A stretch of 64,000 nucleotides of DNA from Pseudomonadota bacterium (lineage in GTDB: Bacteria; Bdellovibrionota_B; Oligoflexia; Oligoflexales; CAIYRB01), in assembly GCA_026390445.1 (NCBI GenBank), contig JAPLFX010000049.1, positions 18,886 to 82,885 of the forward strand, written 5' to 3'. This document shows, one piece after another, positions 1 through 64,000 of the stretch. The position numbers and the translations under genes were made by a program. Position 1 is the stretch's first letter; the number at the start of each line of letters is the position of its first letter. The notes beneath the pieces were generated by a model. It did no database searches, had not been told where the DNA came from, and saw only the letters and a program-made list of their open reading frames with translations.

Positions 1-69
1 ATTGAAATTTCGTATTTTTCCGGCGCGGAACTGGAGCGGATTTTAACTATGATGGGACACCGCTTGTAG
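1..69 (+). CDS. parB: ParB chromosome partitioning protein, C-terminal fragment (gene truncated by window start)
   Basis: Frame 1 reads IEISYFSGAELERILTMMGHRL*, resembling the ParB/Spo0J C-terminal dimerisation tail (IEIxFxSxxELxRIL). Not in the ORF track because it has no start in the window. Confidence 0.75.
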   Translation: MEISYFSGAELERILTMMGHRL

Positions 70-255
70 TCGCCGTTGGTGACAAAACGCCCATGTATCA
101 GTTGCTACCTAGGCCCCCGAGTTGCGGGGCCGCAACATACCCAAACCAACAGCCGAAATCGTCTTGTTCAGCGGCCTTAAGTGCGCTATGACGAGGCCCC
201 CAGCTATTTTCTGGAACCCATGGTGGTGCAGCTGCACCGAGCACAGGTGATATAG

Positions 256-687
256 ATGGCAACATTTGTTCTGGTCCCTAATCCTAAAGTTCTCGCCGTT
301 CAGGTCGTCGTGTTCGTGGCTGGCTACTATGCCATCAAGAAGCTCTTTGTTGAGCCTTACATGGTCATTCGTGATAAGCGCGAGGCCTTGACCGTCGGTA
401 ATAAGGATGAGGCTTTGCGTGCCCTAGAGGAAGGCGCTGGCATCGCCACGCGCATCGAAGCACGCCTTGCCGCTGTTGGCGCAGAGGCTAAGCAAAGCAG
501 AGAAAAAAAGCGCGACGAGGCACTTGCTCGTCGCGATAGTTTGATCAGCTTGGCTCAGGAGGCCGCGCGCGCCGAGGTGGCCAAAGTCGAAGGGCTGATC
601 GCAGCGGACTTGGCGACCGAGAGATCTAAAATACCTAATATTATTAGCACCTTAACCGACGAAGTGTACGCTTTAGCCCTGGCCTAG
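256..687 (+). CDS. atpF': F0F1 ATP synthase subunit b' (B-type)
   Basis: N-terminal TM followed by long charged helix (KKLFVEPYMVIRDKREAL...), immediately before a second b subunit and atpH. Confidence 0.75.
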   Translation: MATFVLVPNPKVLAVQVVVFVAGYYAIKKLFVEPYMVIRDKREALTVGNKDEALRALEEGAGIATRIEARLAAVGAEAKQSREKKRDEALARRDSLISLAQEAARAEVAKVEGLIAADLATERSKIPNIISTLTDEVYALALA

Positions 688-708
688 CAGGAGCGGAGGA
701 AAGACTCA

Positions 709-1212
709 GTGGAAGAGCACATTGATACCCTAAAGGGAATCATTTTACCGTTCGCCAATTTCTTTATCTTTTTAAGTTTGGCGATCTATTTTTTCCGTAA
801 GCCGGCGCGGGCGGCAGCTGCGGCTAGGCGTGCTGGCTTTGAGAAGTTAATGGCTGAAGCTCGGGCGGCAAAGGAAGAGGCCTTAGCAAAGTTGGCCGAT
901 CTAAAAAAGCGTGAGCTTGCGCTCGAGACCGAGCTAGCTGAAATTCGCGAAATAGCCCGAAGCACAGCACAGATGGAGTCAGACAAAATACTTGCTGATG
1001 CTGAGCGAATGGCCAAACATCTCCAAGCTGAAGCCAAGCGTATTGCAGAGGCTGAAGTCAACAATGCCAGGCAGAAACTTCGCCGAGAGATCGTCGATGC
1101 CGTTCATTCTGGTGTGAGCCAAAAGTTGAAGGTCGAGCTTGGTGTGGAAGCTCAGCGCCAACTTGTCCGCAGCAAGACTAACGAGATGAAGCAACTCCAC
1201 GCTGATAATTGA
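709..1212 (+). CDS. atpF: F0F1 ATP synthase subunit b
   Basis: N-terminal TM plus long Ala/Glu/Lys helix; GTG start preceded by ggagg; upstream of atpH. Confidence 0.85.
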   Translation: MEEHIDTLKGIILPFANFFIFLSLAIYFFRKPARAAAAARRAGFEKLMAEARAAKEEALAKLADLKKRELALETELAEIREIARSTAQMESDKILADAERMAKHLQAEAKRIAEAEVNNARQKLRREIVDAVHSGVSQKLKVELGVEAQRQLVRSKTNEMKQLHADN

Positions 1213-1222
1213 GGCCTCCTGC

Positions 1223-1783
1223 ATGTCACGCATTGCGAAACGTTATGCTAAAGCGCTCTTTGAGTTGACCGGAGGAGATTTGGTCAAAGCCAAACGAGAG
1301 CGCGATGCCCTTTCTGGACTTAATGAGTTGTTCAAACTAGATGAGTCCGCACGTGTTCTGCTTAGTCCAGTCATGCCAAAGGATCTGAAGAAAAGCCTCC
1401 TCAGCTACGGTACGAAGGAATTCGACGCCGATGATGATGTAAAGCAATTGGTTGAGGCTGTGGTTGAGGCTGGTCGCGTTAGCTTTTTGCCCGAGATTTC
1501 CCAGGTCTTCTCCGCGTTTATCGATGACGCGGAAGGCATCGTTCAAGCCCAGGTTGAGTCCGCCGTGGCTCTATCGGCCCAGGAAGATCAGGACATCGTT
1601 GCGACCCTGGCGCAGATGTTACATAAGAAAATCGTTCTCAAATCGGCTGTTAATACTGCACTACTCGGTGGGTTTGTGGTGCGGGTAGGTAACTACCTGA
1701 TCGATTTGAGCCTTAAATCAAAGCTCGACGGCCTGGCTAAAAGTGCGGTCCAAGATTCATTCGTTAAGGGAATTCCGTCATGA
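1223..1783 (+). CDS. atpH: F0F1 ATP synthase subunit delta
   Basis: [15 protein letters not shown]... OSCP/delta N-terminal motif; ATGA overlap with atpA. Confidence 0.93.
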
Positions 1784-3290
1784 CCACTGAAAAGATTCGG
1801 GTAGAAGAAGTCAGCAGAATCATCAGCGAGCGAATCAAAAGCTACGGCAAAGCCGCTGAGCTCCAGGAAACTGGCACCGTGTTGGCCGTCGGTGACGGGA
1901 TCGCCCGGGTTTATGGCCTTGAAGGCGCCATGGCTGGGGAAATGGTCCAGTTTCAAAACGGCACCAAGGGCGTCGTTTTAAACCTCGAGGAAGACAACGT
2001 TGGTATCGCTGTCTTCGGTGGAGTTAGTGGGATCGCCGAGGGCGAGACCGTCAAACGCTTGCGCGAGATCAACTCCGTGCCAATCGGTGAGGCTCTGCTT
2101 GGACGCGTGGTGAACGCGCTCGGCGAGCCGATCGATGGTCAAGGACCTGTGGCGACGACTGAGACTGGCTTAGTTGAAATCAAGGCCCCAGGCATCATCG
2201 ACCGAAAGTCGGTCCATGAGCCGCTGCAGACTGGCATCAAAGCAATTGACGCCATGGTGCCGATTGGCCGTGGTCAGCGCGAATTGATTATCGGTGATCG
2301 TCAAACCGGCAAAACTGCACTTTGTGTTGATACGATTATCAATCAAAGGGGTAAGGATGTCGTTTGTATTTACGTCGCCATCGGTCAGAAGGCGTCAACG
2401 GTGGCGCAGGTTGTTGAGCGCTTAAAGCGCTACGGCGCAATGGAATACACGATCATCGTCGCCGCGACGGCGATGGATCCGGCACCAATGCAGTTTGTCG
2501 CGCCATATTCCGGCTGTCGTATGGCCGAATTCTTCCTGCAAAAGGGCAAGCACGCGGTTATCTTCTACGATGACTTGTCGAAGCAAGCAGCCGCCTACCG
2601 TGAGCTGTCATTGCTGCTTCGTCGTCCTCCTGGTCGCGAGGCTTATCCTGGTGACGTGTTCTATCTTCACAGCCGCTTGCTTGAGCGTGCGTGCAAGGTC
2701 AGCGATAAGTTAGGCGCTGGTTCCATCACTGCATTTCCTGTCGTAGAGACCCAGGCCGGAGACATTTCCGCCTATATTCCTACCAACGTGATCTCCATTA
2801 CCGATGGGCAGATCTTTTTGGAAAGCGACTTGTTCTTTTCCGGCGTTCGCCCTGCTATCAACGCGGGGTTGTCGGTGTCGCGAGTCGGCGGCTCAGCTCA
2901 GGTTCCGGCCATGCGTAAAGTCGCTGGTAGCTTGCGCCTCGAGTTGGCTCAGTATCGCGAATTGGCGGCATTCTCCCAGTTTGGTTCCGATCTTGACCAA
3001 GCGACCCAGCGGACACTGCGCCGTGGTGAGCGCTTGGTCGAGATTTTGAAACAAGGCCAGTATGTTCCTATGCAGGTTGGTCTCGAAGTTGCATCGATCT
3101 TCGCAGTGACCAAGGGCTACGTGGACAAACGGGATATCTCTGAAGTTTTGGGCTGGGAAAAGGGCTTGCACGAGCATTTGACGGCTCGGTACCCACAGAT
3201 CCTGCAAAAGATTGAAGCGCGCTGCAAACTGGAAGAAGTTCAGGCCGATTTGGTCAAGGCGATCGAAGAGTTCGACAAGGGATTTAAGTA

Positions 3291-3291
<1 letters not shown>
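1780..3291 (+). CDS. atpA: F0F1 ATP synthase subunit alpha
   Basis: GDRQTGKTA Walker A; full-length 503 aa alpha. Confidence 0.98.
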
Positions 3292-5593
<2,302 letters not shown>

Positions 5594-5605
5594 TAGGCGG
5601 TAGTT

Positions 5606-6013
5606 ATGGCCGAGTTGCAAGTTCAAGTATTAACGCCCGCCAAGGTTGTCGTAAAGACCACCGCTCAGCTCGTGGAGTTGCCCGGAGCGCTCGGATATAT
5701 GGGTATCTTGCCGGGACACACCCGGATGATTTCCGAGCTGGCTGCTGGAACGATGACGCTTGGATCGGGTCAGGAGCAGCAAGTCTATTTTATCTCTGGC
5801 GGCTACGTCGATGTAAACCAGGACCACGTGACCGTGCTTGCTGACGTCGTTGAAAGGCCATTGGATATCGATGTGAAGCGGGCCGAGGACGCCAAGGCGC
5901 GCGCTCTTAGTCGATTTGTCGATAGTTCAGGCGTCGATATCGCACGGGCTCAGGCGGCACTGCTGCGGGCGGAGCGCCGCTTGGCTTTGGCGACGACACG
6001 GCTAGGCGCGTGA
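5606..6013 (+). CDS. atpC: F0F1 ATP synthase subunit epsilon
   Basis: LQVQVLTPAKVV...PGALGYMGILPGHT. Confidence 0.95.
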   Translation: MAELQVQVLTPAKVVVKTTAQLVELPGALGYMGILPGHTRMISELAAGTMTLGSGQEQQVYFISGGYVDVNQDHVTVLADVVERPLDIDVKRAEDAKARALSRFVDSSGVDIARAQAALLRAERRLALATTRLGA

Positions 6014-7125
6014 CGCCAGGCCTATCCCTTTATTGGGACGGCTATGGCCTTTCGGCCGCTGCGTCAGGGGTTTATGTCCATGCCCGTAATATCGCCACAG
6101 GATTGAATCTTTTGGGTGCTCCCCCTGCGGTCATAGGACCCAAGGGGAGCAGCGCCTTGTTTAGTGATCTGGTGGTGAGTGAACTGCTTGGTCCGGCGAG
6201 CCTGACATCGTTAGCCAAACTCAAACCAGTTTGGCCCCAGTTAGTCGGACAGCGAGTTGCTCGGATGTCGATAGGGCGTCCGTACGTTCTGCACGGACTA
6301 AGTAATTTCAACCTTCCAACCCTTGGTAAAGATCGATTTAGGCGCCACGTCTTAACGGTTCATGACCTTATTCCATTTTTGGCGACGGATGGCGTATCTA
6401 GAGCGTTGCGACTGCAACTAGCTTGGCTGATGCCAAGAGCGCTTAGGCGGGCTGATTTAGTCGTGTGTGTGTCGCAGTGGACTAGGCGCACCTTGCTTGA
6501 AAGATACCCCTTTGTCGCCGACCGCTGCCACGTTATCCCCAATGGAATCGATAACTTAAGCACTCCTCGGGGCGCCTGGAGGGCGACTGGAGCCGATACC
6601 ATTGAGGTGCTCTATGTCGCGCGGTTTGAACCGTACAAACAGCATGCCTTGCTATTAGAGGTCGTTCGTTCCAGCTCGTTGCCGCTGCGCCTGACCCTAG
6701 TGACCGATGTGACTGGCATCAGGACATGCCAAAAGTTAGCACCTGACCTGATCCAGTCAGGTCGGCTACATTTTAAGTCGAACTTGACCCAGGCTCAAAT
6801 CGCAGACGTTCACGCATCCAGCGATATCTACCTGAGCCCTTCCCTTTACGAAGGCTTTTGCTTGCCAGCGGCATCATCGCTAGTTGCGGGCAAGCCGGTG
6901 GTTTATCTAGCTGGCAGCGGCATTGATGAAGTCGTTGGAGCCTCGGTTGGTGTACCAATCCCACGAGGCTCTGACCTTGCGGCTTGGGATGAAGCCATCG
7001 TGAAGGGCTTAGCTTTGGCCCAGGGACCTGATTACGAGGTCCGGCTGACGCAACATCTAGCTTCTATGGTAACCTGGAGTGATGCAGCTAAGCGCCTGCT
7101 TTCGCTGTATCATTGTCTAGTTTAA
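6010..7125 (+). CDS. GT4-family glycosyltransferase
   Basis: HVIPNGID, LSPSLYEGFCLPAASSLVAGKPVV (E-x7-E region); GTG start overlapping atpC stop by 4 nt. Confidence 0.85.
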   Translation: MTPGLSLYWDGYGLSAAASGVYVHARNIATGLNLLGAPPAVIGPKGSSALFSDLVVSELLGPASLTSLAKLKPVWPQLVGQRVARMSIGRPYVLHGLSNFNLPTLGKDRFRRHVLTVHDLIPFLATDGVSRALRLQLAWLMPRALRRADLVVCVSQWTRRTLLERYPFVADRCHVIPNGIDNLSTPRGAWRATGADTIEVLYVARFEPYKQHALLLEVVRSSSLPLRLTLVTDVTGIRTCQKLAPDLIQSGRLHFKSNLTQAQIADVHASSDIYLSPSLYEGFCLPAASSLVAGKPVVYLAGSGIDEVVGASVGVPIPRGSDLAAWDEAIVKGLALAQGPDYEVRLTQHLASMVTWSDAAKRLLSLYHCLV

Positions 7126-7159
7126 GGCAGCACCAAGAGGGTGCCGTGAGGAGCTGTCC

Positions 7160-8089
7160 GTGCAAGAAGCAGCCATGATGGTCACTGGTGGATCCGGATG
7201 CTTAGGCCAGGCAGTTGTCCGCCAACTGGCATTACGCGGTAGGACGGTCGTCTCTGTTTACCACCACAAATTGCCGGAATCCTTTGAGCGCGTCTATCCC
7301 GTTTGTGTCGACCTTAGCTCTGCGGAGCTCATGGCTGCGCCCCTGCGTGGTGTGGAAACCGTGGTGCATCTGGCTTGGGGAGGAGGACTGACTGGTCCAT
7401 CCCAGCCTTTTGCGCACGGCGGCCATTCGCGCCCGCCAGAGACGGCCAATTTACGCATGTTGAGACATCTTTTGACGGCGATGGAGCGTGCCGGCACCAA
7501 GCGACTTATTTTTCTCAGCGCCGCCGGCGCTTCGCGAACCGCTGCAGCGCCGTTTCTTCGAGAAAAGTACGCTGCGGAAGCGATGCTTTTAAATGCCAAA
7601 ATCCCGGAGAAATGGATCCTTCGATCGGCGCTGATCTGGGGTGGCAACGGCGCCAACGATCGTCTTGTACAAAGTATGTTGCGACTGCTTAGATTTCCTT
7701 TGTACCCGCTACCAGGCGCTGACAGGGCTCTTGCCCCCGTGCACCTTGCCGACATAGCCGAGGTCGTGGTCAACGCCTGTTTCCAGACTCAAGAAAGTGA
7801 GGCCGTCCTCCAGGAAGTCCACGGCGGTCAGTCCTATGCGATGGGGCAGTTGTTTAAAATGGTGTCAGAGCGGTACATCGGTCGGCCACGGCTGGCCTTA
7901 GGGGGCATCCTCGGTGAGTCGCTGCTACCACTTTTGGAACGTGACAGGCGCGGCGCAACAGCAACGACCAAGATGCAGGATCTTTTGGCGATTGGCGTTA
8001 CCAAGGCAGGGGTTCAGGTAAGTCCATCGATTGGCGGCACAGCAGGTAAGCGCTTGGCGAGCTTCCAAGAGAGGCTTGCCGAGAGGTGA
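7160..8089 (+). CDS. NAD(P)-dependent epimerase/dehydratase (extended SDR)
   Basis: MMVTGGSGCLGQAVVRQLALRG Rossmann motif; hydrophobic/sugar epimerase pattern. Confidence 0.8.
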   Translation: MQEAAMMVTGGSGCLGQAVVRQLALRGRTVVSVYHHKLPESFERVYPVCVDLSSAELMAAPLRGVETVVHLAWGGGLTGPSQPFAHGGHSRPPETANLRMLRHLLTAMERAGTKRLIFLSAAGASRTAAAPFLREKYAAEAMLLNAKIPEKWILRSALIWGGNGANDRLVQSMLRLLRFPLYPLPGADRALAPVHLADIAEVVVNACFQTQESEAVLQEVHGGQSYAMGQLFKMVSERYIGRPRLALGGILGESLLPLLERDRRGATATTKMQDLLAIGVTKAGVQVSPSIGGTAGKRLASFQERLAER

Positions 8090-8123
8090 GTCGCACAGTC
8101 AAGTTAGTCCAACGCAACATAAA

Positions 8124-8151
8124 AAAAGAGCCGCAACCCTGCGGCTCTTTT
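8124..8151. terminator. Bidirectional intrinsic terminator between convergent genes
   Basis: aaaagagccgca-accc-tgcggctctttt: perfect 12-bp stem, 4-nt loop, A-tract on the left and T-tract on the right. Confidence 0.9.
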
Positions 8152-8173
8152 CTTTCCCCCTCGGGTAGCGGAT

Positions 8174-9925
8174 TTACTCGAGGGGCAGATCCTTCATGCC
8201 GCTTCGCAGAAAGGCCGGTACATCCAAGTCGTCCTCAGCGGCTGTCTTGCGCGGCGAACGCATACGTTCGGCTAGCTCAAGCGCTTCGTCGATCTTGCGA
8301 TCGATATCGGTGGCGACAAAGCCACCATGAGCGTCGAAAATACTGCCAAATGGCGAATCCTTAACGGCTCCTGGGCGCAGGTCAGCAGCCGCCAGAATCG
8401 GCCCAGTGGCAGCTAGGTCGCTGCTTCCGTGAGACTTATCGCCGTGGCTTTCCAGTGGGGCAATAGTCTGAACTGACGGGGTAAACTCAGCCTCGATCAG
8501 TGGCTCACGGCGCATGTGCTGTTCGTGACCTAGATGACCATCCGAGGCTTCCTGAATATGACTGGATTCACCGGCCAGAAAGGACAGGTCCTCGTCGCCA
8601 GCAGTTTCTTGGCCGGCGGTTTCAGTTTCGAAATCCAAAGTCCACCGAGTAAGCTCCTGAGTCTCGTCAAACGAGGCGCCACTCAACGGCTGAACTTCAA
8701 ACGGCGCTAGCGCTGCCTGGGGGAGTTCAAGTGCCTTTTCAGAATGTGTCGGAGGATGCTGGAGAAGCGCCGTCGTGTTTGTCTGCTGCTCCGGGACCAC
8801 TGGTGCCGGAGTTGGGGTGACTTCAAGCCGACTTGTCTCATTCACCGACTTGGTCGCTACAGGACTTGCGGGTGTGGTCAAACGGGATGCAAAAGGGGAG
8901 GGTAGCGGAGCCGCTGGCCGACTCATCTTGGCGCTGTTAACCGCGTCGAGTTCGTCTTTGTCGACAGGGAATCCTGTCGCTATGACAGTGACTCGCATTT
9001 CGTCGCCAAGGGTGTTGTCGATCACGGCGCCAAAAATGATATTGGCATCTTCATGGGCTGCTTCTTGGACGATCGAGCAGGCTTCGCTGACTTCCATGAG
9101 ACCGACGTCAGACCCAGCAGTGATATTGATCAGGATGCCGGTTGCACCTTCGATATCGATGTCTTCAAGCAGCGGCGAGCAAATCGCCATGCGCGCTGCT
9201 TTTGTCGCGCGGCCCTCACCGCGAGCGGAGCCAATCCCCATTAGCGCCTGGCCCATGCAAGACATGATGGTCTTAACATCGGCAAAATCAACGTTGACCT
9301 CGCCTGGTACATTGATGATGTCGCTAATACCGCGGACGGCATTCACCAACACGTCATCAGCCATTTTAAAGGCATCGATCATGCTGAGCGATGGCGACGC
9401 CACTTGGAGCAGGCGCTGGTTTGGAATGGTGATCAGGGTGTCGACACATTCTCGCAAGCGGGCAATGCCAAGGTCAGCATGCTTACGGCGGCGCTTGCCC
9501 TCAAAGGCGAACGGCTTGGTCACGACGGCTACGGTCAGTGCACCAAGCTCGCGGGCAATCTGCGCAACCACCGCCGCACCACCGGTACCGGTTCCTCCGC
9601 CCATACCAGCGGTGATAAACACCATATCCGCGCCGGATAGAATTTGCTGGATTTCGTGGCGATCCTCGAGAGCTGCATCGCGACCAATATCGGGGTCAGC
9701 GCCCGCCCCCAACCCCCGCGTCAAGGCTTTGCCTACTTGCAACTTACTGGTTGCGAGGGAAAATCGCAGAGCTTGAACATCGGTATTTACCGTGATGAAG
9801 TCGACGCCATCGAGGCTGCTGCGGATCATGGTGTTTACGGCGTTGCCGCCGCCCCCGCCAACGCCGATCACCTTTATGCGTGCGGCTGGTCCGGGTGTTG
9901 GGACGTTGTCATTTTCAAAAGACAT
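8174..9925 (-). CDS. ftsZ: Cell division protein FtsZ with long C-terminal linker
   Basis: GGGGNAVNTM, GMGGGTGTGGAA tubulin signature; C-terminal peptide DDLDVPAFLR; 583 aa. Confidence 0.98.
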   Translation of the reverse strand: MSFENDNVPTPGPAARIKVIGVGGGGGNAVNTMIRSSLDGVDFITVNTDVQALRFSLATSKLQVGKALTRGLGAGADPDIGRDAALEDRHEIQQILSGADMVFITAGMGGGTGTGGAAVVAQIARELGALTVAVVTKPFAFEGKRRRKHADLGIARLRECVDTLITIPNQRLLQVASPSLSMIDAFKMADDVLVNAVRGISDIINVPGEVNVDFADVKTIMSCMGQALMGIGSARGEGRATKAARMAICSPLLEDIDIEGATGILINITAGSDVGLMEVSEACSIVQEAAHEDANIIFGAVIDNTLGDEMRVTVIATGFPVDKDELDAVNSAKMSRPAAPLPSPFASRLTTPASPVATKSVNETSRLEVTPTPAPVVPEQQTNTTALLQHPPTHSEKALELPQAALAPFEVQPLSGASFDETQELTRWTLDFETETAGQETAGDEDLSFLAGESSHIQEASDGHLGHEQHMRREPLIEAEFTPSVQTIAPLESHGDKSHGSSDLAATGPILAAADLRPGAVKDSPFGSIFDAHGGFVATDIDRKIDEALELAERMRSPRKTAAEDDLDVPAFLRSGMKDLPLE

Positions 9926-10008
9926 GAACGCATCTCCCTCACGGCAAGGTCTGTGTAGTCCACAGGAACTCGGATAAATCGACGGTAACGATGATGGCAG
10001 TATGCATG

Positions 10009-10038
10009 ATTATAGGAATACCCAAGGAAACCTGTCAA
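10009..10038 (-). promoter_or_regulatory. ftsZ sigma70-type promoter (TTGACA-N18-TATAAT)
   Basis: Minus strand ttgaca (10038-10033), 18-nt spacer, tataat (10014-10009), about 85 nt upstream of the ftsZ ATG. Confidence 0.8.
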
Positions 10039-10078
10039 ATTTCTGACACGGTTTGTCCGGCTGAGCGCACGGCGGTCC

Positions 10079-11320
10079 TTAGCTTAGCTCGCGGATCCAA
10101 TTGAAGAACTGCCCGATGTAGCGGTTCGTCCATGAGACTTTTCGGGTTCTTTCCAGATCGCCAAGACGGCCGATCTCGAGGTTTAACAGTCCAATCACGG
10201 TAGCGAATTTGGTCGGATGCGGAGAGCGCGCCATAGCCGCCTCAGCGCTGGCACTTCCGTCCTCGTCGCTTAACATTGGGCGGGCTCGAGCAACCGGGAT
10301 GTGGAGTCTTGACTGGAAGTATTCGGTGATGCCGATGACGTCAGCGCCACCCCCTGTTAGGAGTAGACCAGCTCCTAAGGCACCCCGATATGGATAAAGC
10401 TCTCGGGCCAATAGCGCGCTAAGCTCCTGAAGCCTGGGCAGTAGCACGGGATTGGTATCTGCTTCGCAAACTAGCTTCTCGATGCCCCGGATGTCCGTAA
10501 CCGTCATTTGATCCCCAGGTCGAGGCTTCACGCCAAACCGCAACTTTACGGTTTCGGCGACCTCGTGACTAAGACTAAGGCCGATGGCCAAGTCGTTGGT
10601 CATGAGCTTTCCGGCGACATTCACGGTGAAGGCGAAGACGGGCCTTCCGCCTTTAAAGACAAGTCCATCGGTTGTTCCGCCACCGATATCTGCCATGGCA
10701 ACGCCGAGTTGTTTGAAGGCGTCGGGCACCGTTACCGAGGCGGAGGCGAATGGTTCTGAGTAAAGTCGCACGACTTGGAGTCCAGAGTCATTGCAGACGT
10801 CGACGATGTCCTTCATGTAATACTTGTCGGCGTCGATTAAAAAGAACTCGCCGGTCAAGCTCTTGCCGCGAAAGCCGCGGGGATCATCGATCGATTCGCG
10901 GGCATCAACACGGTAGCCGATGGGCACCGTATGTAGTAGCTCCCGGCCATCGCTCGGCTGATCCGCCTCGACCTGCTCCATGAGGGCAAGCAGGTCTTGC
11001 GACGTCACCACAGGACCCTCTAGAAGGCGCGTAGCGCTGACGACGCGACTGCCTAGGTGGCTACCGGCAACCCCGACGACCACCCGACTGATGTCGGTGC
11101 CAAATTCCTTCTCGGCGAGTTCCAGCAAGGTTCGAAGTGCTGCCTTTGCTTGCTCGATATTTGCTAGCATACCGCGACGCATGCCGTCGGCAGGCACGCT
11201 GACAGTTGCGACACTGTAGCCCGCTTGGCCTGGGGCCTCCCGCAGTGTCGCCAAGCAAAACTTGGTGGTACCAAGATCCAAGCTAAATAAGTGCTTTAAA
11301 TGTTTCGCCTTGGGAAGCAT
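10079..11320 (-). CDS. ftsA: Cell division protein FtsA
   Basis: LDLGTTKFCLA, ADIGGGTTD actin-fold phosphate motifs; adjacent ftsZ. Confidence 0.96.
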   Translation of the reverse strand: MLPKAKHLKHLFSLDLGTTKFCLATLREAPGQAGYSVATVSVPADGMRRGMLANIEQAKAALRTLLELAEKEFGTDISRVVVGVAGSHLGSRVVSATRLLEGPVVTSQDLLALMEQVEADQPSDGRELLHTVPIGYRVDARESIDDPRGFRGKSLTGEFFLIDADKYYMKDIVDVCNDSGLQVVRLYSEPFASASVTVPDAFKQLGVAMADIGGGTTDGLVFKGGRPVFAFTVNVAGKLMTNDLAIGLSLSHEVAETVKLRFGVKPRPGDQMTVTDIRGIEKLVCEADTNPVLLPRLQELSALLARELYPYRGALGAGLLLTGGGADVIGITEYFQSRLHIPVARARPMLSDEDGSASAEAAMARSPHPTKFATVIGLLNLEIGRLGDLERTRKVSWTNRYIGQFFNWIRELS

Positions 11321-11371
11321 GGCGGATCCATCGTGGAAAGTACATGTTAGTCGGAGCTGCTCCGTTAATCG

Positions 11372-12238
11372 TCACATTTTCTTCAGCTTTATGAAAGCCT
11401 TCCCTTGATAATCGAGCTCGACTCGTAAGGCTTGCTCCTTCCTTTTCGCTAACTTGTCCAGGATCCCTTGGAGTTTATCTAACTTGGGTGCAAAGGGTGC
11501 CCGCCCTAGCGCCACCTCGGTGCCCTGAGGAAGTAGTTGCGCGAAAAAGCCGCGGTACCTACGCACCTCGAGCTTGGCAAAGGAAAAGCCCCTAGCGCGA
11601 CCCTCGGCCAAGAGTTCAACGGCTTCCTTGGTCAGGGCCCTCTCTTCGGCGTTTAGAATCATGGTGAGGTCCCCGGCCGCAGTGAGTCGTCGTCCATGTT
11701 CGAAGACCCCTGTTAACGTTGGGCCAGGACAGCTATTTGACTGGCCGTCAGGCACTTGGCCGTAGATTTCCCCGGTGGTCGAAATATAGCGCAATAGATC
11801 CGCTTCTATACACAAGGCAGCGTGGCGCTGCGTCACGCTAATAGCGATCATCCGAGCGGATACCTTGACCAAGCGAACATCGGCGTAGGCATCTAGCTTT
11901 TGGATGGCGAGGCCGGCTTTGGTCAGCTCTGCAAGTGACGCATCGCCAATGAGCGATCTTGCGGTTGCGATGATCTGAGCTTGCGCGGCTTCACTAAGCG
12001 GTAGGTCGTCTCTGAGCTTCAAGGAGAATTGCCAGTCGGCTTTTGCGAGAGCAGGAGGGATGACGTCCTGCTTTTTACTTGGGCTAAGGCCACGGTAGAT
12101 GAGGGCAGATAACATTAGGGCTGCGGCGCCTAGTACAAGCCCTATGAACATGGGCCTAGTCCAAACTGGCCGTTTGACCCGAGGTCTTTGCCGCTTCAGT
12201 ACCGATTCAGGTCGCCCCTTGCCGCGGCGGTGTTTCAT
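11372..12238 (-). CDS. ftsQ: Cell division protein FtsQ (POTRA)
   Basis: Basic N-terminus, single TM, FtsQ-like periplasmic region, position between murC and ftsA; ATG at 12238 preferred over ORF-track start 12289. Confidence 0.8.
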   Translation of the reverse strand: MKHRRGKGRPESVLKRQRPRVKRPVWTRPMFIGLVLGAAALMLSALIYRGLSPSKKQDVIPPALAKADWQFSLKLRDDLPLSEAAQAQIIATARSLIGDASLAELTKAGLAIQKLDAYADVRLVKVSARMIAISVTQRHAALCIEADLLRYISTTGEIYGQVPDGQSNSCPGPTLTGVFEHGRRLTAAGDLTMILNAEERALTKEAVELLAEGRARGFSFAKLEVRRYRGFFAQLLPQGTEVALGRAPFAPKLDKLQGILDKLAKRKEQALRVELDYQGKAFIKLKKM

Positions 12239-13607
12239 GCAACGCATCCTTAAGCTGATAGGCGACGCGTCCGACGTCACCAGCACCAACGGTCAGGACG
12301 ACCGCCGGACTACTTAAATAGCGTAGCACTGACATCGCGGCGTCCGTTAACTCCTCGCAAGGAAAAGTCTTAATGGGGAACCTTCGAGCTAAATCCTGAG
12401 CCAAGCGACCAGGCGAGAAATCCTCGGAAGTCGTTTCGCCGGCGCTATAAACCGGAACAATGTAGACGTAGTCGGCAGCATGCAAGGCGTCGAGCATTGC
12501 ATCGTACATGGTTTCAAGCCGGCTATAGCGATGTGGCTGGTAAACAACGTGCAGCGTCGCCTCGGGCCATGTTTCCTTAAGCGTCTTGACACAAGCCGCT
12601 ACCTTGCCCGGATTGTGCGCGTAGTCATCGAAAATTCTTATGCCATGTTGGTGATAGACCGGTGCCATGCGGCGGGCGACTCCGGCGAATTCGCCGAGGC
12701 TCTGCGCAGCTCGGCGCACATCGAGACCAAGAGCCCGAACGACTGCAAGGGTGCAAAGTGCATTTTGAACATTGTGCCGACCAACCGCCGGCAGCAGGCA
12801 TTCGATACGGTCGCGCTCGACAACTGCGGAAAACCTGGTGCGACCCTGCTCAGAACAAATGTCGAAGGCTCGAACTTCGCTGCCGAGTATCGTGCCAAAG
12901 GTCAGTCGTGGACCCTTGTAAGCACTGCCAATCTTTCGGCTTAGCGGGTGGTCCCAGCCGATCACGGCGCGGCCATCAGGATCAATATGTGTTAGATAAG
13001 TAGCAAAGGCCGCCTCGAGGCGCTCCGCCGTTTTAAAATAATCCAAGTGGTCCAATTCGACATTGGTGAGGACGCCGATGAACGGCCGATACTTTAAAAA
13101 AGAGCCGTCCGATTCGTCAGCTTCGGCGACAAATAGTGGCCCCTGACCTATGCGTGCCGGGCTCTGGTAGCGCAACATGTCGCCGCCGATTGCTGCCCAA
13201 GGTGACATGCCGAGGTCGTCTAGAACATGGGTGATCATCGCTGAAGTGGTCGATTTTCCATGCGTACCGGCGACGGTAATCGCTGTCTTGTTCGCCATGA
13301 GCTGAGCGAGAAAATCGCTGCGATGCAGCAGCGGCAGGCCGCGGCGTTGTGCCTCGAGAAACTCAATGTTTTCGCTGCCGATGGCAGAGGAGTAGACGAC
13401 GCTGTTGGCATTTTGAATGGCATCGGCCGTGTGCGCGGTGAAAATATCCGCTCCCAATTCGCCTAGCCGGTGCAGCATACTTGAGGCCTTTAGGTCGCTG
13501 CCTTGGACGTGGTAGTCCAAGTGAAGCGCGAGTTCAGCCAGGCCAGACATGCCGCTACCGCCGATGCCAATAAAATGAACGGTACCCTTAGGCGCCTTCT
13601 CCCGCAT
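12207..13607 (-). CDS. murC: UDP-N-acetylmuramate--L-alanine ligase
   Basis: VHFIGIGGSGMSGLAE, VAGTHGKSTTSAM, DDYAHNPGKV. Confidence 0.97.
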   Translation of the reverse strand: MREKAPKGTVHFIGIGGSGMSGLAELALHLDYHVQGSDLKASSMLHRLGELGADIFTAHTADAIQNANSVVYSSAIGSENIEFLEAQRRGLPLLHRSDFLAQLMANKTAITVAGTHGKSTTSAMITHVLDDLGMSPWAAIGGDMLRYQSPARIGQGPLFVAEADESDGSFLKYRPFIGVLTNVELDHLDYFKTAERLEAAFATYLTHIDPDGRAVIGWDHPLSRKIGSAYKGPRLTFGTILGSEVRAFDICSEQGRTRFSAVVERDRIECLLPAVGRHNVQNALCTLAVVRALGLDVRRAAQSLGEFAGVARRMAPVYHQHGIRIFDDYAHNPGKVAACVKTLKETWPEATLHVVYQPHRYSRLETMYDAMLDALHAADYVYIVPVYSAGETTSEDFSPGRLAQDLARRFPIKTFPCEELTDAAMSVLRYLSSPAVVLTVGAGDVGRVAYQLKDALHETPPRQGAT

Positions 13608-14769
13608 GCGTATATTGCACCTCCGCAGCCGTGGCCGACTCTTTTGCCAGCCTGGCCAAGATAGCGGAAATGACCAGAAATACTAGCAGTGAACTGTTAC
13701 CACTGGAGACTAGAGGCAAGGTCATGCCCTTGGTGGGGAGTAGGCCCATGCAGACCCCCATATTTATGCATGCCTGTACGGCTAAAGTGGTGGTCAAGCC
13801 AAAGGCGAGAAAGCGCCGATACGCAGTTGGTTGGCTGACACTTACCTGAAATCCCATCAGAGTTAAGTAAACAAAAGATGAACAGACGACTAAAACTCCC
13901 ATCAAGCCGAGCTCTTCCCCGATGACTGCGAGGATGAAATCAGTATGCGCCTCAGGTAAGAAGAATAGCTTTTGCTTTGATTCGCCTAAGCCGACGCCAA
14001 ATAGTCCACCATTTTGAAAGGCGACGAAGCTTTGGATGATCTGAAACCCGCTGCCCTTTACCTGTGACCAGGGATCGAGAAAGCCCAGGATCCGCTTTAT
14101 CCGGTAAGGCTCAAATATAACTGCAAATGTGACGGCCGATGCGGCTAGGCCAAGTCCGCCGAAGACAAACCTTCGACTAAGCCCGGCTGCGAACATCATA
14201 AAAAATGTGATCGCAAACAACAATACGGGTGTACCCAGGTCCTTTTGCATCAGTAAGAGACCAGCAAGGACTGCAAATACCGCCAAGTTTGGTAGTATTC
14301 CTTTTCTTAGGCTGTTCATGTCACTTTTGTCACGGCTGAGGTTTCGTGCCAAAAACAGGACCATCGCTAGTTTGGTCAGCTCCGATGGTTGGCCCCCGAT
14401 AAAAGGAAGGTTGAGCCAACGCGAAGCCCCGCCGATCTTTACGTACATTCCTGGGACGAAAATCAATGACAAGAGAAAGAGAGTTACTGCCATGACTGGA
14501 ATAGTCATGTGTTCGATCCATTTCATCGGTAGTCGCTGCAAGGCGAAGAAGGCGCCAAAGCCAGCGACTGCAGCAATCAGCTGCTTTCGTAAAAAAATAT
14601 ATTCATCGCCGAACTGCTGGGCACCTTTTAGCGATGATGCCGCATAGATGGCAATGAGTCCGATCACCGTGAGCAGCAGTACCACAAGGGTAATAGCTGC
14701 CTGCGCGTTGGGTCGACCTGGTGTCGGAGCAGACTTAGCTTTCGACATAGAAATCGTACCTCGCAGCAA
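13588..14769 (-). CDS. ftsW: Peptidoglycan polymerase FtsW (SEDS)
   Basis: Multi-TM, QPSELTKLAMV, GLLPTKGMTLPLVSSGNSS SEDS motif. Confidence 0.96.
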   Translation of the reverse strand: MLRGTISMSKAKSAPTPGRPNAQAAITLVVLLLTVIGLIAIYAASSLKGAQQFGDEYIFLRKQLIAAVAGFGAFFALQRLPMKWIEHMTIPVMAVTLFLLSLIFVPGMYVKIGGASRWLNLPFIGGQPSELTKLAMVLFLARNLSRDKSDMNSLRKGILPNLAVFAVLAGLLLMQKDLGTPVLLFAITFFMMFAAGLSRRFVFGGLGLAASAVTFAVIFEPYRIKRILGFLDPWSQVKGSGFQIIQSFVAFQNGGLFGVGLGESKQKLFFLPEAHTDFILAVIGEELGLMGVLVVCSSFVYLTLMGFQVSVSQPTAYRRFLAFGLTTTLAVQACINMGVCMGLLPTKGMTLPLVSSGNSSLLVFLVISAILARLAKESATAAEVQYTHAGEGA

Positions 14770-14772
14770 GAA

Positions 14773-16050
14773 TTATCGGTCCAAAAGTGGCATGACGGCT
14801 TGACGAAAAAAGTCACCACGCTGTTCATAGTTGCGAAACTCATCGAAACTGGCGCAGCCTGGCGAAAAGAGCACGCCACATTGGTACCGTCCTATTATGC
14901 CACCTAATTGCTCCATAGCGGCCTTTAGAGTGGAAAACTCTTGGATAGGGAAGGCTCCTGAAAGGTCCTTGGCGATATCCCCGCCGCTCGCGCCAAAAGT
15001 AATCAAAACAGCAATCTTACTTCGTTCGGAAAGAATCGGACCATACGGTTCATCTTTACCTTTGCCACCCATGAGTAGAATCGTCGCGCCGCCTTGGCTC
15101 GCTAGCGCGACCAAGGTGGACTCAACATTCGTCGATTTGCTGTCGTTGACGACGGGTTGGCCTCGAATGTAACCGATGCGCTCACAACGGTGAGGGAGGC
15201 CGTGAAAATCAGCCAGATAAGGCGTCAATTCAGCCGCCGGGCGGCCTAACAAATGGGCTACCGCTGACACAGCGAAACCGGCGTTGAGGCGGTTCTGCGC
15301 TTCTCCCATGGACGGCGGAGCGAGGCTCTTCAGATAGTCTACGGAAGTCAGAGGTGGGTGTTGCGAACTCTTTAGGCTAAAGCCGAGCGACTTGGCCTGA
15401 AGGTAGATCGCCTCTGGTATAATCGCCAGCGCTTGGTTGGGAAGGTTGGAAAAGAGTCGCCATTTGGCAGCAAAATAAGCGGCTAAAGAGCCATGTCTGG
15501 CGATGTGGTCATGAGAGAAGCTGGTAAAAATCGCTGCCTCAGCCTGAACCTGGGCGGACGCTTCCAGCTGGTAGGACGATAGCTCCAGGACCAAGAAGTC
15601 CTTCATTCGTCCTTCGGCCAGCATCAAGGTCGGCGGGTCACCGAAGTTTCCCCCGACACAGACTTCGTGGCCCAGGCGTGAAAGCAAATGGCCAATCATG
15701 GCACATGTCGTACTTTTGCCATTGGTTCCAGTAACAGCGATCACTCGAGCCCGACTGTTGCGAAGGGCTAAGTCGATTTCGGAAAGGACCACTAGGCCGC
15801 GATCACGTGCAGCCTGTAAAACCGGGTGTTGGCTGGGAACGCCAGGAGATACGATGACCTGGGAGATGCCGTCCAAATGACTTAGGTGATGACCACCATC
15901 GCGTAGTTCAACGCCTAAGTCGAGAAAGCGCCTGGCTTCCTCAGGACTCAGTTTGGCGCGCTCGCTAAGTCGGACCTTTTGCCCAATTCCGGTCAAATAG
16001 GATGCTGCACCGTAGCCGGACACTCCACCACCGATGATTAGCGAACTCAT
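14773..16050 (-). CDS. murD: UDP-N-acetylmuramoylalanine--D-glutamate ligase
   Basis: IAVTGTNGKSTTCAMIGHLL, VVNDSKSTNVEST. Confidence 0.96.
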   Translation of the reverse strand: MSSLIIGGGVSGYGAASYLTGIGQKVRLSERAKLSPEEARRFLDLGVELRDGGHHLSHLDGISQVIVSPGVPSQHPVLQAARDRGLVVLSEIDLALRNSRARVIAVTGTNGKSTTCAMIGHLLSRLGHEVCVGGNFGDPPTLMLAEGRMKDFLVLELSSYQLEASAQVQAEAAIFTSFSHDHIARHGSLAAYFAAKWRLFSNLPNQALAIIPEAIYLQAKSLGFSLKSSQHPPLTSVDYLKSLAPPSMGEAQNRLNAGFAVSAVAHLLGRPAAELTPYLADFHGLPHRCERIGYIRGQPVVNDSKSTNVESTLVALASQGGATILLMGGKGKDEPYGPILSERSKIAVLITFGASGGDIAKDLSGAFPIQEFSTLKAAMEQLGGIIGRYQCGVLFSPGCASFDEFRNYEQRGDFFRQAVMPLLDR

Positions 16051-17471
16051 GGACTCCTTGCCGCCGTAGTTGTTAAAGCTTCGACTAATTTAGCTAATTT
16101 CACGCCGTTAGAGCCTTTTATATACAGGACGTCGCAGCAATCTTCAAAGGCCACATGATCGGCTAAAAGGTCCAAAACGCTTGAATACGAACGAAGCTGG
16201 TCCGGCGGATAGTGACCGGCGCGCGCGCCTTCGGCAAAAACCCTTGCCTCTTCCCCGATGGTGGCAAGAAGTGTCGGCCGCATTGGGGCGATCAATTCCA
16301 ACCCGAGGCGGCGATGCTGTGCATGACTGTCGTTACCGAGCTCTAACATATCGCCAAGAACCAATCCAATGCGCTTGCCTTGATAACTGCGAGCGACGGT
16401 TGCAAGTCCGGCGGCCAGACTTTCGGGGTTAGCGTTGTAGGTATCGTCTATGACTGTCAGGCGGCGCACCTGGTGAATTTGGTAGCGCCCCTTTGCGCCG
16501 CTAAACCCGGTAAGACCAGCCGCGACGCATTCAACCTTAGCCCCTGCGGCCACGGCCATAGCGGCGGCGGCGGCCGCATTGACCGCAAACATCGCATGCG
16601 CCACTCCCATCTCAAAACAGGACCGCGTACCAAGCACGTTTAGCGTCACCTGCATGCCACTTGCGTTGGCAAGCCAATGACAGCTTTCGACTTGGACATC
16701 AGCTCCTGGCGCGGTGCCGAAGGAAATGGTTTTCTTTCCCGTTGCCTTGGCACCTGTCATAATTCGTGGATCATCGAAGTTGGCGATCTGAATAGAGTTT
16801 GACGCACCATATTGAAAAATTTCTAGTTTAGTCGCAAGCAGCTTTTCTACTGAACCGAAGATTCCCACATGGGCCGTGCCAACGTTGAGCAGGCAAGTCA
16901 CGTCAGGGGTTGCGAGCTTGCATAGGAAGGCAATATTGCCTGTCTGTCTCGCACCAAACTCCAGCACTGCATAGCGATGATCGCTCCGCAGCAACTGCAG
17001 CGTCTTAGGCACCCCAATTTCATTGTTGAAGTTTGCCTCAGTGGCAAGAGTCGGGCCGCTTTGCCGCAGTATCCGAGCCAGCATTTCCTTGGTCGTCGTC
17101 TTGCCAGCGGAGCCGGTTAGAGCGACGAGTTTCAGCTGCGGCATCTGCCGTCTCCAGCCGGAAGCGGCCTTTTGCAGAGCTTCAAGAGGGTACTTAACTG
17201 CTAGGCCCAACTTTCGCTCTGCTGCTGAAAATTCACTGCCTCGGGCTGCGGCGTAGAAGAAGCCTGCGGCGCCTTGGGCTAGAGCCTGCGAAACGTAGCG
17301 GTGACCGTCAAAGGACTCGCCACTAAGCGGTACAAACCAATCTCCAGCCTTGATCGAGCGTGAGTCTGTAGAAAGGCGAGCAAGTGCCGGCGCGGGTAGC
17401 TCCGGCGGCACGAACGATTCGAGTTGCAACCATCGCTTATAGTCGTCCCAGGTTACTGCCTTTGAATCCAC
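16047..17471 (-). CDS. murF: UDP-N-acetylmuramoyl-tripeptide--D-Ala-D-Ala ligase
   Basis: VALTGSAGKTTTKEMLARIL, IDDTYNANPES. Confidence 0.96.
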   Translation of the reverse strand: MDSKAVTWDDYKRWLQLESFVPPELPAPALARLSTDSRSIKAGDWFVPLSGESFDGHRYVSQALAQGAAGFFYAAARGSEFSAAERKLGLAVKYPLEALQKAASGWRRQMPQLKLVALTGSAGKTTTKEMLARILRQSGPTLATEANFNNEIGVPKTLQLLRSDHRYAVLEFGARQTGNIAFLCKLATPDVTCLLNVGTAHVGIFGSVEKLLATKLEIFQYGASNSIQIANFDDPRIMTGAKATGKKTISFGTAPGADVQVESCHWLANASGMQVTLNVLGTRSCFEMGVAHAMFAVNAAAAAAMAVAAGAKVECVAAGLTGFSGAKGRYQIHQVRRLTVIDDTYNANPESLAAGLATVARSYQGKRIGLVLGDMLELGNDSHAQHRRLGLELIAPMRPTLLATIGEEARVFAEGARAGHYPPDQLRSYSSVLDLLADHVAFEDCCDVLYIKGSNGVKLAKLVEALTTTAARSP

Positions 17472-17524
17472 AGTCAGCCTCCCACAAATTAGCCGGATAT
17501 TCTAGTAGACGATTGTAATGACTG

Positions 17525-19051
17525 CTAGGTGTCGCCGCCAAGGTAACGCTTAGCGACCAATCGGTCATCGAAGGGCAAGAAGTGTCCATGGATGATCTGA
17601 TGGGTCTCATGGCCCTTGCCAGCGATTAAAACGATATCGTCAGGTCCAGCAGCTTTGATGGCTGCCGCAATGGCTTGTTCGCGGTCGATGATTTGGTTGA
17701 CCGACCCAGTATGGGCAAATCCGGCACAGATCTCAGTGATGATATGTTGGGGGTCCTCGCTGCGCGGGTTGTCAGAGGTGACGAAGACACAATCGGCAAG
17801 GCGACACGCGATCTCTCCCATGAGAGGGCGCTTGCCTCGGTCACGGTCTCCACCGCAGCCAAACACCAAGATCATGCGACCGCGGCAAAGCGGGCGAAGG
17901 ACCGAGAGGGTCTTTTCTAAGGCATCGGGAGTGTGCGCATAGTCCACGACGACCGTTGGCCCACCGGGTTTATAGACCTGCTCAAGTCGTCCGGGCACCG
18001 GTCGAAGCTTGTCCCAACTAGTACTTGATAGCCATTCACCGCATGCCTTTGCGGCGAGCAAATATGCTGCGGCAAAGTTTTGCAGGGCGTGACCGGAAAA
18101 ATACGGCACCCTCCCTGTCACACTTTTGCTACCAAGTGTCAGTGTCAGGTCAGTACCCGAGGCGCTGGTCTTATGTACCGAGATGAGTAGTTCGGACGGC
18201 GTAGCGCTCTCCCCAGCAGCCTCGCGGTAAGTCAAAAGTTCGCCTTTGATCTGCGGGGCGGGAATAGTTCTTGGCAGATTCGCCGCAATGACGTGACAGG
18301 TATCTGCCTGGTTTTGCCGTGTGAACAGCGTCAACTTAGCTTGCCAGTAACTTTCCAGATCATGGTGAAAGTCGAGGTGATCGCGCGAAAAACTGGTGAA
18401 CGCAGTACCTTCAAAGTGCAGCGGAGCAATCTTGCCTTGGCATAGGGCGTGTGAAGAGACCTCCATAGCTACATGATGCAAGCCGAGTGCGACGGCGTGT
18501 GCTAGATGCGCGAATAGAACATCAGGATCAGGGGTTGTATGTACAAGCGGCCATTCTTCGTCACCAAAAAACGCGCCTAGTGTGCCTAAAGTCAGACAAC
18601 CTACTCCCGCAAGTCGAAGCAGTTCCCCAAGCATCCACACGGTGCTGGTTTTACCATTTGTACCAGTGACCCCAAACAATCGCAGCTTTTGCTCGGGATT
18701 GCCGTGGGCAGCTGCCGCTAGATGCGCCCAGGCTTCGCGAGCATTGCTGACTTGAAGCCAGGGCTTCGCAAGGATTTTGGCAGAGTGTGCCGCAGTTTCG
18801 AAGATGACTAGTTGGGCGCCGCGCTCTATGGCCATGGGAATATGCAGGTGGCCGTCGGAATGAACTCCGCGGTACGCCAAAAACACGTCGCCTGGCTGGA
18901 CGAGGCGAGAGTCGGTGACTAGCCCTCCGACGCGAGTTGGATCCTTAGCAGTAACCGAGCTCTGTGCTATGAGTAGGCCCTGGGACTTTAGCACTGAGCA
19001 GGCGAGTTCTGCTGTCAGCCTAGAGCTTGCGAGCGTCCGCTTCATGTCCAT
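17525..19051 (-). CDS. murE: UDP-N-acetylmuramoyl-L-alanyl-D-glutamate--diaminopimelate-type ligase
   Basis: GVTGTNGKTSTVWMLGE, VVDYAHTPDALE, DNPRSEDP (DNPR typical of mDAP-adding MurE). Confidence 0.96.
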   Translation of the reverse strand: MDMKRTLASSRLTAELACSVLKSQGLLIAQSSVTAKDPTRVGGLVTDSRLVQPGDVFLAYRGVHSDGHLHIPMAIERGAQLVIFETAAHSAKILAKPWLQVSNAREAWAHLAAAAHGNPEQKLRLFGVTGTNGKTSTVWMLGELLRLAGVGCLTLGTLGAFFGDEEWPLVHTTPDPDVLFAHLAHAVALGLHHVAMEVSSHALCQGKIAPLHFEGTAFTSFSRDHLDFHHDLESYWQAKLTLFTRQNQADTCHVIAANLPRTIPAPQIKGELLTYREAAGESATPSELLISVHKTSASGTDLTLTLGSKSVTGRVPYFSGHALQNFAAAYLLAAKACGEWLSSTSWDKLRPVPGRLEQVYKPGGPTVVVDYAHTPDALEKTLSVLRPLCRGRMILVFGCGGDRDRGKRPLMGEIACRLADCVFVTSDNPRSEDPQHIITEICAGFAHTGSVNQIIDREQAIAAAIKAAGPDDIVLIAGKGHETHQIIHGHFLPFDDRLVAKRYLGGDT

Positions 19052-20870
19052 GTTTGTCGTCTTTCGCTAGCGGCGGCTGAAGCGACGCATCGCTCTTGGC
19101 TGGCTTGTCCGGGGCGACATTAAGGTACTTCAGGCTGCGCTCAGCAATCCCCGCAAACACTGGCGCAGCAGCCACGCCACCATAATAGGACAGTCCGCTG
19201 GGTTCGTCGATTAAGACATAGATCACCAGATGGGGGTCTTGAACGGGTGAAAACCCAATAAAACTGCCGATATATTTGCCCTTGGCGTAGCCTTTGACAC
19301 CAGGCTCGACCTTTTGCGCCGTCCCGGTTTTGCCCGCCACCGTGTACAGGTTGGTTGCAGCCTTTTTACCGGTGCCGTCTTCATTAGAAACGACCTGTTC
19401 TAGAATGCCGCGCATCGTTCGCGCCGTGGCAGGCGAAACCGCCTCGCGAATGACCTGGGTTGGCGTGCTGTTGACGACGAGGCCATCAGATGAAATGACC
19501 CGCTCGACTAAAACAGGTTTCATCAAGTGACCGCCGTTGGCCAATGCCCCCATTGCTTGAACTAGTTCCAGGCCGGTGACGGCAAAGCCATGGCCAAAGG
19601 CCACATTGGCAAAGCGAATAGTCGCCCATTTACGAAAATCTGAAATATATCCTACCGTCTCGCCAGGAAAGCCGATGAGCCCGTTGTGCGTGCTGAAACC
19701 GAAGTCTTTGAGGGCGTGGTAAGTAGCTTCTTTACCCATTTTATTTGCGATCTTATAGGTGCATATATTGCTGGACCGGATCAGCGTCTGCGCCGTCGTC
19801 AAGGAGGCAGCAGCGTGATCATCGTGGATGATGTGTTTACCAATGCGCATAGCACCATGGTCGCAATCGTGTTCTTCATTTGGCGAGGTCGACTTGATAT
19901 CAATCGCGTGAGCAATGACAAATGGCTTAACGACCGATCCCGGCTCAAAGGTGTCTAGCAGCGCCGTGTTACGCGCCTCGGCCAAGGTCACCTTACGGCT
20001 GTTGTTTGGGTCAAAGGTCGGGTAGTTAGCGACCGCTAAGATCCGCCCTGTGTGCGGGTCAGAAACAATGGCAAAGCCCTTTTTAGCCTTGGTTTTGCGC
20101 ACTCCCGCCGCCAACTCATCCTCGGCGATCTCCTGGATAACCCGGTCTATGGTCAAATAGACACTATTTCCGGTGCGTTCTGGTGCCGCGCCGGCCGATT
20201 CGCTGACAATAAATTGACCGCGCGCATCCTTGCTTGCCATGACCTTGAAAGCCTTGCCCTTGAGGTCCTTATCGAACTGCCTTTCAAGACCAGACAGTCC
20301 ACTGTTGTCGAGGCCAATAAAGCCAAGGACCTGCGCCGCAGCGTTGCCGGCAGGATAGTACCTGGCCGGTTCGCTGATTTGGACTAATCCGGCCAGTTCC
20401 AGGTTCATCACTTCGTCGGCGACTCGCGGATCGAGTTGTCTTGCTAGCCATGCGAAGTAGCTCCTTTTTGCTGCCAAACGTCGGACTTTTTGCGGCGTCA
20501 GTTTTAGGATACGGGCTAGATGCGTTAGCTCATTCGGCGAAGGGCGAAATAGTCTGGGATTAATCGCTAGTGAAGGGCGTTTGACACTGATGGCTAGGGC
20601 TTCGCCTCGATGGTCATAGATGGCGCCGCGGTAGGGTGCAAGGTCGACCTCCTGCTGATATTGGTTATCGGCGATATGGTGCAGAGCATTGCTTTGTGCT
20701 GGGAACAAATGGAGTAGCGTCGCTCGAGTGGCGATGATGCCAAACAAGCCGAGCAAGGCCCAGCGCACCACCTTGGCCCGATCATTGCGGAAATCGCCAG
20801 GTTGGGTGCGGGGTGCGCGCATCCACAATTTAGACTTGAGTTGTCGCAACATCGTCTTAGGGCCGATCAC
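19020..20870 (-). CDS. ftsI: Peptidoglycan transpeptidase FtsI/PBP3
   Basis: PBP dimer domain, FEPGSVVKPF (SxxK), SSN, VAGKTGTAQK (KTG). Confidence 0.95.
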   Translation of the reverse strand: MIGPKTMLRQLKSKLWMRAPRTQPGDFRNDRAKVVRWALLGLFGIIATRATLLHLFPAQSNALHHIADNQYQQEVDLAPYRGAIYDHRGEALAISVKRPSLAINPRLFRPSPNELTHLARILKLTPQKVRRLAAKRSYFAWLARQLDPRVADEVMNLELAGLVQISEPARYYPAGNAAAQVLGFIGLDNSGLSGLERQFDKDLKGKAFKVMASKDARGQFIVSESAGAAPERTGNSVYLTIDRVIQEIAEDELAAGVRKTKAKKGFAIVSDPHTGRILAVANYPTFDPNNSRKVTLAEARNTALLDTFEPGSVVKPFVIAHAIDIKSTSPNEEHDCDHGAMRIGKHIIHDDHAAASLTTAQTLIRSSNICTYKIANKMGKEATYHALKDFGFSTHNGLIGFPGETVGYISDFRKWATIRFANVAFGHGFAVTGLELVQAMGALANGGHLMKPVLVERVISSDGLVVNSTPTQVIREAVSPATARTMRGILEQVVSNEDGTGKKAATNLYTVAGKTGTAQKVEPGVKGYAKGKYIGSFIGFSPVQDPHLVIYVLIDEPSGLSYYGGVAAAPVFAGIAERSLKYLNVAPDKPAKSDASLQPPLAKDDKHGHEADARKL

Positions 20871-21145
20871 TTGAGCGCGTAAGTCCCTTCGCCTACACCT
20901 TGGGTGGTGGCGTCAGTCATTAGCGTTAGATGCTTTTGCGTCGTCATCTTCGCCAACTGCATCTTAAGTGTACTGCGTTCTTCTAGGAGTTTCGCCTCCT
21001 GAGACTTTAGTTGCCCGATTCGATACCCGATGAGCGTCGTCTGTGACCGGATATGAATGCGACTTAGGGCTAGAGCAAGTAGCGTTGAAGCTGCAAAAGC
21101 AGCAAGGGTCATGCTTGACCAGACCGGCTTACGAAGTTGCAACAT
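20867..21145 (-). CDS. ftsL: Cell division protein FtsL-like
   Basis: 92 aa, single TM plus leucine-zipper-like coil between rsmH and ftsI. Confidence 0.75.
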   Translation of the reverse strand: MLQLRKPVWSSMTLAAFAASTLLALALSRIHIRSQTTLIGYRIGQLKSQEAKLLEERSTLKMQLAKMTTQKHLTLMTDATTQGVGEGTYALK

Positions 21146-21171
21146 AGTTCAATGTCCTAGGCTGAGGTGGG

Positions 21172-22131
21172 CTAGATCTTTTCTATCGTACGTAGCTTTG
21201 CACTGCGGGCTCTAGGGTTAGCCCGGATTTGGGCCTCGCTAGGTAGCATTGGGAATGGTTTAATGATTTGGCCGCGTACCTGCATGAGTTGCACGACGTC
21301 GACTTCACGCAGGGGAATGTCGCGAGGAATATCCGCCCTTTCGCGGCGTCCGGTTAGCGCCAAGAAGCCATGCTTAACTAGCCGATCTTCAAGGGAATGG
21401 AAGCTAATAATGGCGAATCGTCCGTGCGGCTTAAGCACAGAAAAGCCGCTATCCAGCATCGATTGCAACTCGCCCAGCTCGTCATTTACGGCAATCCTAA
21501 GGGCCTGAAAGGTCCGGGTGGCAGGATGCTTGCGGCTGGCCGTTGGGTAAGCGGCGGCGGCTTTCACCAGAGCTGCAAGCTGCGCCGTGGTCGTAATCGG
21601 GGTTTCATCTCGGGTATGGACGATGCGTTTGGCTATTTGGCGTGCTTTTGGCTCTTCGCCATATTCGCGCAGCAGTTGCGTCAGCGCGTCTAGCTCAATG
21701 TCAGCAAGGAGCTCAGCGGCCGTCTGACCCCCCTCTTGATCCATCCGCATGTCCAGTGGCGCATCATTTTGAAAGGAAAAGCCGCGCTCGACCTCGTCCA
21801 AATGCATACTGGAAACACCAATATCGGCGCAAACACCGGCTATTTTCCCCGTCAACCCAGCCGCATCCACGACTTGCCCGAGTGACGAGAAGGGCCCCTT
21901 GATCAAGCGCAAGCATCCGGTGGCCAAGGGACCTGCGAGGCGTTCGCGGGCTAATCCAAGTGCCCGCTCATCGCGGTCAAAGCCTAGGATCAGTCCTTTG
22001 GGACCAACCGCTTGAAGCATCTTTTCGGTATGCCCCGCACCGCCAACTGTGCAGTCGATCGCAATATCGCCCGCCTTCAGCGCGAGTGCGTTGACGAGTT
22101 CATCAAGAAGTACGGTCTGATGGGGTGTCAA
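21172..22131 (-). CDS. rsmH: 16S rRNA (cytosine(1402)-N(4))-methyltransferase RsmH (MraW)
   Basis: TPHQTVLLDELVNAL..IDCTVGGAGHT..; TTG start at 22131 overlaps mraZ stop as TTGA; ORF-track start 22224 is an over-extension into mraZ. Confidence 0.93.
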   Translation of the reverse strand: MTPHQTVLLDELVNALALKAGDIAIDCTVGGAGHTEKMLQAVGPKGLILGFDRDERALGLARERLAGPLATGCLRLIKGPFSSLGQVVDAAGLTGKIAGVCADIGVSSMHLDEVERGFSFQNDAPLDMRMDQEGGQTAAELLADIELDALTQLLREYGEEPKARQIAKRIVHTRDETPITTTAQLAALVKAAAAYPTASRKHPATRTFQALRIAVNDELGELQSMLDSGFSVLKPHGRFAIISFHSLEDRLVKHGFLALTGRRERADIPRDIPLREVDVVQLMQVRGQIIKPFPMLPSEAQIRANPRARSAKLRTIEKI

Positions 22132-22580
22132 ATCTGAATCCCGAGTTCTGCAAGAGATGCGTAAATAGCACCGACCTGGTCGGTGAGCTGGGGGAACGAT
22201 GCCTGCCATCTCTCCGTCGCCCAAAGTTCGAACTTCTCTAACTGGCCAACGATCGTGCAGTCACGGACCAACCTGGCGTCTTTTCGCAAATCCAGTGGTA
22301 TCAAGATGCGTCCCGCCTTGTCGATCGGACATTCCTGGGCGCACCCGATGAAAATTCGTTTGAACGCCATAACCTTCGGATCCAACTGGTTCAATTTAGC
22401 GATCATGGCCAGCTTCTCGGCCCATTCGACAAGTGGGTAGGCGGCCAGACACTGGTCAGAGATTGTGACCATGACGGCGGCCTCGAGGTTGTCCTCGGGG
22501 CTGATTTTGCGACGAAACGGTAAAGGCACGGCTAAGCGTCCCTTCTCGTCGATGGTGTGTTCGAATTTACCCTGGAACAA
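22128..22580 (-). CDS. mraZ: Transcriptional regulator MraZ
   Basis: (L)FQGKFEHTIDEKGRLAVPLPFRRK; second AbrB-like repeat DKAGRILIPLDLRKDA; probable TTG start at 22580. Confidence 0.93.
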   Translation of the reverse strand: MFQGKFEHTIDEKGRLAVPLPFRRKISPEDNLEAAVMVTISDQCLAAYPLVEWAEKLAMIAKLNQLDPKVMAFKRIFIGCAQECPIDKAGRILIPLDLRKDARLVRDCTIVGQLEKFELWATERWQASFPQLTDQVGAIYASLAELGIQI

Positions 22581-22652
22581 GCGAAGGTCTCCGGCGGCGG
22601 ACGGCACGGGTGTGCGAGAGGCTGGTGTGTGCGGTCCTTGGCGGCGGTGGCT

Positions 22653-22677
22653 CCCACTTGGCCCCACTTTGCCCCAC
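22653..22677 (-). promoter_or_regulatory. MraZ-box: three direct GTGGG repeats with exact 10-bp period
   Basis: Plus strand CCCAC at 22653, 22663 and 22673 (minus strand gtgTGGGGcaaagTGGGGccaagTGGGAg). Confidence 0.85.
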
Positions 22678-22686
22678 ACTGCTTAT

Positions 22687-22716
22687 AGAATACCTGGCTG
22701 TAAACAACGGCGTCAA
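22687..22716 (-). promoter_or_regulatory. Candidate mraZ promoter
   Basis: Minus strand TTGACG (22716-22711)-N18-TATTCT (22692-22687), directly upstream of the MraZ boxes. Confidence 0.5.
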
Positions 22717-23076
22717 TGGTCACCGCTGCCGCATCGGAACTTGGTTGCGCGTTGACTAAGCACGCATGTAAACAATTTTAATTTTTGCAAGTCATCGCAA
22801 AATGAGACGCAATTCCTGATCTTGTGCAGTCGTGATTAGTCCAAAGATATGATTAGTTACTCGCGCTGACTAGGCCCCTTGGTACGAATGGCCGACGCGT
22901 CGTCTATGCGCCCAATCCTTTGATGAGCAGGCATTGCACGTATCGTGCGGTCGGAAAACATTGCCCCTTGCGGCGTTCATCAATTCGTCTTGTAATAAAC
23001 TAAAGCTCTCTCTACGTGCTGCCGATGGTGGAGCCGTAGGGAGAATAGTGTCTTAATTTTTTTTGGGAGGAAGGTT

Positions 23077-24225
23077 ATGAAGATGAGTGTGAGGCGCTGG
23101 CTTGGCGCTTCGACCCTCGCCCTGTTCGCCAGCTTCGCGGTCGCCGGATGCTCCGGAGATCAAGATGCTGAGGACGGAATCGAGGCCTCGGACAACCAGG
23201 CGGCAGACAATGCCAATGGCAACGCAGTTGCGAGTGAAGACAATGGTGGCGGCGAAAAGCCTGCCGGGGACGAATCTAACGCTGCGCCGACTAATGCTGC
23301 GGGCGCTGATACCGCAGCCGAAGCAGGAGCCGCAGGAGGAAATTCAACCGAAAACGATTTGCAAGAGATCATTACAGAAATGAACGGCCAACAAGGCGGT
23401 GATAAAGAAGCCGCTGCTGGCGCCGAAGGCGCCGCCCCACTCGCAGGCGAAGCCCCTGCCGCAGCTCCGGCTCCTGCCGTGGCAAGCGCTCCCGCTGCAG
23501 CCGCAGCTCCAGCTCCTGCCGCAGCCCCAGCGGCTGGTGGTAACAGTGCTACGGCCGACGCTAAGTCGGCAGCTCTTCCCTTCCAACCCGGCGGCACGCC
23601 GGCAGCTGCTGGGCTCCCCGAGCTTGGCTCGAAAATGTCGTACATCGTCGAAAAGGGCGATACTTTGGCCAAGATCTCGCAAAAGATCTACGGCGCTCCA
23701 AGCCACTGGCAGGAAATGGCAACATTGAGTGGTTTGAGCAATCCAAGCCGCATCTTCCCGGGCGACTTGGTTTACTACACCCTCGACGAAACGGCCGTCA
23801 CTTTTGCCAAGGCCTACGACTCTGTTCAGCGCTCTGAAGAGCAAGTTAAGCCAGGCGATACGCTGGCCACGATCTCCCAGCGGCTGTACGGTTCCACCGA
23901 ATCCTGGCGCACCCTGTGGCGTCATAACGACAAGATCGAAAACCCCGATGTCGTTCAGCCAGGATCCACTGTCTTTTACGTCGCCAAAGGCGCACTGCAA
24001 GCAGCGATCGATCATGTTAAGTCTGGATCAACCACCAACCTAGCTACCCTGAAAGCAAAAGACTCCACCACCACCAACAGCCCAGCGATCTCGGCAAAGA
24101 GTTTGTCCATGTCTCACCATAAAAAACACCACCGCGCTCATGCGCTTGATGCAAGTGTCAACCTGACCCTAAGCCAAACCAACGTCAACGTTTCTGTCAA
24201 CGCTATCAACGCTATCAACGGGTAG
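23077..24225 (+). CDS. Lipoprotein with Ala/Pro-rich linker and two LysM domains
   Basis: Signal peptide with lipobox VAGC; YIVEKGDTLAKISQKIYG and VKPGDTLATISQRLYG LysM repeats; aggaagg RBS. Confidence 0.88.
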   Translation: MKMSVRRWLGASTLALFASFAVAGCSGDQDAEDGIEASDNQAADNANGNAVASEDNGGGEKPAGDESNAAPTNAAGADTAAEAGAAGGNSTENDLQEIITEMNGQQGGDKEAAAGAEGAAPLAGEAPAAAPAPAVASAPAAAAAPAPAAAPAAGGNSATADAKSAALPFQPGGTPAAAGLPELGSKMSYIVEKGDTLAKISQKIYGAPSHWQEMATLSGLSNPSRIFPGDLVYYTLDETAVTFAKAYDSVQRSEEQVKPGDTLATISQRLYGSTESWRTLWRHNDKIENPDVVQPGSTVFYVAKGALQAAIDHVKSGSTTNLATLKAKDSTTTNSPAISAKSLSMSHHKKHHRAHALDASVNLTLSQTNVNVSVNAINAING

Positions 24226-24582
24226 ATCCACAAACTAAAACGAAGTCGCGAGACTTCAGGTGCGATATAAGCATCAGCGACACCAACAAGAAGCAAGATG
24301 TCTTCGGAGTGTAGATCTGGTGTAGGCCTCGTAAGGACCAAGGACGGCGTGCAAAGAAAGACGTTGCCATGATCTAGAGACCAAACGAAGCGGTAGTGCT
24401 GTTGAAAGATCGCCCCTCACTGATTGTCTAGTTGATCTCCTGGCGAAGTTGGCCAACCTAGCCTTGAGACTAAAAGACCACAGCCGAGACTAAGCAGAAC
24501 TTACAACACCGTCCGCTTCCCCTTTTAACTCGCTGAATATAAAGCGAATCGATGTATAGAGCCTGTCTAAGCTACGGGTTGT

Positions 24583-25575
24583 CTAGTCACCTTGACCAAG
24601 CGTGACATGGATCCCCGGCCCGACCAAGGCGTGGTCGATCGTCGCTCCGGCTGGCACCACGGCGCCAGGTAGGAGAACCGAATTGCTGACCCGAGCACCA
24701 GTACCAATTTGCACACCTGACTCAACAACGACATGTGGACCGAGAGTCGCATGGTTGTAGGTGGAAAGTGCGTTCGGCAAAAGTACTCCGTTGGCATCAG
24801 GCAGTGGTACGAGACCTCGGGATTGTCGCAACTGATCCAGCTTAATGGCGCGGCAAAGGTCCGGTTCACGTAAAAGCGCTAGGATTGCTGACCAGTAGAA
24901 TTGGGGAGTACGCAAATCGTGCCAATATCCGCTGTGGACTTCAGCCGCAACGGACCATCCCAGGTCGAGAGCCTTAAGGTAGCCCTTTGAGACAATGTCA
25001 AAGGTGCCGCTTTTAGGTAGCAAGTCGAGTAGTTCAGGCGAAAGAATTTGAGCGCAGGCAAAGTTTCCAGCCTGAGTCGCTGCCTTTGGCGCGGTTTTGC
25101 CGATGGCATGGATACGTCCCAAGTGGTGAAACACGGAACTTTCCCCTTGGATCACCGTGGGAAGCAGCATCATCGAAGCGGCCGCTTGCATCGCACGATG
25201 TCGCTCAAGCAAGGACTTCAGGTCAAAGTCAGAGACGACGTCGCCGTTCAGAACGACCAGGTCGGCATCGCCTAGCCACGAGCGCAGGGGCGGATAGGCG
25301 CCTCCCGTACCGAGCAGTTCTGGTTCGAAAGAAAGAACTAGGCGTTGGCCCAGCGGGTTTTTCTGTACCAGTCGTGCGACCTGCTCAGGATGATAGTGCG
25401 AATTGATCGCAACATCGTCGATTCCGGCCGCGGCGAGATTGGCTAAGGCCAGCTCGAGTGGTGTACCGCCAGCAAACGGCACCAGCGGCTTTGGATAGAT
25501 GTCAGTGAGGGGCCGAAGACGAGTCCCAAGACCTGCGGCAAGGACCATGCCCTTAACCGCGCGAGTCATGGCCAA
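24583..25575 (-). CDS. Sugar-phosphate nucleotidyltransferase (MurU-like) with C-terminal left-handed beta-helix segment
   Basis: GMVLAAGLGTRLRPLTDIYPKPLVPFAG; VVLNGDVVSD; hexapeptide-like tail HATLGPHVVVESGVQIGTGARVSNSVLLPGAVV. Confidence 0.88.
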   Translation of the reverse strand: MAMTRAVKGMVLAAGLGTRLRPLTDIYPKPLVPFAGGTPLELALANLAAAGIDDVAINSHYHPEQVARLVQKNPLGQRLVLSFEPELLGTGGAYPPLRSWLGDADLVVLNGDVVSDFDLKSLLERHRAMQAAASMMLLPTVIQGESSVFHHLGRIHAIGKTAPKAATQAGNFACAQILSPELLDLLPKSGTFDIVSKGYLKALDLGWSVAAEVHSGYWHDLRTPQFYWSAILALLREPDLCRAIKLDQLRQSRGLVPLPDANGVLLPNALSTYNHATLGPHVVVESGVQIGTGARVSNSVLLPGAVVPAGATIDHALVGPGIHVTLGQGD

Positions 25576-26650
25576 CCTGATTCAAGTGAGCGCGCAGGCG
25601 CTGTAGTAGAGGTCCGGAGATAAATGGCCAGCGCGCATCCAGGACAGCCTGGTCCTCAATGGTTGCCAGAGCACTTGGTACATATTTTAGGTAATCGCCA
25701 CGTTGTTTATCTAGGGTTAGAAAGCCAAAGCTACCGATCGCCTTTAGCTGCCTTTGCAAAAGCATGGGCCGCCACAAAGCGGCTGCCTCGGCATAAACGT
25801 CGGCGCCGTTGGCCTGGCGAATGACTTCAAGTCCGTCGTCGAGCAGCTGCCGACGCAAAACACCGTTGAATGGCACATACGAGTCGAAGCATAGGGAGAC
25901 AAGGTCGTAGGATGCGGGACCCAACCGCGCGTCTTGAAAGTCTATCACTGCAAGCTTGTCGTCTTTGACCATGATGTTGCGTGAATGCAGGTCGCGATGA
26001 ACGAAGTATCGCGAATTCGCGGCCAATGTTTCGCTCAGGATCTGCACGTCGCGGTTGAACTGGGTCTCTTCCGCCGCTGTTAGAATCACGCCTGCAACCG
26101 GCCTGGCGTATTTTTGCATGAAGAAGTTTAGCTCCCAAGTGAACCGTTCGGTATCAAAACCGCGCTTGCACCAAATGGAGCTTTCGTTCCGGGGGATGCC
26201 GAGAAAGCGTGCCACGATGCCGGAGCACTGACGGTACAATGTTCGGATATCGGTCATGCGCTGGGTTTGAATGTTTTGTAAGACGATGCCTTCTAGCATT
26301 TGATTGCCGTAGTCTTCGATAAGAAGGGCTGCATGGGCCGTTAGGGCGTTGCTGACGCGAGGTACAAAGACCCCTTGCTCGGCCAACAAATTGGCAATCG
26401 TGATCCATTCGTAGCCGCCTGATTTGAGCGCCTCGGCGTCGCTGCCTGATAGCTGCATGAGGACTAGCGGGTTTGGCAATTCCGGCGACCTAATTCGGTA
26501 ATAACAGCGATCTGACCCGTCGCCGGCTAGCCACTCCATGGCAACTGAGTGAACGCCGAGGGTTTGGGCGATCAGGGTGGGCGGCGGCGGCTTCAAGGCA
26601 TCGTTGCGCTGCTTAGAGAGTGAGGAAGTCAAGGTCTGGACCCATCTCAA
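25553..26650 (-). CDS. Aminoglycoside phosphotransferase-fold sugar kinase (AmgK-like)
   Basis: YFVHRDLHSRNIMVKDDKLAVIDFQDARLGPASYDLVSL kinase catalytic/metal motifs. Confidence 0.82.
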   Translation of the reverse strand: MRWVQTLTSSLSKQRNDALKPPPPTLIAQTLGVHSVAMEWLAGDGSDRCYYRIRSPELPNPLVLMQLSGSDAEALKSGGYEWITIANLLAEQGVFVPRVSNALTAHAALLIEDYGNQMLEGIVLQNIQTQRMTDIRTLYRQCSGIVARFLGIPRNESSIWCKRGFDTERFTWELNFFMQKYARPVAGVILTAAEETQFNRDVQILSETLAANSRYFVHRDLHSRNIMVKDDKLAVIDFQDARLGPASYDLVSLCFDSYVPFNGVLRRQLLDDGLEVIRQANGADVYAEAAALWRPMLLQRQLKAIGSFGFLTLDKQRGDYLKYVPSALATIEDQAVLDARWPFISGPLLQRLRAHLNQVGHDSRG

Positions 26651-27545
26651 TGCGAAGTGAATTGGACCGGCTTAAGTAAAGTTCGCCGTCTAACGTATAG
26701 TCGAACGGCCGTTCTTGCTCGACGAGCAGTCCGCGACAACAAAAGCTTATCTTACCCTTTCCGATGCCGTCTTGTCTTGTCGCCAAGATCACGGGAAGTT
26801 GCCATAAAACATCCTTTGCCGACATCGTAAAGCTACTGCACTGAAAGCCGCTTTCTTCGTTGCTCAGTAGGTGAAACAAGGGGTAACCAAGCGGCAGCTT
26901 AGAGACGGTCGAACAGAACACAGCACAGCTAAGGTGCGAGTGCGCCGGCCCCACGTCGGGTGTTAATGTGTGGTGCAGATCGCTGACTACTCGGGCAAAT
27001 AGCTCCCCGTTGAACAGGCGCGACCCCCACACCTTTACCGCCAATGCAAGGGCGCCGAGCGGGCCGCTTTTGCGTCGGTAGTATTCTTTGAGAAAGGCTG
27101 GAGCCAGTCCATCAGCGAAAAGAAAGCCGTAGTTACCTTCGATCTTAAGTGACCGCAGTCGGCGCCAAGGGAGGTCGCCTAAACCCGAGTGACCTTCGAC
27201 CAGGCGAAAAAGCACCTGCTCGGGTGAACCGCGGATACCCAGGTTGTTTGCCAGAACGTTGATGGTCCCGCCGCGCAACAGGGCGATACGTGGCAGCGGC
27301 TGATCTTTATATTCCCGGATAAATGCCGTGAGCGTTCGCGAGATGGTCCCGTCGCCGCCGTTTATGGCAAGGATCCGAATGCCCTTTTCTTTGAAGTCTC
27401 GTGCGACTCGGCCGAGGTCTGCCAGGGTGTTGGTGACCTCTAGCTGCCCTTGAGCTCCCAGGATAAACCCTAACAGGGCAGTGCGACTGGGATTTCGCCT
27501 ATTCAACTTCGAGTGGGGATTTGTTATGATCCCGATCCCTGACAT
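26613..27545 (-). CDS. Diacylglycerol kinase-family lipid kinase
   Basis: IITNPHSKLNRRNP, ILAINGGDGTISRTL, LLRGGTINVLANNLGI. Confidence 0.85.
   Translation of the reverse strand: MSGIGIITNPHSKLNRRNPSRTALLGFILGAQGQLEVTNTLADLGRVARDFKEKGIRILAINGGDGTISRTLTAFIREYKDQPLPRIALLRGGTINVLANNLGIRGSPEQVLFRLVEGHSGLGDLPWRRLRSLKIEGNYGFLFADGLAPAFLKEYYRRKSGPLGALALAVKVWGSRLFNGELFARVVSDLHHTLTPDVGPAHSHLSCAVFCSTVSKLPLGYPLFHLLSNEESGFQCSSFTMSAKDVLWQLPVILATRQDGIGKGKISFCCRGLLVEQERPFDYTLDGELYLSRSNSLRIEMGPDLDFLTL
27502..27530 (+). promoter_or_regulatory. Candidate promoter of the rpoH-like gene
   Basis: ttcaac (27502-27507)-N17-tatgat (27525-27530), about 50 nt upstream of the GTG start at 27581. Confidence 0.45.
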
Positions 27546-27580
27546 CGTGTGGCACCTTTCTTTAATAGGGGCTCAGCCTG

Positions 27581-28474
27581 GTGACGAAACTACCTGCAGT
27601 GCGGTCCAGCGGGCATTCGCCCGCGATTTTGTCGCCGCTTCAGTTATATCTTCAGCAGATAGCCAAATATCCATTGCTTGAGCCTGAAGAGGAGTATGAG
27701 CTGGCCCGCCAACAGTTTGATGGCGGCGACGTCGGTGCAGCCCACCGACTTGTGACGGCGAATTTACGGCTAGTGGTTAAGATAGCGAACGATTTTCGGC
27801 AAGCACAGCTCAATCTTTTGGATTTAATTCAAGAAGGCAACTACGGCCTCATGCAAGCGGTTAAGCGCTTCAACCCGTACAAAGGCGTTAAGCTGTCCAG
27901 TTACGCCGCGTGGTGGATCCGAGCTTATATCCTTAAGCACATCATGGACAATAAAAGCCATGTCAAGATTGGCACGACTTCAGACCAACGCAAGCTCTAT
28001 TACAACCTAGAAAAGACCGCTCGCAAACTGCTCCAGGAATACGATCATGTTGATCCAAAGATGCTGGCCGAGCATCTGCATGTCCGGGAAAAGGACGTGC
28101 GCGAGATGCAGGCACGGTTAGCCGCACCCGATCTATCGCTCGATGCGCCCATAGGCGACGAGGACAGCAGCTCGACGCACGGACAGATGCTTGCCGCAGC
28201 AGGTAAAGGTGCCGATGATGTCCTCGCGGATGAGGAGGTTCGAACGATTTTCGCTGAGCATTTGGCGACCTTTCGGGAAACCCTCAAGGGCCGAGACCTC
28301 GAGATTTTTGACGCCAGGCTGATGGCCGAAGATCCGCTTACTTTGCAGGAGATCGGCGATCGCTATGGCGTCAGCCGGGAGCGTGCGCGACAGATCGAGG
28401 CGCGCATCGTGCAAAAGCTGCGTACATTTGTCGGTGCGCAGGGGCAACTGGATGCTGAAGTGATTCGGCGTTAA
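27581..28474 (+). CDS. rpoH: RNA polymerase sigma factor, RpoH (sigma32)-like
   Basis: LDLIQEGNYGLMQAVKRFNPYKGVKLSSYAAWWIRAYILKHIMDN region 2; region 4 GDRYGVSRERARQIEARI. Confidence 0.9.
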   Translation: MTKLPAVRSSGHSPAILSPLQLYLQQIAKYPLLEPEEEYELARQQFDGGDVGAAHRLVTANLRLVVKIANDFRQAQLNLLDLIQEGNYGLMQAVKRFNPYKGVKLSSYAAWWIRAYILKHIMDNKSHVKIGTTSDQRKLYYNLEKTARKLLQEYDHVDPKMLAEHLHVREKDVREMQARLAAPDLSLDAPIGDEDSSSTHGQMLAAAGKGADDVLADEEVRTIFAEHLATFRETLKGRDLEIFDARLMAEDPLTLQEIGDRYGVSRERARQIEARIVQKLRTFVGAQGQLDAEVIRR

Positions 28475-30534
28475 AACCGTGGGGACTTGTTTTGACCTAG
28501 GCTGCTGCGAAGAGCCCCAAGGCGCTGCAGGGTCTGACTCTTGCGCGCCTGCTCAGCGTTCTGTCGCGACACCGGACTGGCGTCCTCCGTATTGAGGGCA
28601 AATGCCGCGGCCGGGACTTCAGCGAGAAAGCGCGACGGCATTCGTGTTTGCTTACCTTGATATCCAGAATTTCTATCGAGACAATACGAAAGAAACAGAC
28701 GGCGCTTGGCTCTGGTGAGTGCCACATAAAATAGGCGCCGCTCTTCGCAGACGGCCTGCGGGTCTTGCAGACTGTTTTTGTGCGGGAGCATTTGCTCCTC
28801 AAGACCGATCACGAAGACAGCGGGGAACTCCAGACCTTTTGCTGCGTGTATCGACATCAGTGATACCGACGAATGGCCTTTGTCCTTTTCGGCCTTAAAA
28901 TCGGTGTCAAGTGCAAGGGAATCGAGTAGGTCCTCGATGTTAATGGTACCTTGCTCGGCTTTGATGTCGGCGGCTAAGGTGGCAATCCATTGGGGAAGAC
29001 TCCGAAGGTTTGCAACTTTACGGTCGCGCGAGCCAGCGTCTTGGGTGCGCAGACGAACGTCTTGCTCCAGGCCAGTCAGTTTGAGAATCGCGGTCCCCAA
29101 TGCGGCGAAATCTTCGCCACTATTTAGCGGCAAGGTGCATAGCTGATGGATCAATTCATGGAAACCACGAACAGACGAGTGGCCGGCGAACTCCGCCGAG
29201 CTGATAACGGCGTAGGGGCTAATTCCTAGCGTTTTAGCGCTCTCTTCTATGCGCTCTAGGGTTTTAATGCCGATACCGCGACTCGGTGTGTTGATCACTC
29301 GCCACAAGGCCAGGCGGTCCTCGTTCTTCAACACTAGGCGCAGGTAGCAGATAAAATCTTTGATCTCTTTGCGCTCAAAGAAGCTTTGCCCACCGTAGGT
29401 CTTGTAGCTGATGCGGGCTTCACGTAGCGCTAGTTCGATGGCCTTAGCTTGGTTGTTGGCGCGATATAAAACGCTGATATCCTGAGGGTTCATTCCCGAA
29501 CCAAGCAGTCCAAGGCACTTTTCGGCAACCAAGTTGGCTTCTGCCGTCTCATCCTCGCACGGACTCAGAACAATCGGGCTGCTGTCTGTGGAGGCACTCC
29601 AAAGAGTCTTATCCTTGCGCTGTGCATTATTCTTAATAACGGTGTTGGCAGCGCCTAAAATGACGTTTGAGCAGCGATAATTTTGCTCAAGTTTGATGAT
29701 TTTAGTCCCGGGGAACATTTTTTCGAAACGCTCTAAGACCTCATACATCGCGCCGCGCCAGCTGTAGATTGACTGGTCATCGTCACCGACAACGCAGACA
29801 TCATGGGAGTCACTGGCAATTTGTTCGAGAATGGCTAATTGGGCTTGATTGGTGTCTTGATATTCATCGACCATGATGTGACGAAAACGCCGCCTAACGG
29901 CTTCGCGGATATCAGGGTGTTGCTGTAGAAGAAAGACCGTACGGTAGATGCAGTCGTCAAAGTCGATGACGCGGTTCAGTCGTAGCTGGCGTTCATAAAG
30001 CTCGAAAACCTCGCCAAGCACGGCCAGGTCAAAATTCATCAGCGCCCGACCGCCGCCGCGGCGAACATCGTCCGGTGTGAGGAGGTGGTTCTTTGCGACG
30101 CCGATTTGGGCGTGGAGCTTATCGGCTTGGTACACCCCACCCCAGTTCTTTTCCTCGAGTCCTTTGCGGACCAAATCGATTTGGTCAGCGGTGCCGGCCA
30201 AGCTGAAGCCAGGGGTCAGGCCGGCCTGAACGGGATAGCGCCGAAGTAGATTCAGGCAAAAACTGTGAAAGGTCCCAAGCCATACTTTTTTCGCTCGGCC
30301 GCCGACCAGGGCCTTGGTGCGCTCGGCCATTTCCTTGGCAGCTTTGTTGGTAAACGATAGAGCAACGATGGAATCACCTGGGATGCCGCAGCCCAGCATG
30401 TAGCCGATCCGGTAGGTGATGACTCTGGTTTTGCCGGTACCGGCCCCAGCTAGGATCATCAGTGGGCCAGACGTATGGGTTACAGCGTCGCGTTGTTCAG
30501 CATTTAGGTCATCAATCTTGAAGTGCATGGGCAT
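28471..30534 (-). CDS. UvrD/Rep/PcrA-family superfamily 1 DNA helicase
   Basis: LNAEQRDAVTHTSGPLMILAGAGTGKTRVIT, DEYQDTNQAQ, VVGDDDQSIYSWRGA. Confidence 0.95.
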   Translation of the reverse strand: MPMHFKIDDLNAEQRDAVTHTSGPLMILAGAGTGKTRVITYRIGYMLGCGIPGDSIVALSFTNKAAKEMAERTKALVGGRAKKVWLGTFHSFCLNLLRRYPVQAGLTPGFSLAGTADQIDLVRKGLEEKNWGGVYQADKLHAQIGVAKNHLLTPDDVRRGGGRALMNFDLAVLGEVFELYERQLRLNRVIDFDDCIYRTVFLLQQHPDIREAVRRRFRHIMVDEYQDTNQAQLAILEQIASDSHDVCVVGDDDQSIYSWRGAMYEVLERFEKMFPGTKIIKLEQNYRCSNVILGAANTVIKNNAQRKDKTLWSASTDSSPIVLSPCEDETAEANLVAEKCLGLLGSGMNPQDISVLYRANNQAKAIELALREARISYKTYGGQSFFERKEIKDFICYLRLVLKNEDRLALWRVINTPSRGIGIKTLERIEESAKTLGISPYAVISSAEFAGHSSVRGFHELIHQLCTLPLNSGEDFAALGTAILKLTGLEQDVRLRTQDAGSRDRKVANLRSLPQWIATLAADIKAEQGTINIEDLLDSLALDTDFKAEKDKGHSSVSLMSIHAAKGLEFPAVFVIGLEEQMLPHKNSLQDPQAVCEERRLFYVALTRAKRRLFLSYCLDRNSGYQGKQTRMPSRFLAEVPAAAFALNTEDASPVSRQNAEQARKSQTLQRLGALRSSLGQNKSPRF

Positions 30535-30619
30535 CCATTGGGTAGCCAGCCAGGGGCTACCTTGATCTTCCGCAGCCTATCGGCTAATGTCCGCTTCTTG
30601 CTATACCTGGAGGATCTCG

Positions 30620-30991
30620 ATGAGTCTAATGCAACTAGTTTTCACCGCTTCGGACGCTTTTGCTCAAGCCGCCGATACTGCTGCCCCTGGTAAAGGTCCA
30701 TCTTTGGTAGAGATGCTGGCCATGCCGGTTGGCTTTTTGTTTATCATGTACTTCTTCATCATTCGCCCTCAGCAAAAGAAGGCCAAGGATCAGAGCGACT
30801 TGCTGACCAATCTGAAGGCTGGTGACGAAGTCGTCACGTCCGGCGGAATCATCGGTAAGGTGCGGGCCGTTGCCGAAGCCTTCGTCACCTTAGAGGTGGC
30901 TAATAATGTCGCGATTAAAGTGCTAAAAGCCAATGTCAGCGGCTTGACTAAGGCACCTGTCGCGGTAGTCAAGGACGCAGTGAAGGCCTGA
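30620..30991 (+). CDS. yajC: Preprotein translocase subunit YajC
   Basis: FLFIMYFFIIRPQQKKAKD..LKAGDEVVTSGGIIGKV; ATG at 30620 with ggagg upstream. Confidence 0.93.
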   Translation: MSLMQLVFTASDAFAQAADTAAPGKGPSLVEMLAMPVGFLFIMYFFIIRPQQKKAKDQSDLLTNLKAGDEVVTSGGIIGKVRAVAEAFVTLEVANNVAIKVLKANVSGLTKAPVAVVKDAVKA

Positions 30992-31097
30992 TGTCTGGTC
31001 AGGTCGCTGGTGATTTGCTTAGCCCTCGTGTCATGGTTCTGACGGTCTGCTACTATAGAGTGGAATCGCGATCATCACGCCCGGAGGCTACGCCGGA

Positions 31098-32102
31098 ATG
31101 ACCAAGCTGATGCTGGTAAACGCTGTGTCTGTTTGTTGCGCCGGGTGGCTGCTTAGTTCCGCCGCTTACGGCAAGGCTGATCCAGTGCCGCATTTGCCGG
31201 ATGAGTATGAAACGACCAGCGGCCACGGCATAGCCATGAACAATGCTGGTTATGCCCAAAACGATGGCTTTACGGCGGTTCGTGCAAACCCGGCGCTGCT
31301 GTCGACGCAAAGGGACTACACGGTCTCGGCCGGCTACCATTGGCCAACGGCAGGTCGTGATTATTTTCAGGCGGGAGTGGTCGACGCTAAGACCTCACCG
31401 GTCGCCGCTGGGGTGAGCTACACGGGCTACACCGATGACTTCTCCTACCCGGTAGATCCGGCCTCGGCTAAAGCAACGGGCGCATCGCTCTATGATTCGC
31501 CCGTAACACGCCGAGCGAGCATTGCTGTGGCCAGTGTTTTCGGCCAGTTTTCCTTGGGCCTTGGCGGTACCTATGTCGAGGCTCATCCGGCTCCAGGTTC
31601 GACGCAGCAGCAAAGCGGCGCCACGCGAATTTCGGGATTTTGTTTGAACGCTGGGATCGCCGCGTCCATGTCCCCAGAATGGCACTTTGGGGCAGCCATC
31701 GAGAATGCTTCCAGTCGCAAGATCAAAGACTACGATCCCCGCACGTTCAAAATCGGTACGGCCTATAATGCGTCGCCCATGCTCACTCTTTTTCTCGACG
31801 CGCGGCAACGTGACCGGGTCCCTGAGTACGAAGACCAAATTAGCCTCGACAATCCTAGCCAAAGCATTACGTTAAGTCAGCCGGAGCGGCTGGTAATTGG
31901 GTCTGCTGTGGCGATGGTGCAGGACTATCTGCGGCTGACCGCCTCGTACGGTCAATCAACCACTGACGGCCGCCGACTGCTTTCTGGCGGGGCAGCACTG
32001 ATCAGTAAGAATTTCACCCTGTCCTATGCGGCATCACGTCCGTACATGAAGATCCCAGGCGCGCATCAGGTCGTTACTCTTAGCTTTGAAATGGCGATGT
32101 AA
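31098..32102 (+). CDS. Putative outer-membrane beta-barrel-like protein
   Basis: Signal peptide, alternating beta-strand pattern, GYAQNDGFTAVRANPALL region typical of PorV/FadL-like proteins. Confidence 0.55.
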   Translation: MTKLMLVNAVSVCCAGWLLSSAAYGKADPVPHLPDEYETTSGHGIAMNNAGYAQNDGFTAVRANPALLSTQRDYTVSAGYHWPTAGRDYFQAGVVDAKTSPVAAGVSYTGYTDDFSYPVDPASAKATGASLYDSPVTRRASIAVASVFGQFSLGLGGTYVEAHPAPGSTQQQSGATRISGFCLNAGIAASMSPEWHFGAAIENASSRKIKDYDPRTFKIGTAYNASPMLTLFLDARQRDRVPEYEDQISLDNPSQSITLSQPERLVIGSAVAMVQDYLRLTASYGQSTTDGRRLLSGGAALISKNFTLSYAASRPYMKIPGAHQVVTLSFEMAM

Positions 32103-32104
32103 AA

Positions 32105-34735
32105 ATGATCCATGAAGTATTGGAGAATGGTGTCGAAGTTGTTCTTAAGCAGAATCGCTTCACGCCGGCCGTTGCTGTTCAGGCCTGGGTAGGAGTCGGC
32201 TCTTTGCACGAACAGCCAGCCGAACGTGGCATGGCTCACTTTTTGGAGCATATGCTTTTTAAAGGCACCGCCCGCCGCGAGGTTGGCGACATTGCGGCAA
32301 CGGTTGAAGCCTGCGGGGGTGATATCAATGCCTACACCACCTTTGATCAAACCGTGTTCTATCTCACTTTGGCCGCTGAGCATGCGGGTCTTGGGGTTGA
32401 TCTACTTTGCGATGCCTTTGCGCACAGCGCTCTGGAGCCTATAGAATTCGAGCGCGAGCGCGAAGTCATCCTCGAAGAAATTAAGAGGTCCAATGACAGC
32501 CCTGGTGCTCGCATTGGCAAGCGGGTGTTCGAGTTGGCGTTTGCTGGAAGCGAGGCCGGGCGGCCGATTTTAGGGTCGGAGGCGAGCGTTCGCGCCTTTG
32601 CCCGAGATGAAGTGTACGCATTCTACCGGCGTTGGTACACGCCAGGAAATTTAACGGTCGTCGTCGTGGGTGACTTCGACCAAGCTGAAATGATGGATCA
32701 AGTTAAAGCGACTTTTGGCCAATTGCCGGCACAGGAATGCTGCGACACCTTGCCGTCCATAGTGCCGGTTCGCCCGGAGAGGCAAACGCCTTGGCCAAGG
32801 GTGTCGCTGATTCACGGCGACTTCCAGCAACCGCGCCTTGAGGTGGTCTACCCAGCCGCAGCTTTAGCTGATGTCGATAGTACAGCACTTGACCTGGCGG
32901 CTTTCGCTCTCGGCGCCGGTGAACTGGGTCGGTTGAATCTGCGCTTGCGCGACGGCGAGGGGGTCGTGACATCGGTTGGCGCATCCGTCTACACGCCGCA
33001 GTTCTCGGGTCTTTTTGAGGTTAGTGCCCTGACTTCATTGGCATTGATGCCGTCAGCCGTGGCGGCGATTGCCCGCGAAGTCGCCCAATTACATGACGAT
33101 GAGCCGGTGTCCGAAGTGGAATTACAAAGGGCCCGCGCCAACCTGAAAGCTGACCGCATTGCCCAGGAAGAAACGGTCGACGGGCAGGCTCGCAACCTCG
33201 GCTTTGGCATGCGCACGGCCCACAAACTGCTTTACGACGATGTCTATACGGCCGTGGTCAACGCTATGCCGGTTACCGCCATCTCGGCTGCGTTGCGGCG
33301 TTGGTTGAAGCCAGAGGATGCCACGATCGTCGCCTTGCTGCCGACCAATGCCACCGTCACGGCCGAGGAGCTGCGTGCCGCTTTTCACCGTGGTCTGAAG
33401 GACGCCAGTGAGCGCTCTAAGTCGGAAGTTCAGGTCTCAGTCCGTTCAACTCCCGTCGTCCGCAGTCCAGATGCCCAGGTCATCCAGGTTAAGCCCGGCC
33501 TGAAACTGATCTATCGCCACAATCCCAATGTCGAGCTGTTCACCATGACTGCTGCGACTGAGGGCGGCTTGCGTGGAGAAACCGCTGCGAACGCCGGTAT
33601 TTACCACGCACTGTTCGCAATGCTCGGCCTAGCCAGTGAGACGCATGACTATAGCGAATTGATGCACGCGGTCGAAGGCCTAGGCGCCAGCTTAGAAGGC
33701 TTTTCTGGGAAGGACTCGGCGGGTTTTCACCTGCAGTGCCTGACCGAGCATGCAGCCACCATGCTGGGGCTGTTTCGAGAAGTCATGCTGACACCGACCT
33801 TTCCTGAGGCCCAGTGGCAGCCGATCAAACGCGAAATCGAACAGGCGATTGCAGCGCAAGAAGATTCTCCAAGCGGTGTGTGCCTGCGTCGTTTTCAAGA
33901 GCGCCTGTATGGCAATCACCCTTATTGCTACCCGCTGATTGGCAATGCCGCGTCCGTTGCCCAATTCACACCAAAGGTGCTCCAGGAGTTTTACCAGCAG
34001 TTGGTCGGCAGTGGGCCTTGGGTCATCGCGGTGGCATCGACACTGCCAGCGGAGGCAGTGGTTGAGCTTGTAAGCAAGTCGTTAGACTCGTTCAACCCGG
34101 CTCCCAAGGCGCGTCAATTTGCGAGTGAACGGGTGCCTGAATCCGACCGACCGGGCATCCTCAAGGTGGCCAAGGACCGGGAACAGGCGCATTTGGTCTA
34201 TGGCTTTCGCGGCATGACCTGGGCTGACCCCGACCGCTATGCCCTGGATCTGCTAATCACCATCCTAGGTGGTCATGGTGGCCGCTTGTTCAGGGAGTTG
34301 CGCGACAAGAGTAGCTTGGCGTACACCGTAAGCCCGATTGTCGCTTATGGTTGCCACCCAGGAATAGTCGGATCCTATATTGCTTGTGCGCCCGAGAAGG
34401 CGAAGCGCGCCCTGGCGTCGCTAGAAGCGGAGATGCTGGCCCTGACTCGCCAGACTCCAAGTGCTTCGGAGGTCGAAAGGGCCCGCAGCTACATCATTGG
34501 GTCGCATGAAATGGGTCTACAAAAGAGCGATGCACAGACTAGCACGATGGCTCTCATGGAGCTCTACGGCTATGGTTTCAATGACTTTCTCACCTACCCT
34601 GAGCGGATCAAAGCGGTGACCGCAGGCGACGTGATGCGGGTAGCTAGGAGATTGTTTTTGCCGGCCAAAGCCGTCACTGTGGCCGTGGGCCCCGAAGCTG
34701 AAAGGGATGCTTTACGCGACGCACAGTTGTGTTAA
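32105..34735 (+). CDS. M16-family zinc metallopeptidase with tandem N- and C-terminal halves
   Basis: HFLEHMLFKGT (HxxEH) with downstream E; second M16 half from about residue 460. Confidence 0.93.
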   Translation: MIHEVLENGVEVVLKQNRFTPAVAVQAWVGVGSLHEQPAERGMAHFLEHMLFKGTARREVGDIAATVEACGGDINAYTTFDQTVFYLTLAAEHAGLGVDLLCDAFAHSALEPIEFEREREVILEEIKRSNDSPGARIGKRVFELAFAGSEAGRPILGSEASVRAFARDEVYAFYRRWYTPGNLTVVVVGDFDQAEMMDQVKATFGQLPAQECCDTLPSIVPVRPERQTPWPRVSLIHGDFQQPRLEVVYPAAALADVDSTALDLAAFALGAGELGRLNLRLRDGEGVVTSVGASVYTPQFSGLFEVSALTSLALMPSAVAAIAREVAQLHDDEPVSEVELQRARANLKADRIAQEETVDGQARNLGFGMRTAHKLLYDDVYTAVVNAMPVTAISAALRRWLKPEDATIVALLPTNATVTAEELRAAFHRGLKDASERSKSEVQVSVRSTPVVRSPDAQVIQVKPGLKLIYRHNPNVELFTMTAATEGGLRGETAANAGIYHALFAMLGLASETHDYSELMHAVEGLGASLEGFSGKDSAGFHLQCLTEHAATMLGLFREVMLTPTFPEAQWQPIKREIEQAIAAQEDSPSGVCLRRFQERLYGNHPYCYPLIGNAASVAQFTPKVLQEFYQQLVGSGPWVIAVASTLPAEAVVELVSKSLDSFNPAPKARQFASERVPESDRPGILKVAKDREQAHLVYGFRGMTWADPDRYALDLLITILGGHGGRLFRELRDKSSLAYTVSPIVAYGCHPGIVGSYIACAPEKAKRALASLEAEMLALTRQTPSASEVERARSYIIGSHEMGLQKSDAQTSTMALMELYGYGFNDFLTYPERIKAVTAGDVMRVARRLFLPAKAVTVAVGPEAERDALRDAQLC

Positions 34736-34797
34736 GTTTGGCGCTCTTAGCTCCCTGTGGATAGGGCAAACGGTTTCTTCAATAGCGAGGGTTAACG

Positions 34798-35463
34798 ATG
34801 GGCTGGCTGCGGCAGACCACTGATTCATCTATTGGCGGTAAGCTCATAGTGGCGGTGACGGGATTGGCTATGGTGGGGTTCGTCGTCGCCCATCTTTCGG
34901 GTAACCTGCTGGTTTTTGGCGGACCTCAAGCGGTTAACAGTTATGCCGAAGGCTTACGCAAATTGGGGGCTCTGCTCTGGGTTGCTCGGATTGGGCTACT
35001 GGTCATGGCAACACTGCATATCGTCTTTGCTATTAAATTAAATCTGGCAAACCGCGCCGCTAGACCGCAGGCCTACGCGGTCAAAACGTACCGGCGCGCC
35101 AGCTTTGCCTCCAGGTCGATGCTGCTGACCGGACTGGCATTGCTTGGGTATATCTTATTCCATCTCGCACACTTCACGTTTAGAGCGACTAGTCCAGAAC
35201 TTGCGGCTCTTGGCGAGTACGACGTTTACCAGATGATTGTGCTGTCGTTTCAGCAACCATTGATCGCTGGGCTCTATATCGTCTCGATGTTTCTACTGGG
35301 ATTGCATCTATCGCACGGCGTCTCTAGTTTGTTTCAAACCCTTGGTTTTAATCACCCAAAGTACCGTAACCTGGTCGGGTCTATTGGCCCCTTCTTAGGC
35401 GTGTTGCTCGCCCTGGGATTTAGCTCGATTCCCGCAGCTGTTCTGTTTGGCCTTCTGAAATAA
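34798..35463 (+). CDS. sdhC: Succinate dehydrogenase/fumarate reductase cytochrome b subunit
   Basis: Five TM segments with conserved His (AHLSGN, LHIVFA, FHLAHF, LHLSHG); precedes sdhA/B. Confidence 0.9.
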
Positions 35464-35483
35464 GCTTTCATCCGAGGGTTTTT

Positions 35484-37394
35484 ATGAATTTAGACGCAAA
35501 GATCCCGGCGGGACCGATCGCCGACAAGTGGACCAACCATAAGTTTGATATGAAGTTGGTCAATCCGGCCAATAAGCGCAAGTACACCGTCATCGTTGTC
35601 GGGACGGGTCTGGCCGGTGGCGCCGCCGCAGCGACATTAGCCGAGCTCGGGTACAATGTTCTGAACTTCTGCTTTCAAGACAGTCCCCGCCGTGCCCACT
35701 CGATTGCTGCTCAGGGCGGGATCAACGCGGCAAAGAATTACCAAGGCGATGGCGACAGCGTGCACCGCCTCTTCTACGATACGGTGAAAGGCGGCGATTT
35801 TCGTTCGCGCGAAGCCAACGTTCACCGCTTGGCCGAAGTCAGCGTCAATATCATCGACCAATGCGTTGCGCAGGGCGTGCCCTTTGCCCGGGAATACGGC
35901 GGCCTACTGGCCAACAGGTCGTTTGGCGGGGCGCAGGTGTCGCGCACCTTTTATGCTCGCGGGCAGACCGGTCAACAGCTGCTACTCGGGGCTTATCAGG
36001 CCCTGGAGCGCCAGGTGGGTGCTGGCACCGTCAAAATGTTTGCCCGGTCGGAGATGCTCGACCTCGTTGTGGAAAACGGCCGAGCGGCGGGTATTGTCGT
36101 TCGTGATCTGGTCACTGGTGCTATCACGACCCATGCGGCTCACGCGGTCGTTATGGCCACAGGTGGTTACGGTAATGTTTTTTATCTATCGACCAACGCC
36201 AAGGGGTCCAATGTTTCGGCGACCTTTCGCGCCTACAAACGTGGGGCTGGCTTTGCCAACCCGTGTTTCACCCAGATCCATCCGACCTGTATTCCCGTCA
36301 GCGGCGATTATCAATCAAAGCTCACCCTGATGTCGGAATCCCTGCGCAACGATGGTCGTGTGTGGGCGCCAAAAAAGCAGGGCGATAAGCGTCCACCTCG
36401 GGATATTCCGGAAGTTGAGCGCGACTATTATTTAGAGCGAAAATATCCTAGTTACGGCAATTTGGCTCCGCGCGACATCGCTTCGCGGGCCGCCAAGGAA
36501 GCTTGTGATGATGGGCGCGGTGTCGGCGAGAGCGGGCGCGGCGTCTACCTTGATTTTGCGGCGGCCATCGAGCGCCAAGGCAAGGACGTGATCGAGCAGC
36601 GCTACGGCAACTTGTTCCAAATGTATGACAAGATCACTGCGGAAAACCCTTACGAGATGCCCATGCGCATCTATCCAGCGGTTCATTACACGATGGGCGG
36701 CTTGTGGGTGGACTATAACCTCCAAAGCAATATTCCCGGGCTTTTTGTGCTTGGTGAGGCCAACTTTTCGGACCATGGCGCCAATCGACTCGGTGCTAGT
36801 GCGCTGATGCAGGGGCTAGCGGATGGCTACTTTATCATCCCCTACACCTTGGGCAATTACTTGGCGGGAATCAGCCGCGACCCTGTCAAAGCCGATGGAG
36901 ATGCGTTTAAGAGCACTAAGAGCGACGTCGAAGTCCGCATCGGCAAGCTGCTTGGCAGCAAGGGTAAACGGACCGTCGACAGCTTCCATAAAGAACTGGG
37001 CTTAATCATGTGGGAAAAGTGTGGAATGGCGCGCAATAAGGCCGGTCTTACGGAGGCCTTGCGCAAGATTCCGGAGCTGCGTGAGGAGTTTTGGCAAAAC
37101 GTCCGAGTCTTGGGCGACAAGGACAACCTCAACCAGTCTTTAGAAAAGGCCGGACGCGTCGCCGATTTCCTTGAGTTTGGCGAAATCCTTTGCGCTGACG
37201 CCCTGACCAGGGAAGAGTCGTGCGGCGGTCATTTTCGCGAGGAGTATCAGGATCAGGGTGAGGCCAAAAGGGACGACGAGCACTTTGCCCATGCTGCGGT
37301 CTGGGAGTATCAGGGCGAGGGAAAAGCCCCCAAGCGTCATACCGAAGCGTTGACCTTTGACGAAGTCCATTTGGCGACGAGGAGCTACAAATGA
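35484..37394 (+). CDS. sdhA: Succinate dehydrogenase/fumarate reductase flavoprotein subunit
   Basis: [47 protein letters not shown]. Confidence 0.97.
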
Positions 37395-38167
37395 AGCTTA
37401 AACTGCATGTCTGGCGGCAAAAAGACCGGCAATCCACCGGTCGCATGGTGGCTTACGATGCGCCAAACGTAAATCCTGAGATGTCGTTTCTGGAAATGCT
37501 CGACGTGGTCAATGAGGACCTGACGGGAAAGGGCGAAGATCCTATTGCCTTTGATCACGACTGTCGCGAAGGAATCTGCGGAAGCTGCTCGATGGTCATC
37601 AATGGCGTTCCCCATGGCCCGTCCAAGGGTACGACGGTGTGTCAGCTGCACATGCGGCATTTCACCGACGGTCAGGACGTTCACATCGAACCTTGGCGGG
37701 CAAAGGCCTTTCCTGTCCTTCAGGATCTTGTGGTTGACCGTTCGGCCTTTGATCGGATAATCCAGGCGGGCGGGTTCATTTCGGTTAATAGCGGCAGCGC
37801 TCAGGACGCTAACAATCTGCCAGTAGCGAAAGCCGATGCGGACCATTCGATGGATGCAGCGGCCTGTATTGGATGTGGGGCCTGCGTTGCCGCGTGCAAG
37901 AACTCGGCGGCGATGCTGTTTGCAGCGGCTAAGATTTCGCACTTAGGACTATTGCCTCAGGGTCAACCGGAACGCCGGCGGCGTGCCATCAATATGGTCA
38001 AGCAAATGGATCTAGAGGGCTTTGGCAACTGTTCCAACCAGTACGAATGTGAAGCGGTTTGTCCCAAAGAGATCAGTGTTGGTTTTATCGCGCGAATGAA
38101 TCGTGATTATTTAAGTTCGTCGATCTTCAGCAAGGAGACCGGCTCTACCTCGAAAAGCGAGGATTGA
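37391..38167 (+). CDS. sdhB: Succinate dehydrogenase/fumarate reductase iron-sulfur subunit
   Basis: [40 protein letters not shown]. Confidence 0.97.
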
Positions 38168-38182
38168 CCCGAAAGGTGCCCC

Positions 38183-38419
38183 ATGACCTACGAAATCATC
38201 GTGCAACTAAAAGCAGAAGTACTCGACCCTGAAGGCCGGGCGATTCAGGAGACCCTGGCTCGGCTCGGCTTCGGTGCTTTAAAGTCCGTCAATGTCGCAA
38301 AGCGTTATTCGATAGAGCTCGATGCTAAGGCTCCGCAAGCTGATGAGCTTGTGCAAAGGATCGCCCGCGAATATTTAGCAAATCCAGTCTCGGAAACCTT
38401 CCAAGTCAGAAAGTTGTAA
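38183..38419 (+). CDS. purS: Phosphoribosylformylglycinamidine synthase subunit PurS
   Basis: 78 aa LKAEVLDPEGRAIQETLARLGF; upstream of purQ. Confidence 0.95.
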   Translation: MTYEIIVQLKAEVLDPEGRAIQETLARLGFGALKSVNVAKRYSIELDAKAPQADELVQRIAREYLANPVSETFQVRKL

Positions 38420-38424
38420 CCGCG

Positions 38425-39168
38425 ATGAGTGTTCCGACCGCTGCCAGCCTGACCCCTAAGTTTAGCCCGTCGGGCAAGCTAAGGATCGGGCTGGTACAGT
38501 TTCCAGGATCCAATTGTGATCAAGATTGCTTCGATGTCATGGCCAGGCATTTTGGCGTCAAAGTGGCACCGGTGTGGCACACCCAGACAGAGCTACCTGC
38601 GCTCGATGCGGTGATTTTACCAGGCGGGTTTAGCTACGGCGATTATTTGCGCAGTGGCGCACTCGCGGCGCATTCACCGATTATGATCGCCGTGAAAGCA
38701 TTTGTCGCCAAAGGCGGCGCGGTGCTTGGGATCTGCAATGGGTTTCAAATTTTAACCGAGTCTCACCTTTTGCCTGGCGCCTTACTTCGCAACAGCAACC
38801 GGCAATTTATCTGCGAGTATGTCCATCTGGCGACCGCGTCTGGCCAAAGCGTGTATCACCAGGCATTGGCTGGAAAGATTTCTCGGCTTCCGATTGCCCA
38901 TGGTGAGGGGCGCTTTTACATTGATGTCGACGGGCTAAAGCGTCTGCAAGACCAGGGGCAGATTGCGCTGCGATACGCTAGTCCGACTGGACTTACTGGG
39001 CCAGAATTCAATCCGAACGGTGCGGTGGATCAGATCGCCGGCATTGTTAGTGCTAACGGCCGCGTCCTTGGGCTGATGCCCCACCCTGAGCGCGCTACCG
39101 ATACCTTGCTCGGGGGCAGCACCGATGGCTTAGCGGTGCTCGAAGCGTTTTTATCGTCCTTTACTTAA
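38425..39168 (+). CDS. purQ: Phosphoribosylformylglycinamidine synthase subunit PurQ
   Basis: QFPGSNCDQD, LPGGFSYGDYLRSGA, GICNGFQIL, MPHPERA. Confidence 0.97.
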   Translation: MSVPTAASLTPKFSPSGKLRIGLVQFPGSNCDQDCFDVMARHFGVKVAPVWHTQTELPALDAVILPGGFSYGDYLRSGALAAHSPIMIAVKAFVAKGGAVLGICNGFQILTESHLLPGALLRNSNRQFICEYVHLATASGQSVYHQALAGKISRLPIAHGEGRFYIDVDGLKRLQDQGQIALRYASPTGLTGPEFNPNGAVDQIAGIVSANGRVLGLMPHPERATDTLLGGSTDGLAVLEAFLSSFT

Positions 39169-39183
39169 GGAAATCCGTTACCG

Positions 39184-41475
39184 ATGCAGATGACGCCGCC
39201 AGTGATCAATAACCTGCCAAGACCAGCCGCAATCGATGAAACCCCTGGTCCGGCCTTCGATCAGCTGCAAAAGAAACACAAGCTGACGACCGCGGAATAC
39301 GCTCGCGTCAAAGACATCCTAGGCCGGGTGCCAACCTTGGCTGAACTTGGGGTGTTTTCGGCGATGTGGAGCGAGCACTGCAGCTACAAATCGTCTCGGG
39401 TTCACTTAAAGCGCTTACCTACGGAAGGACCAGCTGTAGTGGTTGGTCCAGGCGAGAATGCTGGAGTGGTTCGAGTCTCGGGTAAGCTCTGCCTGGCCTT
39501 CAAAATGGAGAGCCACAATCACCCAAGCTATATCGAACCCTACCAGGGTGCAGCGACGGGAGTCGGCGGCATCCTACGCGATGTGTTTTGTATGGGTGCG
39601 AGACCTATCGCCAACCTGAATGCACTACGCTTTGGTCTACGTTCGCATGAGCGCACTCCGTTCTTGGTGGAGCACGTCGTCAAGGGCATCGGTGACTATG
39701 GCAACTGCATTGGCGTGCCGACCGTGGGCGGCAATATCTCGTTTGACGAGTCGTATAATGGCAACTGCTTGGTCAATGCCATGACCGTTGGGGTCATCCA
39801 CGAGGACCACATATTTAAAGGCTACGCGACGGGGCAGGGCAACATCGTGGTGTATCTTGGCTCAGCGACAGGGCGCGACGGTATTCATGGAGCATCCATG
39901 GCGTCCGGCAGTTTTGCCAGTCAGGATGCCAACTCGCGCAGTACCGTTCAGGTTGGCGATCCGTTTACCGAAAAGCTACTTCTTGAGGCGACTCTAGATG
40001 TCTTAGACAAAGGGCTAGTGATCGGCCTGCAGGATATGGGGGCTGCCGGTTTGACCTCGTCAGCCTTTGAAATGGCCGGCCGAGCGGGGAATGGACTCTA
40101 CCTCGACCTAGATCAGGTGCCGGTGCGTACCACAGCGATGAGCGCCTACGAGTTGCTGCTGTCGGAGTCGCAAGAGCGCATGCTCATGGTCGTCGAGCCG
40201 GTGAAATGGCCTGAGCTGCAGCGGGTACTGGAGAAGTGGCAGCTCGCCTGTACGGTGATCGGCGTCGTGACAGATACGGGTCGAGTGCAGATTCACCACC
40301 AGGGCCATTTAGAAGTGGACGTACCCGTTGATCCAATGACTGAGTTGGCACCAAAATATGAGCGATTGACTCGCGCGCGCCCTGCCCCTTCGGTCAGCGG
40401 TCCATCCTTCAATCAATCAGCGATCGGCGCCATACAGGCACACGGTCCAGCGGCACTGTTGCTAGATCTGCTGCAGGATACCGGCGATAAATTACCGTTA
40501 TATCGGCAGTATGACCGGCATATCGGAACTAAAACCGTGCATGCGTCGGAGTCGCAGGGTGCCGCGGTGCTTTGGCTTCGCTCGGAGTGGGCGGATCCTG
40601 GAGAGCCCTATCTGGGTGTCGTCGCAACAGCCACCTGCAATGAACGGTACAATCGCCTGGACGCGACCCTCGGCGCCGCCCATGCCGTACTCAAGTCGGC
40701 GCGCATGATCGCTGCCAGCGGCGGCCAGCCATTGGCTGCGACCGACTGCCTCAACTACGGAAATCCAGAAGATCCGGAGGTCATGGATGACTTTTCGCGG
40801 GGTATAGATGGCATTAGCCTAGCTTGCCGCGAACTAGACGTGCCGGTCGTGAGCGGTAATGTCAGCCTCTACAATGAAACCGATGGCCAAAGCATCGCGC
40901 CGACGCCGATGATTGGTATGGTTGGCAAAGTCAAAGATGTGCGCCTTTGTCCACTAGCCGCGCCGACCGGGCCAGTAGAGTTGTTTCTGCTTCACGGCGT
41001 GAAGTTTAGCCCGGAGTTCGGCGGATCACTTGCGGCAAAGGCCTTGGGCTTACCGCTGCGTGCCGGGCGGGCCCCGCAGGTGGACTGGGCGCAGGAGCGA
41101 GAGGCGATGGCGTTTCTCGGCGCACTAAGCGGCGCCGGGCACCTTGCCGTGGCGCGTGATGTGGGAGATGGCGGGGTTTTGGTTTGTGCCGCTAAAATGG
41201 CGATCGTGCACGGACATGGCCTAGCCTTAGATTTAGGTGAACTCGCTGGCACAGCTGGTTTATCAGGGTATTTCGGCGAGGTCTCAGGCAGCTACCTCGT
41301 GGCCTTTCATTCTGGTAGCACGGCAGCTGCACTAAACGCCGCCAATGATCTGCACTACTGCGCATTGACTCGGGTCGGAGCGGTCACGGGGAGTGATGAG
41401 GTCCAATGGGGCCAGTGGTCGCTTCCACTCGCCGCGGCACGGCATGCGTTTTCTTCTTCATTACCATTGAGCTAA
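39184..41475 (+). CDS. purL: Phosphoribosylformylglycinamidine synthase subunit PurL
   Basis: [38 protein letters not shown]. Confidence 0.97.
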
Positions 41476-41496
41476 TGCTCAGAAACGAGTGGGTCC

Positions 41497-42942
41497 GTGG
41501 GATCATTGAAAGAAGAGTGCGGTGTTGTTGGCGTTCTTGGTCACCCGGACGCTGCGAAAATGGTGTATCTCGGGCTTTTTGCCCAGCAGCATCGTGGCCA
41601 AGAAGGTTGCGGCATAGTGTCGCTTGACCACAGCGGGACTGAGGGCTCGGTGCCGACCAAGTTCCATGTTCACAAGTCCTTTGGCTTGGTAGCGGAAAGC
41701 TTCGACGAGGAGATCCTCGCTCGCCTTAAGGGTGATCATGCGATTGGGCATGTGCGCTACTCAACCCAGGGTGGGCATACCATCGAGAACATCCAACCCT
41801 TTCATTTTCGTACCGGCCTTGGTCCGCTGGCGATTGCCCACAATGGCAATTTGACCAATGCTGCCGAGCTGCGAACGGATCTAGAGGCCTCAGGAAGCCT
41901 GTTTCAGAGCACGTCCGATACCGAGGTCTTTGTCCACCTGATCGCCAGGGCCGAGGCACCGAATATGCTCGGCCGGATCTTCTCGGCAATGGCCAAGGTC
42001 AGCGGCGCCTATTCGATGGTCGTTCAGTGCGAGGATCGGCTTTTCGCTGTACGGGACAGTTTTGGCTTTCGGCCGTTGGTTTTGGGTCGTAGAAACGACA
42101 GCTATATTGTCGCTAGCGAAACCTGTGCTTTGGACATTATGGACGCCGAGTTTATTCGCGAGGTTAGTCCTGGCGAGGTGGTGGAGATCACTCGGGCGGG
42201 AATGACCTCACACTTTCCACTGGCTAAACGCAAGACCGCGTTTTGTTCATTTGAACCCATTTATTTTGCCCGTCCTGATAGCCGCATTTTTGGTGAAGAG
42301 ATCTACGTTCTACGCCGGAGGATGGGAGAAATCCTTGCGCGACAGGCGCCAGCGAACGATGCCGATATCGTCATCGCGGTTCCTGACTCAGGGGTGCCCA
42401 TGGCTATGGGCTTTGCTAAGGTTTCGGGCCTTCCTTTCGAGCTGGGGTTGGTGAGGAACCATTATGTGGGGCGAACCTTTATTCAACCGGCGCAAGACAT
42501 CCGAGACTTCGCGGTCCGCTTAAAGCTCAATCCGGTCCTGAGCGTTTTAAAGGGCAAAAGCGTCGTGGTGGTGGACGATTCGATTGTTCGCGGTACGACC
42601 TCCGAGAAGATCATCCGCATGGTCCGTCAGGCCGGTGCCAAGAAGATCCATCTGCGCGTCGGCTCACCACCAATCACACATTCTTGTTTTTATGGGGTCG
42701 ATACGCCAAGTCGGTCTAAGCTACTTGCGGCGCAAAAGGATGTTGAGTCCATTCGCGCGTCCCTTGGTTGCGACAGCTTGGCCTATTTGAGCATCGAGGG
42801 GCTGCGTGAGGCCTTGGCCGAGAAGGGCGAGGGGCGATTCTGTACCGCCTGTTTTAGCGGTCAATACCCGGAGCCAGTGCACGCCGACATTCCGCCGCAG
42901 CCGACCGATCGGCATGGCCCTGGTTTGTCGGCGAGCTGCTAA
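41497..42942 (+). CDS. purF: Amidophosphoribosyltransferase
   Basis: EECGVVGVLGH (N-terminal nucleophile Cys after short propeptide), VVVVDDSIVRGTTS PRPP loop. Confidence 0.97.
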   Translation: MGSLKEECGVVGVLGHPDAAKMVYLGLFAQQHRGQEGCGIVSLDHSGTEGSVPTKFHVHKSFGLVAESFDEEILARLKGDHAIGHVRYSTQGGHTIENIQPFHFRTGLGPLAIAHNGNLTNAAELRTDLEASGSLFQSTSDTEVFVHLIARAEAPNMLGRIFSAMAKVSGAYSMVVQCEDRLFAVRDSFGFRPLVLGRRNDSYIVASETCALDIMDAEFIREVSPGEVVEITRAGMTSHFPLAKRKTAFCSFEPIYFARPDSRIFGEEIYVLRRRMGEILARQAPANDADIVIAVPDSGVPMAMGFAKVSGLPFELGLVRNHYVGRTFIQPAQDIRDFAVRLKLNPVLSVLKGKSVVVVDDSIVRGTTSEKIIRMVRQAGAKKIHLRVGSPPITHSCFYGVDTPSRSKLLAAQKDVESIRASLGCDSLAYLSIEGLREALAEKGEGRFCTACFSGQYPEPVHADIPPQPTDRHGPGLSASC

Positions 42943-43033
42943 AGGAGCGCTTGCCAGTTTGTCCGGCGCCGGCATATTCTCCCGCCGTGCAGCCAACCAG
43001 CCCTCGTCCAATAGGCCCGTACGGAGTTACTCA

Positions 43034-43771
43034 ATGCTAAGATCAGATAGCCGCTCATCGGGGCAGATGCGCCCCATTCGGCTTACCCCGCACTATACAA
43101 AGCATGCCGATGGCAGTGTATTGATCGAGGTTGGAGATACCAAAATCATCTGTACCGTCTCGGTTGAAGATGGTGTTCCGCATTTTCTGCGCAATGTGCA
43201 GCCCGCCCAGGGCTGGTTGACCGCTGAGTACTCCATGCTTCCTGGCTCTTCGGCGCAACGGATTCGCCGCGAGAGAGGCGGTGCCTTAGGAGGTCGTACC
43301 CAGGAGATCCAGCGCCTTATTGGGCGCGCCTTACGTGGTGTGATCGATTTGAATCGCTGCCCGGATTTGACGTTTAATATTGACTGCGATGTGATCCAGG
43401 CCGACGGCGGAACCAGAACGGCAGCTATTACAGGTGCTTATGTTGCCATGCGCATAGCAGTGGCAAAACTCCTACGAGCGGGTCGGCTGCGGCAGAGTCC
43501 GCTACACGATGCCGTGGCCGCGGTATCTGTCGGGATGAAACACGGACAGCTCTTGGTCGATTTAAATTATATTGAAGATAGCTCAGCCGATTTGGACATG
43601 AACGTCGTGTTGACTCAAAGCGGTAAGATTCTTGAAATTCAGGGTACGGCCGAGCGAGCCGCCTTTGGTAAAGACGATGTTGTTCGAATTATTGATGCTG
43701 CCCAAGAGGCCTTGACCTCTTTATTTGAGCTTCAAGCTGCTGCGGCCGATGGCCAAATCGTCGAGTCTTGA
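43034..43771 (+). CDS. rph: Ribonuclease PH
   Basis: RSDSRSSGQMRPIRLTPHYTKHADGSVLIEVGDTKIICTVS; ATG at 43034 preferred, ORF-track start 42806 overlaps purF by 137 nt. Confidence 0.95.
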   Translation: MLRSDSRSSGQMRPIRLTPHYTKHADGSVLIEVGDTKIICTVSVEDGVPHFLRNVQPAQGWLTAEYSMLPGSSAQRIRRERGGALGGRTQEIQRLIGRALRGVIDLNRCPDLTFNIDCDVIQADGGTRTAAITGAYVAMRIAVAKLLRAGRLRQSPLHDAVAAVSVGMKHGQLLVDLNYIEDSSADLDMNVVLTQSGKILEIQGTAERAAFGKDDVVRIIDAAQEALTSLFELQAAAADGQIVES

Positions 43772-43779
43772 GCTAAAGT

Positions 43780-44301
43780 CTAAGCCGTGATGACATAGGC
43801 CAGGAGCACCAGTCCTACAAGCAGGAAAACCAGGGTGATCCTGGTCACCCAGTCTGGCGATCTGCTTTTGTGGTCGCGTGGGATGGCTCCTGCTTGGAGC
43901 GTTGCAAACCCCGTAGATTTCGGTTCGCCTGCCGGCTTCTTCGTCGCGACTGGAGTTGGCTTAGCAGCATCCGCTAAAGGCGATGCAGTTGGTTGAGGCT
44001 TGGTCGGCTGGTCGGCGATGCCGTCTGCAGTCTCATCGGTCGGCGTCACTCGGCCGTCTGGTGAGGTTTCTTCGTAGCTACCAAAGGCCCCCGCCTGGGG
44101 CCTACCCGCCGTATCTTCATCGGGCGCCGCCAAAAGAGCCGCGGTTCTTTCGCCGTCATCGCTCAAAATAGTCTTGGTAAATTGGCGATTGGCTTTACTC
44201 GCCGACGGCAAATGCTGGTCCATTGCTTGGTGAACCAGCATGAGAGTCCGAGAGACGACCGCCTCTTCCGGCGAAGGTATAAACTCAAAGATACGATTCA
44301 T
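43780..44301 (-). CDS. Hypothetical tail-anchored protein with Pro/Thr/Ala-rich disordered linker
   Basis: No signal peptide; low-complexity centre; C-terminal TM WVTRITLVFLLVGLVLLAYVITA. Confidence 0.65.
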   Translation of the reverse strand: MNRIFEFIPSPEEAVVSRTLMLVHQAMDQHLPSASKANRQFTKTILSDDGERTAALLAAPDEDTAGRPQAGAFGSYEETSPDGRVTPTDETADGIADQPTKPQPTASPLADAAKPTPVATKKPAGEPKSTGFATLQAGAIPRDHKSRSPDWVTRITLVFLLVGLVLLAYVITA

Positions 44302-44334
44302 CGAGATATCGTATCACAGGTCGTGGCGCTTGCT

Positions 44335-47007
44335 CTAGGCACGGCCTAGCTCTTCCCCCGTAGGTAGACCATGACATTTTTTGAACTTTTTACCCGATCC
44401 GCAGGGGCAGACATCATTGCGGCCGACTTTGTCCATATCACGCTTAAACGTCTGAGCCGTTAGGGGCTTTGTGGGCTCAGAGGTCGGCACCCTCGTGCCA
44501 TGGTAGATGAGACCAGCGCCGTTCGCCGTGTCGCCACCCGACTCTGCTTCAGCCGATGTAGGTGACAGCGACGAAGCCGGATCAGGGTGACGCAGCTGCA
44601 GCAACTCTTCATCTAGCTCTGGCTCTGGCTCTAAATCTCGGGCTGTCTGCTCGGGGGACTGGTCAGGAATTTCAATGGAGGCCAGAGCTGAGGCTGTCTC
44701 CTCTTGAATCCGCACCATCATTTCGGAGAAGAGCCGGAAGCCCTCTTTTTTATATTCTTGAAGAGGGTCGCGTTGGCCGTAGCCTCTAAGGCTGACGCTG
44801 TCTTTTAGCGCATCCATGCCCATCAGGTGGTTCTTCCATGCCTTGTCAATGACTTGGAGGAAGACCCAGCTTTCGAGACGGCGAGCATTTTCTTCGCCAA
44901 TCCGGTCGGTCTTTGCCTTGTAACCCGCCATCACTTGAGCGGTGATGCTGTCGGCGATGGAGTCGACGGACGCATCGCCAGCCGTAAGTTGGCTTAGGTC
45001 AATCGGAAGATGCAGAGCGGCTTTAGCCAATGTCTCGACGTGGGGCAAGTCCCAAGATCCAGCCCCGGTCAGATCTGGAGCCTGGTCGGCCACGGTGGCA
45101 TGCGCAATACTGTGGATAGCTTCTTCGGTGAAATCAATGCGGGTCTCTGCTTCCAGCGCTTGCCGACGCAGGCCGTAGATGACTTGCCGCTGTTGGCTCA
45201 TGACATCGTCGTACTCGAGCAAATGCTTACGGCTGGAGAAGTTTTGCTCTTCAACCCGACGCTGGGCACGAGCAATGGCCCGGGTCACCATCGGCGAAAT
45301 AATCGCCTCCCCCTCCTGCATTCCTAGACGGCCCATAATGGATGACAGCCGGTCCGAAGCAAAGATGCGCATCAAGTCGTCCTCTAAAGAGAGGAAGAAC
45401 TTAGATTGCCCAGGATCGCCCTGCCGCCCTGAACGACCGCGCAGCTGGTTGTCGATCCGACGCGATTCATGGCGCTCGGTACCAACCACGTAGAGGCCAC
45501 CAAGATCCTTGACACCCTCACCTAAGACGATGTCCGTCCCCCTGCCGGCCATGTTGGTGGAAATGGTCACCTGGCCCTTTTGTCCTGCGGCTGCGACAAT
45601 ATCCGCCTCTCGAGCGTGGTTCTTGGCGTTGAGGATTTCATGCGGAATCTTTCGCTGCACCAGCAGACTCGCCAACAACTCCGATTTCTCGACGGAGACC
45701 GTACCAACCAGTACTGGCTGGCCGCGCTTTTGTGCTTCGGCGATTTCGTCTGCGATGACGTTGAACTTCTCTCTAGCGGTGCGGAAGACGACGTCCTCAT
45801 GGTCCTGACGGATCAAGTTCCGGTTGGTTGGGATGACTGCGACGTCGAGGTTGTAGATCTTCTTAAACTCGACCGCCTCGGTGTCAGCCGTTCCCGTCAT
45901 CCCACCAAGCTTACTGTACAAGCGGAAAAAGTTTTGAAAGGTGATGGTTGCCATCGTCTGGGTTTCATTTTGAACCTCGACGTGCTCTTTTGCCTCCAAC
46001 GCCCCGTGTAACCCGTCGCTGTAACGACGGCCAGGCATCAGACGCCCCGTGTGCTCATCAACGATCAGGACCTTGCCCTCGCGGACGACATAGTCCACGT
46101 CCTTTTTGAAGACGATATGCGCTTTAAGAGCCTGCTGAATATGGTGCAGGTATTCGATATGGGTCGGGTCGTAGAGGTTCTCAATGCGGAGGCGCTTCTC
46201 TAGCTTACTGATGCCGTCTTCAGTTAAAGCCACCGTCCGTGACTTCTCGTCGAAGATATAATCGCTATCCTTTTGCAAACCAGGGATCGCCGAGTTGACC
46301 GTTGCGTACAGTCCAATATTGGTTTCGGATGGCCCCGAAATGATGAGGGGCGTTCTGGCTTCATCAATGAGAATCGAGTCAACCTCATCGACGATTGCGA
46401 AAAAATGCCCGCGCTGGACCATGCGGCTTGCTTCGGTCTTCATATTGTCGCGCAGGTAATCGAAGCCGAATTCGTTATTGGTACCGTAGGTGACATCGCA
46501 GGCATAGGAGTCGCGACGCTGGCTGTCGCTTAGTCCGTGCACGATGGTTCCGGTGGTGAGGCCAAGAAATCCGTAGATTCGTCCCATCCACTCAGCATCA
46601 CGTTTGGCTAGATAGTCGTTGACGGTGACCAGGTGGGCACCCTTGCCAGCCAAGGCATTTAGGTAGATAGGCAGGGTCGCAGTCAGGGTCTTTCCCTCAC
46701 CGGTTCGCATCTCGGCAATCTTCCCCTCGTGCAGGAAAATCCCGCCGACCAGCTGGACGTCAAAGTGCCGCTTTTTATCGACCCTCCATCCGGCCTCTCG
46801 GACTACGGCGAAGGCCTCTGGTAGCAAGGCGTCTAGCGTTTCACCCTGGCTGAAGCGAGCCTTGAACTCCGCGGTTTTTTGTCGGAGCGCGTCGTCGCTT
46901 AACGCCTTGGTTTGCGGCTCGAGCGCATTGATTTTGTCGACCAGCGGCTTGATTCGTTTAAGTTCGCGGTCGTTCTTACTGCCAAATATTTTTTGAAGAA
47001 ATTGCAT
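44335..47007 (-). CDS. secA: Preprotein translocase ATPase SecA
   Basis: MRTGEGKTLTATLPIYLNAL, GRGTDIVLG, C-terminal VGRNDVCPCGSGKKFKKCHG; ATG at 47007 preferred over 47070. Confidence 0.98.
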   Translation of the reverse strand: MQFLQKIFGSKNDRELKRIKPLVDKINALEPQTKALSDDALRQKTAEFKARFSQGETLDALLPEAFAVVREAGWRVDKKRHFDVQLVGGIFLHEGKIAEMRTGEGKTLTATLPIYLNALAGKGAHLVTVNDYLAKRDAEWMGRIYGFLGLTTGTIVHGLSDSQRRDSYACDVTYGTNNEFGFDYLRDNMKTEASRMVQRGHFFAIVDEVDSILIDEARTPLIISGPSETNIGLYATVNSAIPGLQKDSDYIFDEKSRTVALTEDGISKLEKRLRIENLYDPTHIEYLHHIQQALKAHIVFKKDVDYVVREGKVLIVDEHTGRLMPGRRYSDGLHGALEAKEHVEVQNETQTMATITFQNFFRLYSKLGGMTGTADTEAVEFKKIYNLDVAVIPTNRNLIRQDHEDVVFRTAREKFNVIADEIAEAQKRGQPVLVGTVSVEKSELLASLLVQRKIPHEILNAKNHAREADIVAAAGQKGQVTISTNMAGRGTDIVLGEGVKDLGGLYVVGTERHESRRIDNQLRGRSGRQGDPGQSKFFLSLEDDLMRIFASDRLSSIMGRLGMQEGEAIISPMVTRAIARAQRRVEEQNFSSRKHLLEYDDVMSQQRQVIYGLRRQALEAETRIDFTEEAIHSIAHATVADQAPDLTGAGSWDLPHVETLAKAALHLPIDLSQLTAGDASVDSIADSITAQVMAGYKAKTDRIGEENARRLESWVFLQVIDKAWKNHLMGMDALKDSVSLRGYGQRDPLQEYKKEGFRLFSEMMVRIQEETASALASIEIPDQSPEQTARDLEPEPELDEELLQLRHPDPASSLSPTSAEAESGGDTANGAGLIYHGTRVPTSEPTKPLTAQTFKRDMDKVGRNDVCPCGSGKKFKKCHGLPTGEELGRA

Positions 47008-47097
47008 CCGAAAGCCCAGATCTTTCACAAGCGGTTGGGTAACCCGGGCAATATACCTGCCACAGGCCACAGGCGAAACAGCTAGTCTTCATTCGAC

Positions 47098-48060
47098 TCA
47101 ATACACATGGCTGATGTCGGCCAGATCGAGGATGAATTTTTGTGGATTTTCGAGTTTGCCATTGATCAACACTTCATAATGCACATGTGGCCCTGTGGTC
47201 CGGCCGGAGTCGCCGACGGTGGCGATTTGTTCGCCACGAGCGACCTTCTGGCCGGGCTGGACCATGTTCTGATGATTGTGGCCATACCGCGTCACCACGC
47301 CATAACCATGTGCAACCATTATGAAATTTCCGAACCCGGCCTTGGCGCCAGAGAAGATGACGACGCCGTCGGCTGGAGCCAGAATGGCGGTACCCACCGG
47401 CGCTGCAATATCAATTCCGGCGTGATCGGTGCGCTCTCCAGTGAACGGTGAGACTCGGACACCAAAGCCGCTAGTGATCCACCCATCGACTGGAGCTAGA
47501 GAAGGGATTGAAGACAGGAGATTTTTTTGTTTGCTGAGGGTCGACAGCAGGTGCTGTAGCTCCAGAGCGTGGTTGTTCGCCTCCTGGCCGATCCCCGACA
47601 AGCGGTCGAAAACCTGTCTAAACACCAGCTTATCCAGATTTAGACCGATTGGAACATAGCCTTCTGGCTGGAGCGCCTCGCCGTCGCGTTTGGCGACGCC
47701 AAACTCCTCCGGCGAAAGGGGGCCGATTCCCGTCTTTTTGCTAAACTTTTGCACCTTGATAGCCGTCAGCTCGCCGAGCTTGGACGTGTAATCTTGCACC
47801 CGGCGCAGCGATACTTTGACCTCCTCAAGATTCTGCATCAAGACCCGTGCTTCGCCTTTCAGACCCTCATTCTCGGCGGAGATGACTTGGTAGTGATGGC
47901 GAAAGGAGCGCAGTTGGAGGTAGTCGAGGAGCACAAACCCGCTGCTGCCAAATGCCAAAAAGCTGGAGAAAAATAGGCCCTTAATTAAGGCCTGAGGCAA
48001 GCGCACCTGGCGTGTGGCCCGGTGCCCATCGGGAATGATCATGATGGTCAATCGTTTCAC
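47098..48060 (-). CDS. M23-family peptidase with N-terminal TM and coiled coil
   Basis: GFGVRVSPFTGERTDHAGIDIAAPVGTAILAPADGVV ... GPHVHYEVLINGK. Confidence 0.93.
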   Translation of the reverse strand: MKRLTIMIIPDGHRATRQVRLPQALIKGLFFSSFLAFGSSGFVLLDYLQLRSFRHHYQVISAENEGLKGEARVLMQNLEEVKVSLRRVQDYTSKLGELTAIKVQKFSKKTGIGPLSPEEFGVAKRDGEALQPEGYVPIGLNLDKLVFRQVFDRLSGIGQEANNHALELQHLLSTLSKQKNLLSSIPSLAPVDGWITSGFGVRVSPFTGERTDHAGIDIAAPVGTAILAPADGVVIFSGAKAGFGNFIMVAHGYGVVTRYGHNHQNMVQPGQKVARGEQIATVGDSGRTTGPHVHYEVLINGKLENPQKFILDLADISHVY

Positions 48061-48842
48061 TCACCGCCTCGCGGTCCCACGCTGACGGCGATGATGACGA
48101 CTGAAATATTGTCGTCGCCGCCGTGGGCATTGGCCAAATCGATCAGCGACTGGACCGCTGCCGTGGCATGGGTTTTTAAGTGAAAGGAGATATCTTTGTC
48201 GGTGACCTTGCCGTGGAGTCCATCGCTGCAGAGGAGCAGCTTGTCGCCATCTTCCAGTGCCAAGCTGGTGGTGTCCACGTCTTCTTCTTCCTGGTAGCCG
48301 ACGCTGCGCGTGATGACGTTGCGCAGATGGTGAAGGTCGGCCTCCTCTTTGGTCAGAATCCCCGCGCGGACCTGTTCGCTGACGAGGGAGTGGTCATTGG
48401 TCACTTGATAGATAAATTCTCGTCTGAGCAGGTAGCAGCGGCTATCCCCGACATGCGCGATATAGGCATAATCATCGATTATTTTAACCACCGTTGCGGT
48501 TGTTCCCATGCCGCGCAGAGATGGCTCTTCAAGTGCTCTTTCATAAATCTTGGTCGAGGCGTAATTGATGGCATTGCCGAGCATATTTGAAACGCGGGCA
48601 TCTGGATGCGTTCGCTGAGGCGACGGGGCGAAGAGTTCCTTCTGTTCCTGGACGTGCTGGTCGATCGCTTGGACGCAGAGGCTGCTGGCTATTTCGCCCC
48701 CGGCATGGCCACCCATACCGTCGGCAACTATGAATAATTGCTGCACGGGGTCACTCAGGATCGAGTCCTGATTGGCTGAGCGTACCTGCCCAACATGGGT
48801 GGCGCCGGCCGCGGTGATCCTGATTTCAGGGGCGGTGGACAA
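48057..48842 (-). CDS. PP2C-type serine/threonine phosphatase
   Basis: DSILSDPVQQLFIVADGMGGHAGGE, LLLCSDGLHGKVTD, GGDDNISVVII. Confidence 0.93.
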   Translation of the reverse strand: MSTAPEIRITAAGATHVGQVRSANQDSILSDPVQQLFIVADGMGGHAGGEIASSLCVQAIDQHVQEQKELFAPSPQRTHPDARVSNMLGNAINYASTKIYERALEEPSLRGMGTTATVVKIIDDYAYIAHVGDSRCYLLRREFIYQVTNDHSLVSEQVRAGILTKEEADLHHLRNVITRSVGYQEEEDVDTTSLALEDGDKLLLCSDGLHGKVTDKDISFHLKTHATAAVQSLIDLANAHGGDDNISVVIIAVSVGPRGGE

Positions 48843-48860
48843 ATAGACCTTCGGTCAGAG

Positions 48861-49817
48861 TTACTGGGGGAGTCTCTCTGAGATTTTATCATGCGCAGCC
48901 AGCGCAGCATAGACATCGGCCAAGGATCGTCGCAGGGGGATCTCACAGGTCCAGCCGAGCTGCTTTTGTGCCAGGCGGCTGTCAGCAATCATGTCGCAGG
49001 GGTCGCTAGGTCGATACAGGCCCGGGTTGACATGGCTGCCAACCTGCTTGCCAGAGATCTGGAGCAGATGGTCTAGTATCTCTTGAATGGCGACCGATTG
49101 GCCAGAGCCTAGAACGAACAGACGCGACGGCGGTTGCTTTTCCAAGATCAAGCGGTAGGCGCGGACGATATCGCGGACATCGCAGAAATCACGTCTCGAT
49201 GCGAGGTTACCAACATCGATCGAGCCCCCTGCCGGGGTGTTGAGGATGCGTTGAGCAAAGCCCGGGCAAACGAAGCTGGTCGCCTGTCCGGGGCCGATAT
49301 GGTTGAACGGGCGGGCCACATAAAAGGAGATAGCGTCGCCCTCAAAGCATTGGCCAACATGCTCTGCCGCCAACTTACTGTGGCCATACGGCGTATGCGG
49401 TTGGACCGGAGAGACCTCGTTGATGTCCACCCGACCTTGGTAGGCGTTGCCATAGACGAAGGCTGAGCTTGCGAACAGCACGGTGGTCGGCCTAGTCGCA
49501 ACCGCAGCAATGGCGGCGCATAGGTTATGGACACCGACGGTATTGATGCTGGACAGCATGGTGCGGTCTTTGGCAGCGTCGATGACTTGGGCAAGTCCTG
49601 CAAGGTGAGCGACCGCGTCCGCCTTTGCGGTGCCGACCAAAGCCTGAATGCCTGCCTGGTCGCGAATATCGCAAGGGGTTGCCGGAATAGTCTCCCCCGC
49701 GACCTGCATCGACGTGCGTTGGTGCGTGGCCAAGACTAGCTCATGCCCATGGACGAGAAGTTCACGGGCAAGTTGTTGACCAACGAAGCCGCAAGCTCCG
49801 GTAATGAGGACGCGCAT
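48861..49817 (-). CDS. rmd: NAD-dependent epimerase/reductase, GDP-4-dehydro-6-deoxy-D-mannose reductase-like
   Basis: MRVLITGACGFVGQQLAREL, PYGHSKLAAEH (YxxxK), FNHIGPGQ; adjacent gmd. Confidence 0.75.
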   Translation of the reverse strand: MRVLITGACGFVGQQLARELLVHGHELVLATHQRTSMQVAGETIPATPCDIRDQAGIQALVGTAKADAVAHLAGLAQVIDAAKDRTMLSSINTVGVHNLCAAIAAVATRPTTVLFASSAFVYGNAYQGRVDINEVSPVQPHTPYGHSKLAAEHVGQCFEGDAISFYVARPFNHIGPGQATSFVCPGFAQRILNTPAGGSIDVGNLASRRDFCDVRDIVRAYRLILEKQPPSRLFVLGSGQSVAIQEILDHLLQISGKQVGSHVNPGLYRPSDPCDMIADSRLAQKQLGWTCEIPLRRSLADVYAALAAHDKISERLPQ

Positions 49818-49820
49818 GGT

Positions 49821-50816
<996 letters not shown>

Positions 50817-50908
50817 CTACCTTGATATTCACGACAATAGCGAGCATTAAAGCATTGACGCGGGTGTTTTTCCATAGCAAATTTATTGCCTTTGCAGGGC
50901 CCACGCGC

Positions 50909-52123
50909 ATGAGCGTCCAGATCGCGATTGTTGTCCAACGCTATGGCACCGAGATCATCGGCGGTGGCGAACTCTTAACTCGGCAGGTTGCGGAGCAACT
51001 GCACCGTGTCCTGGGTTGGCAGGTTGACGTCTACACGACCACAGCCAAAGACTATATGACCTGGGCAAACAGTTACGTTCCTGGCCTTGAAGTGATTCAA
51101 GGCGTTCGCGTCCATCGCTTTAACAGTAGGTTCCAACGAGCTAAATTTTTTGGGCTTTATGACCGACTGGTGGGACCCTGGTTGCCTCGTCTGCGGCGCC
51201 GAGCGTGGGCGCGGCCCGTGGCGGTGATGCTGGAAAAGCTGTGGATTTTACTCCAGGGGCCGTACTGCCCAGATCTACTCGCCGAACTGGGTCGTGTTTC
51301 CGATCGTTATCAAAAGATCATCTTCGTGACCTATCTTTATTACCCTACCTTGGTCGGAGTCAGTCGCTTCAAGGAAAAGGCGATATTGATTCCTCTCGCA
51401 CACGAAGAGGCGCCTTTTCATTTTATCATTGTGGAACGCATGCTTCGCTCCGTTCGCAGCATGTTGACCAATACCAAGCCTGAAGAGCTATTGGTCAGGT
51501 CCAAGCTCGACGGTGCCTCGGTCCGTATTGATCAAGCCGGCATGGGCTTTGACGAAACGATGTTTGTTCCGAGACCTGGCCCACCATCAGAGCAGGGATC
51601 GCCTTACGTCCTATATTTGGGGCGCATCAGCGCAGGGAAAGGTGTCGCGCAGCTGGTGTCCTGGTTTGAACAACTTGGCGGAGATGATCGATTTCGTGGC
51701 TTGCGGTTGGTTCTGGCTGGACATCTAGAGGACAGCGTGACGATTCCACAAGATCCGCGGTTTGAGTACCGTGGTTTCGTTTCAGATGCAGAGAAGCTGC
51801 TGCTCATGCGCGATGCGGTGACCGTGGTTAATCCATCGGCGCATGAGAGCCTGTCGCTGATCGTTATCGAGGCTTTGGCTCTGAAAGTTCCGGTGCTAGT
51901 CAATGCCCATTGTGATGTATTGCGTTACTACACTGAAGAAGTCTCAACTGCTTTTGGCTTTCGCGACTTCGAGTCATTCAAGGCGGTGCTGCACAAAGTG
52001 ATTGCGACGAGCTGGCGCAGTGAGCAGGAGCTAAAAGATCTCGAAGAGGCACGTGCCTGGGCCTTAAAGATGTTCTCGTGGTCGCAGATTCTCTCAGTTT
52101 ATAATCAGCAGGTGAGGTCCTAG
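50909..52123 (+). CDS. GT4-family glycosyltransferase
   Basis: IAIVVQRYGTEIIGGGE, YLGRISAGKGV, NPSAHESLSLIVIEAL; ATG at 50909 preferred over ORF-track 50771. Confidence 0.88.
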   Translation: MSVQIAIVVQRYGTEIIGGGELLTRQVAEQLHRVLGWQVDVYTTTAKDYMTWANSYVPGLEVIQGVRVHRFNSRFQRAKFFGLYDRLVGPWLPRLRRRAWARPVAVMLEKLWILLQGPYCPDLLAELGRVSDRYQKIIFVTYLYYPTLVGVSRFKEKAILIPLAHEEAPFHFIIVERMLRSVRSMLTNTKPEELLVRSKLDGASVRIDQAGMGFDETMFVPRPGPPSEQGSPYVLYLGRISAGKGVAQLVSWFEQLGGDDRFRGLRLVLAGHLEDSVTIPQDPRFEYRGFVSDAEKLLLMRDAVTVVNPSAHESLSLIVIEALALKVPVLVNAHCDVLRYYTEEVSTAFGFRDFESFKAVLHKVIATSWRSEQELKDLEEARAWALKMFSWSQILSVYNQQVRS

Positions 52124-52142
52124 TCTCGTTGCCTGACGGCCC

Positions 52143-52162
52143 GGCTCAAAAAGAGTTGAGCC
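52143..52162. terminator. Hairpin at convergent glycosyltransferase 3' ends (possible weak terminator)
   Basis: GGCTCAA-aaagag-TTGAGCC perfect 7-bp stem; no clear T-tract on either side. Confidence 0.3.
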
Positions 52163-53240
52163 ATTGGTTGAATTGCTGCAGACCGCTATTTAGGCTCAGT
52201 GCCTTGCGCCTTTGGCGCATGGCGATTGTCAGCGTTGACCTCAGCTCTTCATCCTGCAGTATGGCTTTGAGTGCAGCAAGAGTCGTAGGCCAGTCGTTTT
52301 TGTCGACCAGTAGTCCCGCTTCCCCAAGCGTTTCAGGGACCGCCGAGGAACGATGGGCCAGAATAGGTAAGTCGAAGAACATGGCCTCGACTAAGGGAAC
52401 GCCAAAGCCCTCGTGTTCGCTCATGGAGACAAACGCCCGGGCCTGGCGGTAGATCAGCGCCATGTCAGCATCAGCAACATCGCGCGGAATCACGACATCG
52501 GCACCGTGGTCAGTTTGTAAATCAGCGCCGATACGCAGGCCAAGGTGGGCCGCGAGATCGCAAAATTGGCGGTGGAAATCAGTAGAGAAGAAGCCTCCCA
52601 CTAAAATTAGTCGAAGGTCCTTGGCGATGAATTTTTGGGCCAAAGACAGCAAGATTAACAGGTCTTGTTGGCACTTGTTTGGTGCAATGCGACCAACAAA
52701 AAGCAGAGCTGGCCGATTTAGGGCGGGCGACCCTGGCAGAGGGTCAAAACGGTGCGCAAGCTGCGTCAAGCTCTCATAGTCGCGCAGCAGAGGCATCACG
52801 GTCGCGGGTTTTTCCGAGTAGGGGTTGATTTCGGCAGCATTGTGCGCCGAGTCGGCAAGGACCGCATCCGCGATGACACCGACCATCGGAATTTGCCGGC
52901 GACCCAAACTACATGCTTGCTGCGCCATCAATTCACCTTGGCTGTTAAAGAACCACGGCGGTGTAATGCTATGGTAGCGTACCAGCTTTGGCAGCCTTAG
53001 TGGAGCGATTCGCCCGGGGATCGTCGAGGCGATGCTGAAATGATAAAGGAGCGCTGACTGAGCAAGGTCAGTTGAGAATAACTCATCGAGGCCTCTGGCT
53101 TCGCCTTGTTCCGCAAAGATCTCGCTGCGCAAGCCGAGTCCGCGAAGAGTGCGTTGCATGATGACGGCTTCGTTGCCAATCGCGTCGCGTGGACTAAAGC
53201 TTGGTAGCAGTTGATGCAGTGCTTTGTAGTTGGCAATCAT
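52146..53240 (-). CDS. GT4-family glycosyltransferase
   Basis: FVGRIAPNKCQQDLL, SEHEGFGVPLVEAMFFDLPI. Confidence 0.9.
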   Translation of the reverse strand: MIANYKALHQLLPSFSPRDAIGNEAVIMQRTLRGLGLRSEIFAEQGEARGLDELFSTDLAQSALLYHFSIASTIPGRIAPLRLPKLVRYHSITPPWFFNSQGELMAQQACSLGRRQIPMVGVIADAVLADSAHNAAEINPYSEKPATVMPLLRDYESLTQLAHRFDPLPGSPALNRPALLFVGRIAPNKCQQDLLILLSLAQKFIAKDLRLILVGGFFSTDFHRQFCDLAAHLGLRIGADLQTDHGADVVIPRDVADADMALIYRQARAFVSMSEHEGFGVPLVEAMFFDLPILAHRSSAVPETLGEAGLLVDKNDWPTTLAALKAILQDEELRSTLTIAMRQRRKALSLNSGLQQFNQWLNSF

Positions 53241-53653
53241 TGGCGGTCCCCGACCTTCACTTCACGTTGCTGTTGCTCGAGGAGCAAGACTCGCTGTTCG
53301 AGCTGTTGCACCGTCAAGGCAAGGTTCCAGAGGTGCTGATTGAGTTCGACTTGTCGCACCATACTGATTTTGAGCAGGCGGTTTAACAGGCCGACGCTAA
53401 TTCTTTTTGCAAGGATGATACAAGGGCCGAGCCACCGCCTGTGACTGGTGAAATGATGGGTAAAAAACAGGTCTTGCAGTCCTGCCATGGACTTAAGGTC
53501 GCCCTTGCTGATGTGCTCTGCATTAGGCCAGCTGAATTCCAAGTCGGCGTGCCGAAAACCAGCGCGCTGCACCTTTAGGCTAGCGACGATGTCGCGTATT
53601 TGCTGCTGCGTTTTAGGGTCGAAACTATTGATGTTGTTAAGGCTCACCGGCAC
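53237..53653 (-). CDS. Small coiled-coil protein of polysaccharide locus (SHR motif)
   Basis: 138 aa; HHFTSHRRWLGPCIILAKRISVGLLNRLLK then RQVELNQHLWNLALTVQQLEQRVLLLEQQQ coiled coil. Confidence 0.75.
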   Translation of the reverse strand: MPVSLNNINSFDPKTQQQIRDIVASLKVQRAGFRHADLEFSWPNAEHISKGDLKSMAGLQDLFFTHHFTSHRRWLGPCIILAKRISVGLLNRLLKISMVRQVELNQHLWNLALTVQQLEQRVLLLEQQQREVKVGDRQ

Positions 53654-53661
53654 GAATTCCT

Positions 53662-54756
53662 TTATCCCAGAAGTTTTATTGCATCCAAGAAATGGGCGCT
53701 AGTTGCTTCAAGACTAAACCTAGCGGCATTTTTTTCACCTTGTGCTTTTAGTAGCTGACGCAAAGATTCGTCTTGATGGATTCGGTGCGCTGCTGCGGCG
53801 AACAAATCATAGTTCGGTTGAGAAAAGGTCAGTTGATCAGGCCCCACGGTATCGGTGATAGCGGTGTTTGCTAAGGCCAATACAGGAAGGCCAAATAATT
53901 GCGCCTCAACTACTGGAACGCAGAACCCTTCATGTTCTGAAGTAAGAAGAAAGGCTGTCGCGTGGCGCAGGCAGGTTAAAAGCTGGCGCTCGTCGATTCC
54001 TTTGACGATTCTGAGCATATGATCTATCCCCAGACTCTTGGCAAGGCTTTCGATTTGGGTCTGATAACCTTTGAAGTTAGGAGACACTGCTCCAGCGATG
54101 GTTAGGCAGGCATTGGCGCCGTACAGTTCGAAGTAACTATTTAGCACACCCAGTAGGTGATGATGGCCCTTGTTAGGGGCCCATCTGCCGATGAAAAAAA
54201 GATGTGTCCGGCCATCGTTTAGCTCTGCGACGATGGCGTCGTCGTCGCGATGCTTTGCTGGATCAGGCAGCGCTAAAAACGGCGCGACTACGGTTGATGG
54301 AATGTCTGGTGGCCCCCAGGTCCTCAGGGCGTCTTGTAGCGTAAAGGGCGACTGAGCCATCAGCATCTTGATCTGCTTGTGGCGATAGATTCGTGACATT
54401 TGTTCCAGGCCCGCTCTTGTTGCATGCGCGCCCTGCTGATCGTATGCATCAAAGAACTGGGGAGGAGTCATATTATGGTAGCGAAGGATCACCTTACAGC
54501 GAGTCTGCGCTAAAAAGGCGTCCAAGGGGGCCCAGGCAACGCACATGTGAAACACGAGGATTGTCGCGGGGTCGTCGGTGAGGCGTTTAAATGTCGTGTG
54601 ATCGATCGACTCGCTTTCGCACCCTGACTGAAAAAATTCCGCGTATAGATAGGACTGATACCCGGCCTGCTTTAAGACCTTCTGCTCGATTCGCGCATCG
54701 TTACTTACGGCATCATGGCGGGACAAATACGGTAAGGCGCAGATGACGATGGTCAT
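53662..54756 (-). CDS. GT4-family glycosyltransferase
   Basis: FIGRWAPNKGHHHLL, TSEHEGFCVPVVEAQLFGLPV. Confidence 0.9.
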   Translation of the reverse strand: MTIVICALPYLSRHDAVSNDARIEQKVLKQAGYQSYLYAEFFQSGCESESIDHTTFKRLTDDPATILVFHMCVAWAPLDAFLAQTRCKVILRYHNMTPPQFFDAYDQQGAHATRAGLEQMSRIYRHKQIKMLMAQSPFTLQDALRTWGPPDIPSTVVAPFLALPDPAKHRDDDAIVAELNDGRTHLFFIGRWAPNKGHHHLLGVLNSYFELYGANACLTIAGAVSPNFKGYQTQIESLAKSLGIDHMLRIVKGIDERQLLTCLRHATAFLLTSEHEGFCVPVVEAQLFGLPVLALANTAITDTVGPDQLTFSQPNYDLFAAAAHRIHQDESLRQLLKAQGEKNAARFSLEATSAHFLDAIKLLG

Positions 54757-55994
54757 GCCATCGCCTTTCTCGGCTGAAACCCAAAAGTTGGGCTGAGTCG
54801 ACAGACACCGGTGAACTTCGTGTCTGGGGCATGAATAACGCGAAATACTAGGGCATCATTGATCCAATCAAAACTCTCCTCGATATGCGCTTCGCCAGCG
54901 TGGGCGGCCACTGTGACAGTGTAAACTCCGGCGCCTAGATCTAGCTGCATTTCGTAAGTGATCAAGAGTCGACTGCCTGCCGCGAGGAGTCCAGTTTCGA
55001 CCCCAAGCAGGTGGTTGTTTGAGCCGAAGATATCGTTGCCGAGTCGGTCTCTAATCAAGATGCCAAAGGTCGGGTTGTCGACATCATGATGGATATCAGC
55101 TGCCAACTCAAGACGCACACGGGTGCCGCTGACCACGGTGTCTACCGAGCGCTCCTGGGAGTCGATGAGGCTAGTCTGCTCGATGCGCACCTTGCCGTTG
55201 CCGGAACGTTGGCGCAGCAGGCCTTTTTGCAGGGGCGAACGACCTTCTTGCGGCGTCTCGCGTTCGGCAATCAAGCTGTTGTAGTAATTGAATACTTGGT
55301 CGGGCTCACCTTCGTCGAGGATGCGGCCTCTGTCGAGCAGGTAGGCTTTGTTGCATAAGCTTTTGACCGCACCAGGGTCGTGAGAAACGAACAGCAGCGC
55401 CTTACCGGCGCGGCGAAACTCGCGAATCTTGGCCATGCATTTGGCTTGAAAGCGGATGTCGCCTACCGCTAGCGCTTCATCGACGATGAGGATGTCTGGA
55501 TCGACGTTGATCGCAACTGCAAATGCTAAGCGCACGTACATTCCAGAGGAATAGGTCTTCACCGGGTGGTTGATAAAGGCGCCGATATCAGCGAAGTCGA
55601 CGATTTTTGGTAACAACTCGTCGATCTCACGACGATGAAAACCCATGATCGAGCATTGAAAGATGACGTTCTCGACGCCAGAAAAATCAGGGTTAAACCC
55701 AGCTCCGAGCTCAAGTAAGGCGGCAATCTTGCCGTTGACAATGACGCGGCCACTAGACGGTGTCAGCACTCCAGCGATCATTTGCAGTAGAGTGCTTTTC
55801 CCCGAGCCATTCAGACCGATAATGCCGACACATTGGCCTTGTTCGACCTCAATGTTAACATCGTTTAAGGCGTAAAATTCCTCGTGATATTTGCGGCCAA
55901 ATGGCGTTAGCGCTTCTTTGAGACGGTCGATCGGTGCTGGGTATAGGCGGTAGACCTTGGTCAAGCTTTCAGCTTTTATGGCAAACGACGACAT
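54753..55994 (-). CDS. wzt: Polysaccharide ABC transporter ATP-binding protein with Wzt-type C-terminal domain
   Basis: GIIGLNGSGKSTLLQMIAGVL, YSSGMYVRLAFA, C-terminal beta-sandwich (NPTFGILIRDRLGNDIFGSNNH). Confidence 0.92.
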   Translation of the reverse strand: MSSFAIKAESLTKVYRLYPAPIDRLKEALTPFGRKYHEEFYALNDVNIEVEQGQCVGIIGLNGSGKSTLLQMIAGVLTPSSGRVIVNGKIAALLELGAGFNPDFSGVENVIFQCSIMGFHRREIDELLPKIVDFADIGAFINHPVKTYSSGMYVRLAFAVAINVDPDILIVDEALAVGDIRFQAKCMAKIREFRRAGKALLFVSHDPGAVKSLCNKAYLLDRGRILDEGEPDQVFNYYNSLIAERETPQEGRSPLQKGLLRQRSGNGKVRIEQTSLIDSQERSVDTVVSGTRVRLELAADIHHDVDNPTFGILIRDRLGNDIFGSNNHLLGVETGLLAAGSRLLITYEMQLDLGAGVYTVTVAAHAGEAHIEESFDWINDALVFRVIHAPDTKFTGVCRLSPTFGFQPRKAMA

Positions 55995-56018
55995 CGATGC
56001 TCCGACACGGGGTGGCTG

Positions 56019-56825
56019 CTATAGGACATCGCCAAAATGGGGCCTTAGGCGCTTGAAGACGGCGTGACCTAGTCCCAGTAGCGCAAACGTAAAGGTCCAA
56101 AAGTACAGCATGGAGTTAAGACCGTGGGCGGCAATTGACCGGTGATAGACGAAGGCATCGCGGTAACCCTCTGTAATATAAAATACCGGATTGAGCTTGA
56201 TCAGGTGGCGGTATTTTTCTGGCAACCTGTGCCAGTCCCAAATGATAGGCGTCAGCCAAAAGCCAAATTGCATCAACACTCCGACGAGTTGGGTGATGTC
56301 CCTGGTGAAGACGTTTAGCGGTGCAAGCAGCCAGCCAGAGCCCAAAAGAAAGGCGCAGGTACAAAACATATAGTAAAACACTGAAAGCCATTGAGCATCA
56401 GGCAGTTGGCCAGAGATCAACAAGATCACCACCAATATTAATAGAAAAATTCCGTGTAAGATCAGCGCCGAAAGAATCTTTACCACAGGCAACAAGCGCA
56501 CCCGAAAATCTACTTTTTTGACCAAAAAAGCATAGTCATTGATCGCATTGCTGGTGACAAAGATGCCGTCTTGGATGAAATTCCAGGCGACACTAGCGGT
56601 GAAGAACCACGGGATGAATTTAACGCCGGTTTCAGTTGGGGCGGCCTTCAATCCGTAGGTAAAGACGAACCAAAGGATAGCCATCATCGCCAAAGGCTGG
56701 AGAAAGGCCCAAAAGAGTCCAAGCATCGAGCCAGCGTAGCGCGACTTAAAGTCACGCAAAGTCAGCTGCAGGATTAGGTAGCGGTGATCGAACAATTCGC
56801 GAAGGAACCAGGTGTTCTTTGCCAT
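56019..56825 (-). CDS. wzm: Polysaccharide ABC transporter permease
   Basis: LTLRDFKSRYAGSMLGLFWAFLQPLAMM ABC-2 permease motif; six TM. Confidence 0.92.
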   Translation of the reverse strand: MAKNTWFLRELFDHRYLILQLTLRDFKSRYAGSMLGLFWAFLQPLAMMAILWFVFTYGLKAAPTETGVKFIPWFFTASVAWNFIQDGIFVTSNAINDYAFLVKKVDFRVRLLPVVKILSALILHGIFLLILVVILLISGQLPDAQWLSVFYYMFCTCAFLLGSGWLLAPLNVFTRDITQLVGVLMQFGFWLTPIIWDWHRLPEKYRHLIKLNPVFYITEGYRDAFVYHRSIAAHGLNSMLYFWTFTFALLGLGHAVFKRLRPHFGDVL

Positions 56826-58102
56826 TAAAGCTCCAGCCCATCCTTGAACCCAATGATAGCGTAGTCCGATGCCTCGTAAAACCTTTGAATTACTGCGAGA
56901 GTCGCGGGGTTTTCAGGGGGATTAATGATGGATTCCGGGCGAAGACGCACGCATTCCTGGCGGATGAAACCAGCCTCTTCCAGCATGAAGGCGAGAGTCG
57001 GCGGTGGGATAGGATTTTTATGCGTAGGATCGGTGTAGAATGTACAGGCGCCGACCAAAATATTTTCTGGATTGGGCGTTTCAAAAAGGGCAAATCCGCC
57101 TGGTGCGAGGGCCCTGTAGGCCTCTTTGAACATCGTCATCAATAAGGTAAATGGTAGGTGCTCGACGATGTGAAACCCGGTGACCACCGCCAGGGAATTG
57201 CTAGGCTCCCCTTTTAGGTAAGCCACACCGTCACCAAGAGTCACGGGCAGTGCAGCAGCAAGGCAATCGCGTACCATCTTAGCGTTGAGGTCGACACCCT
57301 TGACCGTTAGCCCCGTAGCTTGAGCCAGCTTCAACCACTCGCCTCGGCCACATCCTATATCTAGGAGAGGCTTTCCAGGTGCGCTGGTCTTGACCGATTC
57401 TAGGTACGGCTCGTAAACCTGGAGTCTTGATCTTACCGTTTCTGTGGAGCCGCGAAACTTCTCTTCAAAACGCCAGTAGAAGTCATCGAGTAAGATGGTC
57501 TCAGAGTTCATCTGGTTGGCTTGCGTAGCCCCAGCTCCAGGCTCCAGGCTTGTGGGGAGCGCCTGCGAGTTAAGGCGCAGGATAAACGTCTCCAGACGGC
57601 TGTCCGACTTGATCTGGTCGTCTTTTACCAACTGCAGCTGTGCTAATAGCTTTAGTTGGCTTTGGTAGCGCAAGTGATTCTCATGCAGCAGATTATCGAT
57701 CTGCATTGGAGTTCCACTATAAAGACCAACCTGTTCGGTGAGCGCGGTCAATTTCGCCGCTTCGCAGTTGAGGAGTTCCGTGGTTGCAGCAAGCCGTGCT
57801 TCTAGCGAAATGACCGCCTGTTGCAACTGTGCACGTTCGCTCTCAAGTTGCCCTACTCGGTCAGGCAGACGAAGTGATGTAGCGACAAACCGGGCAACAG
57901 GGCCAAAAACCGGTACACGATGGGCTATGGCTTTTAGCTTATTTATACCGCCCCAAGACTTTTTGCTGGGATACTCGCCCAGATTTGCGGAGCTCTTAGC
58001 CCAAACCGCTGAAAAGCGCGCGGACCCAGCCTTGGCCCGCCTCGCGGTGGCGTCGGTTTGAAGCTCGGATCTAATGGCTTGAAGCCGGTTGTCTGGCGTC
58101 AC
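56825..58102 (-). CDS. Class I SAM-dependent methyltransferase with N-terminal coiled coil
   Basis: LLDIGCGRGEWLKLA, GFHIVEHLP; N-terminal VGQLESERAQLQQAVISLEARLAAT coil. Confidence 0.88.
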   Translation of the reverse strand: MTPDNRLQAIRSELQTDATARRAKAGSARFSAVWAKSSANLGEYPSKKSWGGINKLKAIAHRVPVFGPVARFVATSLRLPDRVGQLESERAQLQQAVISLEARLAATTELLNCEAAKLTALTEQVGLYSGTPMQIDNLLHENHLRYQSQLKLLAQLQLVKDDQIKSDSRLETFILRLNSQALPTSLEPGAGATQANQMNSETILLDDFYWRFEEKFRGSTETVRSRLQVYEPYLESVKTSAPGKPLLDIGCGRGEWLKLAQATGLTVKGVDLNAKMVRDCLAAALPVTLGDGVAYLKGEPSNSLAVVTGFHIVEHLPFTLLMTMFKEAYRALAPGGFALFETPNPENILVGACTFYTDPTHKNPIPPPTLAFMLEEAGFIRQECVRLRPESIINPPENPATLAVIQRFYEASDYAIIGFKDGLEL

Positions 58103-58137
58103 GCGAACCTCGTAAGGGCTTTACTCTAGGGATGTTG

Positions 58138-58707
58138 TTACTCCTGGGAGCATCTCGTGCCAGGACTAGGATGTTTTAGGTACTTACTTGCCAGCAGGAT
58201 GCACAGTGCGCTGAGACTGTGATCTATCTGCGCCGTTCGGACCATGGAGTCCAAGGTCGAAGCGTCGATTAGTTCAACTTCGATCTGCTCATCGGGGTCG
58301 GGGAAGTGGCGCCTCTCGGTGGCCGGACGGCAGCCTAGGGCGAGGAAAAAATGGCAACGATTCGTTAGGATCGCCGGGTTCGTGTAGATAGAGCCAAGGG
58401 AAAGGATGCGTTGGCTGGTAAATCCCGTTTCCTCTTCTAGTTCGCGAGCGGCCGTGATGGTCGGATCGCTTTCGCTGCTTTCAATCACACCGCCCGGAGT
58501 CTCCAGGATCGATTTCAAAACACCTGCGCGGGGTTGGCGAACTAAGATCGCTCGACCATCGTCGGTGATCGGTAGCACGTTGACCCAATCCTTACTGATC
58601 AGGCGGTAAAATGGTTGCGAAAAAGGCGTGCCGTTTTTTTCAAGGTCGAGCTGTTCGACGCTAAAGGGAATGGTCTCGAGCACGATGCGGCGCTTGATTG
58701 GATTCAT
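58138..58707 (-). CDS. NUDIX hydrolase (ADP-ribose pyrophosphatase-like)
   Basis: GGVIESSESDPTITAARELEEETGF NUDIX box; ATG at 58707 gives ATGA overlap with upstream gene. Confidence 0.9.
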   Translation of the reverse strand: MNPIKRRIVLETIPFSVEQLDLEKNGTPFSQPFYRLISKDWVNVLPITDDGRAILVRQPRAGVLKSILETPGGVIESSESDPTITAARELEEETGFTSQRILSLGSIYTNPAILTNRCHFFLALGCRPATERRHFPDPDEQIEVELIDASTLDSMVRTAQIDHSLSALCILLASKYLKHPSPGTRCSQE

Positions 58708-59327
58708 TTTTCCCAGTCTTGTTCGCGATTTATGCGTGGAGCGATAAACTCTGCGGTAGCTCCCGCGGCGGCGGTAAAGTGGTGGCGCCACTGGCTATGG
58801 GCGTCGGGTCCGATACTATTGGTTACGGCTAAGATAACGGCAAGGCTTGATGCCTGTGCTGCAATTTCGCCAATGATGGAATAAAGCTCTAGGTTTTCAA
58901 CGTGATGCTCAGCGACCCATGATTCTGGCAGTTTGCCAATGAGGCTGACGCCTGGCGAGCCAATGACGCGGCGCTCCGGCAGGGAGCGACAAAATAGCGG
59001 CGGTGGCGGCAGCGTGATGGGCGGAGCGGTGTCCTTGACGGTATATGAAAAGCCCATCCGCTCGCAGGTAGGCATCCAGATGACTTCTTGGGCGCGCACC
59101 AAATGAACTTTGGTAAAGGTGCCGAAGGTGCCGCAGGTCCCAACAAACACCACCGGGCGTCCGCGGCAAAAGTCGGCCACCTGGCGGGCCCTTTTTGCGG
59201 CGTTGAGCGCCCCGATGCCGGCTAATTTCGTCAAAGGCGTGTACCCACGCTGTTGCAAGGCATTCTCGAGTGGCTCGAGTTCGAATTTAGCGGCGGCGAC
59301 AAGGACCGGATCCACGACATCTCGCAC
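58704..59327 (-). CDS. Nucleoside phosphorylase-superfamily protein (futalosine hydrolase-like)
   Basis: VFVGTCGTFG, ENLELYSIIGEIA, AVTNSIGPDAHSQWR. Confidence 0.65.
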   Translation of the reverse strand: MRDVVDPVLVAAAKFELEPLENALQQRGYTPLTKLAGIGALNAAKRARQVADFCRGRPVVFVGTCGTFGTFTKVHLVRAQEVIWMPTCERMGFSYTVKDTAPPITLPPPPLFCRSLPERRVIGSPGVSLIGKLPESWVAEHHVENLELYSIIGEIAAQASSLAVILAVTNSIGPDAHSQWRHHFTAAAGATAEFIAPRINREQDWEK

Positions 59328-59385
59328 TTAAGGCGGTTTTTAGCTTCTTACCAGATATTGCTTTAACACCGCTGCCAAGGGGAGT

Positions 59386-61092
59386 CTAAAGAATATGCAG
59401 CTTGACGAGTACGACCGGCTTCTTGCGCAAAAGTCTAGTCAACTGGCGCCTAACAAAAAGTCTAGCCTCCTCGGTAACGCCGTCTGGAGTGCTCTGAGCT
59501 TGACTTAGCAGCGGGCGAAGGTGGTGGGCCAACTGACGTCCCATTTTTTCCAGCCAGTCGTTCGTGTTGACCATCAAGGGTAAGCACAGTCCGTTAAGTG
59601 AGATGTTGGGTCCGGCCCGCCACTCTTTGGCAGACTGATCAAACACTCCGTCGACTAAAGCCATGCCCAGCTCTCCGACGCGCAACCGTTCGCGAAGGGT
59701 TCCCTGGCTGATCAGCACTCCTGCCTCTGCATCGACGAACTCTAATTCGATATCAATCTTGCCGGCCTTAACGACACCGTCTCTACTGACATCAAGGACA
59801 TCCCCGTTTTCGATCAGCGTGCTGCTTGCGGTCATTCCAGCGCTCAGCGGCCTACCGAGATTAGCCTGCATGTGGGTAAATGAACCATGGACTGGAAGAA
59901 AGTGACGCGGGCGCAGGGTTTGCACCAATCGCTCCACGTCGCCGCCATAGGCGTGACCACTGACGTGAATGTCAGGGGCATCGCGACCTGAAACAATTTT
60001 TGCCCCGGCGCGAAGGAAAGAGTTGGTCATGGCGAAGACGGCTTTTTCGTTACCAGGGATCATCCTGGACGACCAGATGACGGTGTCTCCGGGGCCGACG
60101 GTGATGCTGCGATGGCGTCCCGCAGCCATGCGCGCCAATGCTGAGCGCCACTCACCCTGGCAGCCAGTAGCCAAGACGACCAGCCTGTTGCGAGGGAACG
60201 TGGCCACCTGGTCCTCGGTCAGGCGAAGGCTCTCTGGCAGGTGGTAAAGATTGAGCTTTTTAGCGATCATCAGGGTGGTCTCAATACCATTGCCGCAAAT
60301 GCATAATCTGCGGCCTGTGGCAATACAGACGTCGGCGATCGTTTTAAGGCGCCACAGGTTGCTGGCAAAGGTGGTGATGATTGCCGCTCCAGAGCAATGC
60401 TCAACAACTCGCTTCAGCGGTTCAAAGACCGTTTCCTCGCCAGGGCAGTGCCCATCCTTGTCGGCGTTTGTACTATCAGTCAGCAGCAGATCTACGCCTT
60501 CGTCACCAATGCGCTTAAGCAGAGCGAAATCCGTTGCTGGCTCCAGCATCGGATGCTCCTCGAACTTGAAATCCCCAGTATGAAAAACATTTAGATCAGG
60601 GGTCCGGATGAATAAACAGCAGGTCATCGGAATCGAGTGATTGACGTGAATGTACTCGGCGTCAAAGCCTGTCGTCGTGACGTGATCGCCTGGCTCCACG
60701 GTTACTAAGGTATATGCATTTGGATCGTGGCCTAGCTTGGTTAGTTTGAGCCGCAACAGCTCGATGGTCCACGCGGTGCCGTAGACCGGCGCAGGCCATT
60801 TAGGCAGAAGGTGGGGAACAGCTCCAAGGTGGTCTTCATGAGCATGTGTGATGATATATGCGTGGACGCCGCCGATTGCTTGAAACCAAGTGTCGACGGC
60901 AGGCACGATGGCATCGACACCTAGCCGCTCCGGTTCAGGAAAGCGCACTCCAGCGTCGACGACGAAGAGCTTCCCGCTGGCAATATAGGCGGTTAGGTTC
61001 ATGCCAAATTCCCCGCATCCTCCCATCGGAATGATACGAAGGGCGCCGGGGACTGAGGCAGGATTGAACGGGTGTGTGTCTAGGTTATGCAA
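59386..61092 (-). CDS. Ribonuclease J-family metallo-beta-lactamase/beta-CASP nuclease
   Basis: THAHEDHLGAVPHLL, HTGDFKFEE, SGHAYGGDVERLVQTLRPRHFLPVHGSFTHMQANL. Confidence 0.95.
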   Translation of the reverse strand: MHNLDTHPFNPASVPGALRIIPMGGCGEFGMNLTAYIASGKLFVVDAGVRFPEPERLGVDAIVPAVDTWFQAIGGVHAYIITHAHEDHLGAVPHLLPKWPAPVYGTAWTIELLRLKLTKLGHDPNAYTLVTVEPGDHVTTTGFDAEYIHVNHSIPMTCCLFIRTPDLNVFHTGDFKFEEHPMLEPATDFALLKRIGDEGVDLLLTDSTNADKDGHCPGEETVFEPLKRVVEHCSGAAIITTFASNLWRLKTIADVCIATGRRLCICGNGIETTLMIAKKLNLYHLPESLRLTEDQVATFPRNRLVVLATGCQGEWRSALARMAAGRHRSITVGPGDTVIWSSRMIPGNEKAVFAMTNSFLRAGAKIVSGRDAPDIHVSGHAYGGDVERLVQTLRPRHFLPVHGSFTHMQANLGRPLSAGMTASSTLIENGDVLDVSRDGVVKAGKIDIELEFVDAEAGVLISQGTLRERLRVGELGMALVDGVFDQSAKEWRAGPNISLNGLCLPLMVNTNDWLEKMGRQLAHHLRPLLSQAQSTPDGVTEEARLFVRRQLTRLLRKKPVVLVKLHIL

Positions 61093-61098
61093 TGATGG

Positions 61099-62811
61099 TT
61101 ATCCTTTGGTCGGAGCAAACTCGAAGGGGTAGCTAACTTCAACACTGCCGTGTCTTGGCCGGGGAAATCGCCAGGTCAATATTTTTTGCCGAATGCACTC
61201 TGTCATACGCGGGTCTTGGATACTAGTGGTGATCAATGCCACGTCCGCTATGGCCCCTCGTGAGTCTATGCGCCACTTCCATTCCATCATACCGGCGGCT
61301 TGGTCATTGCGGCGCAGGGCTAGTTCATAGCACAGTTGCAACTGGTACCGATTCTCTTTGATATAGCGTTCGATCAACGGTGGCTCAAGGTCGCCGATCA
61401 ACGGCTCGCGTGCCGTCGGTGCGCCCTGCGCGGGTACGCCGTATTCCGAAGCCTGAATTTGGTAAAGCTTTTCGTCGGCCAGTCGAAGATCTGAGCCTAT
61501 GTTGAAGGATGCGTAGCGTACACCCTCGGGTATGGCGATCGGACCTTGGACATCGTGCGGTCTGTCTAGTTTCAAGCGGTCTTGACGCCGTGTACCGCGC
61601 TGTTTGGCCTTTGCCTCGCGACCAAGTGCATCAGCCTCGGCGTACATCATTTCTTCGTCGCTTAGATTGTGAAAGACGTGAATTTTCCCAATGGAGTCTG
61701 CAAGGGCCGGGTCCTGGTGCCTGATATTGCGGTATTCCTGCCAAGCATAGTCCTGGTCTGCAGGAAATTTCTCCTGGATCTCACGTCTGGCGACCAAACT
61801 CATGTCGAAGCCGCGCTGCAAAATGTCGATTTTATCGATGATGCGTCGCATGCTGCCGCTGCTGCTCTCACCTAGGACGCTAGGGATCGACAAAATTGCG
61901 ACACCGTCTTTCATCGTTTGCAGGTGATCGATCTCTTGCTGCCGGTCGATTTTTGCCGCCAGGCTTTTACGGGCGTCACCAAACATTGCCTGATATAAAT
62001 TCGTCGTCGAACTATCGACCCATTTCGGCTGATCTTCATGCCATCCCATGAGCGCGGCGGTAAGTGCCTCGTAGTAGCTCATGACCGAGGCAACTAGGCG
62101 CTTACGGTCGAGGTTTTCCTGCAAGGCTTCCGGTGCAGTGCGCAGGTGGTCTGGGGCGATGAAGGGCAAGGCATACTCAGCGGCGACGTCTGAAAGCTTG
62201 GTGGCCCTGTGGTACGGTCGATTTAGGAGCCCTATCAAGGCGCCTCCGATGAGAATCGACGTCATCAAAAGTCCCAAAAGGCCCATATGCAGTTCGAGTC
62301 TTGAAGCAAAAAGCAGACTGAGCAAAGGCTTTCGATAGGCCGGACTAGTGCCGCTCATGGCAGTCTTGGTGGAGGGCTCAAGCGGAGCTAGTTTGATCAT
62401 GATCCGCAGGTCACTTTCGGTGACGCTGGCGTAGTCTCCAAGTTGCATCAGAACCTGATGTCGGCCGCGCGATTGGCGTTTCAGCGTAATCAGGTCGCCT
62501 TTGCTGGTGCAAAACCCCTCCCACCGGTGATCGACATCGAGCTCGACCCCGCCAGGTACGAAACGCAGGAATTCTAGTCGACCATCGCTGAGAGGATAGT
62601 GCGGCACCACAAAGGGTCCTCGACCCTGGCTGGTTAGAGCTAAGTGCCCCCTTCGCCTAATCGGCAAGTGGACGGCGAGTAGCGACGAGCCATTTTGCAG
62701 GACTTCGACGTAAAGACGATGTCTTATCCGCTGGCTGAACTTAGCCTTTGCGGGGGTCCTGCTACTGTTGGTGCCATTGACTGCGGATCGATCGTCCTTT
62801 TTTGCCTTCAT
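61099..62811 (-). CDS. AgmX/PglI C-terminal domain protein, TonB-like topology
   Basis: Cytoplasmic N-domain, central TM LGLLGLLMTSILIGGALIGLL, C-terminal IERYIKENRYQLQLCYELALRRN...VALITTSIQDPRMTECIRQKILTWRFPRP...VSYPFEF. Confidence 0.82.
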   Translation of the reverse strand: MKAKKDDRSAVNGTNSSRTPAKAKFSQRIRHRLYVEVLQNGSSLLAVHLPIRRRGHLALTSQGRGPFVVPHYPLSDGRLEFLRFVPGGVELDVDHRWEGFCTSKGDLITLKRQSRGRHQVLMQLGDYASVTESDLRIMIKLAPLEPSTKTAMSGTSPAYRKPLLSLLFASRLELHMGLLGLLMTSILIGGALIGLLNRPYHRATKLSDVAAEYALPFIAPDHLRTAPEALQENLDRKRLVASVMSYYEALTAALMGWHEDQPKWVDSSTTNLYQAMFGDARKSLAAKIDRQQEIDHLQTMKDGVAILSIPSVLGESSSGSMRRIIDKIDILQRGFDMSLVARREIQEKFPADQDYAWQEYRNIRHQDPALADSIGKIHVFHNLSDEEMMYAEADALGREAKAKQRGTRRQDRLKLDRPHDVQGPIAIPEGVRYASFNIGSDLRLADEKLYQIQASEYGVPAQGAPTAREPLIGDLEPPLIERYIKENRYQLQLCYELALRRNDQAAGMMEWKWRIDSRGAIADVALITTSIQDPRMTECIRQKILTWRFPRPRHGSVEVSYPFEFAPTKG

Positions 62812-63386
62812 TCGGTGGTGTGACCTCCTGAAGGGGAGTCGTGATTTGATCCGTGCAGCGAACTAGCAATGACTAGGGTCTCAAGCGCATAGCTGGTTAT
62901 ACCGACCTCGGCAAGTGCAGCGATGACCGGTCGCAAGTGCAAGTATCTTAGGCGTTGATCAGCGGCGATGACCGTCGTGGTCTGCGAGCCCTGCACTCGC
63001 TTGAGCAGGGCCGCGGACGCAATCTCACCCTCTACCCGACGGCGGAGGTATTCAACAAAAGGCCGCATCTCGTCCGTCGATGCAGAGTCCTGGCGCCAGC
63101 GAAAAACTCTCCGATCGTTGGTGGTGATGACGATGTCCGGGCCGATCGGAGACATGCTGAACCATACCGCGCTGTCTGGTCGCACCTGCGAGGGAAAGTT
63201 AATCAGGCTAGCAGGGTGTCCCATGCGTGGATTGGTCGCGAGCACCAGGTGGGCGGTAAGGAGTAATACGAGCGCAACGGTCAGAAGAAATGGATAGGGA
63301 TACCACCATAGCGGCTCGCTGAGGCGCTGCTGCTTTGCAACGTATGCCTCGCTCCAGTTGACGGCGCGTGAAGATTCCATGGCCAT
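62808..63386 (-). CDS. ExbD/TolR-like biopolymer transport protein
   Basis: Single N-terminal TM; periplasmic region with TTTVIAADQRLRYLHLRPVIAALAEVGI (ExbD-like tail). Confidence 0.65.
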   Translation of the reverse strand: MAMESSRAVNWSEAYVAKQQRLSEPLWWYPYPFLLTVALVLLLTAHLVLATNPRMGHPASLINFPSQVRPDSAVWFSMSPIGPDIVITTNDRRVFRWRQDSASTDEMRPFVEYLRRRVEGEIASAALLKRVQGSQTTTVIAADQRLRYLHLRPVIAALAEVGITSYALETLVIASSLHGSNHDSPSGGHTTE

Positions 63387-63880
63387 TACATAAGTCCGTT
63401 GCTTAGAATGATGCGTTCGAAGTGTGGTGATGTGCGAAGTCCGGCCACAACCTGAGTGACGATAGGTACCGGGACATCTCCGGACGGAATGAGGACTAAT
63501 ACCTTACTAAGTGGAATATTCTGGTGAGCCGCCCGTTCTCGTACCCATGACGTCAGTTGTTCTAGGAGTTTCTGTAATTGCGGCGCCCCATCTATATGGC
63601 GAATGATGTATTTGTCCCGGACGTTTGAAAAATTTACTGAAAATGCCGTCAGATCTCCGAAGTAAAAGGCGTCTGCTGTGAGCACCACGGCTGGAGAGTT
63701 CTGTGTCAGGCTCGCTTGCGGATCCTCGCGATACTCATGCAAACCTGGGTCGTCAACCGAGGCTTGAACCAACGGAATTTCCAGTGGCACCACACCGTAA
63801 ACCGACGCAAGAGTTACGGCTCTCAGGCCAAAGCTCAGGATGGTTAAGAGGCCGAACAGGCCAAATAACACAGCAGGCAT
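63386..63880 (-). CDS. ExbD/TolR-like protein (second copy)
   Basis: Single N-terminal TM; KVLVLIPSGDVPVPIVTQVVAGL. Start placed at ATG 63880 because a separate reading frame ends at 63894. Confidence 0.6.
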   Translation of the reverse strand: MPAVLFGLFGLLTILSFGLRAVTLASVYGVVPLEIPLVQASVDDPGLHEYREDPQASLTQNSPAVVLTADAFYFGDLTAFSVNFSNVRDKYIIRHIDGAPQLQKLLEQLTSWVRERAAHQNIPLSKVLVLIPSGDVPVPIVTQVVAGLRTSPHFERIILSNGLM

Positions 63881-63893
63881 CGACCAATGATCA

Positions 63894-64000
63894 TCAGATA
63901 ATCTCTTCTTCGTCCTTGATATCCTCGACTGATACATCATCAAAACTCTCATCTGCATGAACTTCGGACGCTTCTTTGGCGCCGGCATTATAGTCAACTT
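63894..64000 (-). CDS. C-terminal tail of an upstream gene running off the window (ExbB/TolQ/MotA-type proposed)
   Basis: Minus strand frame reads VDYNAGAKEASEVHADESFDDVSVEDIKDEEEII*, an open acidic tail just before the ExbD-like gene. Confidence 0.5.
   Translation of the reverse strand, partial: VDYNAGAKEASEVHADESFDDVSVEDIKDEEEII

Follow-up and report, generated by a model that had tools for sequence, protein, structure and literature searches.

A cluster of four genes of freshwater Oligoflexia, conserved across the Oligoflexales and Silvanigrellales, encodes an ExbB-type protein, two ExbD-type proteins (ExbD-A and ExbD-B), and a GltG-like transducer (AgmX), and is best read as a vertically inherited paralog of AglRQS-GltG. 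Current understanding of the MotAB, ExbBD, TolQR, and AglRQS motors centers on a single plug-helix aspartate. An earlier note on the window (the 64,000-nucleotide stretch of DNA analyzed here, G000:C162:18886-82885) had pointed to a conserved aspartate in the ExbD transmembrane segments as a feature to look for, and the residue was absent from both ExbD-like helices of the window. We give about an even chance to the reading that canonical proton coupling has been lost and that the paralog now acts as a trans-envelope scaffold or signaling complex. A conserved and evidently functional complex with motor architecture and no aspartate implies either a nonmotor use or protons harvested another way, and natural variants with and without the aspartate, the pore threonines, and the TonB domain make both ideas directly testable.

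A gene cluster that spans a contig join

On its right side the window runs up to the end of its contig, and the final 141 bp are the reverse complement of the end of contig C217, as expected for a shared assembly k-mer. Gene order was identical on one uninterrupted contig (L035) of a close relative (G002), and thus the join between contigs C162 and C217 is sound. A contig-end artifact was ruled out, as gene order was uninterrupted in relatives. Contig C217 supplies the remainder of the truncated ExbB gene and a 548-amino-acid FHA/HD-GYP protein, such that the minus-strand order reads [FHA-HD-GYP]-ExbB-ExbD-A-ExbD-B-AgmX-RNase J. The ExbB/ExbD-A, ExbD-A/ExbD-B, and ExbD-B/AgmX overlaps are 47, 1, and 4 nt, respectively, and a gap of 6 nt separates AgmX from RNase J (Table 1). 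The composition proposed in the earlier note, an AgmX/PglI protein and two distinct ExbD-like proteins encoded by overlapping genes, was confirmed. The note had also predicted that the gene ending at 63894 would encode the ExbB-like partner, and extension past 64000 through C217 indeed revealed an ExbB/MotA-type gene with its stop at that position (Pfam MotA_ExbB, E 5e-16), contrary to the note's refuting condition of a missing ExbB-like gene. The gene reaches window-equivalent position 64694 and encodes a protein of 266 amino acids that starts with MWGEL and ends in DIKDEEEII; its best PDB profile matches were TolQ and ExbB.

Table 1. Features of the cluster in the window and of putative reduced clusters in f3 genomes
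Feature	Position	Strand	Remark
Identical 141-bp terminal sequence of contigs C162 and C217	63860..64000	.	Assembly overlap, not genomic repeat
ExbB/TolQ-like gene, 3′ end	63894..64000	-	Whole gene L003:14978-15778 on C217
Dual-coding overlap, acidic ExbB tail/basic ExbD-A N-terminal segment	63894..63940	-	ATG 10-23 codons before ExbB stop
ExbD-like A, 184 aa	63386..63940	-	Single TM helix lacking acidic residues; short basic N-terminus; periplasmic beta-alpha domain
ExbD-like B, 192 aa	62808..63386	-	Single TM helix lacking acidic residues; periplasmic C-terminus of ExbD type
AgmX/GltG-like transducer, 570 aa	61099..62811	-	NCBIfam NF033768, E 8e-25 at residues 477-565
AgmX cytoplasmic N-domain, residues 31-143	62383..62721	-	Predicted all-beta, FHA/SMAD-like fold
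AgmX transmembrane helix, residues 171-196	62224..62301	-	From model
AgmX C-terminal TonB-fold domain, residues 477-565	61117..61383	-	Invariant cysteines C494 and C539
RNase J, last gene of conserved block	59386..61092	-	Pfam RNase_J_b_CASP, 3e-34
f3 remnants, possible minimal cluster	L226:1810-2873; L228:8782-9685		3-TM ORF and small ORF before RNase J

The ExbD-like proteins and the missing aspartate

The assignment of both small proteins to the ExbD type in the earlier note held for ExbD-B, which gave a weak Pfam ExbD match (E 0.015) and aligned through its periplasmic C-terminus with a canonical ExbD/TolR profile (E 1.1e-5; this and the other pairwise profile E-values are from single comparisons). 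It was less firm for ExbD-A, which had no family hit and aligned weakly with the canonical profile (E 0.048), such that the note's second refuting condition, ExbD-like proteins failing profile matches, is half true for this protein. The model of ExbD-A has a beta-alpha domain besides a single long N-terminal helix, and Foldseek ranked the TolR structure 5by4 fourth (probability 0.99; E 8.5e-3, nonsignificant). PDB sequence profiles gave no match for ExbD-A or ExbD-B, and Foldseek gave no fold match at E<0.001 for ExbD-A or AgmX. We conclude that ExbD-A is a probable member of the ExbD family by its topology, gene order, weak profile alignment, and nonsignificant TolR match; that the assignment comes mainly from context counts against the proton-uncoupled scaffold.

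The ExbD-B helix was without an acidic residue in 24/24 aligned members (the alignments comprised 24 to 27 sequences from one GTDB phylum), and a wider survey found no genuine acidic residue in it, the few flagged cases being due to helix windows set in the wrong place or to an ORF assigned in error. For ExbD-A, the helix was without an acidic residue in 21/24 aligned members and in 33 of the 46 sequences of a wider set. The exceptions among the 46 were five f8 genomes with Asp or Glu at helix residue 4, near the classical place, seven Silvanigrellales with Glu at the periplasmic end of the helix, and one truncated sequence. As controls, the transmembrane aspartate was present in 32/32 canonical ExbD/TolR proteins from the same genomes and in both AglQ/AglS-type proteins of the host genome. 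The machine had been described in the earlier note as putatively energized, which is unsupported, as its ExbD-like helices lack the motor aspartate. Unlike ion-driven 5:2 motors (ExbBD, TolQR, and MotAB), the window cluster has plug helices devoid of an ion-binding carboxylate, and thus the complex is most likely a tether or sensor rather than a classical proton motor. We infer an assembly in which an ExbB-type ring, each subunit of which has three transmembrane helices, would hold ExbD-A and ExbD-B by their single helices and contact the helix of AgmX, presumably with no proton flow. AgmX would present its FHA-fold domain to the cytoplasm and extend through a helical periplasmic stretch to a TonB-fold tip reaching the cell wall or outer membrane. 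The complex could then be either a passive trans-envelope tether or a sensor in which signaling would run inward, relaying the state of the envelope to the FHA-fold domain and the ExbB tails.

The pore residues of ExbB bear on the main rival explanation, in which ions would still drive the complex, as in motors of the 5:2 type, and the essential carboxylate would have shifted out of the ExbD helix into ExbB TM2 (GT-I-D motif). In 32/33 Oligoflexales, an Asp or Glu occupies the second position past the TM2 threonine, a position taken by Phe in AglR and by Trp in TolQ. Moreover, the two pore threonines are kept in most Oligoflexales (26/33 and 23/33), including both, in TM2 and TM3, in the ExbB of the window. 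Disappearance of the pore threonines from several lineages and loss of the TM3 glutamate speak instead for the uncoupled scaffold. There is also a precedent in GldLM of the Bacteroidota, as E49 in TMH2 of the ring protein GldL is both essential and titratable (PMC8986121). The likeness to GldLM would lie in a possible key carboxylate in the ring protein instead of the central helix; the transducer is different, and a gliding role is not indicated for the window cluster. The retained threonines and the new TM2 residue, which could carry protons, both count against the uncoupled scaffold, as do the five f8 genomes with an acidic residue near the classical ExbD-A place; in the aligned f8 members with such a residue in ExbD-A, ExbB has Ala at both pore-threonine positions. 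Against relocation, the Silvanigrellales have Gln, His, or Asn at the Thr+2 position and mostly lack the pore threonines, a residue two positions along the helix would not be expected to point into the pore, and the TonB domain is dispensable in some genomes. We consider a relocated carboxylate unlikely, albeit the first alternative to weigh against the uncoupled scaffold.

AgmX is related to GltG and ExbB to AglR

AgmX matched the GltG C-terminus family (E 1e-17) and scored 64 bits against a GltG equivalog cutoff of 650 bits. An AlphaFold model predicted an all-beta cytoplasmic domain, a transmembrane helix, a helical periplasmic region, and an alpha/beta C-domain, an architecture of the TonB/TolA type (N-in single transmembrane helix, periplasmic linker, and TonB-fold C-terminus). 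Foldseek matched the C-domain to TonB C-terminal domains, with TM-scores of 0.5 to 0.7 by target; for the N-domain region, the matches were FHA and IRF-type folds. E was above 0.001 in both cases, and the C-domain gave a TonB profile match at 0.0047. In profile alignments, the N-domain matched the second beta-domain of the phylum's GltG, which lies just before the GltG transmembrane helix (E 1.9e-4), and the C-domain matched that of GltG (E 5e-23). We conclude that, as judged from both alignments, AgmX is a GltG paralog that differs from GltG in having neither the FHA domain nor the Pro/Gly-rich linker. The adjoining HD-GYP gene carries an FHA domain, and thus the domain missing from AgmX occurs in a neighbor. 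That gene (L003:13234-14880 on C217) encodes FHA fused to an HD-GYP domain of the c-di-GMP phosphodiesterase type and is found directly before ExbB in most Oligoflexales; it was not found in Silvanigrellales.

A quick ExbB tree, in which branches were long, placed the window family in one clade (support of 100) that was sister to AglR (SH-aLRT of 86) and apart from TolQ-like proteins. The cluster is like AglRQS-GltG of Myxococcus xanthus (PMC3169522), and like a relative encoded on contigs C87 and C229 of the host genome, in having one ExbB-type protein, two ExbD-type proteins, and a GltG-type transducer, and the homology extends to both AgmX domains. It differs from AglRQS-GltG in lacking the transmembrane aspartate in ExbD-B and in the window's ExbD-A, in having RNase J instead of linked GltC, GltD, GltE, or outer membrane protein genes, and in the conserved DEEEII tail of its ExbB. 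With TolQR-TolA and ExbBD-TonB it shares the ExbB fold family and a TonB-like C-terminal domain, but it has two aspartate-less ExbD paralogs and a transducer with a large cytoplasmic domain of predicted FHA fold.

That ExbB is homologous to AglR and AgmX to GltG is what one would expect if the window cluster were the organism's AglRQS-Glt gliding or sporulation motor, the system to which the earlier note had likened it. The kinship stood and the motor assignment did not. The host genome encodes a separate set with transmembrane aspartates, AglR-AglQ-AglS-OMP-GltC-TPR on C87 (L155; AglR, AglQ, and AglS labeled by context and homology), together with GltE-GltG on C229 (L055), and the window cluster is without GltC/D/E and without the aspartate. 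In G002, a single contig carries both AglR and GltG, separated by about 10 kb. We conclude that the window cluster is very unlikely to be the gliding or sporulation motor of this organism.

The ExbB tail is constrained as protein

The DEEEII motif forms the C-terminus of ExbB in 44/45 loci and is encoded within the overlap with ExbD-A. An in-frame ExbD-A ATG lies upstream of the ExbB stop, mostly by 14 to 19 codons, in 44/45 loci, and the remaining locus has only a TTG or a downstream ATG. Across the 45 loci, the DEEEII codons varied only at third positions, except for one G-to-A change. The same stretch read in the +1 frame, as the ExbD-A N-terminus, gave 17 different peptides, while the ExbB frame differed in 1/45. 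The pattern indicates constraint on the ExbB protein, and substitutions at third positions of the ExbB frame rule out that DEEEII is a by-product of dual coding. A programmed frameshift fusing ExbB to ExbD-A was ruled out by the ExbD-A ATG and by the occurrence of all three stop codons. One guess from the charges of the two segments is that the acidic ExbB tail contacts the basic ExbD-A N-terminus. Two f3 genomes that have no ExbD proteins also lack the DEEEII tail.

Linkage to RNase J and loss of the cluster

Among the 47 loci surveyed, RNase J directly followed AgmX in all 45 that were uncut by a contig end, a class-wide linkage that was undocumented in the open-access literature searched. 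A scan of genome contigs returned 36 loci, of which those informatively named were Oligoflexia, the exceptions being MAGs with generic or wrong titles. Named relatives are MAGs and strains of the Oligoflexales and Silvanigrellales, including Fluviispira and Spirobacillus, and the host is accordingly placed in the Oligoflexales. No recurrence outside the Oligoflexia was evident in the scan, which depended on DEEEII and one other peptide pattern. The cluster genes are intact and constrained across about 45 species, which argues that they are not decaying.

Departures from the full cluster were of several kinds. AgmX lacks the TonB domain in four genomes from three f11 genera (G019, G028, G031, and G040; L071, L073, L074, and L233), in which the neighboring genes are kept in the available sequence and RNase J is next. 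In the two f3 genomes, both of close relatives, the place of the cluster just before RNase J is taken by a 3-TM ORF and an ORF of 123 to 146 amino acids. Only the 3-TM protein of G008 matched the ExbB profile, at its N-terminus (E 8e-7 over 48 residues), which limits the f3 remnants as support for the uncoupled scaffold, and the small ORFs showed no significant sequence link to the AgmX N-domain. Judged from the four f11 genomes and the f3 remnants, reach to the outer membrane looks dispensable. RNase J was kept in 7/9 searched genomes without an intact cluster; for example, it adjoins EF-G in G009, and in G018, where the cluster is absent, the HD-GYP gene abuts it. We conclude from losses in which RNase J persists that the four genes are mostly gained and lost together and that RNase J is independent of them.

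The linkage could alternatively mean that the complex serves RNase J as a membrane platform and anchors a degradosome, in which case the ring and the AgmX FHA-fold domain would hold or regulate the nuclease. Consistent with a platform, RNase J is directly downstream in every uncut locus of two orders, an ExbB-like ORF and a small ORF are retained just before it in the reduced f3 clusters, and a compartmentalized RNase J degradosome is reported in Helicobacter pylori (PMC7492731). Gene order by itself says little about contact, however, and persistence of RNase J in genomes without the cluster argues against a platform, as do the RNase E/G and RNase Y also encoded by the host genome and the absence of DEEEII from f3 remnants that still adjoin RNase J. 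The presence of RNase E/G and RNase Y also rules out that RNase J is anchored as the only RNase of the cell. We regard the platform as improbable. Quite improbable too, and broader in scope, is a phylum-wide, rotor-type complex derived from a gliding motor that would use no protons and would serve at the inner membrane as a hub that couples the state of the envelope to RNA decay by way of the co-encoded RNase J.

Other genes were noted near the block. Downstream of RNase J lies a conserved gene (window 58704-59327) for a 207-amino-acid product that gave no Pfam match at E 0.01 and that, by eye, looks like a phosphorylase or nucleosidase. In most Oligoflexales, genes for a PP2C phosphatase, an M23 peptidase, and SecA keep a constant order on the downstream side of the RNase J block; here they occupy window 43780-48842. 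Between those genes and the RNase J block, at about 48.8 to 58 kb of the window, is a cluster of O-antigen-type export and sugar genes.
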